The notes beneath the pieces were generated by a model, which was not told where the DNA came from, did no database searches, and was given only the letters and a program-made list of their open reading frames with translations. A program made the position numbers and the translations under genes. From Thermoleophilia bacterium (GTDB lineage: Bacteria > Actinomycetota > Thermoleophilia > Gaiellales > Gaiellaceae), in contig JAICSH010000005.1 of assembly GCA_025936995.1 (NCBI GenBank), positions 1 to 64,000 on the forward strand: DNA of 64,000 nt. Reading direction: 5' to 3'. This document shows, piece after piece, positions 1-64,000 of the stretch. Positions within the stretch are counted from its first letter, which is position 1, and each line of letters begins with the position of its first letter.

Positions 1-93
1 ATCGGCGTGCTGCGCAACCCGGTCGTCTCGTGGGAGGAGGGCCACGGCGAGCCGGCGCCGCCGCGCATCCGTCCCTGGGGCGACGACGCGTGA
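1..93 (+). CDS. 3' end of an upstream ORF (...IGVLRNPVVSWEEGHGEPAPPRIRPWGDDA*), product unknown
   Basis: Frame 1 is open from base 1 to TGA at 91-93, which overlaps the GTG start of the next gene. Confidence 0.55.
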   Translation: MGVLRNPVVSWEEGHGEPAPPRIRPWGDDA

Positions 94-1253
94 CCTGGCC
101 GAAGGACGACGCGAAGCTCGAGCGCGTTCGCGCGCTGATGGCGGACGAGGAGCTCGACGCGCTCGTCGTGCGGGCACCCGACAACGTTCTCTACCTCACG
201 AACTTCTGGGGGATGAAGGGCTACGACGCCTGCGTCTTCCCGCGCGAGGGAGACCCGGTGCTGATCACGATCGAAGCGTCGGAGGAGGACGCGGCACGGA
301 TGGCGTGGACGGGGGACGTGCGGCTGATCCGCGGCTACGACCCCGAGGATCCGCGCCCTCCGCTGGCGCGGACGCTCGACGCGGCCGTCGCCGCCGCGCG
401 CGACTACGAGCGCGTCGGGCTCGAGCTCTCGCTCGGCACGCAGGCCTCCGATCGCATGGTCGGCGAGCCCACGACGTTCACCTCGGCGTGGTTCGACGCC
501 TTTCCCGAGGCGGCGGACGCCACGCCTCTGCTCGTCCGCGCCCGCGCGCGCAAGACGGCGCAGGAGCTCGAGCGCCTGCGGCTCGCGAACGAGATCGCGG
601 CGACGGCGATGGAGCACGTCCGCGGGCTGCTCCGTCCCGGGGTGAAGGAGGCGGAGGCGGCTGCGCTGTGGCAGGGGTTCGTCCACGCCGAGGGCACGGG
701 TTGGCGCGGCAAGGTCGAGCTTGCGCTCCCGTTCTCCCTCGTCTGGGCGGGCCGCGGGATCAAGACGTTCACCGCGACCGGCGACCTGCCCGTCGTCGAG
801 GGAGAGCCCGTTTTGTTCGAGATCTGGGTCTGCGCCGACGGCTACTGGGCCGATCACACGAAGAACCTCGTCGTCGGCGAGTTGCGGCAGGACTACGCGG
901 AGCTCGAAGCTGCGCTCATGGAGGTCTACGAGACCGCGCTGCGGCGCATCCGGCCCGGCGCATCGATGGCCGACCTCGACCGCACCGTGCGGGAGGGGAT
1001 CGCCGCGATGGGCTATCCGGGCCAGCCGACACACCCGGTCTGCCACGGCGTCGGCGCGCGGGCGCACGAGCCGCCGTATCCCCATCAGGCCGGCGGCGGC
1101 GAATTCGAGGAGGGGATGGTGCTCGCCGTCGAGCCGGGCGCCTACTGGCCGGGCGGCGGCGGGCTGCGAGTCGAGGACAACTTCCACGTCACGGCCGACG
1201 GCGTCGAGAGGCTCTCCTCGTTCCCAGACGGGGTGGTCGCGTGTCCGACCTGA
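90..1253 (+). CDS. M24 family metallopeptidase (Xaa-Pro aminopeptidase-like)
   Basis: Pita-bread motifs with ligands present: ADHTKNLVVG, HPVCHGVGARAHEPPYP, VLAVEPGAYWPGGGGLRVEDNFHVT. GTG at 90 overlaps the upstream stop. Confidence 0.85.
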   Translation: MTWPKDDAKLERVRALMADEELDALVVRAPDNVLYLTNFWGMKGYDACVFPREGDPVLITIEASEEDAARMAWTGDVRLIRGYDPEDPRPPLARTLDAAVAAARDYERVGLELSLGTQASDRMVGEPTTFTSAWFDAFPEAADATPLLVRARARKTAQELERLRLANEIAATAMEHVRGLLRPGVKEAEAAALWQGFVHAEGTGWRGKVELALPFSLVWAGRGIKTFTATGDLPVVEGEPVLFEIWVCADGYWADHTKNLVVGELRQDYAELEAALMEVYETALRRIRPGASMADLDRTVREGIAAMGYPGQPTHPVCHGVGARAHEPPYPHQAGGGEFEEGMVLAVEPGAYWPGGGGLRVEDNFHVTADGVERLSSFPDGVVACPT

Positions 1254-2392
1254 TCTGGACCGGGTCGCTCAACGACCGCTACGCGATCCGCGGGCGGGTC
1301 GGGCTCTACGACACGACGCTGCGCGACGGCGAGCAGACGGTCGGCGTCGTCCTCTCTCCCGAGGAGAAGCTCGAGATCGCGCGGCTGCTCGACGGGCTGG
1401 GGATCGAGCGGATCGAGGCCGGCTTCCCGCGCGTCTCGGAGGACGACCGGCGCGCCGTCGAGCTCATCGCCGGCGCGGGCCTCGGCGCTGAGATCTGGGG
1501 CTTCTCGCGTGCTGTGCCCGCCGACCTCGAGCTCCTCGTCGAGCTCGGCGTCGAGGCTTCCGTGATCGAGTCGCCGATCTCCGACCTGAAGCTCGATGCG
1601 ATCGGCGTTTCGCGGGAGAAGATGCTCGAGCGCATCGCGAACGCCATGCGCTTCGCCGACGAGCACGGGATTCGGGCCGCCTTCTTCGGCGTCGACTCGA
1701 CCCGCGCCGAGCCGGACTTCTACCGGCAGGTGTACGAGACCGCGGTCGAGGCCGGCGCGAAGGAGGTCGCCGTCGTCGACACGCTCGGGATCGCCTCACC
1801 GGAGGCCGTGACGGACCTCGTCGGCGCGACGCTGCAGTACGTCGACGGGTTGCCGGTGCACTTCCACGGCCACGACGACTTCGGTCTCGGGACGGCCGCC
1901 GCGGTCGCCGCGGTGCGGGCGGGTGCGACCTGGATCCACGGCACGATCAACGGGATGGGCGAGCGCGCGGGGAACGCCGACCTCGGCGAGATCGCCATCG
2001 CGCTTCGTGCGCTCTACGGCGTCGAGACCGGCCTTCGTTTCGACCGGATCCGTGAGACGGCGGCGCGCGTGCAGGAACTTTCCGGCTACGGGCTCGCGCC
2101 GTGGAAGCCGCTCACCGGCGAGACGCTGTTCCGCCGCGAGTCGGGCGCCGTCGCGTCGCAGTTCCACGATCCGCCCTCGATCGAGCCGTACTCCTCCGAG
2201 CTCGTCGGCGCCGAGCGGGCGATCGTGCTCGGAAAGAAGAGCGGGCTCGACTCGATCCGGATCAAGGCGGAGGAGCTCGGACTCGACGTGCCGGAGGAGC
2301 GCCGCGCCGAGCTGCTAGCGAAGGTGAAGGAGCTCGGGACGCAGAAGCGCGGACTCGTCACCGACGACGAGTTCCGCAAGCTCGCGTCGTGA
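1241..2392 (+). CDS. HMGL/LeuA-type acyltransferase or lyase (homocitrate/isopropylmalate synthase-like)
   Basis: GLYDTTLRDGEQTVGV, HFHGHDDFGLGTA, GTINGMGERAGNADL; GTG at 1241 overlaps the M24 stop. Confidence 0.85.
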   Translation: MSDLIWTGSLNDRYAIRGRVGLYDTTLRDGEQTVGVVLSPEEKLEIARLLDGLGIERIEAGFPRVSEDDRRAVELIAGAGLGAEIWGFSRAVPADLELLVELGVEASVIESPISDLKLDAIGVSREKMLERIANAMRFADEHGIRAAFFGVDSTRAEPDFYRQVYETAVEAGAKEVAVVDTLGIASPEAVTDLVGATLQYVDGLPVHFHGHDDFGLGTAAAVAAVRAGATWIHGTINGMGERAGNADLGEIAIALRALYGVETGLRFDRIRETAARVQELSGYGLAPWKPLTGETLFRRESGAVASQFHDPPSIEPYSSELVGAERAIVLGKKSGLDSIRIKAEELGLDVPEERRAELLAKVKELGTQKRGLVTDDEFRKLAS

Positions 2393-2419
2393 TTGCCGCG
2401 GCGGTCGCCTGTCCGCTTT

Positions 2420-2452
2420 GGACACGTCCGGTACCAGGTACCGGCCGTGTCC
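2420..2452. repeat. REP-like palindrome copy 1 (GGACACGTCCGGTACC-A-GGTACCGGCCGTGTCC)
   Basis: 16-bp arms with one mismatch; near-identical copy ~115 bp downstream, including flanking sequence. Confidence 0.8.
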
Positions 2453-2534
2453 GTGACGGCCACGTCTGGATCTGACACGACCGCCGGATCCCGGGCTTGG
2501 AGCCGGGATGTCGGGCGCTGGGCTTGCCTGCTAC

Positions 2535-2567
2535 GGACACGTCCGGTACCAGGTTCCGGCCGTGTCC
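2535..2567. repeat. REP-like palindrome copy 2 (GGACACGTCCGGTACC-A-GGTTCCGGCCGTGTCC)
   Basis: Direct comparison with copy 1 at 2420-2452. Confidence 0.8.
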
Positions 2568-2586
2568 GCGACGGCCGTGTCCTGCG

Positions 2587-4209
2587 ATGATGCCGTCGGT
2601 GGCTGAGTACGACGCGGTGATCGTCGGGAGCGGCGTCAACTCGCTCGCCTGCGGCGCTCTGCTCGCGCGCGGCGGCTGGCGCGTTTGCGTGCTCGAGCGC
2701 AACGACTGGCTCGGCGGTGCGATCAAGACCGAAGAACTGACGGAGCCGGGCTTCCTCCACGACGCCTTCAGCGCCTGGCATCCGCTCTGGGTCGGCGGCG
2801 CAGCGCACGCCGAGCTCGGCACGGAGCTCGCGGCGCGCGGACTCGAGTACCTCAACACCGAGCTGCCGACCGCGACCGCGTTCCCGGACGGAGGCGCCGC
2901 GTTCCTCCTGCGGACGGCGGAGGGAAACGCGGAGGAGCTCGGGCCCGAGTGGCCGGGCGTGCTCGACCGCTTCTTCCCGAACGCGGAGCTCGCCTTCGGC
3001 GTGCTCGGCACCGAGCTCTGGTCGTCGGCGGGCCTCGCACTCGGGGCGAAGGCCGTGCGCCGTCTCGGCCGCGGGGGCGCGGCGGTCTTCCTCGGGGAGG
3101 TGCTGCAGTCGAGCCGCGACTGGCTCGAGACGACGTTCGCCGGGGAGCGCGCGCACGGCGTGCTCGCGCCGTGGGTGCTCCACACCGGCCTCGGCCCCGA
3201 CCAGGCGACGTCGGGCTTCATGACCCAGGTGATCGCGGTCGCCGTCCAGGAGGGCGGGATGCCCGTCCCGCGGGGCGGCGGCGCAAAGCTCGCGGAGGCG
3301 CTCGCCCGACTGATCCGGGATCACGGCGGCGTCTGCGAGACCGATCGCGACGTCGAGCGCGTGATCGTCCGCTCCGGTCGCGCGGTCGGCGTGCGCCTGA
3401 CCGACGGCGAGACGATCGAAGCGGAGCGCGCGGTGATCGCGAACGTGACGCCGACCCAGCTCCACGAGCGGCTGCTCGCCGACGCGGACGTGCCGGAGCC
3501 CGTCCGGGAGGGCGCGCGCCGCTTTCGCTACGGACGCGCGGAGATGCAGGTCCACTACGCGCTCTCCGAGCCGGTGCGCTGGGTGGGCGACGAACGCCTC
3601 GGCGGGACGGCGATCGTCCACGTCACGCCCGGGCTCGACGGCGTCTCGCGCGCGGTGAACGAGGCGGAGCGTGGGCTACTCCCGGCGGAGGCCACGATCG
3701 TCGCCGGCCAGCCCCTCACGCTCGATCCCTCGCGTGCGCCGGACGGCCGCGGTCTCCTCTGGATCCAGCTCCAGGAGCTGCCCTGGCGGATCAAGGGCGA
3801 CGCCGCGGGCGAGATCGACCCCGGCGATGGGCAGTGGACGGACGACCTACGTGAGCGCTACGCCGACCGGGTCCAGGCGCGTCTCGCCCGGCACATGCCG
3901 AACCTCGAGTCGTCGATCCTCAAGCGAGTCGCGCTCGGCCCGCACGATCTGCAGCGTGCGAACGTCAACCTCCGCCACGGAGATCCCTACGGCGGCGCGC
4001 TCGGCCTCGATCAGAACTTCCTGTGGCGGCCGTTCGGACGGAGCCCCGGCCACACGACGCCGATCGAGCGCCTGTGGCAGATCGGCGCGAGCACGTGGCC
4101 CGGCCCCGGCCTCGGCGGCGGCTCGGGAACGCTCGTGGCGCGCAAGCTCCTCGAGCCGCCGCTCACTCAGCGGGCAATCACGCGAGTCCGGGGGCTCGCG
4201 TCGAGGTAG
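2587..4209 (+). CDS. Phytoene dehydrogenase-related NAD(P)/FAD-dependent oxidoreductase
   Basis: N-terminal dinucleotide fold VIVGSGVNSLACGALLARGGWRVCVLERNDWLGG; C-terminal GGGSGTLVARKL. Confidence 0.85.
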   Translation: MMPSVAEYDAVIVGSGVNSLACGALLARGGWRVCVLERNDWLGGAIKTEELTEPGFLHDAFSAWHPLWVGGAAHAELGTELAARGLEYLNTELPTATAFPDGGAAFLLRTAEGNAEELGPEWPGVLDRFFPNAELAFGVLGTELWSSAGLALGAKAVRRLGRGGAAVFLGEVLQSSRDWLETTFAGERAHGVLAPWVLHTGLGPDQATSGFMTQVIAVAVQEGGMPVPRGGGAKLAEALARLIRDHGGVCETDRDVERVIVRSGRAVGVRLTDGETIEAERAVIANVTPTQLHERLLADADVPEPVREGARRFRYGRAEMQVHYALSEPVRWVGDERLGGTAIVHVTPGLDGVSRAVNEAERGLLPAEATIVAGQPLTLDPSRAPDGRGLLWIQLQELPWRIKGDAAGEIDPGDGQWTDDLRERYADRVQARLARHMPNLESSILKRVALGPHDLQRANVNLRHGDPYGGALGLDQNFLWRPFGRSPGHTTPIERLWQIGASTWPGPGLGGGSGTLVARKLLEPPLTQRAITRVRGLASR

Positions 4210-4222
4210 CGCGCGGCCGGGT

Positions 4223-4966
4223 TCAGCCCGCCGGATGGACCATCCATACGTTCGGCTCCACGTAGAGTCCCTCGTCGCGTTCGCGGTCTATCTCGACGGG
4301 CACAAGCGCGCCGGGTATGACGTAGGCCCCGGTCTCGGGAAACGCCATCTGCGTCCATTCCTCCCATTCGGCGACCGCGGCTGGGATGGTCGTCGATTGC
4401 GGTGCGACCTTCGCAATCTCGGCTCCGAGGCGCTCGTGCGTCCTCAGCCAGGGGTCGAAATGCGTCCCGTCGGGGCGGCGCCAGCTGTATCGCTCCATCG
4501 GAGTGAGCGGATAGCGGTCCTTCAGGGTCGGCCGGACCGGTGCGATCAGCGTGCCGAGGCCATGGTCGCGACCGATCTCGGCCATTCGCCGGATCATGCG
4601 AGCGCTCAGACTCTGACCCCGGTACTCGGGCGCAATCAGGATCTGCAGAGCGCAGAGCACGGTCGGCTCAGGAGCTCCCCCCGCGAAGCGTGCTTCGACG
4701 ACGGCGTCGAGCCCTGCATCGGGGAGGCTCGCAGCGCCTCCGTCCCACGACGCCGGAACCGCCATCCCCGCACCTACGACTTGCTCCCGTTCGTCATCCC
4801 ACGCGTAGAACTGGAACTCGGCGTCCTCGGCGATCACGCGCCCGAGGAAACGTTCCATGACGGGGTCGTGATACAGGGACTCGGGCCACAGGCTCCGCTC
4901 CTCGAGGCTTGCTGTGTGTGGGAGGCGGCCGGGCCGCTCGGCACGAGTCGGAAACTGCAACGCCAT
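4223..4966 (-). CDS. GNAT-like N-acetyltransferase
   Basis: ALQILIAPEYRGQSLSARMIRRMAEIGRDHGLGTLIAPVRP; the longer ORF upstream is spurious. Confidence 0.7.
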   Translation of the reverse strand: MALQFPTRAERPGRLPHTASLEERSLWPESLYHDPVMERFLGRVIAEDAEFQFYAWDDEREQVVGAGMAVPASWDGGAASLPDAGLDAVVEARFAGGAPEPTVLCALQILIAPEYRGQSLSARMIRRMAEIGRDHGLGTLIAPVRPTLKDRYPLTPMERYSWRRPDGTHFDPWLRTHERLGAEIAKVAPQSTTIPAAVAEWEEWTQMAFPETGAYVIPGALVPVEIDRERDEGLYVEPNVWMVHPAG

Positions 4967-4977
4967 CGGGCGACGGG

Positions 4978-6135
4978 CTAGTCCGGCTGGTCGCGGACGA
5001 GCTCCAGCGTCGCGCAGTGCAAGCCCGCGATCGCGAACTTGTGGCTCTCGGAGAAATCGACCTGGATCACCTCGACGCCGTGCTTCTCGAGCGCGCGAAG
5101 CACCGTCGGCGAGCCCGCGTTCATCACCACGCGGCCCGGCGAGAGGGTCACGCCGTTCAGCGCGAGATCCCAGTACTCCTCGACGGGCACCTCGATGATC
5201 TCGTAACCGCGCCGGATCAGCTCCCGCACAAAGCCGTAGTTGACGAGGTGCGGCGCAAGCAGCACCTTCCCCTCGTCCACGGTCAGCATGACCATGTCCA
5301 TGTGGGACGTGCCGATGTTGCCGTGGCCGGTCGTGTCGTACCACCCCGGGCTGTGGCACACGATCAGCTCGACGCCGAGGTTCGAGAGAACGAACTCGAG
5401 CTGGCGTAGCCCCTCCTCGTTCGCGACCACCGACTCGTTGAAGACGAACGTCTTCTCGTCGAGCCAGCGCCCGGCACCCGGCTCGCCGACGCCGGTGCCG
5501 TGGATCGTCAGGTAGACGGGCACCTGCAGCGCCGCCAGCACCTGCTGCCAGATCACCTCGCGGCCCTTCTGCCAGGAGCCGAGCCCGTAGCGGTGGACGA
5601 TCGCCCCGCCGTGGACGACGAGGCCGCCGCCGGCGAGCGTGACGAGGTTCTTGATCCAGCCGTAGGCGCCGATCGCGGGCACCGGCGGCTCGATGTAGTT
5701 GACGCGGACGCCGTTGTCGGCGAGCACCGCATAGTACTCGTCGAACTGCGCCTGCAGCCGGCCGAGGTCGGCGTTGCCCCCGGCCGACGAGTAGTAGTAC
5801 TGCCACTCCTCGGCGTACTCCGGCCGCACCTCGTTCTCGGACGGCCGGGAGACGACCACCTCGCGCAGCGTCCCGATTCCCTCGGCGCCCCACCGCCGGC
5901 CCCAGACCTGCTCGACCTCGTCGTAGAAGTCGCTCTCGTGGAGCATGTAGTTCCGGAGCGGCTTGCCCGGCTCGAACCACGGCAGCGCCTCGAGCACGGC
6001 GGCCTCGTCGTGGCCCTCCGCGGGCCGCGGAGACGAGTACTCGAGCTCGACGTCCCGGCCGTCCGCCATACGGACGCGGAACGGGACAAGCTCCCGGGTC
6101 GACTCCCCTGCGGACCGGTCCGACGTGGTTGCCAT
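4978..6135 (-). CDS. Amidinotransferase / arginine deiminase-fold protein
   Basis: GHGNIGTSHMDMVML and C-terminal GLHCATLEL supply the expected His and Cys; ATG at 6135. Confidence 0.8.
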   Translation of the reverse strand: MATTSDRSAGESTRELVPFRVRMADGRDVELEYSSPRPAEGHDEAAVLEALPWFEPGKPLRNYMLHESDFYDEVEQVWGRRWGAEGIGTLREVVVSRPSENEVRPEYAEEWQYYYSSAGGNADLGRLQAQFDEYYAVLADNGVRVNYIEPPVPAIGAYGWIKNLVTLAGGGLVVHGGAIVHRYGLGSWQKGREVIWQQVLAALQVPVYLTIHGTGVGEPGAGRWLDEKTFVFNESVVANEEGLRQLEFVLSNLGVELIVCHSPGWYDTTGHGNIGTSHMDMVMLTVDEGKVLLAPHLVNYGFVRELIRRGYEIIEVPVEEYWDLALNGVTLSPGRVVMNAGSPTVLRALEKHGVEVIQVDFSESHKFAIAGLHCATLELVRDQPD

Positions 6136-6146
6136 GTCGCTCCTTT

Positions 6147-6854
6147 CTAGAACGCGAAGATGCTCCGGCCGGCGAGCTCGACCTCGTAGATGTCGGTCGC
6201 CAGCTCCAGGTGGGCGTGCAATGCGACGGCGGCGCGGTCGGCATCGCGGGCCGCGCAGGCAGCGAGCAGCTCGTGGTCGAGCTCCGCGTGCCGGTCCTGC
6301 AGCGAGCCGCCGGGGCCCAGCAGCACGGGCCGGTACCGCTCGCAGCTGTCCCAGGCGGGACGGATCAGGCGCAGGAGCCAGCCGGAGCGCGCCGCCTCGT
6401 AGAGCGTGAAGTGGAACCCGGTGTGGGCCCGCACGGCCGCGCGCGCATCGCCGCCGCGGCGGGCGCCGTCGAGCTCGGCGAGATGCGAGCGGGCCGACTG
6501 CTCGTCCTGCGCGTCGAAGAGCTCGGCCGCGCGGCGGACGGCCATCGACTCCAGCGCGAGCCGGATCGAGAACAGCTCGCGCAGCTCCTCGATCTCCAGC
6601 GCCACGACCTTCGCGCCGTGATGCGGGACGTGCTCCGCCAGGCCGAGCGCCTCGAGCCGGCGCACCGCCTCGCGGATCGGCGAGATGCTCATCCCGAGCG
6701 AGCGGGCGAGATCCTCGAGCCGCAGCGGAGTGCCCGGCGTCAGCTCGCCGAGGATGATGGCCTCGCGCAGCCGCTCGAGCGCCGCCTCCGCCATCGTGCG
6801 GTGGCGCAACCCGTCGCCGCCCTGCGACAGTGTCGACTCCACGGTCGGCTCCAC
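6147..6854 (-). CDS. GntR family transcriptional regulator (FCD domain)
   Basis: LREAIILGELTPGTPLRLEDLARSLGMSISPIREAVRRLEALGL winged HTH with an FCD-like C-terminus. Confidence 0.9.
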   Translation of the reverse strand: MEPTVESTLSQGGDGLRHRTMAEAALERLREAIILGELTPGTPLRLEDLARSLGMSISPIREAVRRLEALGLAEHVPHHGAKVVALEIEELRELFSIRLALESMAVRRAAELFDAQDEQSARSHLAELDGARRGGDARAAVRAHTGFHFTLYEAARSGWLLRLIRPAWDSCERYRPVLLGPGGSLQDRHAELDHELLAACAARDADRAAVALHAHLELATDIYEVELAGRSIFAF

Positions 6855-6876
6855 GAAGATCGAGGGTGAACCACTC

Positions 6877-6891
6877 TTGATCAGATGTCAA
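6877..6891. promoter_or_regulatory. Candidate GntR operator TTGA-N7-TCAA in the divergent intergenic region
   Basis: TTGATCAGATGTCAA inverted repeat next to the gntR gene and upstream of the divergent operon. Confidence 0.35.
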
Positions 6892-6915
6892 ACGCATGCG
6901 ACGATCACCTCTCCG

Positions 6916-7827
6916 GTGCCGAGGGCCACACAGCAGCCACCGTTCTCGATCTCCCAGGTGAGCACGCTTGCCGCGAGCTTCGCCGACGACGTGCGCGCAT
7001 ATGCGGCCGCGGGCGTCGACGGGATCGGAGTCTGGGAGCTGAAGCTCGGCGATGGACCAGACGACGAGGAGCTCGAGCAGCTCGCAGCGAGCGGGCTCGG
7101 CTCCTCGTCTGCGGTGCCGATCGTTCCCTCGATCCTGCCGCTGCCGCTCCTGCCCGGTCCGGAGGCGCCCGAGGAGCGGATCGAGTCGCTCTGCGCCTCG
7201 GTTCACCGGCTCGCGGCGTTCGAGCCGGCGGCGATCATCTGCCTCACCGGACCCCCGGGGGAGCGCGACCCGGACGAGGCGAGGGGAACCGTCGTCGACG
7301 GCCTGCGCGCTGTCGCGCGAGAGGCCGAGAGCGCGGGAGTCCGGCTCGCCGTCGAGCCGTTCCAGCGCGAGGGGATCGAGGACTGGTCGATCATCGACAC
7401 CCTGAGCGAGGCTGCGCAGCTGATCGAGGAGGTCGGCAACGGAGCCGTCGGCATCCAGTTCGACGTCTGGCATCACTGGAACACGCCGGACGTGCTCGAG
7501 GAGATCCCGCGCCACGCGCACCTCATCGCGGGAGTCCATGTGGACGACTGGCGCGAGCCGACGCGCGGCTGGGCCGACCGCGTCCTCCCGGGCGAGGGCT
7601 CGGCAGACTTGCCCGCGCTGCTCGGCGTCTTAGACGACGTGGGGTGGGACGGGTTCTACGACCTCGAGATCTTCTCCGACAACGGCGCGTTCGGCACGTC
7701 GTATTCCGGCTCGCTCTGGGATCTCGACCCCGCCGAGCTCGTGCGCCGCGGTCGCGAGGCTTTCTACCGCTGTTGGTCGGAACGGAGGGTCACGGCGGAC
7801 GCCGTTGGCCGGAGAGGAGAGACATGA
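6916..7827 (+). CDS. Sugar phosphate isomerase/epimerase-like TIM barrel protein
   Basis: STLAASFADDVRAYAAAGVDGIGVWELKL, GIQFDVWHHWNTPD, GVHVDDWREPTRG, FYDLEIFSDNG. Start GTG 6916 or 6958. Confidence 0.8.
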   Translation: MPRATQQPPFSISQVSTLAASFADDVRAYAAAGVDGIGVWELKLGDGPDDEELEQLAASGLGSSSAVPIVPSILPLPLLPGPEAPEERIESLCASVHRLAAFEPAAIICLTGPPGERDPDEARGTVVDGLRAVAREAESAGVRLAVEPFQREGIEDWSIIDTLSEAAQLIEEVGNGAVGIQFDVWHHWNTPDVLEEIPRHAHLIAGVHVDDWREPTRGWADRVLPGEGSADLPALLGVLDDVGWDGFYDLEIFSDNGAFGTSYSGSLWDLDPAELVRRGREAFYRCWSERRVTADAVGRRGET

Positions 7828-9059
7828 GGGTAAGCAAGCGGGCGCGCTGGGCGCTCGTGATCGTTGCCGCTGCGGCACTCGTCCTCGCGGCGGCCGCGGC
7901 GGCTCGTACGAGCTCGTCGTCGGCCAAGAAGCCGATCGTCATCGGCTGGGCGTTCGACAACAAGGGCCCGATGCAGCCCTTCGACACACCTGCACTCGCG
8001 GCGGCGCAGCTCGAGGTCGCCAAGGTCAACAAGAAGGGTGTGGACGGGCGCAAGATCGTGATCAAGACCTGCAAGACCCAGGGCGACGACCCGACGACGT
8101 CGAAGACGTGTGCCGACAAGCTCATCAGCCAGGGCGCGAACGTCATCTTCACGACCTGCGACGTCGATCTCGCTTCGCCTGTCGTGCAGGAGTCGCTCAA
8201 GCACCATCTGCTGACGATCGCACCGTGCATCGGCACCGACCAGATGGGGCCGAAGCGGTTCGGCAAGGCGGGCAAGCTCGCGTACAGCTTCGGGAACGTC
8301 GCGCAGGACGAGGGCTCCGCGATGGCGCAGCTCGCCTGGAACAAGGGCTGGAAGACCGCCGACCTCGCGACGGACACCGTGATCGTCTACTTCAAGGCCG
8401 TCGTGACGGCGTTCAAGGCTCGCTTCAAGCAGCTCGGCGGCAAGATCAACTACGAGACGTCGTACCAGGATCCGGCGCTCCAGCAGGGGTCCACGAACTT
8501 CCACAACGCCGCGAGCGGCATCGAGCAGCATCCCGCGAAGGTGATCGTGACCGTGACGTCGGGCTCGTACGGCGCGCAGCTTCCGTTCATCACCGACCTG
8601 CGCACGGCCGGGGTCAACACGCCGATCCTGAACTCGTGGGCGGGTGACGGGACGTACTGGCTGCCCACGAGCGGCCCGAAGGTCACGAACTACTGGTACG
8701 TGACGTACGCGAACGCATTCGGCCACGACCCGAGTGCAGCGGTGAACAAGCTGGCCAAGACGCTCAGGGCCGCCAATCCGTTCAACGCCGCGACCGGCGG
8801 CTTCGTCACCGGGCCGGCCGCGATCGACGGGCTCGTCACCGCGATCAAGCGTGCGAACGGGTCGCTCCTCGGCTCGAAGCTCGCAGCGGTGATGGAGAAG
8901 TTCCACAAGGTGCCGACGCTCTCGGGCAATGTGAGCTTCTCGAAGAAGCTCCACTCGGTCTTCGGCCGCGAGTACCGCGTGGTCGAGATCAACAACAACA
9001 AGCCGATTGCGAAGGGCACCATCACTGCGAAGGTCGTGCCGAACAGCCCGGACGCCTAG
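7824..9059 (+). CDS. Branched-chain amino acid type ABC transporter substrate-binding protein
   Basis: Signal peptide, periplasmic-binding fold sequence, followed by LivG/F/H/M-like genes. Confidence 0.85.
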   Translation: MRVSKRARWALVIVAAAALVLAAAAAARTSSSSAKKPIVIGWAFDNKGPMQPFDTPALAAAQLEVAKVNKKGVDGRKIVIKTCKTQGDDPTTSKTCADKLISQGANVIFTTCDVDLASPVVQESLKHHLLTIAPCIGTDQMGPKRFGKAGKLAYSFGNVAQDEGSAMAQLAWNKGWKTADLATDTVIVYFKAVVTAFKARFKQLGGKINYETSYQDPALQQGSTNFHNAASGIEQHPAKVIVTVTSGSYGAQLPFITDLRTAGVNTPILNSWAGDGTYWLPTSGPKVTNYWYVTYANAFGHDPSAAVNKLAKTLRAANPFNAATGGFVTGPAAIDGLVTAIKRANGSLLGSKLAAVMEKFHKVPTLSGNVSFSKKLHSVFGREYRVVEINNNKPIAKGTITAKVVPNSPDA

Positions 9060-9062
9060 GGC

Positions 9063-9833
9063 TTGACGGCGGTCTCGGAGAGCGAGACGCACGCGAGGTC
9101 CGGAGGATCGCTCCGGGCCTCCGCCGTCTCGCGTTCGTTCGCGGGGGTCCAGGCACTCCGCGACGTCTCGCTCGAGCTACCGCAGGGCAAGGTGGTCGGC
9201 CTGATCGGGCCGAACGGCGCGGGCAAGTCGACGCTCGTCAACGTCCTCAGCGGCTTCGACCGGCCGACGAGCGGACGCGTGCTGCTCGAGGACCGGGACG
9301 TGACCCGGTGGCCTGCGTTCCGGCGCGGGCGACACGGGCTTGCGCGGACGTTCCAGCACAGTCACGCCTTTCGCGGCCTCTCGGTGCGGGAGAACGTCGA
9401 GGTCTCCGCGCTTGGGGTCGGCGCGTCGCAACGCGAGGCGGCGCGCCGGGCACGGGAGCTGCTCGCGCTGCTCGCGCTCGACGAGTACGGAGACCGTCCC
9501 GCGGGCTCGCTCGCGCACGGCGACGAGCGCCGGCTCGGCGTCGCGCGGGCGCTCGCGACGGAACCGCGCTTCGTGCTGATGGACGAGCCGGCGGCGGGCC
9601 TGCCCGAGGCGGAGGTGCCGCGCTTCGCGACCGCGGTCGGCGTGATCCGCGACCGCGGGGCGGGCGTCCTCCTCGTCGACCACAATGTCGCCCTCGTGCT
9701 GGAGGTCTGCGAGCGGATCCACGTGCTCGACCAGGGGAAGACGCTCGCCGAGGGGACGCCGCAGGAGATCCGCGCCCACCTCGGCGTCGCCGCGGCCTAC
9801 CTCGGCGAGAGCGCTGCCGAGGATCTCGAATGA
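9063..9833 (+). CDS. Liv-type ABC transporter ATP-binding protein (LivG-like)
   Basis: GLIGPNGAGKSTLVNVLSG, VLMDEPAAGL; TTG start. Confidence 0.88.
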   Translation: MTAVSESETHARSGGSLRASAVSRSFAGVQALRDVSLELPQGKVVGLIGPNGAGKSTLVNVLSGFDRPTSGRVLLEDRDVTRWPAFRRGRHGLARTFQHSHAFRGLSVRENVEVSALGVGASQREAARRARELLALLALDEYGDRPAGSLAHGDERRLGVARALATEPRFVLMDEPAAGLPEAEVPRFATAVGVIRDRGAGVLLVDHNVALVLEVCERIHVLDQGKTLAEGTPQEIRAHLGVAAAYLGESAAEDLE

Positions 9834-10534
9834 CGGCGCTGACGGTCGAGAAGCTCTCGATCCGCTACGGCGCGGTCGAAGCCGTGCGCGGGCTCTCCCT
9901 CGAGGTGAAGCCCGGCGAGATCGTCGGCCTGATCGGGCCGAACGGCGCGGGCAAGTCGTCGACGCTGCACGCGATCATGGGCGCGGCGCCCGTCACCGGC
10001 GGCGACGTCCGGCTCGACGGAACGTCGCTCGTGGGCCGGCGCCCCGAGGACGTGGCCCGCCGCGGCATCGCGCTCGTGCCCGAGGGGCGACGCATCTTCG
10101 GCGAGCTGACCGTGGACGAGAACCTGCGCCTCGGCCTTGCAGGCCGCAGGCGGGGGAGGAACGGCGGCGGTCTGACACGAGCCTTCGACCTGTTTCCGAT
10201 CCTGCGGGAGTTCCGCTCCCGCCAGGCCGGCGTCCTCTCGGGTGGACAGCAGCAGCAGCTGGCGATCGGCCGGGCGCTCGTCGCCGACCCGGACGTCCTC
10301 CTGCTCGACGAGCCTTCGCTCGGCCTCGCGCCGAAGATCGTGGACGTCGTCTTCGAGGCCCTGACGCAGATCCGTGACTCGGGCCTCGGCGTGCTGCTGG
10401 TCGAGCAGCGCGCCCAGCGGACGGTCGCGCTCGCCGACAGGTCGCACGTGCTCGCGAACGGCGAGCTCCGCCTGACGCTCGGCCCGGAGGACGCAAGCGA
10501 CACCGACCGGCTTGTCGCCGCCTACCTCGCATGA
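9830..10534 (+). CDS. Liv-type ABC transporter ATP-binding protein (LivF-like)
   Basis: GLIGPNGAGKSSTLHAIMG, LSGGQQQQLAIGRAL, LLLDEPSLGL; ATGA overlap with the previous gene. Confidence 0.92.
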   Translation: MTALTVEKLSIRYGAVEAVRGLSLEVKPGEIVGLIGPNGAGKSSTLHAIMGAAPVTGGDVRLDGTSLVGRRPEDVARRGIALVPEGRRIFGELTVDENLRLGLAGRRRGRNGGGLTRAFDLFPILREFRSRQAGVLSGGQQQQLAIGRALVADPDVLLLDEPSLGLAPKIVDVVFEALTQIRDSGLGVLLVEQRAQRTVALADRSHVLANGELRLTLGPEDASDTDRLVAAYLA

Positions 10535-11439
10535 CGCTCGCCTTCCTCAACCTCACGTGGCCGACGTTTGCGAACGGACTCGCGCTCGGCGGGGTCTACG
10601 CGCTCATGGCGGTGGGCATCGGCCTGGTCTTCGGCGTCCTCCGGCTCGTCAACTTCGCGTACGGGCAGCTGATCATGGCCGGAGCGTTCGCCCTGGCCTT
10701 CGGCTCGCAATGGGGGTTCCCGAACTGGGCCTCGATCCTCTTCTGCTTCGGCGTCGTGCTGGGCCTGTCCGTGTTGATGGACTTGCTCGTCTTCCGGCCG
10801 CTGAGGACGCATTCGCCCGCCGTGATGCTCGTGGCGACGTTCGCGGTCGCGTTCCTGCTCCAGAACATCGCGCTGCTCGCGTTCGGCCCGCTGGGCAAGA
10901 GCGCCGGCGCGCTCGCGATCCTCAACGCGCCGTGGGACATCGGCGGCGTGTTCATCAAGAAGATCGCCGTGATCTCCTTCGCGACCGCCGTCGGCTGCCT
11001 CGTGATCCTGCAGCTCCTCCTCACGCGCACGCCGCTGGGCCTCCACATGCGCGCCGCGGCGATGGACTTCCGGACGGCTCGCCTGCTCGGTGTCCGCGCG
11101 AACTGGGTGATCTCGGGAGCCGTGATCGTCTCCGGGCTGTTCGCGGCCGTCTCGGCCGTGATGCTGAGCGTTCAGGAGCTCACGGTCGTGCCGACGTTCG
11201 GCACCCAGGACACGATCCTCGTGCTCGCCGGCGTCGTCCTCGGCGGTCTCAACCGGCCCATACCGGCAACCCTCGGCGGCTTCTCGATCGGCTTCGCCAA
11301 CGGGATCCTCGGCGGCGTCCTCCCGTCGAACCAGAGCCAGTACCTCCCGAGCTTCCTCTTCGCCGCGGTGATCGTCGTGCTGCTCGTCCGGCCGAACGGG
11401 CTCTTCGCGCGCGGCGGTGGCACGGTGGAGCGGGTATGA
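10531..11439 (+). CDS. Branched-chain amino acid ABC transporter permease (LivH-like)
   Basis: Multi-TM; GVYALMAVGIGLVFGVLRLVNFAYGQLIM; overlaps its neighbours by 4 nt. Confidence 0.92.
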   Translation: MTLAFLNLTWPTFANGLALGGVYALMAVGIGLVFGVLRLVNFAYGQLIMAGAFALAFGSQWGFPNWASILFCFGVVLGLSVLMDLLVFRPLRTHSPAVMLVATFAVAFLLQNIALLAFGPLGKSAGALAILNAPWDIGGVFIKKIAVISFATAVGCLVILQLLLTRTPLGLHMRAAAMDFRTARLLGVRANWVISGAVIVSGLFAAVSAVMLSVQELTVVPTFGTQDTILVLAGVVLGGLNRPIPATLGGFSIGFANGILGGVLPSNQSQYLPSFLFAAVIVVLLVRPNGLFARGGGTVERV

Positions 11440-12473
11440 CCTGGATCCGCCGCGCCGTGGAGCTGCTTGCGCCTGCGCTGCTCATCCTCGGCACAGCGCT
11501 CCTCGCGCTCGAGGTCTCGAGCTACCTGCAGGCGTACTTCCTCGACACGCTGGTGAAGGTCGCGATCGTCGTCGCGCTGTACGTCTTCATCGGCAACTCC
11601 GGCGTGCTGTCGTTCGGTCACGTGAGCTTCGTCGCCGTCGGCGCCTGGACGGCCGGGGTCCTCACGGTGCCGGAGGACCAGAAGCGGATCACGATGCCCG
11701 GCCTGGCCCACTTCCTCCTCACGACGAGCGTCGGCAACGTCGCATCGCTCGTGCTCGCTGCGGTGGTGGGCGGGATCTTCGCCTTCGCCGTCGGGCTGCC
11801 GCTGATGCGGCTCTCGGGCCTCGCCGCCGGAATCGCGACCTTCGGGGTGCTCGAGATCACGAACAACGTGCTCACGTACGAGCAGCGGATCGGCCCGGGC
11901 CTGAACGCGTTCTCCTCCGTTCCATCGACGACCGGGATCTGGCAAGCGACGATCGGTGGGCTCGTCTGCGTGGTCGTCGCCTACGCCTACCAGCGAACCC
12001 GGTTCTCCCGGATGCTGCGCGCCACCCGCGAGGATCCGGCGGCGGCGGCGGCGGCCGGGATCTCGATCTACCGCCAGCGGCTGCTCGCCTTCACGCTCTC
12101 GGGCGCCCTCGCCGGCTTCGCCGGTGGGCTCTACGTTCACCTGCAGCCGCTGCAGGCGGGCAGCCTCTCGCTCAACCTCACGTTCGTCACGCTCGCGATG
12201 CTCGTCGTGGGCGGGTCCGGGAGCCTGCTGGGCGCCGTCGTCGGGGCGCTGGCCCTGAACGGGATCTTCTCCTTCTTCTCGGCTGCGACGAACACCGTCG
12301 ACGTGCTCGGCTGGAGCTTTACCGTCCCGTCGGGGACGGCAGAGCTCACCCTCGGAATGCTGATGGCGATCGTGCTCATCCTCCGCCCGAACGGCCTCAC
12401 CGGCGGCCGGGAGCTGTCCTTGCCACGGCGTCGCTCCGTGGCGGATCTCGAGAAAGCGAGGGCCACGACATGA
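11436..12473 (+). CDS. Branched-chain amino acid ABC transporter permease (LivM-like)
   Basis: IGNSGVLSFGHVSFVAVGAWTAG, TREDPAAAAAAGISIYRQRLLAFTLSGALAGFAGGLY. Confidence 0.92.
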   Translation: MTWIRRAVELLAPALLILGTALLALEVSSYLQAYFLDTLVKVAIVVALYVFIGNSGVLSFGHVSFVAVGAWTAGVLTVPEDQKRITMPGLAHFLLTTSVGNVASLVLAAVVGGIFAFAVGLPLMRLSGLAAGIATFGVLEITNNVLTYEQRIGPGLNAFSSVPSTTGIWQATIGGLVCVVVAYAYQRTRFSRMLRATREDPAAAAAAGISIYRQRLLAFTLSGALAGFAGGLYVHLQPLQAGSLSLNLTFVTLAMLVVGGSGSLLGAVVGALALNGIFSFFSAATNTVDVLGWSFTVPSGTAELTLGMLMAIVLILRPNGLTGGRELSLPRRRSVADLEKARATT

Positions 12474-13552
12474 GGTTCAGCATCTACACGGAGGTCCAGA
12501 GCTGGCCGGGGAAGCCCTACGACCGGCTCTACGGCGAGGTGCTCGAGCAGATCGAGAACGCCGACCGGCTCGGCTACGACGCCTTCGCCGCGGTCGAGCA
12601 CCTCTTCTTCCCGAAGTTCTCGGCCTCGGCGAACGTCTTCGGCCTCTTCGGGATGGCAGCCGCGCGGACGCGCCACATCAACTTCCGCACGATGCTCCAC
12701 ATCCTCCCGTACCACAACCCGCTCGTGCTGGCGGCCATGATCCACGAGTTCTCGCTGCTCACGGGAGGACGCTACGAGTTCGGCGTCGGGCGCGGACACG
12801 GCTGGATCCCGCTGCCCGCCGGGATGCCGCTCGACGAGACCTCGCGTCCGCGCTACGAGGAGGCGCTCGACCTCTTCATCGAGGCACTGCACAACGACGT
12901 CGTCAGCTTCGAGGGCGAGTACTGGAACGTGAAGGACAGCCAGGTGATCCCGTTCAGCGGGCACAGGTTCCGGGTCGTACTCGGCGGAACCTCGGACCGG
13001 ACGTACGACCTCGCGGCGAAGCACGGCTGGGCCGTCGCGGTGCCTCCGCTGCTCCCGTACGCGGCGCTCAAGGACCAGCTCGATCTCTACCGCGCGAAGT
13101 GCGCCGAGTACGGGACCACGCCGGACATCATCTGGATCCACGCCTGCTACATCGACGACGACCGCGACCTCGCGCTGCGCGAGGCGGAGCAGCACATGCG
13201 CGGGTTCCTCGCGGGCAACGCGTCGCCGCTGACCGACCATCCCCTGCCGCCGGTCGACGCGCTCAACGCGGCCGGCTACGGCTTCTACGCCTCGGGGATC
13301 ATGGAGAAGCTCGCCGCGACGCCGTACGACGAGATGGTCGCGGGCGACATCGTCTGGGTGGGCACGCCTGACGACGTCATCCAGCGGATCCGCGAGACGA
13401 TCGAGGTCTGCGAGGGGCTCACCGAGATCGCGATCACGACGAACCCCGGCGGCGTCGATCACTGGAAGGCGATCAAGGCGCAGGAGCTGTTCGCGGAGCA
13501 CGTTATCCCGGGCATCCAGCGGGAGACCGAGGCGGCCGTGGTCGAGGCATGA
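12470..13552 (+). CDS. LLM class flavin-dependent oxidoreductase
   Basis: Luciferase-like N-terminus; AAVEHLFFPKFSASANVFGLFGMAAARTRHINFRTM; GVGRGHGWIPLPAG. Confidence 0.88.
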   Translation: MRFSIYTEVQSWPGKPYDRLYGEVLEQIENADRLGYDAFAAVEHLFFPKFSASANVFGLFGMAAARTRHINFRTMLHILPYHNPLVLAAMIHEFSLLTGGRYEFGVGRGHGWIPLPAGMPLDETSRPRYEEALDLFIEALHNDVVSFEGEYWNVKDSQVIPFSGHRFRVVLGGTSDRTYDLAAKHGWAVAVPPLLPYAALKDQLDLYRAKCAEYGTTPDIIWIHACYIDDDRDLALREAEQHMRGFLAGNASPLTDHPLPPVDALNAAGYGFYASGIMEKLAATPYDEMVAGDIVWVGTPDDVIQRIRETIEVCEGLTEIAITTNPGGVDHWKAIKAQELFAEHVIPGIQRETEAAVVEA

Positions 13553-14472
13553 CTTCCGTCGTCGTAGCGGGGGCGGGATCGATCGGCTCCCTGCTCGCCG
13601 CGCATCTCGCCCGCGTCGCCGACGTGACGGTGCTGACGCGGCGCGAGGAGCACGCAGCCGCGCTCCGCGAGCAGGGCCTCCGCGTGTCGGGGCGCGGCGA
13701 CTTCACCGCTGGCGTCGGCGCCACCGCCGATCCGGCCGGGCTCCCGCAGGACGCCGAGCTCGCGATCCTCGCCTGCAAGGGCACCGACCTCGCGCCGCTC
13801 GCAGGCCGGCTCGAAGGGATGCTTCCGGGCGCGACGGTGATGACGATCCAGAACGGCCTCGGCGCGGAGGGGATCGTGGCCGCGCACGGCGAGTGGCCGC
13901 TTCTCTCCGCCGTCACCTTCATGAGCGGCACGCGCCACGGCGACGCGCACGTGGAGTACGTCCTCGACACGCCGACGTGGATCGGGCCCTACCGCGGCAC
14001 GACGGAGGAGGAGGCGCGCCGCGTCGCCGAACTGATCGAGGCGGGCGGCCTCAAGGCGCAGGCGTTCCCCGACCTGCGGCCGGCACAGTGGTCGAAGCTC
14101 ATCTTCAACGCGACGGTGAACGGCGTCGCGGCGCTGACGGCGCTGCCGCACGACTTCCACTTCGCAGAAACGGAGAACAGGCCCGACCTCGGCCACCTCG
14201 TCCGCGACCTCGTCGACGAGGGCAAGGCGGTCGCGGCTGCGGCAGGCGTCGAGCTCCACGACGATCCGTGGGAGATGAACGTCCTCGCGACGCAGCGCGG
14301 CCACCGGCACTTTCCGTCGATGCTCGAGGACGTCGAGGCTCGAAGGCCGACGGAGCTCGAGTCGATCAACGGCGCGCTGGTCCGCGAAGCGGTGCGGCTC
14401 GACGTCCCCGTCCCGCTCCAGACCGCCGTCTATAGGCTCGTCAGGGCGAGGGAGGCGAGCTACTCGGAGTGA
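13549..14472 (+). CDS. Ketopantoate reductase (ApbA/PanE) family protein, copy 1
   Basis: GAGSIGSLLAAHLA, TIQNGLGAEG, SKLIFNATVNGVAAL. Confidence 0.88.
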   Translation: MTSVVVAGAGSIGSLLAAHLARVADVTVLTRREEHAAALREQGLRVSGRGDFTAGVGATADPAGLPQDAELAILACKGTDLAPLAGRLEGMLPGATVMTIQNGLGAEGIVAAHGEWPLLSAVTFMSGTRHGDAHVEYVLDTPTWIGPYRGTTEEEARRVAELIEAGGLKAQAFPDLRPAQWSKLIFNATVNGVAALTALPHDFHFAETENRPDLGHLVRDLVDEGKAVAAAAGVELHDDPWEMNVLATQRGHRHFPSMLEDVEARRPTELESINGALVREAVRLDVPVPLQTAVYRLVRAREASYSE

Positions 14473-15389
14473 AAATCGCGGTCGTGGGGTGTGGGGCAGT
14501 CGGGTCGCTGTTCGCGGCGAACCTGTCGCTGCTCGACGACGTCGAGGTCTGGGCGTTCGACCTGAACGAGCTGCACATGGCGGCGATCAACCGCGACGGG
14601 CTGCGGCTCTCGGGTGCCGGCGAGGTCGTCGGGCGCCCCCGGGCGACGAGCGATCCGGCCCTGCTGCCCGCCTGCGACTTCGGCATCGTCGCGACCAAGG
14701 CGATGCACACGGAGGCGGCGATCGCCGCGACCGCGCACGCGTTCGCCGAAGGCTGCGTCGCCACGGTGCAGAACGGCCTCGGCAACGAGGAGACCATCGC
14801 GCCGCACGTCACGCGCGTCATCCGCGGAACGACGTTTCCGGCGGGGAAGCTGCTCGAGCCCGGTCACGTGCAGTGGGACGTGAGAGGCGACACGACGTTC
14901 GGCCCGTACGACGAGCGGACGCCTCTCGCCGCGGTGGAGCGGCTCGCCGAGGTGTGCACCCGCGCCGGCATGCCGGCGGACGCGGTCGAGGACGCGCGCG
15001 GGCCGCAGTGGCGCAAGGTCATCTTCAACGCCTCGACGAACCCCGTCGGCGCTCTCACCGGCCTGACCCACGGCCGCGTCTGTGAGCGTCCCGAGCTCCG
15101 CGCGCTCGTCACCGGCCTCGTCGACGAGGGCAAGGCGGTCGCCGCGGCGCAGGGGATCGAGCTCGACGCCGATCCCGAGGACCTGATCGACCACGCCGCG
15201 AAGCCGGAGGTCGCATACGACCACAAGGCGTCGATGCTCCAGGACGTCGAGGCCCGACGGCAGACGGAGGTGGACTACCTCAACGGCGGCATCGTCCGCT
15301 TCGGCGAGGAACACGGCGTGCCGACGCCGCTCAACGCCGCGATCCAGACGCTCGTGAAAGGGGTGGAGGCGTCGTGGACGCAGAGCTGA
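14469..15389 (+). CDS. Ketopantoate reductase (ApbA/PanE) family protein, copy 2
   Basis: GCGAVGSLFAANLS, TVQNGLGNEETI, RKVIFNASTNPVGALT; tandem paralog of the preceding gene. Confidence 0.88.
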   Translation: MKIAVVGCGAVGSLFAANLSLLDDVEVWAFDLNELHMAAINRDGLRLSGAGEVVGRPRATSDPALLPACDFGIVATKAMHTEAAIAATAHAFAEGCVATVQNGLGNEETIAPHVTRVIRGTTFPAGKLLEPGHVQWDVRGDTTFGPYDERTPLAAVERLAEVCTRAGMPADAVEDARGPQWRKVIFNASTNPVGALTGLTHGRVCERPELRALVTGLVDEGKAVAAAQGIELDADPEDLIDHAAKPEVAYDHKASMLQDVEARRQTEVDYLNGGIVRFGEEHGVPTPLNAAIQTLVKGVEASWTQS

Positions 15390-16438
15390 CCGCGCGTCAC
15401 GCGCGGGTGCGGGAGGCGCTCGAGCGGGACGGGCTCGACGCGGTGCTCGTCTGCGGCTCCGAATACACGGGCTTCGAGGGCGCGGTGACGTACCTCTCCG
15501 GCTTCCAGATCGTGCACCGCTACGCGTACGTCCTCCTCCCGCGGGAGGGGGACGCGGCGATCGTCTTCCCCGCCGAGGCGCGGTACGTCGGCGAGCACGG
15601 CGACTCGCAGATCGCGGAGCAGGTCTTCGCCGACCGGCCGGGCGAGTGGCTGGCGGACAGGCTGCGCGGCAAGCGGGTCGGCACGTACGGGCTCGACTAC
15701 GTGATGACCGTGCGCGACCACACGGCGCTCGCGGGCGCGGCCGAGATCGTCCCGTGGGACGAGCAGTTCGACCTCGTGCGTGCGGTCAAGTCCGACGCCG
15801 AACTCGCCTCGGTCCGCGAGAGCGTCGAGATCAACACCGCCGGCTTCCACGCGTTCCGCGAGGTATGGGCTCCCGGCCGGAACGCGGCCGAGGTGCTCGC
15901 GCCCGCGGAGAAGCTCTTCGTCGAGCGCGGCTGCGGGCGCCTGACGATGAACATGGTGCTCGTCGGCGCCGAGTTTGCGATCGCGCGGGAGGACACGATC
16001 TTCGGCGAGTTCACGATCCCGTCGCTCGAGATCGCGGGGCCGGGCGGCCACTGGGTCGAGGTCTCGCGCGCGCTCGGGACGCCGAGCGACGAGGTGCAGC
16101 GGATGCTCGAGGCGTACGAGGAGTACTACGAGGTTGCGCAGACGGCGCTCCACGCGGGCGCGACCGCGCACGACGTCCATCGCGCGGTGTCGAAGGGATT
16201 CACCGAGCGCGGCTACCACCTCGGCCACGTCACGGGACACTCGATCGGGATGACGATGATCGAGCATCCGCGGATCGGCGAGGCCGTCGAGACCGAGCTC
16301 GCCGCGAACATGGTCTTCTCCATGCACCCGCACGCGATCTCGGCCGATGGTCGAGAATGCCTCTACATGCAGGACACCTGGCTCGTGACCGAGGACGGGG
16401 GCGTCCCGCTCGCCGGCCTGGAGATGCGGATCTGGTGA
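15374..16438 (+). CDS. M24 family protein with degenerate metal-ligand positions (creatinase-like)
   Basis: M24B fold motifs (VTGHSIGMTMIEHP), but SMHPHA and LYMQDTWLVT replace EPG and RxED ligand motifs. Confidence 0.8.
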   Translation: MDAELTARHARVREALERDGLDAVLVCGSEYTGFEGAVTYLSGFQIVHRYAYVLLPREGDAAIVFPAEARYVGEHGDSQIAEQVFADRPGEWLADRLRGKRVGTYGLDYVMTVRDHTALAGAAEIVPWDEQFDLVRAVKSDAELASVRESVEINTAGFHAFREVWAPGRNAAEVLAPAEKLFVERGCGRLTMNMVLVGAEFAIAREDTIFGEFTIPSLEIAGPGGHWVEVSRALGTPSDEVQRMLEAYEEYYEVAQTALHAGATAHDVHRAVSKGFTERGYHLGHVTGHSIGMTMIEHPRIGEAVETELAANMVFSMHPHAISADGRECLYMQDTWLVTEDGGVPLAGLEMRIW

Positions 16439-17160
16439 GCGCCCCACACGCCGACGAGGAGGAGTTCCGGCCGATCCTGCCGGGCGCGGCGCCGAGCGAC
16501 TACGAGCGCTACCTCCGCACCGACGAGCTCCTCGCGCTCCAGAAGGGCCCGGACGAGTGGGTGCACCGCGACGAGCTCCTCTTCCAGACCGTCCACCAGT
16601 CGTCGGAGCTCTGGCTCAAGCACGCATGGATGGAGGTGGAGGAAGCGACGCGGCTCGTGGAGGCGCGCGACGTGGCCGCGGCCCTGCGGCTGCTCGGGCG
16701 CGCGAACTGCGCGCTGCGGTACGTCGTCGGGTTTCTCGAGCACCTCGAGCTGATGTCGCCGTGGGAGTACCAGGAGGTGCGTCGCGTGCTCGGCCACGGC
16801 TCCGGCTTCGACTCGCCGGGCTTCCGCGAGGTGCGGCGCGTCTCCCTCCCGCTCTGGGAGGCGTTCGAGGCGCTGCGCGAGGAGCGCGGGCTGACCCTGC
16901 TCGAGGTCTATACGCGGGGCCGCGAGCACGAGGACCTCTACCAGCTCGCCGAGGCGCTCATCGACTGGGACGAGCAGGTCGGCGTCTGGCGCTTCCGTCA
17001 CGTGAAGATGGTCGGGCGGGTGATCGGAGAGGACGTCATCGGGACGCAGGGCACGCCGGTCGAGCTGCTCGCCGGGCTGATCAAGCACAAGCTCTATCCC
17101 GACCTCTGGCGGGTGCGCACCGAGCTGACCGAGCTCGCGAAGGAGAGCGACCCGCCCTGA
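16435..17160 (+). CDS. Tryptophan 2,3-dioxygenase family protein (divergent)
   Basis: LLFQTVHQSSELWLKHAW, RRVLGHGSGFDSPGFR, WRFRHVKMVGRVIG; GTGA overlap with upstream gene. Confidence 0.85.
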   Translation: MSAPHADEEEFRPILPGAAPSDYERYLRTDELLALQKGPDEWVHRDELLFQTVHQSSELWLKHAWMEVEEATRLVEARDVAAALRLLGRANCALRYVVGFLEHLELMSPWEYQEVRRVLGHGSGFDSPGFREVRRVSLPLWEAFEALREERGLTLLEVYTRGREHEDLYQLAEALIDWDEQVGVWRFRHVKMVGRVIGEDVIGTQGTPVELLAGLIKHKLYPDLWRVRTELTELAKESDPP

Positions 17161-18089
17161 TCCCGCTCGAGGAGATCCGCCGGGCCCGGGAGCGGATCGG
17201 CGACGACGTCCTCCGCACGCCGCTCGTCCCGTTCGGCCTCGAGGGCCGCATCCTGCTCAAGCTCGAGTGCCTGCAGCCGGTCGGCTCCTTCAAGCTGCGG
17301 GGCGCGCTCTCGGCGGTGCGCGCAGCCTCGACGCGTGAGCTCGCGGACGGAGTCGTCACGGCCAGCGCGGGGAACATGGCGCAGGGCGTCGCGTGGGCCG
17401 CGCGCGAGGCGGGCGTGCCGGCGCGGGTCATCTGTCCCGAGGGCGCTCCGCGGACGAAGATCGAGCGCGTCGAGGCGCTCGGCGCCGAGGTGGTCCCGGT
17501 CACGCACGAGGAGTGGTGGCAGGCGATGGTGGACCGCGGCCGCGAGGGTGTTCCCGGCTTCTTCGTGCATCCGGTCGCGGACGAGGCGGTCATGGACGGG
17601 AACGGGACGATCGGCCTCGAGTTGACGGAGGACGCGCCGGAGTTCGACGCGGTCGTCGTCCCGTGGGGCGGCGGCGGGCTGACGACGGGGATCGCGAGCG
17701 CGGTCAAGCAGCTCCGGCCGGAGGTCAGGGTCGTCACCGCCGAGCCGGAGACCGCTGCGCCGCTCGCCGCGGCGCTCGCGGCGGGCGAGCCGCGCGAGAT
17801 CGAGTTCCAGGCGTCCTGGGTCGACGGCGCCGGCGGCCGCGCGCTGCTCCCGGGGATGTGGGAGCACGCACGAGAGGTCGTCGACGAGGCGGTCGCGGTC
17901 CCGCTCGCCGAGGTGGAGGAGGCGGTGCGGCTCCTCGCCTCCCGCGCCCACGTCGTCGCGGAGGGTGCGGGCGCGCTCGCGCTCGCCGCCGCGCTGCGAC
18001 GGAAGGACCGCTGCATCTGCATCGTCAGCGGCGGGAACATCGATCCGCCGGTTCTGGCGCGCGTGCTCGCAGGCGAACGCGTCCCCTAG
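17157..18089 (+). CDS. PLP-dependent threonine/serine dehydratase-like (fold type II)
   Basis: GSFKLRGALSAV (PLP Lys), ASAGNMAQGVAWAARE, VPWGGGGLTTGIA; probable CTG start overlapping the upstream TGA. Confidence 0.85.
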   Translation: MIPLEEIRRARERIGDDVLRTPLVPFGLEGRILLKLECLQPVGSFKLRGALSAVRAASTRELADGVVTASAGNMAQGVAWAAREAGVPARVICPEGAPRTKIERVEALGAEVVPVTHEEWWQAMVDRGREGVPGFFVHPVADEAVMDGNGTIGLELTEDAPEFDAVVVPWGGGGLTTGIASAVKQLRPEVRVVTAEPETAAPLAAALAAGEPREIEFQASWVDGAGGRALLPGMWEHAREVVDEAVAVPLAEVEEAVRLLASRAHVVAEGAGALALAAALRRKDRCICIVSGGNIDPPVLARVLAGERVP

Positions 18090-18099
18090 GCTCCGCTCG

Positions 18100-18510
18100 A
18101 TGGTGCGCTGGACGCTGAGCTCGATCACCGATCTGCCCGTCGTCTCGGACGTCGAGCCCGGCGACCCCGACTGGCATCCGCTCCAGCACGCGCTGGGCAT
18201 CGACACGTTCGGCGCGAACGTGTTCGTCGCCCGCCGCGCGGATCAGCCGCTCGTCGAGGCGCACGACGAGCGGGGGAGCGGGCAGCAGGAGCTGTACCTG
18301 CTGCTCGATGGATCGGCCGTGTTCGAGCTGGACGGCGAGGAGGTGCGGCTGGAGCGGGGGGACGCGCTCGCCGTCACCGATCCCGAGGTGCGGCGCCGTG
18401 GGATCGCGCGGACGCCGGGAACGATGCTCCTCGTCGTGGGCTCCGCGAACGCGCCGTTCGAGTCCTCATGGAACCCGGGCCATTTCGCGGACATTCCGCG
18501 CCCCGAGTAG
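18100..18510 (+). CDS. Cupin domain protein
   Basis: EAHDERGSGQQELYLLLDGSAVFELDGEEVRLERGDALAV. Confidence 0.75.
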   Translation: MVRWTLSSITDLPVVSDVEPGDPDWHPLQHALGIDTFGANVFVARRADQPLVEAHDERGSGQQELYLLLDGSAVFELDGEEVRLERGDALAVTDPEVRRRGIARTPGTMLLVVGSANAPFESSWNPGHFADIPRPE

Positions 18511-19664
18511 TCAGTCCGGCAGCAGGGGCATCGAGAAGCCGGGATCGCGGCCGAGCAGGACCGCACGCGTGATCGCCGCGCCGCCGAAGCGGTCGCGGAC
18601 CGCGTCGACCGCCGCGTCGAGCGCGTCCTCGGGCCCGAGCAGGAGCTGGCGCGTCCGGTCGTCCTCGAGCATCGCGACCGAGCAGCCGACCAGCGTGATC
18701 CCGCGCCGCTCGATCAGCGGGGTCGCGGTCGCGAGGAGCGCGCGCGCCGTGACGAGGATCGCCTGCGTGTTCGCGGTGGCGAACGGCAGCGTGTGGGAGC
18801 GCGTCGCGCGCTCGAAGGTCGCAGCACGACCGTCCGGCCGATGCGCCCCGCCGCACGCAGCCGCCGTGCGATCCGGTCGACGATGCCGACGAGCGTCGCG
18901 TCGACCGCCGCGGGAGAATGGCGCCCGCGTCCCAGCGCGCGCTGCGACCCGATCGAGCCGCGCCGCCGTCCGGGCTCGACGCGCCGGAAGTCGCGGTTCC
19001 GCGCGAGCGCGTGCAGATGGCGGCCGGAGGCCTGGCCGAGCATCGCCACGAGCGTCGATTCCGAGAGGGCTGCGAGCTCGCCCACCGTCCGAACATGCCA
19101 CGCCTGCAGGCGCCGCGCCGTCGCCGGACCGACTCCCCACACGCACTCGACCGGCAAGGGGTGGAGGAACGCGAGCTCGCAGTCGGGAGGCACGACGAGC
19201 AGCCCGTCGGGCTTCGCGACGCCGCTTGCAACCTTCGCGAGGAACTTCGTGCGCGCGACGCCGACCGTCACGGCGAGCCCGACGCGCTCGCGCACCGCGG
19301 CCCGCAACCGCACGGCGATCTGGGCAGGCGTGCCGGCGATTCGCTCCATCCCCCGCACGTCGAGGAACGCCTCGTCGATCGACAATCCCTCGACGACCGG
19401 GGACGTGTCCTCGAAGACGGCGAACATCGCGCGGCTCGCTTCGGTGTAGGCGGAGAAGCGCGGCCGGACGACGACCGCGTCGGGGCAGAGGCGGCGCGCC
19501 TGCCGCCCGCCCATCGCGGTGCGGATGCCGAACGCCTTCGCCTCGTAGCTCGCGGCCAGCACGACGCCGCCGCCGACGATCACCGGGCGGCCGCGGAGCC
19601 GCGGGTCGTCCCGCTGCTCCACCGACGCGAAGAACGCGTCCGCGTCCGCGTGCAGCACGAACAT
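18511..19664 (-). pseudogene. dinB: DNA polymerase IV (Y-family), frame-disrupted
   Basis: Frame A gives MFVLHADADAFFASVEQRDDPRLRGRPVIVGG...GIVDRIARRLRAAGRIGRTVVLR; the little-finger continuation FERATRSHTLPFATANTQAIL... is in another frame. Junction ~18817. Confidence 0.8.
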
Positions 19665-19677
19665 GTGTTCGTAATGC

Positions 19678-20846
19678 TACAGCTGCGCCAGAGCGGTGTT
19701 GAAGCGGTCGATCTCGTCGGCGGTGTTGTAGTGGATGAGACCGACGCGGATCGCGCTATCCGGGTAGGGGAGCTTCTCCCGCAGCCCGAGTGAGTACCAG
19801 TTGTCGTGCGCCCAGACCCCGAAGCCTTCGCCGGCGAGCCGCTTCGCCGCGTCGGCAGCGTCGACGCCCTCGAGGTTGATCAGGAAGGTGGGCACACGGC
19901 CGTCCATCGTCGGTTGCCCGTACACCGTGGCGCCGTCCGGCAGGCCGTCGAGGAACCGCTGTCCGAGCTCGCGCTCGTAGGCGGCGATTGCCTCCATCCC
20001 GCCGATCGACTCGAGGTACGCGATCGTGGCCGAGAAGCCCGCCAGGAGCTCGTACGGCGCCGTCCCCGGCTCGAAGCGGCGTCCGACGGGATCCGCCGCC
20101 GCGGGGCGCGCTTTGTAGGGGCGCCACGACTCGAGCAGCTCGTGCCGTCCGTAGGCGAGGCCGAAGTGCGGCCCGCAGAACTTGTACGCCGAGCAGATGA
20201 ACACGTCGCAGTCGAGCGCCTGCACGTCCGTCGGAACGTGAGCGGCGTACTGGACGGCGTCGACCCAGCACAGCGCGCCGACCGAGTGCGCGAGCTCCGA
20301 GACGCGCGCCACGTCGACGATCGTGCCGATCGCGTTCGACGAGCCGACGCACGCGACGACGCGCACGCGGTCGTCCAGCCGGTCCGCGAGATCGTCGTAG
20401 TCGAAACCGAGGTCCTCGGTCACGTTCACCCACTCGACCTCGAAGCCGCGGTCGGCGGCAAGCTCGACCCAGGGCGCGACCCCGCCGTCGTGGTCGAGCC
20501 GGGACACGAGGATCCTGTCGCCCTCCTTCCAGTCGCGCGCGGCCGTGCGCGAGAGCGCGAAGTCGAGGACGGTCATGTTCTGGCCGAAGATCACGTCGTC
20601 GGGCGAGCAGCCGAGGAATCGCGCGCCGTCCTCGCGTGCCGTCGCGAGGACCTGCTCGACCCGCTTGCTCGTCTCGTAGTTCGCGCCGATGTTCGCGCTC
20701 GCCTCGCGCAGCGCGCGCGCGATCGCGTCTCCGACCTCGTCCGGCACCTGCGATCCGCCCGGGGCGTCGAGGAAGACGAAGCCGCCGTCGCGCAGCGAGG
20801 AGAAGCGGGCGCGGACGGCCTCGACGTCCAATAGGGTCGCCGCCAT
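19678..20846 (-). CDS. Class V aminotransferase, cysteine desulfurase-like
   Basis: CSAYKFCGPHFGLAYGR (PLP Lys), FLDAPGGSQVPDEVGDAI, IGANYETSKR, DHDGGVAPW. Confidence 0.88.
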
Positions 20847-21750
20847 GGAGCGAGCCTACTCTCGAGTGATCCTCGGCTGTGGGAACTTCGGCGGCATCGG
20901 GTCGGCGCCGGCGTTCTTCGGGCAGGGGGAGACGCTCGAGCAGGCCCTCGAGCTGATGGACGCGGCCTGGGGGGCGGGAATCACGTGGTTCGACACCGCG
21001 GACGCATACGGCGGTGGTCGCAGCGAGACGTTCATCGGCGAATGGTTCCGCTCGCGGCGGCCCGATGGGCTCCGGATCACGACGAAGACGTTCAACCCGA
21101 TGAACGACGGGGAGGATCGCGGGCTCGCGCCGGAGCGCGTCCGGCGCCAGATCGAGGCCAGTCTCCGCAGGCTCGGCGTCGAGCGCGTCGACCTCTACCT
21201 CGCCCACGACTGGGATCCGGACGTTCCGGCTGCCGAGCTCGCGAGCGTCTTCGAGGAGCTCGTCGCTGCCGGGAAGATCGGCGCCTACGGAGTCAGCAAC
21301 GTCGACGGCGGGCAGCTGGCCGAGGCGCTCGGCGCGGGCGGCTTCGCGGCCGTCCAGAACTCGTACTCGCTGCTCGATCGCGAGGCCGAGGGTGAGGTGC
21401 TGCCCCTTTGCGGCGAGAACGGCCTCTGGTTCCAGGCGTTCAGCCCGCTGGCCGGAGGCTGGCTGACGGGCAAGTACCGCCGTGACGCCGCCGAGCCTGA
21501 GGGCTCGCGGATGACGATGCGGCCCGGGCCGTACGAGCACCTTCGCGACGACCGCGTCTACGACGCGCTCGAGGAGCTCGAGCGGCGAGGGGATCCCGCG
21601 ACGCTCGCCCTCGCGTGGCTGCTCGGCGACGAGCACGTGTCGGTCGTGCTCGGCCCGCGTCGTCCGCAGCAGCTGGCGCCGGCGCTAGCCGCGCTCGAGC
21701 ATCCGCTGTCGGCCGATGAACGCGCCGCCGTGAGCGCCCTCTTCCGCTGA
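20845..21750 (+). CDS. Aldo/keto reductase
   Basis: WFDTADAYGGGRSETFIGEW, LRRLGVERVDLYLAHDWDP, IGAYGVSNV. Confidence 0.9.
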   Translation: MERAYSRVILGCGNFGGIGSAPAFFGQGETLEQALELMDAAWGAGITWFDTADAYGGGRSETFIGEWFRSRRPDGLRITTKTFNPMNDGEDRGLAPERVRRQIEASLRRLGVERVDLYLAHDWDPDVPAAELASVFEELVAAGKIGAYGVSNVDGGQLAEALGAGGFAAVQNSYSLLDREAEGEVLPLCGENGLWFQAFSPLAGGWLTGKYRRDAAEPEGSRMTMRPGPYEHLRDDRVYDALEELERRGDPATLALAWLLGDEHVSVVLGPRRPQQLAPALAALEHPLSADERAAVSALFR

Positions 21751-21770
21751 GCACACATGTGCCCATGAGC

Positions 21771-21802
21771 CCTGTCCCGGTGCCGGGCACGGGGCCATGT
21801 CC
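21771..21802. repeat. Divergent relative of the 2.4-kb palindromic repeat family
   Basis: CCTGTCCCGGTGCCGGGCACGGGGCCATGTCC. Confidence 0.5.
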
Positions 21803-21870
21803 CGCGGGGCCATCGGATGAGCGGAATGCAGCCCCTACTGCGCGGTCGGAGGCAGCAGCCTGACCGAAGA

Positions 21871-21903
21871 AGACGTGTCCGCGTGCCCGGCACCCGGCCA
21901 TGG
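21871..21903. repeat. Second divergent repeat copy, inverted relative to 21771-21802
   Basis: ACGTGTCCGCGTGCCCGGCACCCGGCCATGGCC; its reverse complement aligns to the previous copy. Confidence 0.5.
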
Positions 21904-22001
21904 CCAAGGGAGGCGCGTCGAGGAGCTCGGGCTCCTCGCAGTGCGGCACGATTACGCGCTCGATCGGCAGCTCGGCGCTCCCACGCCTGACCGCTCGCTG
22001 C

Positions 22002-23267
<1,266 letters not shown>

Positions 23268-23355
23268 CTAAGGACCTTATCTCCGTACGCGTTGTTTGCA
23301 CTTCGACAAGCGCGGAACCCAACTCGACGGAACACGACTCGAAAAGGAGAAACAC

Positions 23356-23862
23356 ATGGGGTTCCATTCGCTCAAGGACGTCCTGCACGAACAGCTCGAG
23401 GATCTGCACAGCGCCGAGGAGCAACTCACGCGGGCGCTGCCGAAGATGGCCCAGGCGGCGCATCACGACGAGTTGCGCCAGGCGTTCGAGCACCATCTCG
23501 AGGAGACGCGCGGGCACCTGAAGCGCGTCGAGGAGGCGATGGGAGAGCTGGGCATGTCCGGGCCTCCCGAGGTGTGCAAGGCCATGCAGGGGCTCATCGC
23601 CGAGGGCGAGGAGCTGATGCAGAAGGGCGGCGACCCGATCGCGATGGACGCCGCGCTGATCGGCGCTGCGCAGCGGGTCGAGCACTACGAGATCGCCGCC
23701 TACGGGACGGCGCGGCAACTCGCGGCCGACTGCGGCTTCGACGGCATCAGGGACCTGATGGACGAGACGCTCGACGAGGAGTCGCAGGCCGACAAGCTCC
23801 TGACCAAGATCGCCACCGGCGGCATGTTCAAGGCGGGGGTCAACCAGCGGGCGACGGCCTAG
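23356..23862 (+). CDS. DUF892 / YciE-type ferritin-like protein
   Basis: LKDVLHEQLEDLHSAEEQLTRALPKMAQAAHHDELRQAFEHHLEETRGHLKRVE. Confidence 0.88.
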   Translation: MGFHSLKDVLHEQLEDLHSAEEQLTRALPKMAQAAHHDELRQAFEHHLEETRGHLKRVEEAMGELGMSGPPEVCKAMQGLIAEGEELMQKGGDPIAMDAALIGAAQRVEHYEIAAYGTARQLAADCGFDGIRDLMDETLDEESQADKLLTKIATGGMFKAGVNQRATA

Positions 23863-23882
23863 CGAAGGCAGTCGCCCGGCAC

Positions 23883-23913
23883 GGCGGGCCCTCGGTGTAG
23901 CCGGGGGCCCGCC
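23883..23913 (+). terminator. Hairpin GGCGGGCCC...GGGCCCGCC downstream of the DUF892 gene
   Basis: 9-bp perfect GC stem; no U-tract. Confidence 0.55.
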
Positions 23914-23964
23914 GCGGGCCGCGGGCTCGGGTCCGCGGCTCGCCGGCCCGACTACGATCGCGGC

Positions 23965-25878
23965 GTGCCCGCGCCGCCGATCGTCTGGACGCCGAGCCCC
24001 GAGCGGATCGCGTCCGCGACGATCACGCGCTACCGCGAGTGGCTCGCCGAGACGCGCGGCCTGAGACTCGAGGGCTACCACGACCTCTGGCAGTGGTCGG
24101 TCGACGAGCTCGAGGCGTTCTGGGCGTCGATCTGGGAGTTCTTCGAGGTCGAGGCGAGCGAGCCCTACGAACGGGTGCTCACCACGCACGAGATGCCCGG
24201 CGCGAAGTGGTTTCCCGGCGCGCGCCTCAGCTACGCGGAGCACGTCTTCCGCGGCCGGAACGACGACGAGGTCGCGATCCACCATGCGTCGGAGCTGCGT
24301 CCGCTCGGGGAGTGGACGTGGGGTGAGCTGCGGGGCCGTGCGGGAGCGGTCGCGGCGGCCCTGCGCGAGGCGGGCGTCGTCGCCGGAGACCGCGTCGCGG
24401 CGTACCTCCCGAACATCCCCGAGACGGTCGCCGCCTTCCTCGGCTGCGCGAGCATCGGCGCGACGTGGTCGAGCTGCGCGCCGGAGTTCGGCGTCCGCAG
24501 CGTCGTCGACCGCCTCGCCCAGATCGAGCCGAAGGTGCTTCTCGCCGTCGACGGCTACCGCTACGGCGGCCGGGACTTCGACCGGCGCGAGGCGATCTCC
24601 GCGCTGCAGCGCGAACTGCCGACCGTGGAGCGCACGTTCGTCGTCCCCTACCTCGACGGCGGCGATTGGGAGCTCCCGCCCGCCGAGCTCGAACCCTCGC
24701 AACTCCCCTTCGACCACCCGCTGTGGGTGCTCTACAGCTCGGGCACGACAGGCCTGCCGAAGCCGATCGTCCACGGCCAGGGCGGCATCCTGCTGGAGCA
24801 CCTGAAGAAGCTCCGCCTGCACGTCGACGCGCACCCCGGCGACCGGCTCTTCTGGTTCACGACGACCGGCTGGATGATGTGGAACTTCCTCGTCGGCGGC
24901 CTTCTCTCGGAGGCGTCGATCGTCCTCTTCGACGGCAACCCGGCCTACCCGGATCTCGGGACGCTCTGGGATCTTGCGGACGCGGCGGGCATCACGTGCT
25001 TCGGCACCAGCGCGGGGTTCATCACCGCCTGCCAGAAGGAGGGGGTCGAGCCGCGGTCGGGTCGCGATCTCTCACGGCTCGGCAGTGTCGGCTCGACCGG
25101 CTCGCCGCTGGCGCCCGAGGGCTTCGACTGGGTTCGCGACCGCCTCGGCGAGGACATCTGGCTTTTCTCCACGTCGGGCGGCACGGACGCCTGCACCGCC
25201 TTCGTCGGCGGGGTGCCGACGCTGCCGGTGTACCGCGGGGAGCTGCAGGCGCGCGCGCTCGGGGCGAAGGTTGAGTCGTGGAGCGAGGAGGGGCGGCCGC
25301 TGGTCGGCGAGGTCGGCGAGCTCGTCATCACGGAGCCGCTGCCGTCCATGCCTCTCCATCTCTGGGGCGACGAGGACGGGTCGCGCTACCGCGAGAGCTA
25401 CTTCTCCACCTTCCCCGGCGTCTGGCGGCACGGCGATTGGATCGAGATCACCGACCGCGGGACGGCGATCATCACCGGCCGCTCCGACGCGACGATCAAC
25501 CGCGGCGGCGTCCGCACCGGAACGAGCGAGATCTATCGCAGCGTCCTCGCGCTGGACGAGGTGGTCGACGCGCTCGTGGTCGACATCCCGCGCGGCGACG
25601 CACTGCGGATGACGCTCTTCGTCGTCTTGCGCGACGGCGCGGTGCTCGACGAGGCCCTGGAAGCGTCGATCCGCCGCCGGATCCGCGAGGACTGCTCGCC
25701 GCGGCACGTGCCGGACGAGATTCTCGTCGCCCCGGAGATCCCGCGGACCCTCTCCGGGAAGATCCTCGAGGTGCCCGTGAAACGGCTCCTGATGGGGGCT
25801 CCGGCAGACGAGGTCGCGAGTCGCGACTCGCTCGCGAACCCGGCGGCGCTCGACTGGTTCGCCCGACTTCCGCACTAA
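23965..25878 (+). CDS. Acetoacetyl-CoA synthetase (acetoacetate-CoA ligase)
   Basis: LWVLYSSGTTGLPKPIVHGQGG, MMWNFLVGGL, TSEIYRSVLALDEVVDALVV, IPRTLSGKILEVPVKRLL. Confidence 0.92.
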   Translation: MPAPPIVWTPSPERIASATITRYREWLAETRGLRLEGYHDLWQWSVDELEAFWASIWEFFEVEASEPYERVLTTHEMPGAKWFPGARLSYAEHVFRGRNDDEVAIHHASELRPLGEWTWGELRGRAGAVAAALREAGVVAGDRVAAYLPNIPETVAAFLGCASIGATWSSCAPEFGVRSVVDRLAQIEPKVLLAVDGYRYGGRDFDRREAISALQRELPTVERTFVVPYLDGGDWELPPAELEPSQLPFDHPLWVLYSSGTTGLPKPIVHGQGGILLEHLKKLRLHVDAHPGDRLFWFTTTGWMMWNFLVGGLLSEASIVLFDGNPAYPDLGTLWDLADAAGITCFGTSAGFITACQKEGVEPRSGRDLSRLGSVGSTGSPLAPEGFDWVRDRLGEDIWLFSTSGGTDACTAFVGGVPTLPVYRGELQARALGAKVESWSEEGRPLVGEVGELVITEPLPSMPLHLWGDEDGSRYRESYFSTFPGVWRHGDWIEITDRGTAIITGRSDATINRGGVRTGTSEIYRSVLALDEVVDALVVDIPRGDALRMTLFVVLRDGAVLDEALEASIRRRIREDCSPRHVPDEILVAPEIPRTLSGKILEVPVKRLLMGAPADEVASRDSLANPAALDWFARLPH

Positions 25879-25955
25879 CTTTCGCGCCAGAAAGGCGTCG
25901 AATTGCTTCGAATGGGTGGCAGTTCCGCGTGCTTTGAGATACTTTCCCCGCGGTC

Positions 25956-27005
25956 GTGACTGTCCGCGTCGACACTCCCGCTGCGCTCGACGTCGCCGCT
26001 GCGCCGGCAGCGCCGGTAACGGTCAAGGCTCGCGGGTACTGGGAGCTCGTCTGGATTCGCTTCCGCCGCGACAGGCTCGCGATGGTGAGCTTCGGCTTCA
26101 TCATCTTCCTCTTCGCCACTGCGTTCGCAGGAGCGCCGATCGCAGCCCATTTTCTCGGACACGGGCCGAACGCCCTGTTCGGCTATGGCGTTCACGACTT
26201 CGTTCCGGTCGGGCCCTGGTCGCACATCTCGGCGGCGCCGTACTTCGCCGGGGACCAGATCCCGCAGTTCCTGCAGAAGCAGTACGGAAACACCACGCTC
26301 GTCCTCGGCGCGTCCGACCAGAACGGCAGCGACATGTTCCTTCGCCTTCTCTACGGCGCACAGGTGTCGCTGGAGGTGGGGATCTTCGCCACCCTCGGCT
26401 CGGTCTCTCTCGGAGTCCTCATGGGGCTTACCGGTGGCTACTTCCGCGGCTGGATCGACACCGTCGTCTCGCGAATGATCGAAGTCGTGATGGTCTTCCC
26501 GTACCTCCTCTTCATCATCGCGCTGCGGATCGTCGCCGGAGACAAGCTCAACAGTGTCACGCTCGGCTTCCTCCCGCACGGCGTCTTCACGCTGGCGCTG
26601 ATCTTCAGCGTCTTCGGCTGGTTCTATCCGGCCAGGATCATGCGCGGCGTCGTCCTCTCGCTGCGCGAGAAGGAGTTCGTCGAGGCTGCGAGGATGACCG
26701 GCGCGAGCGACTGGCGGATCATGCGGTCGCACCTGCTGCCGCACCTCGTGGCGCCGATCATCGTCTACTCGACCATCCTCATTGCCCAGAACATCCTGGG
26801 CGAGGCCGGCCTCTCGTTCCTCGGCCTGGGCATCGACCCGCCGCAGGCGAGCTGGGGCAACCTGCTCGCGAACGCGCCGCAGTTCTACCAGACCGACGTC
26901 TGGATCCTGCTCTTCCCCGGCCTGGCGATCCTCTTCACGACGATCGCCTTCAACCTGCTCGGCGACGGTCTGCGTGACGCGTTCGATCCGCGCGGGATGC
27001 TCTAA
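25956..27005 (+). CDS. Peptide/dipeptide ABC transporter permease (OppC/DppC-like)
   Basis: EAARMTGASDWRIMRSHLLPHLVAPIIVYSTI...LGEAGLSFLGLGIDPPQASWGNLL. Confidence 0.92.
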   Translation: MTVRVDTPAALDVAAAPAAPVTVKARGYWELVWIRFRRDRLAMVSFGFIIFLFATAFAGAPIAAHFLGHGPNALFGYGVHDFVPVGPWSHISAAPYFAGDQIPQFLQKQYGNTTLVLGASDQNGSDMFLRLLYGAQVSLEVGIFATLGSVSLGVLMGLTGGYFRGWIDTVVSRMIEVVMVFPYLLFIIALRIVAGDKLNSVTLGFLPHGVFTLALIFSVFGWFYPARIMRGVVLSLREKEFVEAARMTGASDWRIMRSHLLPHLVAPIIVYSTILIAQNILGEAGLSFLGLGIDPPQASWGNLLANAPQFYQTDVWILLFPGLAILFTTIAFNLLGDGLRDAFDPRGML

Positions 27006-27105
27006 CTCTTTCGACCGACAAGCGTCTCACTACTCGCTGGTGTCTCTTACTCACCTCAATCGGGCCGTTCGTGAGGGCGAGCGGACCCGCGATGGAAGGA
27101 GTCAT

Positions 27106-28782
27106 ATGCGCAGGAAGCACCTGCTCTCCCTGCTGATGCTTTGCACGGGAGTTGCGTTGCTCATCGCGGCGACGACCGTCGGGGTGGCCTCCTCTGCGAC
27201 ACAGAAGGCCTCCTCGGCAAAGGCGCTGCGTGGCGGCACGTTGCGGGTCAACCAGTCCGCCGGTGCGTTCGACACGCTCGACCCGGGTCTGGCGTATGTC
27301 ACGAACGACTGGGAGGTTCTCTACTCGACGCAGCTACTGCTGGTCAACTTCCCGAACAAGGCCGGCGCTGCCGGCTCGCAGCTGTTCCCCGAGGCCGCCA
27401 GGGCGTTCCCGACGATCTCGAAGAACGGCAAGACGGTTACCTTCAACCTCCGCAGCGGGCAGCGGTTCAACGACGGCTCGCCCGTCACGGCCGCCTCGTA
27501 CCAGCGCGCCTGGGAGCGGATCCTGAGCCCGAAGATGTATGCGCAGTACGGCATCTTCGATCAGCTCAACAAGATGGTCGTCGGTGCGCAGAAGTTCACC
27601 GACGGTAAGGCTGCCCACATCTCGGGCATCAGTGCGAAGGGGCTCACCCTCACCTTTCATCTGACCAAGGCGAACCCGACCTTCGTGTCCATCATGGGCA
27701 TGCAGTGGTTCGGTGCCGTCAAGCCGAGCATGAAGTACACGAAGAGCTCGGGCGGCGTCCTCAAGTACCCGTCGGCCGGTCCGTACTACATCGCGACGAA
27801 CCAGCCCGGCCGCCTCGTGGTGCTGAAGCGGAACAAGTTCTACCACGGTTCCCGCCTGGCGAACCCGAACCAGATCGTCATCCAGAGCTTCCCGAACTCG
27901 AACGGCGAGGCTTCGCTGCTCCAGATCGAGAAGAACCAGGTCGACTTCGACATGGCTGGCGTTCCGGCGGCTGACGTCAAGACGGTTGCCGCGAAGTACG
28001 GCGGACCGAACAAGGGCCAGTTCCACGTCGGTACCCAGGCCTGCATCATCTGGGAGGCCTTCAACAACGCGAAGGCTCCGACGGACAACGTGAACGTCCG
28101 CAAGGCGCTGAACTACGCGATCGGCCGCACGCCGATCATCAAGCAGCTCGGCCCGTACGCGGGCGCTGCGTCCGACCAGATCCTCGTGAAGGGTCTGCCC
28201 GGATACAAGAAGTTCAGCATCTACGGCAACTATCCGAACTTCGCCAAGGCGAAGGCGGTCGGCGGCAGCGCTCTGAGCAACGCCCCGACGCTCAACATCT
28301 ACTACAACCAGGCCAGTGCGGTCCGGACGACCGAGGCCACGTTCGAGGCGGCCCAGCTCTCGCACATCGGGCTGAAGACGAAGCTCGAGCCGTCCGACCC
28401 GACGGACTACTACGGCCCGATCGAGACGAAGGGCACGGACTACAACATCGCCCACTCGGGCTGGTGTGCCGACTACTTCGATCCGTTCGACTTCATCAAC
28501 GTCAACTTCGACGGTCGCTCGATCCAGCAGACGGGTAACGTTGACTACTTCTACTTCAACAACTCGTCGTTCAACAGCCAGATGGATCACGCGGCGTCGC
28601 TCTCCGGCCCGGCGCGCAGTGCTGCATACGCCGCTCTGGACAAGACGCTGATGTCGAAGTACGCGCCGGCGTTCCCGCTCTACGTCCCGACCTTCAGGTA
28701 CCTCACCTCGAAGCGGGTCAAGAACGTCATCTACAGCAACTACTTCGGCTATCCGATCCTCAACGCAATGTCGGTGGGCTAA
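27106..28782 (+). CDS. Peptide ABC transporter substrate-binding protein (OppA/DppA-like, SBP family 5)
   Basis: Signal peptide; GGTLRVNQSAGAFDTLDPGLA; VTFNLRSGQRFNDGSPVTAASYQRAWERIL. Confidence 0.93.
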   Translation: MRRKHLLSLLMLCTGVALLIAATTVGVASSATQKASSAKALRGGTLRVNQSAGAFDTLDPGLAYVTNDWEVLYSTQLLLVNFPNKAGAAGSQLFPEAARAFPTISKNGKTVTFNLRSGQRFNDGSPVTAASYQRAWERILSPKMYAQYGIFDQLNKMVVGAQKFTDGKAAHISGISAKGLTLTFHLTKANPTFVSIMGMQWFGAVKPSMKYTKSSGGVLKYPSAGPYYIATNQPGRLVVLKRNKFYHGSRLANPNQIVIQSFPNSNGEASLLQIEKNQVDFDMAGVPAADVKTVAAKYGGPNKGQFHVGTQACIIWEAFNNAKAPTDNVNVRKALNYAIGRTPIIKQLGPYAGAASDQILVKGLPGYKKFSIYGNYPNFAKAKAVGGSALSNAPTLNIYYNQASAVRTTEATFEAAQLSHIGLKTKLEPSDPTDYYGPIETKGTDYNIAHSGWCADYFDPFDFINVNFDGRSIQQTGNVDYFYFNNSSFNSQMDHAASLSGPARSAAYAALDKTLMSKYAPAFPLYVPTFRYLTSKRVKNVIYSNYFGYPILNAMSVG

Positions 28783-28810
28783 CCGGCCACTAAGCCGAAA
28801 TCGCAGTAAG

Positions 28811-28840
28811 CTGGAGGGGCGCCCACGGGCGCCCCTCCAG
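28811..28840 (+). terminator. Intercistronic hairpin between oppA-like and oppB-like genes
   Basis: CTGGAGGGGCGCCC-AC-GGGCGCCCCTCCAG, perfect 14-bp stem. Confidence 0.75.
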
Positions 28841-28918
28841 GAATCTTCGTAGCAACAAGCAGTCAGTCCGAGCAAGAAACACAGAAGCCAACCGCAGACA
28901 GAACAGGAACCGGAGACA

Positions 28919-29893
28919 GTGCTTTATTTCCTCATTCGCCGCTTCTTCTGGGCGATTTTCCTGTTCCTTGTCGCGACGATCATCACCTACATCATCTTTT
29001 ACGTGATCCCGTCGGATCCGGCGCACATTGCGTGCGGCACACACTGCACGCCGCAGATCGTGGCCCACGTCCGAAAGAGCCTTCATCTCGACCTGCCGAT
29101 CTACCAGCAGTACTGGCTCTTCCTCTGGAACATGATCAAGCACCAGTCGCTCGGCTACTCCTACGCCGACGGCGAGCAGGTGAACACGATCATCCGCCAG
29201 GACGTGCCGGTCACGGCTTCGCTCGTGTTCGGCGGCGCAGTCTTCTGGCTCTCGATCTCGATTCCGATCGGGATCCTGTCGGCTCTGCGCCCGCGGTCGA
29301 TCCTCGACCGGTTCGGGATGGTCTTCGTCCTGATCGGGATCTCCGCGCCGGCCGTGTGGATCGGGCTCATCCTCGCCTACGTCGTCGGCTTCAAGCTCGG
29401 CTGGACGCCGATCGCGACCTACTGCAACCTTCTCCCGACCTCGGGGGTCGGCACCTGTTCGGGGCCGGCGGAGTGGGCCTACCACCTGATCCTGCCGTGG
29501 ATGACCTTCATGTTCCTCTTCGCCGCGCTCTACGTGCGCCTGATCCGGGCGAACGTCATGGAGACGATGTCCGAGGACTACGTCCGGACGGCTCGGGCGA
29601 AGGGAGCCTCCAGCTCGCGCGTGCTGTTCCAGCACGTGCTGCGCAACAGCATGCTGCCTGTTGTGACGATCCTCGGCATGGACATCGGCCTCGCGCTCGG
29701 CGGCGCCGTCTTCACCGAGTTCGTGTTCAACTTGCGCGGCCTCGGGTCGCAGCTGATTCAGTCGGCGAACAGGGACGACCTGCCGGTCGTCGTCGGGATC
29801 GTCGTCTTCGCCTGCATCGCGGTGATCATCTTCAACTTCCTCGTCGACGTGGCGTACGCGTGGCTCGACCCGAGAATCCGTCTCAGTACCTGA
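28919..29893 (+). CDS. Peptide ABC transporter permease (OppB-like), paralog 1
   Basis: YFLIRRFFWAIFLFLVATIITYIIF; EDYVRTARAKGASSSRVLFQHVLRNSMLPVVTILG. Confidence 0.93.
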   Translation: MLYFLIRRFFWAIFLFLVATIITYIIFYVIPSDPAHIACGTHCTPQIVAHVRKSLHLDLPIYQQYWLFLWNMIKHQSLGYSYADGEQVNTIIRQDVPVTASLVFGGAVFWLSISIPIGILSALRPRSILDRFGMVFVLIGISAPAVWIGLILAYVVGFKLGWTPIATYCNLLPTSGVGTCSGPAEWAYHLILPWMTFMFLFAALYVRLIRANVMETMSEDYVRTARAKGASSSRVLFQHVLRNSMLPVVTILGMDIGLALGGAVFTEFVFNLRGLGSQLIQSANRDDLPVVVGIVVFACIAVIIFNFLVDVAYAWLDPRIRLST

Positions 29894-29894
29894 C

Positions 29895-30926
29895 ATGGCG
29901 CTGCTCGAAGTCACCGACCTGAACACGCGTTTCCGGACCGACGACGGCATCGTCAAGGCCGTCTCAGGGGTGAGCTTCACGGTCGAGAGCGGAGAGACGC
30001 TCGGCGTCGTGGGCGAGTCGGGCTCTGGCAAGAGCGTGACCTTCCTCACCCTGATGGGGCTCGTCGACCGTCGTCACGCCGAGGTGAGCGGCTCCGTCCG
30101 CTTCGACGGGCAGGAGATCCTCGGTGCGAGCGGCAAGCAGCTGCAGAAGATCCGCGGCCGCCGGATCGGGATGATCTTCCAGGATCCGATGACGTCCCTG
30201 AACCCGGTGAAGAAGATCGGGTGGCAGCTCGAGGAGGCTGTACTCCTGCACAACGACGTGACGCACGACGAGGCTCGCCGGCGGGCGATCGAGATCCTCA
30301 AGGAGGTCGAGATCCCCAAGGCGGACACGCGTATCGACGACTATCCGCATCAGTTCTCCGGCGGGATGCGCCAGCGCGTGATGATCGCGATGGCACTCAT
30401 CAACAACCCGGAGGTGCTGATCGCGGACGAGCCGACGACGGCGCTCGACGTGACGACCCAGGCGCAGATCCTGCGGCTCATGACGAAGCTGCAGGAAGAG
30501 CACGGGATGGCGATCGTCATGATCACGCACGACCTCGGCGTGGTGGCGGAGCTTTCCGACGACGTGCTCGTGATGTACGGCGGCCGCGTGGTCGAGCAGG
30601 CGGAGGTCGACGACCTGTTCACGAAGCCCGAAATGCCCTACACGTGGGGCCTGCTCGGTTCGCTGCCGCGGCTCGACATCACGTCGGCGCGGCTCGAGCA
30701 GATCCCGGGCCAGCCGCCGTCGCTGCTCCATCCACCGTCGGGATGCGCCTTCAACCCGCGCTGCGCGTACGCGTTCGACCGCTGCCACGAGGAGCTCCCC
30801 GAGCTCCGCGCCGGCGCCGTCGGCGAGGGGCACCGCTTCCGCTGTCATCTCTCGGATGACGAGCGGGCTCGCATCTGGGAAGCGAAGAAGGCCAGCCTCG
30901 GGGCGGCGGAAGGGAGCGCGGCTTGA
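29895..30926 (+). CDS. Peptide ABC transporter ATP-binding protein (OppD-like)
   Basis: [65 protein letters not shown]. Confidence 0.95.
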
Positions 30927-31999
30927 GCGACGAGCTGCTTGTCGTCGAGGGACTGCAGAAGTACTTCCCCGTCACGCGCGGCCTGATCTTCCAGAAGGAG
31001 GTCGGCCAGGTGAAGGCGGTCGACGGCGTCAGCTTCTCGCTCGAGAGGGGCGAGACGCTCGGAGTCGTCGGCGAGTCCGGCTGCGGAAAGTCGACCATGG
31101 CGCGCTGCCTGGCCCGGCTGCTCGAGCCGACGGGCGGCAAGATCGTCTTCGACGGGCGCGACATCACCCACCTCAACCGCAGCAACATGCGGCCGGTCCG
31201 GCGCGACATGATGATGGTCTTCCAGGATCCGTACGCGTCGCTCAACGCGCGGAAGCGCGTCGGCGCGATCGTCGGCGAACCGCTCGAGGTCCACGGGATC
31301 GGCTCGGAGCATGACCGCAAGCGGCGCGTGCAGGAGCTGCTCGAGATCGTCGGCCTCAACCCGGAGCACTACAACCGCTTCCCGCACGAGTTCTCGGGCG
31401 GCCAGCGGCAGCGGATCGGGATCGCCCGCGCGCTCGTCATCAACCCGAAGCTCGTCATCTGCGACGAGCCCGTGTCGGCGCTCGACGTCTCGGTGCAGGC
31501 CCAGATCCTCAACCTGCTCAAGGACCTCCAGCAGGACTTCGACCTGACGTACATCTTCATCGCACACGACCTCAACGTCGTCCGCCACGTCTCGGACCGC
31601 GTGATGGTCATGTACCTCGGCAAGCCGGTCGAGACGGCCGCGAAGCAAGACCTGTACACCGGGCCGAAGCACCCGTACACGGGTGCGCTGCTCTCTGCCG
31701 TGCCGATCGCGGATCCGACGGCGGGCCGCGCGCGGAGGCAGATCGTCCTCACGGGTGATGTCCCGAGCCCGCTCAACCCTCCGGCGGCCTGCCGCTTCCA
31801 TCCTCGCTGCCCACGCTTCGTCGACGGCATCTGCAACGTCGACGAGCCGGAGCTGAACCCTGCCGCGGGGGGTTCGGACCACCGGTTCGCGTGCCACTTC
31901 CCGCTCGAGCGCTGGCCGATGGACGAGGACGAGATCCGGCGCCGGCCCGCGGTCGCGGCGGGCACCGCATCGGCCGACCTCGCAGGCACGACCGACTAG
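30923..31999 (+). CDS. Peptide ABC transporter ATP-binding protein (OppF-like)
   Basis: GESGCGKSTMARCLARLL, FSGGQRQRIGIARAL, CDEPVSALDVSVQAQILNLL. Confidence 0.95.
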   Translation: MSDELLVVEGLQKYFPVTRGLIFQKEVGQVKAVDGVSFSLERGETLGVVGESGCGKSTMARCLARLLEPTGGKIVFDGRDITHLNRSNMRPVRRDMMMVFQDPYASLNARKRVGAIVGEPLEVHGIGSEHDRKRRVQELLEIVGLNPEHYNRFPHEFSGGQRQRIGIARALVINPKLVICDEPVSALDVSVQAQILNLLKDLQQDFDLTYIFIAHDLNVVRHVSDRVMVMYLGKPVETAAKQDLYTGPKHPYTGALLSAVPIADPTAGRARRQIVLTGDVPSPLNPPAACRFHPRCPRFVDGICNVDEPELNPAAGGSDHRFACHFPLERWPMDEDEIRRRPAVAAGTASADLAGTTD

Positions 32000-32015
32000 C
32001 GAGCGCGGCGGCGCG

Positions 32016-32396
32016 GTGATTCGCAGCGGGCTGCGCCGGCTGTTCGTCATCTTCGCTGCCATCTTCGCTCTGACGGGCGCAGTCTCGGTCGCGATCGGAG
32101 CGCTCGCCCACACCAACATCGCCCGTGCGGTCAGCGTCGGCTTCTACGCCGTCGGCGCAACCGTCCTCGTCGGCAGCCTCGTCCTCGGCATGCGAGGGCC
32201 GCTCCGCGCCGACTGGGGAGACGAGCAGACAGGTGAGATGGCTGCGCGGCGCGCCGGCCTGATGGCCCGCGCCATCCGTCGCACCACGCTCGCCGAGCGA
32301 GTCGACGCACGGCGCACGTCACTCGCACTCTTCGCGCTCGGTCTCGCGCTCATCCTCATCGGCGCCGGCTTCGACCCGCACCGAAATGCCTTTTGA
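32016..32396 (+). CDS. Small membrane protein of unknown function
   Basis: About three predicted TM segments in 126 aa. Confidence 0.6.
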   Translation: MIRSGLRRLFVIFAAIFALTGAVSVAIGALAHTNIARAVSVGFYAVGATVLVGSLVLGMRGPLRADWGDEQTGEMAARRAGLMARAIRRTTLAERVDARRTSLALFALGLALILIGAGFDPHRNAF

Positions 32397-32400
32397 CCCG

Positions 32401-32429
32401 TTGCCAAGCGCGACTCGTCGCCGTAGGCT
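32401..32429 (+). promoter_or_regulatory. Putative sigma70-type promoter TTGCCA-N17-TAGGCT upstream of the second OppB paralog
   Basis: -35 32401-32406 and -10 32424-32429 with 17-nt spacing, ~30 nt before the GTG start. Confidence 0.5.
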
Positions 32430-32459
32430 GAAAGGCGTGAGGGGGGGTCTGCGGCTGCT

Positions 32460-33431
32460 GTGATCCGGTATCTGATCCGGAGGTTCTTCTGGGCGGTGTG
32501 GCTCTTCTTCATGGCCACCTTCATCACGTACGTGATCTTCTTCCTGATCCCCAGCAGCCCGGGGCGAATCACCGGGTTCGGGTTCTCCGTGTCGCCGGTG
32601 CAGGCCGCGCAGATCAACAGCCAGTGGCATCTCGACGTGCCGGCGTACCAGCAGTACTGGATCTTCGTCTGGAACATGATCCGGCACCAGTCGCTCGGCT
32701 ACTCGTTCCAGAACGGCGCCTCGGTGCGCTGGATCATGGCCCAGGACGCGCGTGTGACCGGCTCGATCGTTCTCGGCGGCGCGGTGCTTTGGCTCCTCAT
32801 CTCGTTTCCCGTGGGAGTCCTGTCGGCGCTTCGCCCGCGCTCGCTGTTCGATCGGGCGGCGATGGTCTTCGTGCTCGTCGGAATCGCTTCGCCGCCGGTC
32901 TGGCTCGGCCTGATCCTCGCCTACCTCTTCGGCTTCAAGCTGGGCTGGACACCGATTGCCGATTACTGCAACTTCGCCTCGAGCGCCGGAGGCGAGTGCA
33001 GCGGCCCCGTCCACTGGGCATACCACCTGATCCTGCCGTGGCTGACCTTTGCGTTCCTCTTCGCGGCGCTCTACGTCCGCATCATCAGGGCGACCCTGCT
33101 CGAGACGGCCAGCGAGGACTACATACGCACGGCGCGGGCCAAAGGCGCGCCCGCCCGGCGGGTCGTCGTGCGTCACATGCTGCGCAACAGCCTGCTGCCG
33201 GTCGTGACGATGCTCGGCATGGATATCGCGTACGTGCTGGGGAACGTCCTGTTCGTCGAGAGGGTGTTCAACCTGCACGGCCTGGGCATCGAGGTGCTCA
33301 GTGCGGTGCACACGAGCGACGTCCCGGTCATCATCGGCGTCATCGTCTGCATCACGCTCGCGGTGATCGTGGCCAACTTCATCGTCGACGTCGCCTACGC
33401 GGTCCTCGACCCACGCGTGCGGTTGCTCTGA
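32460..33431 (+). CDS. Peptide ABC transporter permease (OppB-like), paralog 2
   Basis: Strong full-length similarity to the 28919-29893 product by eye (IRRFFWA, YQQYW, SEDYIRTARAKGAPARRV, LRNSLLPVVTMLGMDI). Confidence 0.92.
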   Translation: MIRYLIRRFFWAVWLFFMATFITYVIFFLIPSSPGRITGFGFSVSPVQAAQINSQWHLDVPAYQQYWIFVWNMIRHQSLGYSFQNGASVRWIMAQDARVTGSIVLGGAVLWLLISFPVGVLSALRPRSLFDRAAMVFVLVGIASPPVWLGLILAYLFGFKLGWTPIADYCNFASSAGGECSGPVHWAYHLILPWLTFAFLFAALYVRIIRATLLETASEDYIRTARAKGAPARRVVVRHMLRNSLLPVVTMLGMDIAYVLGNVLFVERVFNLHGLGIEVLSAVHTSDVPVIIGVIVCITLAVIVANFIVDVAYAVLDPRVRLL

Positions 33432-33486
33432 CGCGAAAAAGGGCAACCCGTCCTAACCCTGAGCGCATATCGGCGTCAAAAATGAT

Positions 33487-33933
33487 GTGAGGACCAGTTG
33501 CGAACAGGCGCGCGAGCGCCTCTCGCTGCAACTCGACGACGAGTTGTCTGCGCACGAGGCACGCCTCCTCGACCGGCACCTCGACGGCTGCCCCTCCTGT
33601 GCTGCCTTCGCATGGGGCGTACGTGAGTACACGGAGCTGCTACGCACGACGCCGCTCGAGCCTGCGCCGCAGGTCTGGCTCGTCCGGCGCCCGGCCGCCA
33701 CGCGTCTCGCAGCACGCGTCGCAGCGGTGACCGCGGCCGCGGCGGCTGCCGTGCTGGTGGCGGTCTCGGCGGTTTCGATGGGGCGGAGCACCGGCCCGGC
33801 CCCAGTGGGATTGGGCTACTGGCCGACCGGCCTCGCCGTCCATCCCCGCAGCGACGCCAACCTTGGCGTCCAGCGAGCCGAGTTCGTGACGCCGGGCCCC
33901 GACGGGCCGCGGCGCGGGCTTCCCTCCGTCTGA
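33487..33933 (+). CDS. Membrane-anchored zf-HC2 anti-sigma-like protein
   Basis: SCEQARERLSLQLDDELSAHEARLLDRHLDGCPSC followed by one TM segment. Confidence 0.75.
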   Translation: MRTSCEQARERLSLQLDDELSAHEARLLDRHLDGCPSCAAFAWGVREYTELLRTTPLEPAPQVWLVRRPAATRLAARVAAVTAAAAAAVLVAVSAVSMGRSTGPAPVGLGYWPTGLAVHPRSDANLGVQRAEFVTPGPDGPRRGLPSV

Positions 33934-33942
33934 TCTAGCGCG

Positions 33943-34530
33943 CTAGCAGTTGCCGCAGGGCAGCGGCGGGCTGTAGTCGGCCTGGAAGTAGTCCACGAGC
34001 CAGCGACCCTTCAGCTTGCCTCCGGCGCGAACGAGGCCGAGCCAGAAGGGAAGGTGAGGTCGCACGCTCGAGCCCGGCCTGGCGACGAGGTCGACGATCA
34101 GCATGATCTGCGTCGTGTACGAGGAGACGACCTCGAAGCCGGCGTCGTCCGCGTTCTCGGCGGGGTAGCCGATGACGGGAATGTTGCCGGTCTCCCACTG
34201 CTTCTTCGTCAGCCCGCCCTTGATGTCGCGGTCGACGATGGGATAGGCCTGGTCGAGGTTCTTGCGCAGGACTGCCGTCTCGAGGAACTTCCTCGCGACC
34301 GTGTAGGCCTTCGGGTCCGGTGCCGCCCTGACCGGCTGCTTGATGTGTTGCGCGGGCATGTTCGAGATCGGCGAGTGGAGACCGCTCGTGCCGCGCAGGA
34401 CGAAGGCTGAGAGGAAGACGATCAGCCCGACGACGAAGAGTCCGCCGCTGAGCCACATCACGCGCCGTTGCGCCCGGGGAGAGGAGCGTAGGCCGCTGAG
34501 CGGAGAAGCCGCTAGCAGTTGGGCCCGCAC
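33943..34530 (-). CDS. Membrane-anchored protein, tandem SSPRxxRRxxW family member 1 (C-terminal CGNC)
   Basis: SSPRAQRRVMWLSGG..., VLRKNLDQAYPIVDRDIKGGLTKKQWETGNIPVIGYPA; GTG at 34530 precedes the conserved N-terminal motif. Confidence 0.7.
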   Translation of the reverse strand: MRAQLLAASPLSGLRSSPRAQRRVMWLSGGLFVVGLIVFLSAFVLRGTSGLHSPISNMPAQHIKQPVRAAPDPKAYTVARKFLETAVLRKNLDQAYPIVDRDIKGGLTKKQWETGNIPVIGYPAENADDAGFEVVSSYTTQIMLIVDLVARPGSSVRPHLPFWLGLVRAGGKLKGRWLVDYFQADYSPPLPCGNC

Positions 34531-35096
34531 TGGACCGGAGGCGTGTAGTCGGCCTGCCAGTAATTGACGAGCCAGCGGCCCTTCGGCTTGCCGCCCGCGC
34601 GCACGAGGCCGATGAAGAACGGAAGGTGCGGCCGGACATTCGCGCCTTTCGCGGCAACGAGGTCGACGATCAGCGTCATCTGCGTCTTGTACGAGTTGAC
34701 CACCTCGAAGCCGGCGGTCTTCGCGTTGCCGGCCGGGTAGGGGATCACGGGAATGTTGCCGGTGTCCCACTGCTTCCGGGTCAGGCCGCCCCTGATGTCG
34801 GGATTGACGAGCGTGTACGCCTGGTCGAGGTTCTTGCGCAGGACTGCGGTGGAGATGAACGTCCTCGCGACCTTATACGCCGTCGGATCCGGCGCCGCCT
34901 TGACCGGCTGCTTCACATGCTGGGCGAGCTGGGACGAGATCTTCGAGTGGATCCCGCTCGACTCCCCGAACACGAAGACGGAGAGGAAGACGGCCACCCC
35001 GGCGATGAGGACTCCTCCGCTCGCCCACATGAGACGCCGCTGATTACGGGGAGACGAAAGAAAGCCGCCGCGTGCGGTGGAGGAAGTCGAATCCAT
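34512..35096 (-). CDS. Membrane-anchored protein, tandem SSPRxxRRxxW family member 2 (C-terminal CGPNC)
   Basis: MDSTSSTARGGFLSSPRNQRRLMWASGG..., VLRKNLDQAYTLVNPDIRGGLTRKQWDTGNIPVIPYPA. Confidence 0.8.
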   Translation of the reverse strand: MDSTSSTARGGFLSSPRNQRRLMWASGGVLIAGVAVFLSVFVFGESSGIHSKISSQLAQHVKQPVKAAPDPTAYKVARTFISTAVLRKNLDQAYTLVNPDIRGGLTRKQWDTGNIPVIPYPAGNAKTAGFEVVNSYKTQMTLIVDLVAAKGANVRPHLPFFIGLVRAGGKPKGRWLVNYWQADYTPPVQCGPNC

Positions 35097-35126
35097 AGGA
35101 ACTTAGACCAAAGTACCAGAGGAAAG

Positions 35127-35990
35127 TTAGTGCCGTTCCGCGCCCGCGCCGGCCTTCGCGGGAGGCTCGGACGCGGCCTGCACGCTCCGCGGGAGCGGGG
35201 GTAGCGACCGCGGGTCGGACCGCATGTAGAGGCGCCGGGCGCGGCGCGACCGTACGGCGGAGACCACCGCCAGGCCGAGGGGGAAGAGCAGCGCGAGCAC
35301 GATGGCGCCGCCCGCTGCGAAGAGCCAGGTCGTGCTGAGCGCGCCGCGCTTTCCGGTCTGCGCGGGCGCCCCTCCACCGCTGCCCTGCGCGGCCGGCCCT
35401 GCGGCGAAGTCGGCGGGGCCGATCTCGTGCCGTCCGCTCTTCGTCGGGCGGGCGAAGACCGCGGTCGTGTACAGGCCGTTCACGACCCACCGTCCGCCGT
35501 GCTTCACCATCTGCACGGAGAAGACCTCGGACGAGCCCTTCGGCCCGTGCCCGGGCTGCGGATGGACGAGGAGATTGACGTTGGCGTAGCCGGGGCCGGC
35601 GTCGACCGTCTTCCAGCTGTGGAACGTCTTGTCGCGCGGCGGGTAGTACGGCACCGGGCTCGTGCCGTGGCGCCACTGCTGCAGCGTCGTCCCGCCCTTC
35701 AGCCCGGGGCCGGACAGGTTCCACGCGGTCTGCGGGGCGCTTCGGCCGAGCGCGGCCGGGACGAACCGGTCGAGCGTCTTGTTGATCGCGCGCCGGTCTG
35801 CGGGCGACACGTATGTGCTCTGGCTCACGGCCTGGGCGCGCGGCGCGTTCTTCGCAACCTCGGGACTCGGCGTCTTGCCCCCGGGGACGAGCACCATGAC
35901 CGCGACGATGGCGCCGACGATCGCGAGCGGGCCGCCGATCCAGGCGACACGGCGCCGAACCCGCGGAGATGACGGAACGAGGCGCATCAC
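35127..35990 (-). CDS. Membrane-anchored protein, tandem SSPRxxRRxxW family member 3 (extra C-terminal TM)
   Basis: SSPRVRRRVAWIGG..., LKGGTTLQQWRHGTSPVPYYPPRD; second TM and basic tail. Confidence 0.75.
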   Translation of the reverse strand: MMRLVPSSPRVRRRVAWIGGPLAIVGAIVAVMVLVPGGKTPSPEVAKNAPRAQAVSQSTYVSPADRRAINKTLDRFVPAALGRSAPQTAWNLSGPGLKGGTTLQQWRHGTSPVPYYPPRDKTFHSWKTVDAGPGYANVNLLVHPQPGHGPKGSSEVFSVQMVKHGGRWVVNGLYTTAVFARPTKSGRHEIGPADFAAGPAAQGSGGGAPAQTGKRGALSTTWLFAAGGAIVLALLFPLGLAVVSAVRSRRARRLYMRSDPRSLPPLPRSVQAASEPPAKAGAGAERH

Positions 35991-36022
35991 GCCGAGACTA
36001 CCAGTAGCTCGAAACCGTCTGC

Positions 36023-36044
36023 CTGCAGGGATTTTGCCCTGCAG
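36023..36044 (-). terminator. Hairpin CTGCAGGG-ATTTTG-CCCTGCAG 3' of the small Cys-rich protein gene
   Basis: 8-bp perfect stem between two minus-strand genes. Confidence 0.45.
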
Positions 36045-36050
36045 AACTCG

Positions 36051-36248
36051 CTAGAGCGCGGCCGGCTCCTGCGCCTCGCTCGCCGTCTCGGCGGACAGCG
36101 GAGCGTCCTCCGGATGGTCGACGAGCGACGCGCCCTGCGCGCGCTCGGACTCTTTGAGAGCCCGGACCAGCAGCTCGTGCTCGACGCAGTACGTACTCAG
36201 CGTGAAGGTCGAGCACCCCGAAAACGCGCAGCCGTGAAGCATCGGCAT
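36051..36248 (-). CDS. Small 65-aa Cys-rich protein, putative zinc-binding (C-x4-C-x8-C-x2-H)
   Basis: MPMLHGCAFSGCSTFTLSTYCVEHELLVRALKESERAQ...; ATG 36248. Confidence 0.65.
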   Translation of the reverse strand: MPMLHGCAFSGCSTFTLSTYCVEHELLVRALKESERAQGASLVDHPEDAPLSAETASEAQEPAAL

Positions 36249-36328
36249 TAACGGAATCCTAACGGGTCTGGACCCCGAATGCGAGCCGCCTGGTGCCCTC
36301 GAGGCCGGGACCGGGTACACCTCGGGCG

Positions 36329-36724
36329 GTGTCGAGGATCGTCCCGGTCGTCTGTCTCGTCATGGTTGTGGCCGGCTGCGGCGGGGCCGAACGCTCCGGC
36401 TCGCCCGTGGGGACGTCGCTGCCGCGCGCGCTGGCCCGGCACTGGGCCGCCCAGGCCGACGCGATCGCGGTTGCTGCGGCGGCCGGGGACGCTTGCCAGG
36501 CGAAATCGCTGTCCGGCTCGCTCCGCAACGAGGTCGTCCAGAGCACGGGCAGGGTGCCTGCGCGGTTCCGCTCGCCCCTCCTGGACGGGGTGAACTCGCT
36601 CGCGGACCGGATCGTGTGCGAGCCCGTGCAGACGGCGACCAAGCCGGCCCCGGCTCCCAAGCCGCCGAAGAAACACGGGCACGAGCATGGCCACCACGAC
36701 CACGGGAAGGGCGGGGACGGATGA
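36329..36724 (+). CDS. Putative lipoprotein with His-rich C-terminus
   Basis: Lipobox VVAGC; ends KKHGHEHGHHDHGKGGDG; ATGA overlap with the kinase gene. Confidence 0.7.
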   Translation: MSRIVPVVCLVMVVAGCGGAERSGSPVGTSLPRALARHWAAQADAIAVAAAAGDACQAKSLSGSLRNEVVQSTGRVPARFRSPLLDGVNSLADRIVCEPVQTATKPAPAPKPPKKHGHEHGHHDHGKGGDG

Positions 36725-37827
36725 GCGCCGTGTCGCGCGTCGTCGGACGCTACGAGGTCGTCCGGCCCCTCGGCGCAGGGGCGATGGCGACGGTCGACCT
36801 CGCGCACGACGTCGAGCTCGACCGGCCGGTGGCCCTGAAGCGCCTCGCCGAGAATCTCGCGCGAGACGACGACCTGCGGCGGCGCTTCGTCCGGGAGGCG
36901 CGTCTCGCCGCGAGGCTCGCGCACCCCAACGTCGTACGCGTCTACGACGTCGGCGAAGACGACGGCCGCCCGTTCATCGCGATGGAGTACGTCGAAGGTG
37001 AGACCCTCGCCGACCTCGTCGCGCGCCGCGGGCCGCTGCGCCCGGCGGAGGCCGCCGCGCTCGGCGTGCAGGCGTGCGCCGGCCTCGCCGCCGCCCACGC
37101 TGCCGGGCTCGTCCATCGCGACGTGAAGCCGCAGAACCTCCTTCTCAGCAGCGACGGCGTTCTCAAGCTCGGCGACTTCGGCGTCGCCGTGGGCCACGAC
37201 GGGACGCGGCTCACGCTCGCCGGCACCGTACTCGGGACGGCCGGCTATCTGGCGCCGGAGCAGGCGCGCGGCGAGCAGGTCACCGCCGCGGCGGACATCT
37301 ATGCGATCGGAGCCGTGTTGTACGAGCTCCTCATCGGTGAGCCCGCGCGGGTGGTCGCGTCCCTCGCAGAGCTCGGCCGGGCGGACGGATTCCGGCCTCC
37401 CGACCTCGCCGCGCTGCTGCCGGGGGCTCCCGCCGAGCTCGTCACGGCGGTCGGTGCCTGCCTGTCGGTGAGCCCGGAGGAGCGGCCTGCCTCGGCCGCA
37501 GCTCTCGCTCGGGTGCTCGCTTCCGTGGCCTCCGAAGCCGGCACGCTCTCGCTGCCCGCCGATCCCGCGCAGCGCGCGACCGAGATTCTCGCGGCTCCGT
37601 CCTCCCGGCGGTCACGCCGGTGGGCCGGACGTCGGCGAATCGCCGCGGCCGCGGCGCTCCTCGCCGCCGGGGCGGGCGGGCTCGCCGCCGCCCTCGTTCT
37701 GACGGCAGGAGGCCACGCATCCCCCGTGCGCTCGACCCCGCCACCGGTGGCTCCACCGCCGGCGGGAACCGACGCCGCTCAGCAAGCCCAGAATCTCGCC
37801 TCCTGGTTGCGGCAGCACACGCATTGA
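36721..37827 (+). CDS. Membrane Ser/Thr protein kinase (PknB-like)
   Basis: VGRYEVVRPLGAGAMATV, HRDVKPQNLLL, LGDFGVA, GTAGYLAPEQARG; C-terminal TM. Confidence 0.92.
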   Translation: MSAVSRVVGRYEVVRPLGAGAMATVDLAHDVELDRPVALKRLAENLARDDDLRRRFVREARLAARLAHPNVVRVYDVGEDDGRPFIAMEYVEGETLADLVARRGPLRPAEAAALGVQACAGLAAAHAAGLVHRDVKPQNLLLSSDGVLKLGDFGVAVGHDGTRLTLAGTVLGTAGYLAPEQARGEQVTAAADIYAIGAVLYELLIGEPARVVASLAELGRADGFRPPDLAALLPGAPAELVTAVGACLSVSPEERPASAAALARVLASVASEAGTLSLPADPAQRATEILAAPSSRRSRRWAGRRRIAAAAALLAAGAGGLAAALVLTAGGHASPVRSTPPPVAPPPAGTDAAQQAQNLASWLRQHTH

Positions 37828-37852
37828 CTGCTCGAGTCGCGCGTGGCTCGCG

Positions 37853-38557
37853 TCAAGAGCGCGTCTGCCAGCCCTGCTCGAGCAGTTCGCGCGTCTCCTC
37901 GACGCCGGCTGCCCAGACGCGGAGCACGTCCTCGTCGGGCAGCGCGTAGAAGCCGCCGTACTGACCGTCGCCGGCCGTCTCGCGCATCGCGCCCGGCGCG
38001 GCGGGGAGCGGCTGCTCGAGCGGCGTCTTCCGTTTCTCCGGCAGGTCGACGCCCCCGAGGCGCGTCCAGGGGAAGTTCTCCATCCACGAGGCGTGGCTCG
38101 CCCCGGAGTCGAGCTCCTGGACGAGTTGCCAGACGCGCGGGCCGATCCACCAGTTGTGGAACAGCACCTCGGTGTCGGGGTGCGCGGCGCCCCACTCGCG
38201 GCGTGCGGCGTCGGCTGGCGCGTTCCCACCGTGGCCGTTGACGATCAGGATCCGCTTGAAGCCCTGCGCGCGAAGCGAGTCGAGCAGGTCCTGCACGACG
38301 GCGACCAGCGTCCCGGCCCGCAGCGTCGGGGAGCCGGGATATGCGCCGAAGCTCGGCGTCAGGCCGTAGGCGAGCACCGGAAGAACCGGCACTCCCAGCG
38401 GCTCGGCCGCTTCCGCCGCCACGCGCTCGGCCAGGATGTTGTCCGTCTCGAGCGAGAGGTACGCGTGCTGCTCGGTGGATCCGATCGGGAGCACGATCCG
38501 GTCGTCGTGACCCAGATACCGCTCGAGTTGGAACCAATTGAGATCCCGGACGCGCAC
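37853..38557 (-). CDS. Creatininase family protein (creatinine amidohydrolase/MftE-like)
   Basis: PIGSTEQHAYLSLETDNILAE, IVNGHGGNAPADAARREW. Confidence 0.85.
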   Translation of the reverse strand: MRVRDLNWFQLERYLGHDDRIVLPIGSTEQHAYLSLETDNILAERVAAEAAEPLGVPVLPVLAYGLTPSFGAYPGSPTLRAGTLVAVVQDLLDSLRAQGFKRILIVNGHGGNAPADAARREWGAAHPDTEVLFHNWWIGPRVWQLVQELDSGASHASWMENFPWTRLGGVDLPEKRKTPLEQPLPAAPGAMRETAGDGQYGGFYALPDEDVLRVWAAGVEETRELLEQGWQTRS

Positions 38558-38577
38558 TGCGGCACAATCTCAGATCG

Positions 38578-39249
38578 ATGGGCCAAACGTTGATCGCGTA
38601 CTTCGCCGCGCTCGCCGCCGCCGCATCCCACGGCGCCGCGCCGCCGAACGCAGCGACCGCCGCGCTCGCCGCACGGCCCTTGCACGGGAGCGTCGTCCTC
38701 CGTGCCCAGCCGGATGGCCGGCCGCTCGTGCGGGTCGGGCCGCGCGGACCCATGGGCGGACCGCTCGTCCTCGGGGTGGTGGCCGTCCGTGGACGGTGGG
38801 TCGAGGTGACGGCCGAGGCCCTGCCGAACGGCCGCTACGCGTGGGTGAAGTTCGGCCGCGACGTTGGCGTTCACTCGATCCAGTGGCGGCTGAGAGTTTC
38901 GCTCTCGCGGCGGGAGCTCTACGTCCTCCGAGACAGCCGCATCGTGCGGACGATCCGCGTGGGGATCGGCCGACCCGGCTCGCCGACCCCGACCGGACAT
39001 TTCGCAGTGGCCGAGAAGCTCACCGGCCCGTTCGGCCCTGCGTTCGGCCCGCGGATCCTCGCGCTCACCGCCCGCCAGCCGAGGTTGCCGGCCGGCTGGA
39101 ACCGCAGCATCACGTACTACGTCGCCATCCACGCGGGCACAGGGCGGGGATCCGAGGTCTCGGCGGGATGCCTGCACGCCGCCGAACCCGACGTCCGCTA
39201 CCTCATGCGCACCGTCCCGCTCGGAACGCCCGTCCGGATCATGCGATGA
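38578..39249 (+). CDS. L,D-transpeptidase (YkuD) domain protein
   Basis: PTPTGHFAV, YVAIHAGTGRGSEVSAGCLHA (HxxxGxxxSxGC-like). Confidence 0.82.
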   Translation: MGQTLIAYFAALAAAASHGAAPPNAATAALAARPLHGSVVLRAQPDGRPLVRVGPRGPMGGPLVLGVVAVRGRWVEVTAEALPNGRYAWVKFGRDVGVHSIQWRLRVSLSRRELYVLRDSRIVRTIRVGIGRPGSPTPTGHFAVAEKLTGPFGPAFGPRILALTARQPRLPAGWNRSITYYVAIHAGTGRGSEVSAGCLHAAEPDVRYLMRTVPLGTPVRIMR

Positions 39250-39259
39250 TCGAAGCGCG

Positions 39260-40114
39260 ATGAGTGCAATCGAGCTGCACGAGTTCGAAGAGGAAGAGGA
39301 GGAGCTACCCGCCTGGAGCCTGCCTGCGGAGGCGGTCGATCGCATCCGCGTGCCGGTCACGCTCCCGGAGCAGGTCACGCGCGACTGGGCCTGGGGCGGC
39401 TCGACGGGCGCCGGCGTGCGGGTCTGCATCCTCGACAGCGGCATCGAGCTCGATCATCCGCTCGTCGGTCGCGTCGACCACTCGGTGGCCGTCGTCCGGG
39501 ACGAGGAGGGCGAGCTGCAGGTCGTCGAGGACGAGGAAGGCGACCTCTGCGGTCATGGCACGGCCTGCGCCGGAGTCGTCCGCGCTCTCGCCCCGGACGT
39601 CGAGCTGACGAGTGTTCGCGTCCTCGGCGCCGGCTACACCGGCGGCGGCGAGATCATGCTGCGCGGGCTCGGGTGGGCGATCGAGCAGGGGTTCCAGATC
39701 GTGAACATGAGCCTGTCGACGACGCGGACGAAGTACGTGGAGCGGCTGCACGAGCTCGCCGACCACGCCTACTTCCGCCGCGTCCTCCTCGTCGCTTCGG
39801 CCCACAACATGCCGGTCGAGAGCTTCCCGTGGCGCTTCGCGAGCGTCATCTCCGTCGGCAGCCACGAGGAGGCCGACCCGCTCACCTTCTACTACAACCC
39901 CTCGCCTCCCGTGGAGTTCTTCGGCCGCGGCCTCGACCTCGACGTCGCGTGGCTCGACGGCGGCACGCTCCGCTGCACCGGCAACAGCTTTGCGACGCCT
40001 CACATCGCCGCCATCTGCGCGCTCGTCCTCGGGAAGCACCCTGCCCTGACGCCGTTCCAGCTCAAGAGTGTGCTCTACCAGACGGCGTCGAACGCGCAGG
40101 GTGGTGCGGTGTGA
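39260..40114 (+). CDS. S8 family subtilisin-like serine protease without signal peptide
   Basis: Catalytic ILDSGIELDHP, CGHGTACAGV, GNSFATPHIAAICALVL; acidic N-terminus. Confidence 0.9.
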   Translation: MSAIELHEFEEEEEELPAWSLPAEAVDRIRVPVTLPEQVTRDWAWGGSTGAGVRVCILDSGIELDHPLVGRVDHSVAVVRDEEGELQVVEDEEGDLCGHGTACAGVVRALAPDVELTSVRVLGAGYTGGGEIMLRGLGWAIEQGFQIVNMSLSTTRTKYVERLHELADHAYFRRVLLVASAHNMPVESFPWRFASVISVGSHEEADPLTFYYNPSPPVEFFGRGLDLDVAWLDGGTLRCTGNSFATPHIAAICALVLGKHPALTPFQLKSVLYQTASNAQGGAV

Positions 40115-40743
40115 GCGACCTCGAGGCAGCCGTCGCGGCCGGCGTGCTAGGCGCGGACGAGGCGCATCGCTCGCTCCTGCAGGCGACCGTCGAGGTGGCC
40201 CGAGCGATCTTCGGAGCCAAGGCCGCATCCGTCTTCCTCCTCGACGAGGAAGCCGAGGAGCTCGTCTTCGAGGCGGTCGCCGGCGAGGGGGAGGGCGAGC
40301 TGATCGGCATGCGCTTCCCGGCCGGGAACGGAATCGCCGGCTGGGTGCTGACGACACGGCAGCCGCTCGTCGTCGACGACCTCACCGCGGATACGCGCTG
40401 GTCGCGCACGCAGGCCGAGTCGACCGGCTACGTCCCGAAGAGCATGATGTCCGTGCCGCTCCTCGTCGAGGAGCGCGCGCTCGGTGTGCTCCAAGTGCTC
40501 GACCGGCCGCCGGAATCGCGGGTCAGGCTGAGGGAGATCGACATGCTCGGCCTCTTCGCGAACCAGGCGGCGATCGCGCTCGACCTCCTGCAGCGCGCGC
40601 GGCGGGCGCGCGAGGCTCTCGCGGGTGAGGGCCGGCTCGCACCGCTCGCGCGCGTCGCCGCACGGCTCGAGGAGGGCGAGCGCGACGCCGCGTTCGAGCT
40701 CCTCCGCGCGTTCGAGCGCGTTCTCGCCGAGTCCAGGGACTAG
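40111..40743 (+). CDS. GAF domain protein
   Basis: FGAKAASVFLLDEEAEELVFEAVAGEGEGELIGMRFPAGNGIAGWVLTTRQPLVVDDLTADTRW; GTGA overlap with the S8 gene. Confidence 0.88.
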   Translation: MSDLEAAVAAGVLGADEAHRSLLQATVEVARAIFGAKAASVFLLDEEAEELVFEAVAGEGEGELIGMRFPAGNGIAGWVLTTRQPLVVDDLTADTRWSRTQAESTGYVPKSMMSVPLLVEERALGVLQVLDRPPESRVRLREIDMLGLFANQAAIALDLLQRARRAREALAGEGRLAPLARVAARLEEGERDAAFELLRAFERVLAESRD

Positions 40744-42380
40744 CCGAGCAGCGAGCCGGCCGGCAGGCGCGAGCTCACGACGTTCTCCGCGGCCGCGAGC
40801 GTGGGGGCATGGCCGGTCACGGCCGCAAGGAACGCGTCCCGCTCAACCGCGTACAGCCTGAGCGGTTCGAGCGCCCGCACCGTCGCCGTCCGCGGCACGT
40901 CGCGCAGGAGGGCGATCTCGCCGAAGAACTCGCCCGGCTGCAGCTCCCGCGTCTCGCCTTCGTCGAGCTCGACGCCGGCCCGTCCCGCCGCGATGACGTA
41001 GAAGTGCCGCCCCGCCTCGCCGCGGGAGACGACGACCTGGTCGGCGACGACCGAGATCGGAGTGGCGCCCGACGCGAGCCGTTCCAGGACCGGCTCGGGC
41101 AGATGGGCGAAGATCTCGATCTTCCGCAGCAGCTCGAGCGGCTCCTCGGCGATCGCGGCCTCGGCGTCGATGCGCCGCAGGCTCGGCCAGAGAGGCACGA
41201 GCAGGACGGGCAGGAGCGCACCGGTCGCGATCAGCGCGCCCCGGGCCCCGAGCCAGCTCACGAGGCCCGGCGCGACGGCAGCCCCCACGGCCGTCCCCGC
41301 GAGCATCAGGCTCTCGAGGACGGCGAACACGCGGCCGAGGACCTCGTTCTGCGCCGAGCGTTGCAGCAGTGTCACGCTCGTGACCTGGACGAGAATCGCG
41401 GCCGTGCCGACGAGGCCGAGAAGGACGAGCGCCGGCGCCAGCGTCGACAGGGCCGCGGCGGCGCAGAGCGCGACTCCCCAGAGGAGGATCCCGAGCCCGA
41501 AGCCTCCTGCCAGCCGGCGTCGGGCCGCGACGGCCGCGACGATGAACGCGCCCGCCACGCTTCCCACGCCCATCGCGGTGTTGAGCCAGCCGTAGCCCGC
41601 GTTGCCGGCGTGGAGGAGCCGGATGGCGAGCACGACGAGCAGCACCTCGAGCGCCCCGTACACGATCTCCTCCGCCGTGGTCAGACCGATCACGACGCGC
41701 AGCGCGGGCGTGCGCCACACGGTCGCGAAGCCCGCCGTGAGCTCGGGCAGGAAACTCGGCCGCTCGGCCGGCTGCGGCGGCTTGTCGCGCGGAACCTGGA
41801 TGACGAAGGCCGCCGACCACAGGAAGAGCGCCGCGTTGAGGGCGAAGACGGCTGAGGGGGTGCTGACCGCGAGGAGGATGCCGCCGAGCGCCGGCCCGGC
41901 GAACATTCCGACGCTCGAGATCGTGTTGCCGACGAGGTTCGCCGCGGTCAGCTCGTCCGGCGTCTCGACGAGCGAGGGCAGGAGCGCCGCCTGCGCAGGC
42001 GAGTACGAGCCCGAGACGACCGTCGACGTGACCGCAAGCACGTAGACGACGTACGGGCTGGTGCCGGCGCTCGCGGCTGCGGTGATCCCGACGAAGATCG
42101 CGCAGCGGATGAGATCGCCGCTGAGCATGAGCTGCCGCCGCGACCAGCGATCTGCGAGGACGCCGAGCCACGGCGCCGCGAGAGCCGCCAGGGCCATTCG
42201 CGCGAAGAAGAGAAGACCGACGGCCCGTGCGCCGCCCGAGTGGTACGCATAGACGGGCAGCGCCACCGCGTACGCCCACGTGCCCAGGGTCGAGCCGGCC
42301 CCTGCGATCTGGATGTTGCGCACTCGCGGATTCGCGAAGACCCTTCCGAATGCGCGTAACGATGCGGCGTAGCGGCTCAC
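40740..42380 (-). CDS. MFS transporter fused to a C-terminal cyclic nucleotide-binding domain
   Basis: 12-TM MFS followed by SRGEAGRHFYVIAAGRAGVELDEGETRELQPGEFFGEIALLRDVPRTATVRA; GTG 42380. Confidence 0.9.
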   Translation of the reverse strand: MSRYAASLRAFGRVFANPRVRNIQIAGAGSTLGTWAYAVALPVYAYHSGGARAVGLLFFARMALAALAAPWLGVLADRWSRRQLMLSGDLIRCAIFVGITAAASAGTSPYVVYVLAVTSTVVSGSYSPAQAALLPSLVETPDELTAANLVGNTISSVGMFAGPALGGILLAVSTPSAVFALNAALFLWSAAFVIQVPRDKPPQPAERPSFLPELTAGFATVWRTPALRVVIGLTTAEEIVYGALEVLLVVLAIRLLHAGNAGYGWLNTAMGVGSVAGAFIVAAVAARRRLAGGFGLGILLWGVALCAAAALSTLAPALVLLGLVGTAAILVQVTSVTLLQRSAQNEVLGRVFAVLESLMLAGTAVGAAVAPGLVSWLGARGALIATGALLPVLLVPLWPSLRRIDAEAAIAEEPLELLRKIEIFAHLPEPVLERLASGATPISVVADQVVVSRGEAGRHFYVIAAGRAGVELDEGETRELQPGEFFGEIALLRDVPRTATVRALEPLRLYAVERDAFLAAVTGHAPTLAAAENVVSSRLPAGSLLG

Positions 42381-42504
42381 GCAGCGGAGGATCGCAGGGT
42401 TGGTTGCGAATTTGAAGGGGCGGTGGGAAGATTTGTGCTCCAACCCACGTCTGGAGAATTGACAGCGCCGATCAGACCGGCGTAAGGATTCCGAAGGAGG
42501 AGCA

Positions 42505-42657
42505 ATGTCGGACGAGCAGCACAAGGATGAAGAGGTCGAGGCCCACCGCAGGCATCTCGTGAACGACGAGCCGGCCGCCGAGGGCGAGACCGACGACGAG
42601 GTCGAGGCGCACGTTCGGAAGGCGCTGCCTCGCAAGAACCTGCCCCGCAAGATCTAG
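42505..42657 (+). CDS. Small acidic VEAH-motif protein, unit 1 (MSDEQHKDEEVEAHRRHLVNDEPAAEGETDDEVEAHVRKALPRKNLPRKI)
   Basis: Strong SD GGAGGAGCAATG; paralogous to the next small ORF, with conserved flanks. Confidence 0.8.
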   Translation: MSDEQHKDEEVEAHRRHLVNDEPAAEGETDDEVEAHVRKALPRKNLPRKI

Positions 42658-42675
42658 CGCACTGACTCTCACGTG

Positions 42676-42702
42676 AAGGCCCGGCCGACCGCCGGGCCTT
42701 TT
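42676..42702 (+). terminator. Intrinsic terminator, unit 1
   Basis: AAGGCCCGGC-CGACC-GCCGGGCCTTTT. Confidence 0.8.
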
Positions 42703-42736
42703 CGTGGTCCGGGTCGGCTCGGCCCGTGGAAGATTG

Positions 42737-42765
42737 TTGCTTCGTACTCCGTCTGGAGATATGAC
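42737..42765 (+). promoter_or_regulatory. Putative promoter of unit 2 (TTGCTT-N17-TATGAC)
   Basis: Aligned element conserved upstream of unit 1 (42435-42463). Confidence 0.55.
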
Positions 42766-42807
42766 AGCGCCGGAACCGGCGTCGAGAAGATTCCCAGAGG
42801 AGGAGCA

Positions 42808-42966
42808 ATGTCGGACGAGCAGCACAAGGGCGAGGAGCCCGAGGTCGAGGCCCACCGCAGGCATGCGGCGAACTTCGAGCCGGCCGCCGAGGGCGACGAG
42901 GACGACGAGGTCGAGGCGCACGTCCGCAAGGCGAACGTGCGGATGGACTCGCCCCGCCACATCTAG
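42808..42966 (+). CDS. Small acidic VEAH-motif protein, unit 2 (MSDEQHKGEEPEVEAHRRHAANFEPAAEGDEDDEVEAHVRKANVRMDSPRHI)
   Basis: Paralog of 42505-42657; SD GGAGGAGCAATG. Confidence 0.8.
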   Translation: MSDEQHKGEEPEVEAHRRHAANFEPAAEGDEDDEVEAHVRKANVRMDSPRHI

Positions 42967-42992
42967 AACGACGTCCTGACCAGTACCACGGC

Positions 42993-43019
42993 GAGGCCCG
43001 GTTTGCACCGGGCCTCTTT
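42993..43019 (+). terminator. Intrinsic terminator, unit 2
   Basis: GAGGCCCGGT-TTGC-ACCGGGCCTC-TTT, perfect 10-bp stem. Confidence 0.85.
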
Positions 43020-43025
43020 GTGGTC

Positions 43026-43592
43026 CTAGACGGATCTCGCGGCCGCTTCGGCGACCGCGACGAGCCGATCGGCCTCGTACACGCGCGCGTCGTCGGGCAG
43101 CGCGGTGAGGTTCACGGCCACGAGCTCGCGCGCTCCACGTGCCACGGCCGCCGCAAGCGCCGCCGCGGCCGCGACGTCGGCGTGGACGCGCGGTTCGACT
43201 CGCTGCCCCGCCGCAGCGCAGAGCTCGGCGAGGTCGGCGGCCAGACGGGCGAGCGCGAGCGGCGGCTCGGCGGCAGCGGCCGTCACGCGCCCGAGCGCCC
43301 AGTCACGCTGTTCCTGCCGCCCCGTATCGCCGGCGGCCGCGCGGGCCTCGAGAGCCTGCCGGTACGCCTCGGCGTCGTCGTCGACGAGCTTCGTCGCCCG
43401 GTCACGCAGTGACTCCGCCTGGGCGGCCACCCCTACGGCGTCGGACCAGCTCTCGGGCGAGAGTCGCGCGGCCATCTGGACGACGGCCGCGGCGGTGGCG
43501 AGCGCTACGCCGAGTGCCGAGCCTGCGCCGGGAACTTCGCGCGGCGCAGCCAGCTCCTCGAGGAGCGCGGGGAGGGAGAGACCGGTGAGCAC
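43026..43592 (-). CDS. Cyclodeaminase/cyclohydrolase (FTCD_C) family protein
   Basis: LEELAAPREVPGAGSALGVALATAAAVVQMAARLS; all-helical. Confidence 0.75.
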   Translation of the reverse strand: MLTGLSLPALLEELAAPREVPGAGSALGVALATAAAVVQMAARLSPESWSDAVGVAAQAESLRDRATKLVDDDAEAYRQALEARAAAGDTGRQEQRDWALGRVTAAAAEPPLALARLAADLAELCAAAGQRVEPRVHADVAAAAALAAAVARGARELVAVNLTALPDDARVYEADRLVAVAEAAARSV

Positions 43593-43628
43593 ACGCGCAG
43601 TGTCTCAACCGGGCACGTCCCGCGCGTA

Positions 43629-43895
43629 TCAGACCGCCTGAAGGAGCTGGCGCAGCCGCGAGACGATGAACGGCGAGGGCTCGTAACCGGCTGCGGCAAC
43701 CGCCCGCTCGAGGTCGGCCTGGAGCTGAAGCCGGAAAGCGGCGTCCTGCTCGGCCCGCGTGACGAGCTCGTCGAGCACCGCACGCGCAGCCGGCAGCTCC
43801 TGTGCAGCTCGCACCCAGCCTTCGGGCGCAGGCGGCAAGAGGCGCAGCAGCCGGCCGATCCGTTCCTCGTCGAATCCGTTCATCTCACTACTCAT
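43629..43895 (-). CDS. Hypothetical 88-aa protein encoded directly downstream of the ECF sigma gene
   Basis: ATGA overlap with the sigma-factor gene. Confidence 0.6.
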   Translation of the reverse strand: MSSEMNGFDEERIGRLLRLLPPAPEGWVRAAQELPAARAVLDELVTRAEQDAAFRLQLQADLERAVAAAGYEPSPFIVSRLRQLLQAV

Positions 43896-44443
43896 GACGG
43901 GCGAGAGCCCCGACTCCTTCCATCGAGTTCGGAACGAACTTTTTCGAGGCAGCGGGAGATCCGGCTGGCGATGGTCCCTGCCGGGATCTCGAGGTGGTCG
44001 CCGATCGTGCGATAGCTCTCGTCGCGGCAGAAGAAGCGGTCGAGGATCTCCCGGCACGGGTCGCCGACCTTGTCGAGCGCGGCGCGTACGGCCATCGCGT
44101 CGTCGAGTGTCGCGAGGACGTCGTCGACCTCGCGCTCGTCCGGATCCTCTTCCGACGGCATGTCGCGCGCGAGCAGGCGCAATCGGTCGATGCAGAGCCT
44201 GCGCGTGAGCTGCGCGAGCCAGGGCCGGACGGCGTCGTCGCTGCGGAGCTCCGAGAGCCGTTCGTACGCGCGCGCGAAGACTTCCTGGAAGACGTCTTCC
44301 GCATCGTGCTGCGCGAGCCGGAAGCCGCGGCCGCAGATCGCGTACACGTAGCGCGAGAACCGTTCCACGAACTCGTTCCATGCGTCCGCGTCGCCTGCGC
44401 GGCACCGGGAGACGAGCTGTGCATCGGTCTGCTCGACGGCCAT
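43892..44443 (-). CDS. ECF-type RNA polymerase sigma factor
   Basis: FVERFSRYVYAICGRGFRLAQHDAEDVFQEVFARAYERL (sigma2), SYRTIGDHLEIPAGTIASRISRCLEKVR (sigma4). Confidence 0.9.
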   Translation of the reverse strand: MAVEQTDAQLVSRCRAGDADAWNEFVERFSRYVYAICGRGFRLAQHDAEDVFQEVFARAYERLSELRSDDAVRPWLAQLTRRLCIDRLRLLARDMPSEEDPDEREVDDVLATLDDAMAVRAALDKVGDPCREILDRFFCRDESYRTIGDHLEIPAGTIASRISRCLEKVRSELDGRSRGSRPS

Positions 44444-44481
44444 GCGTGGACGATAGAACTTCGCCGCCGGATCTTCAGCAA

Positions 44482-46686
44482 TCAGGTAAGCGCGCGAGCC
44501 AACGCCGAGACGAGCAGATCCGCGTGCTCGTCGGTGAATGCGAGCGGCGGCCGGATCTTGAGAACGTCGTCCTGCTTGCCCGTGAGCCCCACGAGGACGC
44601 CCTGCTCGCGCAGGTCGTCGGCGATGCGTGAGGCGAGATCGGCGCTCGAAAGCTGGACTCCGGCGAGGAGCCCGCTGCCGCGTACCTCGACGATGTCCGG
44701 CATGCCGAGGCTCTCGATCGCCGAGCGCAGGCGCATCCCGACCCCGGCTGCGCGCTCCGGCAGCCGCTCGTCCCGCAGGACGTCGAGCACGGCGAGAGCG
44801 GCGCTCGCCGCGACGGGGTTGCCGCCGAAGGTGGAGAACGTCCTCCCGGCGTACGGGAACCGGCCGGCGAGGTCGCTCCGGGTGACGACTGCGGCCACGG
44901 GATAGCCGTTTCCCATCGGCTTGCCGAGCGTGACGACGTCCGGCGCGAGGCCGTGGCGGACGAACGACCAGAGCTCGGGCCCCAGCCGGCCGTGGCCCGC
45001 CTGCACCTCGTCGGCGACGTAGAGCCCTCCGGCGGCGTGCGTCCGCTCTACCAGGAGGCGGAGCTCGGGGCTTTCCGGCGTGTAGATGCCGTCGCTCATG
45101 AGCGACCCGTCGAGGAACGTCGCCGCGAGACCGTCCTCGAGCTCCGCGACCGCGGCGTCGAGCGCTCGGTCGAGGTTCGCGCCGCTGCCGGGCGCCGGGA
45201 TCCGGGTGACGCGTGCGAAGGGTCTGCCCGCCGGCCAGTCCTCGGGTGACAGCGCGGTCGCCGTCGCCGTCACGCCGTGATACGCGTTCTCGGTCACGAG
45301 GGCGCCGTCGTGGCCTGTCACCTCGGCCGCGATCCGCCAGGCGAGGTCGTTCGCCTCGCTCCCCGAGTTGACGAGCAGCACGGTGTCGAGGCCGGCGCCG
45401 GGCGGGAACGTCGCGAGCAGCCGCTCGGCGAGCTCGACGAGCGGCTCCGCGAGGTAGCGGGCGTTCGTCGCACCGAGCCGCGTCTGGCGGACGACGGCCT
45501 CCGTCAACCGCGGGTGGCAGTGGCCGACGACCGGCACGTTGTTGTACGCGTCGAGGAGCCGCGTGCCGTCGGGCTCGTGGATCCAGACGCCCTCGGCGTG
45601 GACGGCGTGGACGGGTCGCGCGTACGTGAGCGGGGTCAGGAGCGCTCCGAGTGCGCGGTCGCGGCGCCGCGCCAGCTCGCGGCTCGGAGCCGGTGCCCGG
45701 CGGCCTGCCCCGAGCTCGTGCGCGACCTCCTCCGGCGCCAGCGAGTCGAGCAGCTCGAGCAGCTGCCACGAGTCCTCGTCCCACGCCTCGATGTACGCCG
45801 CGTTCTCGGGAAAGCGGCGCGTGCGCCAGGCGCTGATGGAGACGATCGCCGCCAGCCGTGCGGCGACGAGGTCGCCGAGCAGCTCGCGCTCGAGCGGCTC
45901 GAGGGGCAGGCGGGAGGCGAAGCCGTCGAGCGCGATCCGGGCGACCCGGAAGGCGTCGTCGAGCGGCCGCCCGCGCAGGAGCGAGGCCAGCGCGACGGCG
46001 ACGTCGGCCGCGAGCGCGGTGTGGCAGCAGTCGCCGAAGTCGAGGATCCCCGCCACCTCGTCCTGTTCGTCGAGGAGGAGGTTGTCGAGGTTGAAGTCGC
46101 CGTGCACGACCTGGGCACGCAGACGGGGCCAGTCGGGCAGCACGCGCTCCTCGAACCGGTCGAGCGCGCGTGCCAGGAGCGCGCGCCGCCCGGGATCCGC
46201 GATCTCGTCGAGCAGCGGGCGCAGGCGCGGCGCGGCCCGGACGTCCCAGAGCAGGTCCCGGCCGGCCGCGGGATGGAAGAACGACCGGAGCGCGAGGCAG
46301 AGGTGCGCCTGCGCCGCCGCGACCCCGTAGACCGCGGCGTCGGAGAGCTCCGGGCCCCCCTTCCGACCCACGCGCCGCTCGAAGAGGCGCACGTGGTGAC
46401 CGTCGACAGACGCGCGCGGGGCAAGCGGCCTCGCCACGGGCAGATCCGGATCGACCGCCGCCACGTGTGCGATCGCGGCCTCCTCGAAGTCGAGGACGTC
46501 CGCCGCTTCGCCGCTGTTCGAGATCTTGAGCACGCCGCCGGCGCCGCCGTCGTCGAGCAGGAACGTCTGGTCGCGCTCGCTGCCGAGATCGGAGGCCCTG
46601 CCCTGGATCCCGAAAAGCTCGGCCGCGATTCGGGCGGCCTCGTCGGCGGTGAACCTCGGCGGCGTCGCCTCCAGGACGGAGCTCAC
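44482..46686 (-). CDS. APH-type kinase fused to class III PLP aminotransferase/phospholyase
   Basis: N-terminal VVHGDFNLDNLLLDEQDEVAGILDFGD; C-terminal VADEVQAGHGRLG and LGKPMGNGYPVAAVV (PLP Lys). Confidence 0.9.
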   Translation of the reverse strand: MSSVLEATPPRFTADEAARIAAELFGIQGRASDLGSERDQTFLLDDGGAGGVLKISNSGEAADVLDFEEAAIAHVAAVDPDLPVARPLAPRASVDGHHVRLFERRVGRKGGPELSDAAVYGVAAAQAHLCLALRSFFHPAAGRDLLWDVRAAPRLRPLLDEIADPGRRALLARALDRFEERVLPDWPRLRAQVVHGDFNLDNLLLDEQDEVAGILDFGDCCHTALAADVAVALASLLRGRPLDDAFRVARIALDGFASRLPLEPLERELLGDLVAARLAAIVSISAWRTRRFPENAAYIEAWDEDSWQLLELLDSLAPEEVAHELGAGRRAPAPSRELARRRDRALGALLTPLTYARPVHAVHAEGVWIHEPDGTRLLDAYNNVPVVGHCHPRLTEAVVRQTRLGATNARYLAEPLVELAERLLATFPPGAGLDTVLLVNSGSEANDLAWRIAAEVTGHDGALVTENAYHGVTATATALSPEDWPAGRPFARVTRIPAPGSGANLDRALDAAVAELEDGLAATFLDGSLMSDGIYTPESPELRLLVERTHAAGGLYVADEVQAGHGRLGPELWSFVRHGLAPDVVTLGKPMGNGYPVAAVVTRSDLAGRFPYAGRTFSTFGGNPVAASAALAVLDVLRDERLPERAAGVGMRLRSAIESLGMPDIVEVRGSGLLAGVQLSSADLASRIADDLREQGVLVGLTGKQDDVLKIRPPLAFTDEHADLLVSALARALT

Positions 46687-46849
46687 GCGCCGATGCTATT
46701 GCGTGCGGCCAAAATCCCTCGTCCGAGCGAATCGTCTCCCCCTTTCGCGGGAGGATCGGTCTGCGATGGCGACCTACGTTCTGGCCACTGATCGGCGGCT
46801 ACGGCGGCACGTTCTGCGGCATCAGGGCGGTCGCGACAAGGAGGTACAC

Positions 46850-48433
46850 GTGGGGGCTGACCTCACCAGGCGCGACGCTTCTCGCTTTCGGCCCTTCTGG
46901 GCAACGCTTCTCACAGTCGTGGTGGCGATGAGCTTCGGGATGATCCGCTCCGGCGCATCCTGGGGCTCGTCCGCGTACGACGCGGCTTCGGACTCCTACT
47001 CGATGCAGAACATCGCGGCCGCCGACGGAGCGCAGGCATGGTGGAACGCCGGCTACACCGGCAAGGGCGTCGACGTGGCGGTCATCGACACGGGCGTCAC
47101 CCCCGTGGCCGGCCTTAACGCGCCGGGCAAGCTGGTGAACGGACCGGACCTCTCGCTCGACTCGCAGAATCCGAGCCTGCAGCACCTGGACACGAACGGG
47201 CACGGGACGTTCATGGCCGGCCTCATCGCCGGCAACGACGGCCAGACCGGCGGCTACCGCGGCGTTGCCCCCGACGCCCGCATCCTCTCGGTCAAGGTCG
47301 GCGTGACGGACGGTGGCGCGGACGTGAGCCAGGTCATCGCGGCGATCGACTGGGTCGTCCAGCACCGCCACGACAACGGGATGAACATCCGGGTCATCAA
47401 TCTGTCGTACGGCACGAACTCGAACCAGGCGTACGGCGTCGACCCGCTGGCGTTCGCGGTCGAGCAGGCGTGGAAGGCGGGCATCGTCGTCGTCGCGGCG
47501 GCCGGGAATTCGGGCTACCAGAACGGCGCCAGCGCGCAGGGGCTCGCCGATCCCGCGTACGACCCGCAGATCCTCGCGGTCGGCGGAGCGGACACGATGG
47601 GGACGGCCACGCCCTGGGACGACCAGGTCGCGTCCTACTCCGCGAGCGCCGCGAGCTGCAGCAACGGTTGCCGCGCACCCGATCTGATCGCGCCCGGATC
47701 GCACATGCAGGGCCTCCGGGTGCCCGGCTCGTACATCGACCAGAACAACCCGGCCGGCGTCCTGGGCGATCGCTACTTCCGCGGCAGCGGCACCTCCGAG
47801 GCCACGGCGTTCACTTCGGGAGCGGTTGCGGACCTGCTGCAGCGGTTCCCGCAGCTGACGCCGGACGAGGTCAAGGCGATGCTCACTTCGAGTTGCGACA
47901 AGCTCAGCTCGTTCAACTGGAAGCAGCAGGGCTGCGGCGAGCTCGACATGAGCGCGCTGCTCAGCGTCGGCGTTCCCTCGGCGTCCGCCTCGGTGCAGTA
48001 CAACGCGCCGTCCACGGGCACCGGCTACCTCGAGGCCTCGCGCGGCACGGATCACCTTTCGAGCAACGGCGTCGTGCTCCACGGCGAGCAGGACATCTTC
48101 GGCAAGCCCTTCGTGTCGGCTGCGATGGCGGCGCTCGAGGCCGCCGGCTCGAGCTGGTCTGGCGGCGTCTGGAACGGCTCGTCCTGGTCGGGTAGCTCGT
48201 GGAGCGGCTCGTCCTGGTCGGGCAACTCCTGGAGCGGCTCGAGTTGGTCTGGCAACTCGTGGAGCGGAAGCTCGTGGAGCGGTTCGAGCTGGTCGGGCAG
48301 CTCGTGGAGCGGCAGTTCATGGAGCGGTTCCAGCTGGTCGGGCAACTCGTGGAGTGGAAGCTCCTGGAGCGGCTCGAGCTGGAGCGGCAGTAGCTGGTCT
48401 GGTGGAGCATGGCTCGGAGCAAGCTGGGGCTGA
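46850..48433 (+). CDS. Secreted S8 subtilase with C-terminal SSWSG pentapeptide repeat tail
   Basis: VIDTGVTPV, NGHGTFMAGLIAG, GSGTSEATAFTSGAVADLL; SD AAGGAGG before GTG 46850. Confidence 0.9.
   Translation: MGADLTRRDASRFRPFWATLLTVVVAMSFGMIRSGASWGSSAYDAASDSYSMQNIAAADGAQAWWNAGYTGKGVDVAVIDTGVTPVAGLNAPGKLVNGPDLSLDSQNPSLQHLDTNGHGTFMAGLIAGNDGQTGGYRGVAPDARILSVKVGVTDGGADVSQVIAAIDWVVQHRHDNGMNIRVINLSYGTNSNQAYGVDPLAFAVEQAWKAGIVVVAAAGNSGYQNGASAQGLADPAYDPQILAVGGADTMGTATPWDDQVASYSASAASCSNGCRAPDLIAPGSHMQGLRVPGSYIDQNNPAGVLGDRYFRGSGTSEATAFTSGAVADLLQRFPQLTPDEVKAMLTSSCDKLSSFNWKQQGCGELDMSALLSVGVPSASASVQYNAPSTGTGYLEASRGTDHLSSNGVVLHGEQDIFGKPFVSAAMAALEAAGSSWSGGVWNGSSWSGSSWSGSSWSGNSWSGSSWSGNSWSGSSWSGSSWSGSSWSGSSWSGSSWSGNSWSGSSWSGSSWSGSSWSGGAWLGASWG
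48148..48412 (+). repeat. In-frame 15-bp tandem repeat encoding [S/N]SWSG (15 consecutive units plus degenerate edges)
   Basis: Counted in the translated ORF. Confidence 0.95.
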
Positions 48434-48445
48434 CGCATAGGGGAC

Positions 48446-48468
48446 GAGGCCGGTGATCGGCCGGCCTC
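48446..48468 (+). terminator. Hairpin GAGGCCGG-TGATCGG-CCGGCCTC after the subtilase stop
   Basis: 8-bp perfect stem 13 nt after the stop; overlaps the nominal GTG of the next ORF. Confidence 0.5.
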
Positions 48469-51083
48469 TCATCCGGACGCGTCGCGCGCCGGGCGAGCCC
48501 TTACGGCCGCCCGGCGCAGCCATTCGCGAGGCCCTGCAGGGGCCTCGTCGTGTCTGGGTCTTCAACGGCGTGCTCGCCCTCGTCTGCGCGGGCGTCTGGG
48601 CGTTCGTCATCCGGCGGTGGGATTCCCCGCAGCTCGTGCAAGGCCGGCATCTGGACTGGTGGATGCTCGGCATCGCGTTCTGCCTGGCCGAGGTCTTCGT
48701 CGTCCACGTGCAGTTCCGGAAGGAGGCGCACAGCCTTTCGCTCACCGAGATCGGGCTGACGCTCGGCCTGCTGCTCGGGTCGCCGGCCGGGCTTCTGATC
48801 GGGCAGCTCGCGGGCACCTTCGTCGCGCTCATCGTCAGCCGGTGGAAGAGCCAGCGCCAGCTCGTAAAGTTCGCGTTCAACCTCGCGGAGCTGCCGCTCT
48901 GCAGCGGGATCGCCATTCTCATCTTCCGATCGCTCACCGATCGCGGCGATCCGCTCCCGCACGTCTGGCTGCTCGCGCTCCTCGCCGCCGCCGTCGCCCA
49001 TACGACCGGCGTCGTCTTCGTCTCGGCCGTGATCGCCATCGCGGACGAGCGGTTCAACTGGGCGCAGATGTCCCGCACGCTCGTCACCTCGCTCCTCGGC
49101 GCTGTCGCGACGGCGTGCCTCGGGCTGGCGGCCGCCGAGCTCCTCGCGGCGCGACCGCTGGCGGTCGTCCTCCTCGCCGTCCCGGTCGTGGCCTGCGTCA
49201 CCGCGTTCCGCGGCTACATGAAGCAGCGCGAGCAGCGTGAGCACGTGGAGTTCCTCTACGAGTCGATGCGCGCCACCCAGGGCGCGCCGGAGTTCGGTCT
49301 GGCGGTCGGCCAGCTTCTCGTCGCCGCCCGCCGTCTGCTCCGGGCTGAATACGCCGAGATCCTGCTGCTCCCGGCGGCGGAGAACGAAGGGCCGCTACGG
49401 AGCGTAAGCGGCGCGGAGGGCGAGCTGCTCATGCATCCGGAGGAGAGCTTCTCTCCCCGGGACGCAGCAGCGTTCGCCCGGGTCTCGGACGCCGGCAAGG
49501 CGATGCTGCTCGCGGGACGCCGGGGCGCGAACCAGCTCGACGCATTCCTCAAGGCGCGTGGGCTGGAGGACGCGATCGTCGGGCCGCTCCGCGGCGAGAA
49601 CCGGACCTTCGGGCTCCTCGTCGTCGGCGAGCGCTCGGGAGACGTGAGCACCTTCGGAGAGGTCGACCTCGACCTGTTCGACACGTTCTCGGGACACGCG
49701 AGCATCCTGCTCGAGAACGGGCGGCTCGAGCATTCGCTGGCGCAGGTGACGCAGCTGAAGGAGCAGCTCCGCCATCAGGCGTACCACGACGCGCTCACCG
49801 GGCTCGCGAACCGCGTCAACCTCCTCGAAGCGATCAAGCACGAGCTCGAGCACGGCGCCGGCTCGACGGCGGTCCTCTACCTCGACCTCGACCGCTTCAA
49901 GACCGTCAACGACACGTGGGGCCACAGCGCGGGCGACGAGCTGCTCACCGAGTTCGCGCGGCGCCTCTCCGACGCGATCCGCGTCCAGGACCTCGCCGCG
50001 CGTCTCGGCGGCGACGAGTTCGCCGTCCTCGTTCGGGATGCGGACGCCGAGGCGGCGGTGGCCGCTACCCGGCGGATGCTCGACGCGCTCGACGGGACGT
50101 ACACGCTCGTGGGTGGAGACGTCTCCTGCCACGTGAGCGTCGGCATCGCCGTCGGCACCAACGGCGCGACGAGTGCCGAGGACCTGCTGCGCAACGCCGA
50201 CATCGCGATGTACAGCGTCAAGCGCTCGGACCGCCCGTACACGCTGTACGAGGCGGAGCTGCACGAGAAGCTTCGCGCGCAGCGGCAGCTCGGCCTCGAT
50301 CTTGAGGCGGCGCTCGAGCGGCGCGAGATCGCCGTCCACTACCAGCCGGTCGTGCGGCTCGCGGACGGAGCGATCGAGGGCTTCGAGGTGCTCGCCCGTT
50401 GGCCGCACCCGACGCGCGGCCTCCTCACTGCAGCCGACTTCCTGCCGACGGCGGAAGAGACGGGACTGACGGTCGAGCTGGGCCGCCACGTCCTGCACCA
50501 GGCCCTCCAGGCGGCGCGCCGCTGGCCGGCGCACGTGAGCCTCTGGCTCAACCTCTCGCCGGCGGAGCTCGCGAACGAGCGGCTCGTCGACACGCTCGCC
50601 GAGGCGCTCAAGGGCTACGTCGTCGAGCCGAGCCGGATCGTGATCGAAGTGACCGAGTCGGGCGTCATCCAGGGCAGCGACGCCGCGCTCGTGGCGATGC
50701 GCCGGTTGCGCGATCTCGGCGTCGGGCTGACGATCGACGACTTCGGGACCGGGTACTCGTCGCTGAGCCGTCTTGCGGAGTTCCCGATCGAGTCGCTCAA
50801 GATTCCGAAGCCTTTCGTCGACCGGCTCGTCGGCGAGGACGCAGACGAGGCGTTCGTCGACGCGATCCTGCGGCTGGGCGACTCGCTCGGCCTCTCGGCG
50901 GTGGCGGAGGGGATCGAGCATCCGGCACAGGCGGAGCGCCTGAGGCAGCTCGGCTGCCGCCTCGGCCAGGGCTACTTCTTCGGCCGCCCCGCCCCGGCGG
51001 AGGAAGCGGAGCGGCTCCTGCGCGAGCAGTCGGCCACCCGCTCGCCGCAGCTGTCGCTGGTACCCGCTTCGCGGCTCGCCTGA
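48453..51083 (+). CDS. Membrane GAF-GGDEF-EAL protein (putative bifunctional diguanylate cyclase/phosphodiesterase)
   Basis: LAARLGGDEFAVLVRDADA; EGFEVLARWPHP, IEVTESGVIQ, DDFGTGYSSLSRL, EGIEHPAQAERLRQLGCRLGQGYFFGRP. The start codon is uncertain. Confidence 0.9.
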   Translation: MIGRPLIRTRRAPGEPLRPPGAAIREALQGPRRVWVFNGVLALVCAGVWAFVIRRWDSPQLVQGRHLDWWMLGIAFCLAEVFVVHVQFRKEAHSLSLTEIGLTLGLLLGSPAGLLIGQLAGTFVALIVSRWKSQRQLVKFAFNLAELPLCSGIAILIFRSLTDRGDPLPHVWLLALLAAAVAHTTGVVFVSAVIAIADERFNWAQMSRTLVTSLLGAVATACLGLAAAELLAARPLAVVLLAVPVVACVTAFRGYMKQREQREHVEFLYESMRATQGAPEFGLAVGQLLVAARRLLRAEYAEILLLPAAENEGPLRSVSGAEGELLMHPEESFSPRDAAAFARVSDAGKAMLLAGRRGANQLDAFLKARGLEDAIVGPLRGENRTFGLLVVGERSGDVSTFGEVDLDLFDTFSGHASILLENGRLEHSLAQVTQLKEQLRHQAYHDALTGLANRVNLLEAIKHELEHGAGSTAVLYLDLDRFKTVNDTWGHSAGDELLTEFARRLSDAIRVQDLAARLGGDEFAVLVRDADAEAAVAATRRMLDALDGTYTLVGGDVSCHVSVGIAVGTNGATSAEDLLRNADIAMYSVKRSDRPYTLYEAELHEKLRAQRQLGLDLEAALERREIAVHYQPVVRLADGAIEGFEVLARWPHPTRGLLTAADFLPTAEETGLTVELGRHVLHQALQAARRWPAHVSLWLNLSPAELANERLVDTLAEALKGYVVEPSRIVIEVTESGVIQGSDAALVAMRRLRDLGVGLTIDDFGTGYSSLSRLAEFPIESLKIPKPFVDRLVGEDADEAFVDAILRLGDSLGLSAVAEGIEHPAQAERLRQLGCRLGQGYFFGRPAPAEEAERLLREQSATRSPQLSLVPASRLA

Positions 51084-51169
51084 GCGCGAGAACCCGACGA
51101 AAGGCCGGAGGCTAAGCCTCGCCTCCCGGCGAGCAGGTCCTCAGCACCCCACGAGCCTCAGAAAGGCCG

Positions 51170-51194
51170 AAGCGGCGGGCAATGCCCGCCGCTT
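51170..51194 (+). terminator. Hairpin AAGCGGCGGGC-AAT-GCCCGCCGCTT
   Basis: Perfect 11-bp stem in the convergent intergenic region. Confidence 0.6.
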
Positions 51195-51322
51195 CTCAAA
51201 ACTCCGCCGCAGAGTTGTTGCCGTCAGCCCCGAGCGGGAGTCAGTCCGATCATCCCGCGGGTCGCTCCACGTCGGCCTCCCCCTTTCGGGGGATCTGTGC
51301 GAATCGGCGCGAAACCGGCCGA

Positions 51323-51808
51323 TCAGCCGCCTTTGCCGACCTTGAGGATCGGCGCATTGAGGACGATGTGGGCGTCCTTCTCGGTCAGCTTGCCCTGCTT
51401 CTCGAGCGCGTCGATCTGGTCGTCCTGGCCGATGAGAACGGGCTTGACGCCTTTCTTCCAGGTCAGCCAGACTTCTTTCCAGAGCGGGTTGTAGTCCGCC
51501 TCGCCCGGCTCCGACCCGAAGATCGTGAGCTGGCCCTTGGCTGCGCGGCCGCGCACGAAGTACTGCTCCGGCAGTCCCTTGACCGCCTTCAACTCGGCGG
51601 AGAAGTTGACGTGCAGCGCCGTCGCCTGGGACTTCGACGACACGTCGGTGACGAGATAGGTGTCGAAGTGATGGTCGTAGTAGCCGCGGTAGACGGGCTG
51701 CGTCTTCATGGACGGCTTGCCGATGTTCGGCAGCCCGCCCGTCGCGGCGGCCGCTGCGGCAACGGTCGCGACGAACAGCACGAGGCCGAAGAGGACAATC
51801 CTGCGCAC
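51323..51808 (-). CDS. Secreted protein of unknown function
   Basis: Signal peptide; PVYRGYYDHHFDTYLVTDVSSKSQATALHVNFSAELKAVKGLPEQYFVRG. Confidence 0.7.
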   Translation of the reverse strand: MRRIVLFGLVLFVATVAAAAAATGGLPNIGKPSMKTQPVYRGYYDHHFDTYLVTDVSSKSQATALHVNFSAELKAVKGLPEQYFVRGRAAKGQLTIFGSEPGEADYNPLWKEVWLTWKKGVKPVLIGQDDQIDALEKQGKLTEKDAHIVLNAPILKVGKGG

Positions 51809-51839
51809 CTGCTACCTCCTTGTCTAGAGTGGAACGGCA

Positions 51840-52334
51840 ATGGCTACGCGCAGGAGATCGCTCCGGATTGGCGCCCTCGCCGCTGCCGCGGCGGCGGTCG
51901 CCCTCACGGCGGCCGTCTGGAGCGGATCCGGCGCGGCGGGGACGCGTCACCTGACCAAGACGCCGACCGTCACGACGCGGAAGGTCGGAAAGCTCGGCGT
52001 CATCCTCGTCAACAGCCGCGGCCGGACGCTCTACATGTTCGTTCCCGACAAGCAGAGGAAAGTGACCTGCAAGGGGACGTGCGCCGCGATCTGGCCGCCG
52101 CTGAAGCTGAAGGCGGGGCAGAAGCCGACCGCCGGCGGCGCCGCGAAGAAGTCGCTCCTCGGCGCGGACAAGAACCCGAGCGGCGGGCGCGTCGTCACGT
52201 ACAACAAGTGGCCGCTCTACACGTACATCGCGGACACGAAGCCCGGGCAGGCGACCGGCCAGGCTATCGACCTCAACGGTGGGCTCTGGTACGTCCTCTC
52301 GCCTTCCGGCAAGGTCATCAAGAAGAAGCCGTAG
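51840..52334 (+). CDS. Secreted repeat protein (COG4315 / Lipoprotein_15-like)
   Basis: LVNSRGRTLYMFVPDKQRKVTCKGTCAAIWPPL and VVTYNKWPLYTYIADTKPGQATGQ. Confidence 0.85.
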   Translation: MATRRRSLRIGALAAAAAAVALTAAVWSGSGAAGTRHLTKTPTVTTRKVGKLGVILVNSRGRTLYMFVPDKQRKVTCKGTCAAIWPPLKLKAGQKPTAGGAAKKSLLGADKNPSGGRVVTYNKWPLYTYIADTKPGQATGQAIDLNGGLWYVLSPSGKVIKKKP

Positions 52335-53010
52335 GCGGCGCGAGCAGCGCGACGACCGGCTCTTCGGCACTGCCGAGAAGCGGTTCCAGCTCCGCTTGGC
52401 TCGTCGCGAGTCGCTCGACTTTCGCACCCAGCACATCGAGGAACGCGTCCGCCGGCTCCAGGAACTCCAGGCCGCCTCGCTCCGGCCGATAATGCATCGG
52501 CACGACGAGCTCCGGCCGAAGCTCGCGAATGAGCTCGGCCGCGGCATCCGGCGCGATCGTCGGTCCGCCGCCGACGGGGAGGAGGACGACGTTGACCTCG
52601 CCAAGCGCCTCGCGTTGCTCCGGCCGCAGGGCGGGCTGCCCGAAGTCGCCGAAGTGGGCGAACGTCGTACCGTCGACGGCGAAGCGGAAGATCGTGTTCG
52701 GGCCGCGCTGCGTCCCAGCGGCGGCGTCGTGCTCCGAGGAGATCCCGACGATCTCGCCGAGCGGCGACTCGTGCGTCCCGGCTTTCGCGATGATCAGCGG
52801 GTCTCCGCCGATGACTTCGACTCCGTTGTGGTCGAGATGATCGTGCGTCACGAGCAGCACGTCCGCCTCGACTCCCTCGATGAGCGGGAAGTCCCAGCTC
52901 CAGCCGGGCCGCGAGACGCTTCCGAGGTCGCCGAACGGATCGATGAACACGCGCACCTGCTCGCCGGTGAGCAGGAACGCGGACTGGCCATACCAACGGA
53001 TCTCCATCAC
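52318..53010 (-). CDS. MBL fold metal-dependent hydrolase
   Basis: VTHDHLDHNGVE, FAHFGDFGQ, VPMHYRP. Confidence 0.88.
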   Translation of the reverse strand: MMEIRWYGQSAFLLTGEQVRVFIDPFGDLGSVSRPGWSWDFPLIEGVEADVLLVTHDHLDHNGVEVIGGDPLIIAKAGTHESPLGEIVGISSEHDAAAGTQRGPNTIFRFAVDGTTFAHFGDFGQPALRPEQREALGEVNVVLLPVGGGPTIAPDAAAELIRELRPELVVPMHYRPERGGLEFLEPADAFLDVLGAKVERLATSQAELEPLLGSAEEPVVALLAPPTASS

Positions 53011-53020
53011 TACCTCCTGG

Positions 53021-53449
53021 TCAGTGTCCCGACAGTCGTCGCAGTAGCGGCACTGCGGCGAGCAGTGTCCGCTGCTCCTCGGGACTCAGCTCGGCCGCGA
53101 TCGCGGCACCGAGCCAGCCCTCCCGCTTGCCTCGCTCCTCGAGCACGCGCTCGCGACCTCGCTCGGTGAGCTCGATGTGGACGCGCCGGCGATCGGCGGG
53201 ATCGGGCTGGCGCGCGATCAGGCCCGCTGTCTCGAGCTCGGCGAGCGTCTGCGCCATCGACTGCGGCCGCACGCGCTCGGCGGCGGCGAGCGAGCTCGTC
53301 GTCTGTGCTCCCTCGCGGTCGAGGCGGCTCAGGACGCTCATCTGGGCGACCGGGAACGAGTACTCGGCGCGGAGCCGGCGGACGAGCTGGCCGAGCACGA
53401 GTCTCAGCTCGCTCGCCGCGTTCACGATCTGCGCGGACGGACGGGGCAT
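53021..53449 (-). CDS. MarR family transcriptional regulator
   Basis: QMSVLSRLDREGAQTTSSLAAAERVRPQSMAQTLAELETAGLIARQPDPADRRRVHIELTERG. Confidence 0.9.
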   Translation of the reverse strand: MPRPSAQIVNAASELRLVLGQLVRRLRAEYSFPVAQMSVLSRLDREGAQTTSSLAAAERVRPQSMAQTLAELETAGLIARQPDPADRRRVHIELTERGRERVLEERGKREGWLGAAIAAELSPEEQRTLLAAVPLLRRLSGH

Positions 53450-53464
53450 CCTGAGATTGTAGAC

Positions 53465-53486
53465 AGGTAACCTGAACAGGTTGCCT
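53465..53486. promoter_or_regulatory. MarR operator candidate AGGTAACCTG-AA-CAGGTTGCCT
   Basis: 22-bp inverted repeat with one mismatch between the divergent marR and MFS genes. Confidence 0.75.
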
Positions 53487-55178
53487 GGTAAGCGGAGAAC
53501 GCCCAACTACAAGTGGGTGGCGCTCTCGAACACGACGCTCGGGGTGCTGCTCGCGACGATCGACGGCTCGATCGTCCTGATCGCGATGCCCGACATCTTC
53601 CGGGGTATCCACCTCGACCCGCTCAAGCCCGGCAACAGCTTCTACCTCCTGTGGATGATCCTCGGCTTCCTCGTCGTCTCGAGCGTGCTCGTCGTCAGTC
53701 TCGGCCGACTCGGCGACCAGTTCGGGCGTGTGCGGATGTACAACGTCGGCTTCGTCGTCTACACGCTCGCGTCGCTGCTCTTGACGGTCGACTGGCTCCA
53801 GGGCCGGGCCGGCGCCGACTGGCTGATCGGCTTTCGCATCGTGCAGGGGATCGGCGCCGCCTTCCTCGTCGCGAACTCGGTTGCGATCCTCACCGACGCG
53901 TTCCCGGCGAACGAGCGCGGCCTTGCGCTCGGGATCAACAACGTCGTCGGGATCAGCGGCATGTTCATCGGACTCGTCCTCGGCGGCGTGCTCGCGCCGA
54001 TCTCGTGGCGGCTCGTCTTCCTCGTGTCGGTGCCGACCGGGATCGCCGGGACGATCTGGTCATACCGGAGCCTGCGCGAGATCGGCGTCCGCACCCCTGA
54101 GCCGATCGACTGGCCGGGCAACCTCACCTTCGCCGCCGGACTCGTGCTCGTCATGGTCGGGATCACGTACGGGATCCGGCCGTACGGAAGCCATTCGATG
54201 GGGTGGACGTCTCCCTTCGTCGATGCGTGCCTCGCCGCCGGCGTCGCTCTGCTCGCGCTGTTCGCCTTCGTGGAGGTGCGGTCGCCGGCGCCGATGTTCC
54301 GGCTGGGGCTCTTCCGGATCCGCGCCTTCACCTTCGGTGTCCTCTCGAGCTTCCTCTCCGCGGTCTCGCGCGGCGGCCTGATGTTCATGCTGATCATCTG
54401 GTTGCAGGGGATCTGGCTTCCCGAGCACGGGTACGACTTCGCCTCGACACCGCTCTGGGCAGGGATCCGGATGCTCCCCCTGACGGTCGGCTTCCTTCTC
54501 GCCGGCCCCGTGTGCGGGACCCTCTCCGACCGCTACGGCTCACGGCCGTTCGCAACCGGCGGGATGCTCGCCTCGGCGCTCAGCTTCGGCCTGCTCGAGA
54601 TGCTGCCGGTCGACTTCTCCTACCCGCTGTTCGGCGCTGTCCTCCTGCTGATGGGGCTCTCGATGGGCGCCTTCGCCTCGCCGAACCGGGCGGGAGTGAT
54701 GAACAGCCTCCCGGCGCAGCACCGGGGCGCGGGAGGCGGCATGAACCAGACGTTCCAGAACTCCGCCCAGGTGCTCTCGATCGGGATCTTCTTCACGCTG
54801 ATGATCGTCGGCCTGTCCGCGACGCTGCCGCATTCGCTGGCGACGGGGTTGCGCGCGCATGGTGTATCCGCCGGCGTCGCGACCCGGGTCAGCCACCCCC
54901 CACCGGTCTCGGTGCTCTTCGCCGCGTTCCTCGGCTACAACCCGGCTCGGGAGCTGATCGGGCCGCACGTCCTCGCGAAGCTCCCGCCGCACGACGCCGC
55001 CACGATCCGCGGGCGCGGCTTCTTCCCGCACCTGATAGCCGCGCCGTTCCACAGCGGACTCCGCGAGGCGTTCGCGTTCGCGATCGCGGCCTGCCTCGTC
55101 GCCGCGCTCGCCTCCTGGTCTCGAGGCGGCCGCGTCGTCGCTCCCGAGGAGGGCGTGCTCGAGCAGGCGGTCGACTAG
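53481..55178 (+). CDS. MFS transporter, 14-TM drug-export type (DHA2-like)
   Basis: NTTLGVLLATIDGSIVLIAMPDIFRGI, LGRLGDQFGRVRMYNVGFVVYTLASLLL. Confidence 0.9.
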   Translation: MPGKRRTPNYKWVALSNTTLGVLLATIDGSIVLIAMPDIFRGIHLDPLKPGNSFYLLWMILGFLVVSSVLVVSLGRLGDQFGRVRMYNVGFVVYTLASLLLTVDWLQGRAGADWLIGFRIVQGIGAAFLVANSVAILTDAFPANERGLALGINNVVGISGMFIGLVLGGVLAPISWRLVFLVSVPTGIAGTIWSYRSLREIGVRTPEPIDWPGNLTFAAGLVLVMVGITYGIRPYGSHSMGWTSPFVDACLAAGVALLALFAFVEVRSPAPMFRLGLFRIRAFTFGVLSSFLSAVSRGGLMFMLIIWLQGIWLPEHGYDFASTPLWAGIRMLPLTVGFLLAGPVCGTLSDRYGSRPFATGGMLASALSFGLLEMLPVDFSYPLFGAVLLLMGLSMGAFASPNRAGVMNSLPAQHRGAGGGMNQTFQNSAQVLSIGIFFTLMIVGLSATLPHSLATGLRAHGVSAGVATRVSHPPPVSVLFAAFLGYNPARELIGPHVLAKLPPHDAATIRGRGFFPHLIAAPFHSGLREAFAFAIAACLVAALASWSRGGRVVAPEEGVLEQAVD

Positions 55179-56176
55179 GAGCTTGCGGCGATCTGCACCG
55201 CGACGAACGCGGCATAGAGGACGATGAGCAGGGCTCCGGCGCCGCGGCCGGCGCCGCCGCGCCTGCCGAACAGGACGAGCGCCGTCGCGGTCATCCCGAC
55301 GAGCCATGCGAGGTCGAAGACGGCGAGGTGCGAGAAGGCGCGCAGGCTGCCGAGCGCCGTCGGCACTGCGAGGCCGGCGACGAGGTTGATCGAGTTGGAG
55401 TTCAGGGTCTCGCTCATGAGCGCCGAGCCGCGCTGCTGCATGCCGAACCGCACGCCCGTCCACGCGTTCGGGAGGCTCGTGAGGATTGCGAGCACGATCA
55501 CGCCCACGAGCGTCTCGGGGATCGACCAGGCATGGGCGAGGTCGGTCGCGCCGCGCACGGCGCCCACGCTGCCGGCCACGATCACGCAAAGCGCGAGCAC
55601 GAGGACGGCGAGGAGCGTGGCAGCCTCGCGCTTGGAGTCGAGTGACCCCGTGCGCCGGTGGGATTCCCCGAAGCTCCGGCCGACGAAGCGCGATTCCGTG
55701 ACGCCGAGCGGCAGCCGTCGCACGAGTCGCGGTCCGGCCGCGAGGAGGAGGACGTACGGCACGGCGACGACGGCGACGAGCACGGCGCCGGCGATCGCGC
55801 CGAGAGCGCCCGCGACCACCGCGAGCGTCACGGCGAGCAGCCACAGCCCGACGAACGCCTCGAGCTCGAGGGTCTCGTGCCGGGCGCGGACGCGGCCCGC
55901 GACGACGGCGCTGAGGCCGAGCATCGCCGCGAGGTTGAACGCGTTCGAGCCGGCGACGACCCCGACCGCGATCGCGTGGTTGTGCTGGACGAGCGCCGAG
56001 ATCGCGGAGGAGATCTCGGGCGCGTCTGCGGCGAGCGCGGTCAGCAGCCCGAGCAGCGCCTCGGGCAGGCCCAGTCGCAAGCCGATGTGGTCGAGCCGCC
56101 CCGCGAAGACCGCCGACGCGGCGAGCATCACGGCGATCGAGGCGACGAAGAGTGGGGCGGCGAGGGCGGGCGTCAT
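55175..56176 (-). CDS. Sodium/calcium exchanger (CaCA) family membrane protein
   Basis: LGLPEALLGLLTALAADAPEISSAISAL and IPETLVGVIVLAILTSLPNAWTGV alpha-repeats. Confidence 0.8.
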   Translation of the reverse strand: MTPALAAPLFVASIAVMLAASAVFAGRLDHIGLRLGLPEALLGLLTALAADAPEISSAISALVQHNHAIAVGVVAGSNAFNLAAMLGLSAVVAGRVRARHETLELEAFVGLWLLAVTLAVVAGALGAIAGAVLVAVVAVPYVLLLAAGPRLVRRLPLGVTESRFVGRSFGESHRRTGSLDSKREAATLLAVLVLALCVIVAGSVGAVRGATDLAHAWSIPETLVGVIVLAILTSLPNAWTGVRFGMQQRGSALMSETLNSNSINLVAGLAVPTALGSLRAFSHLAVFDLAWLVGMTATALVLFGRRGGAGRGAGALLIVLYAAFVAVQIAASS

Positions 56177-56244
56177 GAGCTGACGCCGACCAGCCTTCCC
56201 GGCACACCGAGCCCGGAACGCTAGCGCAGCGGGCGCACGGCGGC

Positions 56245-56490
56245 CTACGGAGCCGGGTCGGGCGGAGCCTCTTCGGAGGCGAGGTCCTCCTCGCCCGCTT
56301 CGGCGGCCTCGGATGATGCGTAGCCCGGCAGGACTGCGCCTCCCGCCGTCGTCTCCATCCGCCTCACGTCGGCTGCGCCCTCGTCGGGACTGCCGAAGTC
56401 CTCGTGCAGCGCAGCGTCCCCCTCGACATCGCCGCCCTGGATGTGCGGCGGGCCGGCAAGCATCTTGCGGAGCCGGGCGAGGAAGCTCAT
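56245..56490 (-). CDS. Small acidic protein of unknown function
   Basis: MSFLARLRKMLAGPPHIQGGDVEGDAALHEDFGSPDEGAADVRRMETTAGGAVLPGYASSEAAEAGEEDLASEEAPPDPAP. Confidence 0.6.
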   Translation of the reverse strand: MSFLARLRKMLAGPPHIQGGDVEGDAALHEDFGSPDEGAADVRRMETTAGGAVLPGYASSEAAEAGEEDLASEEAPPDPAP

Positions 56491-56520
56491 CGCCGGGGAG
56501 CATAAGCGATCATCCGGTCG

Positions 56521-56907
56521 GTGATCGTCTCGCTCCACGTGGCGACGGGCAGCGCGGCCGGCGCGCTCGTCCGCTCCAGGGCGCTTGCGCTTCTGCTCGG
56601 CCCGCCGCTGCACGTGGCCGGTGACCATGTTCCGCACGAGGACATTCACGACCGGAGCTTCGAGATCGGCAGCGGCCTTGTCGCGCTCGGGTTGCTCGCC
56701 GCCCGGCGCGGGCCCCTCGACTCCGCCGTGCTCGGCGGCGCAGCCGCGGCGGCGCCCGATCTCGAGCACCTCTGGCGGTGGGTCCGGCCGCGCGGCAAGA
56801 AGCTCTTCCATCGCGGCGGCGGCCGACACGGCGTCGGTGTCTCCACCGAGACGCAGCTCCTCGTCGCCGGCGCGGTCCTGGGTTTGCTGGCCGGACGACG
56901 CCGGTAG
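56521..56907 (+). CDS. YdjM-like membrane-associated protein, putative metal-dependent hydrolase
   Basis: HVATGSAAGALV...HVAGDHVPHED. Confidence 0.55.
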   Translation: MIVSLHVATGSAAGALVRSRALALLLGPPLHVAGDHVPHEDIHDRSFEIGSGLVALGLLAARRGPLDSAVLGGAAAAAPDLEHLWRWVRPRGKKLFHRGGGRHGVGVSTETQLLVAGAVLGLLAGRRR

Positions 56908-56917
56908 CCTCGCGCCC

Positions 56918-58036
56918 GTGAAAGTCGGCATCGTAGTCCCCTACTCGTGGTCTTTCTGGGGCGGCGTGGTCGAGCACGCCGAGGCCCAGATGCACGCACT
57001 CGAGGCGATCGGGGTCGAGGCGCGCCTTCTCATCGGCCACGACCCGCCCGGCTCGTTCAGCCGGATCCTCCACCCGCGCCAAGGGAGGCCGGGCCCGCCG
57101 CCGCCCGGAGTGATCCCGCTGGGACGGTCGGTGATCGTCCCCGGCAACGGCGCGCTTTCGAATCTCGTGCTGAGCCCGCGCGCGCTGCCCCAGCTCAGGC
57201 GAGCGCTTGCGCGCGAGCGCTTCGACCTCCTGCACGTCCACGAGCCGCTCGCCCCGATGCTCAGCCCGGCCGCGCTCGCGCTCTGGGACGGGCCGACCGT
57301 CGGGACGTTCCACGCGGCCGGCAACTCGAGCTGGCGGCCGATCGCGGACGCGCTGTGGGGCTTCCTCCTCGACCGGATCGACCTGCGCATCGCCGTCTCG
57401 GAGCAGGCGCGGAGCTCCGCGGGCGCGTTCGCGCAGGGTGACTACGAGGTGATTCCGAACGGCGTGGACATGCCGGCGGCCGTCGATCCCGAGGGTCGGC
57501 TGGATCGCCTCGTCTTCGTCGGCCGGCACGAGCCGCGCAAGGGGCTGCCGGTGCTGCTCCGAGCGTGGCCGCGGATCCACCGCGGCGGGCTTCGGCTCCG
57601 GCTGATCGGCGCAGACCCTCTCGCCGTCCGGCTGCTGCTCTCGCGGCTCCGGCTGTCCGAGGAGGGGATCGACGTGCTCGGCTTCGTCGACGACGAGAAG
57701 CTCACGAGGGAGCTGTCGACGGCGAAGCTCCTCGTCGCGCCGTCGCTCGGCAGCGAGAGCTTCGGCATGGTCATCACGCGGGCCCTCGCGTGTGCTACCC
57801 CGGTGGTGGCCTCCGACATCCCCGGCTACCGGGAAGTCGTCACTCCCACGACCGGCGTCCTCACTCCGCCCGCTGACCCAGACGCGCTCGCCGACGCGAT
57901 CGCCGGCGTCGTGGCGGACGAGCCCGCTCGCACCGAGATGGGCCGCGCGGCGCGCGAGCTCGCAGCGACCACGTATGCCTGGCCGCTGCTCGCCCGGCGG
58001 CTCGCGGACTGCTACGAGCGCGTTCTAGCTCGCTAG
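56918..58036 (+). CDS. Glycosyltransferase family 4 (PimA-like)
   Basis: VGIVVPYSWSFWGGVVEHAEAQ, VFVGRHEPRKGLPVLLRAW, GSESFGMVITRALACATPVVASDIPGYREVV. Confidence 0.9.
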   Translation: MKVGIVVPYSWSFWGGVVEHAEAQMHALEAIGVEARLLIGHDPPGSFSRILHPRQGRPGPPPPGVIPLGRSVIVPGNGALSNLVLSPRALPQLRRALARERFDLLHVHEPLAPMLSPAALALWDGPTVGTFHAAGNSSWRPIADALWGFLLDRIDLRIAVSEQARSSAGAFAQGDYEVIPNGVDMPAAVDPEGRLDRLVFVGRHEPRKGLPVLLRAWPRIHRGGLRLRLIGADPLAVRLLLSRLRLSEEGIDVLGFVDDEKLTRELSTAKLLVAPSLGSESFGMVITRALACATPVVASDIPGYREVVTPTTGVLTPPADPDALADAIAGVVADEPARTEMGRAARELAATTYAWPLLARRLADCYERVLAR

Positions 58037-59155
58037 GCGGGAGGCGCCGGCAAGCTTCAGCACCTTCGGCCCGACGATCCGCAGGAGCCGGCTCGGCGTC
58101 TCGACGATCGGCTCTCCGTCCGCGCCGCTCAGCTCCGCGATGGCCGCGTCGACGCGGCGCTTCACCTCGAACACTCCCTCGCGGAGCCCCAGCTCGTCGA
58201 GGCGCACCGCGAGGCGCTTCATGTTCATGACGTAGTAGTAGAGCGAGTCGACATCCGGGCCGTACGACTCGGCGAGGTGTGCATCGATGAGGCCGCGCGA
58301 CGCCTTCGCCCGGCGGACCATCCGGTCGGCGAGGTCCATGTAGTCGGTGGAGATCGCGAGCAGCCGCTCGGCGGCGCCGTCGAACTCCTCGAGGAAGCGA
58401 TGCGTCGCGAGGACGGCGATGCGGACGTGCCGGCCCTCGTCACGGCGGACGTGGGTCTGGCCCTCCTTCATCCCCGGCAGGTCGAACGCGTCGTAGAGCG
58501 CGTTTCCCTTCGCCCGGCGGATGACGACGTCGCTGTTCGCGACGACGTCCTCGCTGACCACGCCGTAGATGAAGATCGCGGTGAAGACGTCCTCGATGGG
58601 ACGGTTCGGCCGGAGCAGGTGCCGCATCTCGTCCTCGAAGCGGTCGAAGAGGATCTCCGCGACGAAGTTGTTGTACTTCCGCGCCATGCGATCGGCGTCG
58701 GCCGCCTCGACGCCGAGCACCTCGGTGGCCACCCGGAGGAGGCTGCCGCGGTGCATTCGCTCGTCGTGCTCCTGCGTCATCAGCGCCGCGCGCATCGAGT
58801 CGTAGTCCGGCTCGCGCGGCAGCGCGGCGACGATCCGGTCCATCCAGTCGTCGACGATCGACTCCGCGCGGTAGATCGTCCCGAAGACCCGTCTCACGGC
58901 ATCCTGCCGCCGCCGCGAGAGCCGGCGGAAGCTCTCGGCGTCTCTCGACAGGTCGACGTTGTACGCATCCCAGGTGTGCGTGTGGGCGGCCGCCACGATG
59001 TCCGAGAACGTGCGCCACCCGCCGCTGATCTGGCGGTCGGCGGCCTCGTCGTCGGCGATCAGCGCGTCGATCTCGCGCAGGAGGCGGGCGATCTTCGCGC
59101 GGCCGTTGCCAGGTGCGTCGGCGGCGTCGGAGTGGAGCCTCGCTGTGACGTCCAC
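58025..59155 (-). CDS. Ribonucleotide reductase R2-like / ferritin-like di-iron protein
   Basis: YRAESIVDDW, TQEHDERMHRGS (ExxxH-like), GVVSEDVVANSD, RRDEGRHVRIAVL (ExxH). Confidence 0.65.
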   Translation of the reverse strand: MDVTARLHSDAADAPGNGRAKIARLLREIDALIADDEAADRQISGGWRTFSDIVAAAHTHTWDAYNVDLSRDAESFRRLSRRRQDAVRRVFGTIYRAESIVDDWMDRIVAALPREPDYDSMRAALMTQEHDERMHRGSLLRVATEVLGVEAADADRMARKYNNFVAEILFDRFEDEMRHLLRPNRPIEDVFTAIFIYGVVSEDVVANSDVVIRRAKGNALYDAFDLPGMKEGQTHVRRDEGRHVRIAVLATHRFLEEFDGAAERLLAISTDYMDLADRMVRRAKASRGLIDAHLAESYGPDVDSLYYYVMNMKRLAVRLDELGLREGVFEVKRRVDAAIAELSGADGEPIVETPSRLLRIVGPKVLKLAGASRLAS

Positions 59156-59197
59156 GGGAGAGACTCTACGCGGCTCGGGCGGGTCAGAAAGAACGGC

Positions 59198-59223
59198 CGG
59201 GCGCCGGAGGTGACCGGCGCCCG
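59198..59223 (-). terminator. Intrinsic terminator for the 59234-60190 gene
   Basis: CGGGCGCCGG-N6-CCGGCGCCCG, perfect 10-bp stem with pyrimidine-rich TTCTTTCT on the minus strand. Confidence 0.75.
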
Positions 59224-59233
59224 ACCCGATTGC

Positions 59234-60190
59234 TCAGAACGAAAGGACGCAACCGCCGTTGTTGCTGCTGAAGGCGTTGCTCCAGAGCGACTGGACGGGG
59301 AAGCTCGCGCCGCTCATCGTGACGCTGGCCGATGCTCCCTGGCCGGAGGTGATCCAGGCGCACTTGTCGCCGTTCTCCTCACCGTTCCGGTCGAGCCAGC
59401 CCCCGTTCGGGAACTGGTCGGTGATCGTCTCCGCCATCTCGTGACCCTCGACGATCGTCATCCCGGCGTTCGGACCGAGGCCGTTGAAGTTGGCCCCGCA
59501 CGAGGCTCCCGCGTCGGTGATGTAGGGGAGGTTCGTGTAGGCGATGTTGCCGAACGAGGACGAGGTCGAGCTATGCCACGCGCAGTACTGCGTCCCGAAC
59601 CCGGACGCGTTGTTGTTGTGCGCGGTCGCGATCACGTACTGCACCGTGGCGTTGACGGTGGAGCTCGTGTTGCCGAAGTGGCTCGCCGCGTTGACGGCCT
59701 CCGCCGCCAGCTGCGACTGGGTCGGGTGTGCCGGGGCGGCCACGCCGCTGTCCGTGAAGATGCCGCCGTAGATCCCGCTCGGGTTCCCGGCGAACTGGCT
59801 TCCGGACGGGCAGGTGATCGTGCCAGCTGCCACGCCCTGGCAGTACTGCGTGACGCTGTTCAGCCACGAGCTTCCGCCGACATGGCCGAGGAAGCTCTGG
59901 AGCGTCGCGGACTCACCTGACGGGTCGCTGCTCCACTGCGATCCCCACAGGACGAGGTAGACCGTGGGGGCGGTCTCGACGCCGATCCCGCCGACGCCGC
60001 CCTGGTACGTCAGGTTGTTCGTCCGCCTGGGCCGTACCGGCTTGCTGGGCTTGCCGTTGAACGTCCGCATCACCGACAGCTTCGCTTGAGCCTGCGAGCT
60101 TCCCGGCGCGGCCGATGCGGCCGCTGTGGTCAAAGCCCCGGCTGTGGCGAGGACCCCCACGAGGGCGCCGCAGAGATAGCGCCTTCTCAT
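59234..60190 (-). CDS. Secreted putative metallopeptidase-like protein with HExxE motif
   Basis: Signal peptide; GMTIVEGHEMAETITDQFPNGGWLDRNGEENGDKCAW. Confidence 0.65.
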   Translation of the reverse strand: MRRRYLCGALVGVLATAGALTTAAASAAPGSSQAQAKLSVMRTFNGKPSKPVRPRRTNNLTYQGGVGGIGVETAPTVYLVLWGSQWSSDPSGESATLQSFLGHVGGSSWLNSVTQYCQGVAAGTITCPSGSQFAGNPSGIYGGIFTDSGVAAPAHPTQSQLAAEAVNAASHFGNTSSTVNATVQYVIATAHNNNASGFGTQYCAWHSSTSSSFGNIAYTNLPYITDAGASCGANFNGLGPNAGMTIVEGHEMAETITDQFPNGGWLDRNGEENGDKCAWITSGQGASASVTMSGASFPVQSLWSNAFSSNNGGCVLSF

Positions 60191-60261
60191 CACGCCTCCT
60201 TGTAGGACGACAACAAGAGGCCGGAGGCTAGCCGCTCGGGCGGCTGCGCACAAGTTCCCCG

Positions 60262-60486
60262 CTAGACGGTCTGCTGCCTGCGGAGGAGCTTGCGGAGCGC
60301 GTCGATGCGCTCGTGCACCCGCTGCCGCTCGTCCGAGAGCTCCCGTTCGCGGTCGCGCGAGGTCCCGGTCCCGAAGCCGAAGTCGATCTGGTCGTGCAGG
60401 CGGCTGCGCTCAGCAGACAGGCGGGCCTCCTCGGCTTCCAGGCGGGCGAGCTCGTCGTGGGCGTCCTCGAGAGTCGTTTCCTCCAC
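60262..60486 (-). CDS. 74-aa coiled-coil protein with two RsiG-like c-di-GMP-binding signatures
   Basis: E-ARL-S-AE-R-SRL-H-DQI-D and E-REL-S-DE-R-QRV-H-ERI-D on two predicted helices joined by a GFGTGTS linker. Confidence 0.75.
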   Translation of the reverse strand: MEETTLEDAHDELARLEAEEARLSAERSRLHDQIDFGFGTGTSRDRERELSDERQRVHERIDALRKLLRRQQTV

Positions 60487-60563
60487 GAAGCCCGTTATCG
60501 GCAGAACGCACGCGGATGTGAATACCCGTCGCGGTCCGAAGTATCCCCCTCCGGCGCGGCTAG

Positions 60564-63553
<2,990 letters not shown>

Positions 63554-63629
63554 CGGCGGAGCCTAGTTTTGGGGACGGCCTCCCTGTAGCCTCCTCCGGT
63601 CGGGCAAGCGAGGACAAAGGAGTCGAGTA

Positions 63630-64000
63630 ATGGCGGCAGTGCGGCGTGGTTCCTGGGTGGCGTTGCGGTATGTCACCGCACTCTTCTTCCTGGGGGTGGT
63701 CGTTCAGTTCTTCCTCGTCGGCTACGGGCTGTTCGCCATGAAGCACGGCGCGACGATCGACGACGCGAAGTCGCTGGATTCCCATCGCGGCCTCGGCTGG
63801 ATCCTCTCGACGTACGGAGCTCCGCTGATGTTGATTCTCGTCCTGCTCGCGTGGCCGGCGCGCCGCCTGCTCTGGGCCTGGATCGTGCTCGCCGTCCTCG
63901 GCTTCTTCCAGGCGATCCTCGCCGCGGGCGGCTATCACCACTGGGGGCTCGGCATGTTCCACCCGGTGAACGCGGTCATCCTGCTCGGCCTCTCCGGCCG
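63630..64000 (+). CDS. Membrane protein, partial at window edge
   Basis: Open from ATG 63630 to the window end; multiple hydrophobic segments (DUF6220-like by appearance, not verified). Confidence 0.6.
   Translation, partial: MAAVRRGSWVALRYVTALFFLGVVVQFFLVGYGLFAMKHGATIDDAKSLDSHRGLGWILSTYGAPLMLILVLLAWPARRLLWAWIVLAVLGFFQAILAAGGYHHWGLGMFHPVNAVILLGLSG

What the first reader, a model, noticed from the sequence alone, without database searches (positions are those of the whole stretch)
60262..60486. Mini-RsiG: a 74-aa protein with two exact copies of a c-di-GMP anti-sigma-like motif
Seen: MEETTLEDAHDELARLEAEEARLSAERSRLHDQIDFGFGTGTSRDRERELSDERQRVHERIDALRKLLRRQQTV contains E(ARL)S(AE)R(SRL)H(DQI)D and E(REL)S(DE)R(QRV)H(ERI)D with identical spacing. 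Established: Streptomyces RsiG binds c-di-GMP through E(X)3S(X)2R(X)3Q(X)3D repeated on the two helices of a coiled coil and sequesters WhiG; Rubrobacter RsiG carries a single copy and dimerises. Here both motifs sit in a minimal helical hairpin, and both have Q replaced by H. Inference: a stripped-down c-di-GMP sensor or anti-sigma. A GGDEF/EAL protein lies ~9 kb away, but no WhiG-type sigma factor is in the window.
Basis: partly seen in the sequence, partly recalled or inferred. Interest (0 to 1): 0.85.

Follow-up and report, generated by a model that had tools for sequence, protein, structure and literature searches.

The report
Tiny twin-motif RsiG-like hairpin protein
A 74-residue protein in a soil bacterium of the class Thermoleophilia is a cut-down relative of RsiG, the protein that lets the signal molecule c-di-GMP hold the sigma factor WhiG; it keeps both predicted signal-binding motifs, lacks the parts that grip WhiG, and seems to be switched on by WhiG itself, which would make it a new feedback piece of that switch.

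Summary
The gene lies on the minus strand (60486-60262) and encodes 74 aa with E-X3-S-X2-R-X3-H-X3-D at residues 20-35 and 47-62. It belongs to a family of 21 hairpin proteins found in 15 of 103 genomes of one Thermoleophilia family, and not found in the other class and phylum genomes sampled. Across 20 aligned members (40 helices) S and R are invariant, the fourth motif position is always H or Q, E is kept in 39 and D in 32. A profile of 10 members finds four RsiG entries as its top PDB hits, and AlphaFold2 predicts a two-helix hairpin. The genome also encodes an ordinary single-motif RsiG, a WhiG and ten GGDEF matches, so the hairpin is an extra paralogue. It lacks the N- and C-terminal segments by which RsiG grips WhiG, and ordinary RsiG's conserved Tyr/Phe, hydrophobic and Gly positions.

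New here: 11 of 16 family genes with a definable start have a FliA/WhiG-type -10 box (window: GCCGATAA) 7-9 nt before the start codon, 8 with a TCA -35-like triplet; ordinary rsiG genes do not. I read it as a WhiG-induced c-di-GMP-binding feedback protein. c-di-GMP binding and WhiG dependence are predicted, not shown.

The parts
60262..60486 (-). Mini-RsiG gene, 74 aa, GTG start at 60486, stop 60264-60262
   Evidence: homologues; dN/dS
60382..60429 (-). Motif 1 (residues 20-35) EARLSAERSRLHDQID on helix 1
   Evidence: AlphaFold2 helix 2-38
60301..60348 (-). Motif 2 (residues 47-62) ERELSDERQRVHERID on helix 2
   Evidence: AlphaFold2 helix 41-73
60367..60372 (-). Predicted tight turn (residues 39-40) between the two helices
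60495..60502 (-). GCCGATAA, exact FliA/WhiG -10 consensus, 8 nt before the GTG start; the transcript would be close to leaderless
   Evidence: consensus from PMC8325347
60518..60521 (-). TCAC, -35-like element, 15-nt spacer to the -10; TCA recurs at spacer 15 or 16 in 8 family members
48453..51083 (+). GGDEF-EAL protein 9 kb away (context only, no sign of linkage)
   Evidence: GGDEF match

Best explanation
A paralogue of the c-di-GMP-dependent anti-sigma factor RsiG, reduced to the c-di-GMP-binding antiparallel coiled coil: two copies of the RsiG motif on one short hairpin, so a single chain should present the symmetric site for two c-di-GMP molecules that single-motif RsiG makes by dimerising. 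It lacks the segments by which RsiG holds WhiG. Its gene appears to be transcribed by WhiG, nearly leaderless. Proposed working: when c-di-GMP falls, RsiG lets WhiG go; WhiG then transcribes mini-RsiG along with targets such as c-di-GMP-turnover enzymes and, in relatives, pilin or flagellar genes; the hairpin binds c-di-GMP and feeds back on the switch, most likely by taking c-di-GMP away from RsiG and so prolonging WhiG activity. Shown here: homology to RsiG, motif conservation, predicted hairpin, absence of the WhiG-binding flanks, WhiG-type promoter sequence, presence of RsiG, WhiG and GGDEF proteins in the genome. Inferred: c-di-GMP binding, WhiG-dependent transcription, direction of feedback. 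I put about 0.7 on 'RsiG-derived c-di-GMP-binding hairpin under WhiG control', whatever its output, and about 0.35 on the feedback-by-titration output given here; the confidence below is for this statement as a whole.
For: Profile of 10 members against PDB: top four hits are RsiG entries 7lq4, 7lq2, 7lq3 (Rubrobacter) and 6pfj (twin-motif, deposited as AmfC), E 7.5e-4 to 3e-3. All 10 members match Pfam RsiG at E up to 1, best 2.5e-13. Profile-profile match to canonical RsiG: P = 2.7e-7 (short type) and 7.1e-10 (long type). Motif columns are among the invariant columns of both hairpin types. AlphaFold2: helices 2-38 and 41-73, mean pLDDT 86.9; the turn puts the symmetry centre about 6 residues after the motif E, against about 5 in the Rubrobacter dimer (my estimate from its coiled-coil limits 45-83 and D74). 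Canonical RsiG in this family keeps Y/F (one L), L/I/V and G at motif positions +5, +9, +12 (G 10/10) plus conserved N- and C-flanks; the hairpins mostly have A/D/E, R/E/A and D/E/A/R there and no such flanks. Promoter: -10 box at 7-9 nt in 11/16 genes with definable starts; -10 plus -35 in 8/16, against 9 of about 13,250 other ATG/GTG positions in fetched loci (Fisher P about 1e-20; the genes are related and the -35 rule was set after looking); none of the 16 canonical rsiG upstreams displayed shows the box next to the start. In the window's genome GCCGATA-N7-9-RTG occurs 9 times in 1.85 Mb, two of them at the two mini-RsiG genes. Other genes with this promoter: HD-GYP-type (HD_5) protein, GGDEF protein, prepilin, FlhB, a sigma factor, resembling the Rubrobacter WhiG regulon of pil and DGC/PDE genes.
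Against: No binding or transcription data. The window protein alone is below Pfam's RsiG cut-off (16.3 against 27 bits). Canonical TAAA-N15-GCCGATAA with up to one mismatch has no match in this genome; the -35 here is TCA-like. Five of 16 genes lack a good -10 at 7-9 nt. D is missing from one helix in several members, never from both. Published RsiG alone binds c-di-GMP only at 6.5-25 uM, weak for titration unless this protein binds tighter or with a partner. Foldseek matches are generic coiled coils, none at E <= 0.001.
Confidence: 0.35

Rival explanations
1. A true c-di-GMP-dependent anti-sigma for WhiG (negative feedback): induced by WhiG, it re-captures WhiG as c-di-GMP rises, using the c-di-GMP dimer as main contact surface.
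For: [quoted passage not shown] The WhiG of this genome has K-YVA-GR, matching the K-X3-G-R c-di-GMP-contacting residues (sequence). WhiG-type promoter.
Against: [quoted passage not shown] An ordinary RsiG is already present.
Confidence: 0.2
2. A c-di-GMP-loaded adaptor for a partner other than WhiG (for example pilus or envelope proteins, another sigma factor), the coiled-coil surface having been remodelled.
For: Charged residues replace the conserved non-motif RsiG positions. Neighbours in relatives include an mreB-like gene (three same-genus genomes), a prepilin gene and pilC-like genes. In one genome the hairpin is in frame at the C-terminus of an acetoacetyl-CoA synthetase ORF.
Against: No neighbour is conserved across genera in the loci read; the window copy lies between an MFS gene and a secreted-protein gene.
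Confidence: 0.3
3. An ordinary short coiled-coil protein whose RsiG resemblance does not mean c-di-GMP binding.
For: Coiled coils give many weak matches, e.g. HflX linker, ZapB; fold search is non-specific.
Against: S, R and H/Q kept in 40/40 helices over proteins as little as 33% identical to the window protein, with RsiG as the top PDB family in a profile search.
Confidence: 0.1

Closest known systems
Single-motif RsiG of Rubrobacteria/Thermoleophilia (RsiG-Rr, RsiG-Cw; PDB 7LQ2-7LQ4; Pfam PF22802)
   [quoted passage not shown] similar size; same class of bacteria
   Different: One motif per chain and homodimer, against two motifs per chain; has N- and C-terminal WhiG-binding extensions, which are absent here
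Twin-motif RsiG of Streptomyces (PDB 6PFJ, 6PFV)
   Same: Two motifs on two antiparallel helices of one chain
   Different: Long ordered loop between the helices and a C-terminal region bind WhiG; here 11 residues separate the two motifs and little else is left
WhiG regulon of Rubrobacter radiotolerans (PMC8325347)
   Same: FliA/WhiG-type -10; pilus and c-di-GMP-turnover genes among targets
   Different: No RsiG-like hairpin gene is mentioned among its targets in the text I read; the -35 here is often TCA rather than TAAA

Membership tests
RsiG (anti-sigma of WhiG) | E-X3-S-X2-R-X3-[QH]-X3-D motif on both sides of a coiled coil | tested here: met
RsiG (anti-sigma of WhiG) | Sequence homology to solved RsiG proteins | tested here: met
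   Top four PDB hits of the family profile; profile comparison to canonical RsiG
RsiG (anti-sigma of WhiG) | Score above the Pfam PF22802 gathering cut-off | tested here: not met
   Window protein 16.3 against 27 bits; the G003 fusion ORF passes with 33.8 bits
RsiG (anti-sigma of WhiG) | Antiparallel two-helix coiled coil with facing motifs | tested here: met
   AlphaFold2 monomer without ligand gives a two-helix hairpin; no coordinates available for superposition, so facing of motifs is estimated from residue numbers
RsiG (anti-sigma of WhiG) | WhiG-binding extensions (single-motif form) or long inter-helix loop (twin-motif form) | tested here: not met
   Absent from the protein; compare the canonical RsiG alignment
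RsiG (anti-sigma of WhiG) | WhiG encoded in the same genome | tested here: met
   C24:482-1156, 285.6 bits over the 189.6 cut-off
RsiG (anti-sigma of WhiG) | Binds c-di-GMP | not testable with these tools
   Needs ITC, DRaCALA or fluorescence polarisation
RsiG (anti-sigma of WhiG) | Binds and inhibits WhiG | not testable with these tools
   Needs pull-down, two-hybrid or in vitro transcription
WhiG/FliA regulon | -10 GCCGATAA suitably placed before the gene | tested here: met
   8/8 match, 8 nt before GTG
WhiG/FliA regulon | -35 TAAA with N15 spacer | tested here: not met
   TCAC with N15; strict pattern absent from this genome; TAAA-N16-GCCGATA occurs before other genes

The most novel reading that the evidence does not exclude
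RsiG has given rise, by internal duplication and loss of its sigma-binding parts, to a portable miniature c-di-GMP-binding hairpin that works with partners other than WhiG, is induced by WhiG as a feedback element, and has in one lineage become a domain on an acetoacetyl-CoA synthetase.
Probability: 0.3. Interest if true: 0.85.

Novelty: new variant of a known kind. Interest (0 to 1): 0.72.

Why it matters
RsiG-WhiG was described as the only known sigma-anti-sigma complex targeted by c-di-GMP (PMC8325347). A 74-residue hairpin with both motifs would be a very small c-di-GMP receptor, and a natural counterpart of the duplication thought to have made Streptomyces RsiG, found in a class where that paper reported only single-motif RsiG. 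If WhiG drives it, the switch has an output that binds its own input signal. The 74-aa chain makes binding, WhiG interaction and promoter use easy to test.

Tried and rejected
Foldseek against PDB: only generic coiled coils, no match at E <= 0.001. NCBIfam: no relevant match. Other weak Pfam matches (HflX linker, ZapB, SPAM) set aside as coiled-coil noise. Strict TAAA-N15-GCCGATAA with up to 1 mismatch: none in this genome. Phage records and viral contigs: no relative. The 10-sequence and 12-sequence alignments were too variable for the locus finder; a 3-sequence one found three relatives in the named genome collection. The idea that the upstream GCCGAT is conserved coding sequence was rejected because its reading frame relative to the start differs between members (spacing 7 or 8 nt). 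A link to the GGDEF/EAL gene 9 kb away was not supported by anything seen. I did not build a tree of the helices: about 28 residues per helix is too little.

Full report
What is there. ORF 60262-60486 on the minus strand encodes the 74 residues quoted, from a GTG start. The motifs occupy residues 20-35 and 47-62. The window is contig C22 of a 1.85-Mb assembly, 70% complete. Three close homologues in the named collection come from metagenome-assembled genomes labelled Thermoleophilia bacterium. Codon-position composition and dN below dS among six same-genus genes show a real gene under purifying selection.

Relatives. The same genome holds a paralogue on C13 (60% identity, both motifs), a canonical single-motif RsiG on C56 (77.6 bits against Pfam PF22802, cut-off 27), one WhiG over the curated cut-off on C24, and ten GGDEF matches. 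A profile search of 103 genomes of the taxonomic family found hairpin homologues in 15 genomes, 21 genes by my count, while canonical RsiG is near universal there; 14 of the 15 also show a canonical RsiG, and the exception is a 68% complete genome. The hairpins were not found outside this taxonomic family in 399 genomes of the class or 397 of the phylum, where only single-motif-type partial matches appeared. They come in two lengths, with the motif glutamates 26-27 or 36-41 residues apart.

Homology to RsiG. The family profile against all PDB sequences returns four RsiG entries first. All ten members of the first alignment match PF22802 at E up to 1, best 2.5e-13, though the window protein alone is below the cut-off. 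Profile comparison to canonical RsiG gives P = 2.7e-7 and 7.1e-10. Over 20 proteins, both helices keep S and R without exception, H/Q 40/40, E 39/40 and D 32/40; D is never lost from both helices of one protein. The H at position four occurs naturally in RsiG, and the H-bearing Conexibacter protein binds c-di-GMP (PMC8325347). Q and H do not covary between the two helices: helix 2 is always H.

What is missing. Canonical RsiG of this family has conserved N- and C-flanks and, at motif positions +5, +9 and +12, mostly Y/F, L/I/V and G (G in 10 of 10). In Rubrobacter the N- and C-extensions bind WhiG; in Streptomyces a long loop and a C-terminal region do. The hairpins lack these, and mostly have small or charged residues at +5, +9 and +12. 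That those three positions face WhiG is my inference; I had no coordinates.

Fold. AlphaFold2 gives one hairpin, helices 2-38 and 41-73, mean pLDDT 86.9. From the turn, the point where the two helices face each other lies about 6 residues after the motif E, close to about 5 in the Rubrobacter dimer, estimated from its coiled-coil limits and residue numbers in the paper. Fold search is uninformative for so simple a shape.

Promoter. The finding did not mention this. Immediately before the start codon is GCCGATAA, the published flagellar/WhiG -10 consensus, 8 nt from GTG, with TCAC 15 nt further up. Of 16 family genes with a definable start, 11 match the -10 in at least 7 of 8 positions at 7-9 nt, and 8 of those also have TCA at spacer 15 or 16. 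Among about 13,250 other ATG/GTG positions in the fetched loci, 9 meet both conditions. Cautions: the genes are related, the -35 rule was set after looking, and three of the loci in that background were fetched because they carry this pattern. Genes with the promoter elsewhere include an HD_5 (HD-GYP-type) protein in this genome, and in relatives a GGDEF protein, a prepilin, FlhB and small LuxR-type regulators; a sigma factor gene near rsiG carries TAAA-N16-GCCGATAG. In this genome GCCGATA-N7-9-RTG occurs nine times, twice at the two mini-RsiG genes; counts in ten relatives are about 10-25 per genome against about 3-15 for the reversed pattern, so many single matches are chance. None of the 16 canonical rsiG upstream regions displayed shows the box next to the start; most have a GAAAGG-like ribosome-binding site.

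Reading. The simplest account is an extra RsiG paralogue reduced to its c-di-GMP-binding coiled coil and placed under WhiG (about 0.7). For its output, titration of c-di-GMP away from RsiG is my preferred step (about 0.35), but the weak affinity of RsiG alone (6.5-25 uM) counts against it, and an adaptor role with another partner is nearly as likely (0.3). A classical anti-sigma role is less likely because the WhiG-gripping parts are gone (0.2). In genome G003 the hairpin lies in frame at the end of an acetoacetyl-CoA synthetase ORF with no ATG, GTG or TTG codon between the synthetase end and motif 1, and Pfam finds RsiG there above its cut-off; if not an assembly error, that is a domain fusion.

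Novelty. Full-text searches found no paper on RsiG-like hairpins; the library lacks most subscription journals. I class it as a new variant of a known kind.

Noticed in passing
L058 (G003:C7), ORF 6554-8803 minus: Mini-RsiG hairpin in frame at the C-terminus of an acetoacetyl-CoA synthetase ORF, no ATG/GTG/TTG between the two; Pfam RsiG 33.8 bits at residues 661-702. The window's own synthetase (23965-25878 +) has no such extension.
   Followed up: partly
L077 (G003:C1), about 7150-7556 +: A twin-motif RsiG-like gene (Pfam RsiG 40.6 bits) inside a flagellar gene cluster, between fliM-like and fliN-like genes.
   Followed up: partly
L076, L078, L080 (G003, G135, G085): Genus g2 genomes carry a canonical RsiG in twin-motif form (ORFs 174-206 aa), although the 2021 paper reported only single-motif RsiG in Thermoleophilia.
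   Followed up: partly
L074 (G000:C56, 78344-78382 minus): A sigma factor gene a few kb from rsiG has TAAA-N16-GCCGATAG 8 nt before its start, a WhiG-type promoter; G245 has the same arrangement and two g2 genomes a similar one.
   Followed up: partly
L054, L055, L057 (G203, G193, G317): In three same-genus genomes the mini-RsiG gene lies downstream of an mreB-like gene on the same strand, with a different gene or none in between.
   Followed up: no
L059, L061, L064, L065 (long-type members): Several long-type hairpins end in a similar Pro-rich tail (for example PSPKESLLDR, APVAPKETLLERP), a possible short binding motif.
   Followed up: no
window 59234-60253 minus: Secreted protein gene downstream of mini-RsiG with no Pfam match at E 0.01; contains an HEMAE stretch that could be a metal-binding site.
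   Followed up: no
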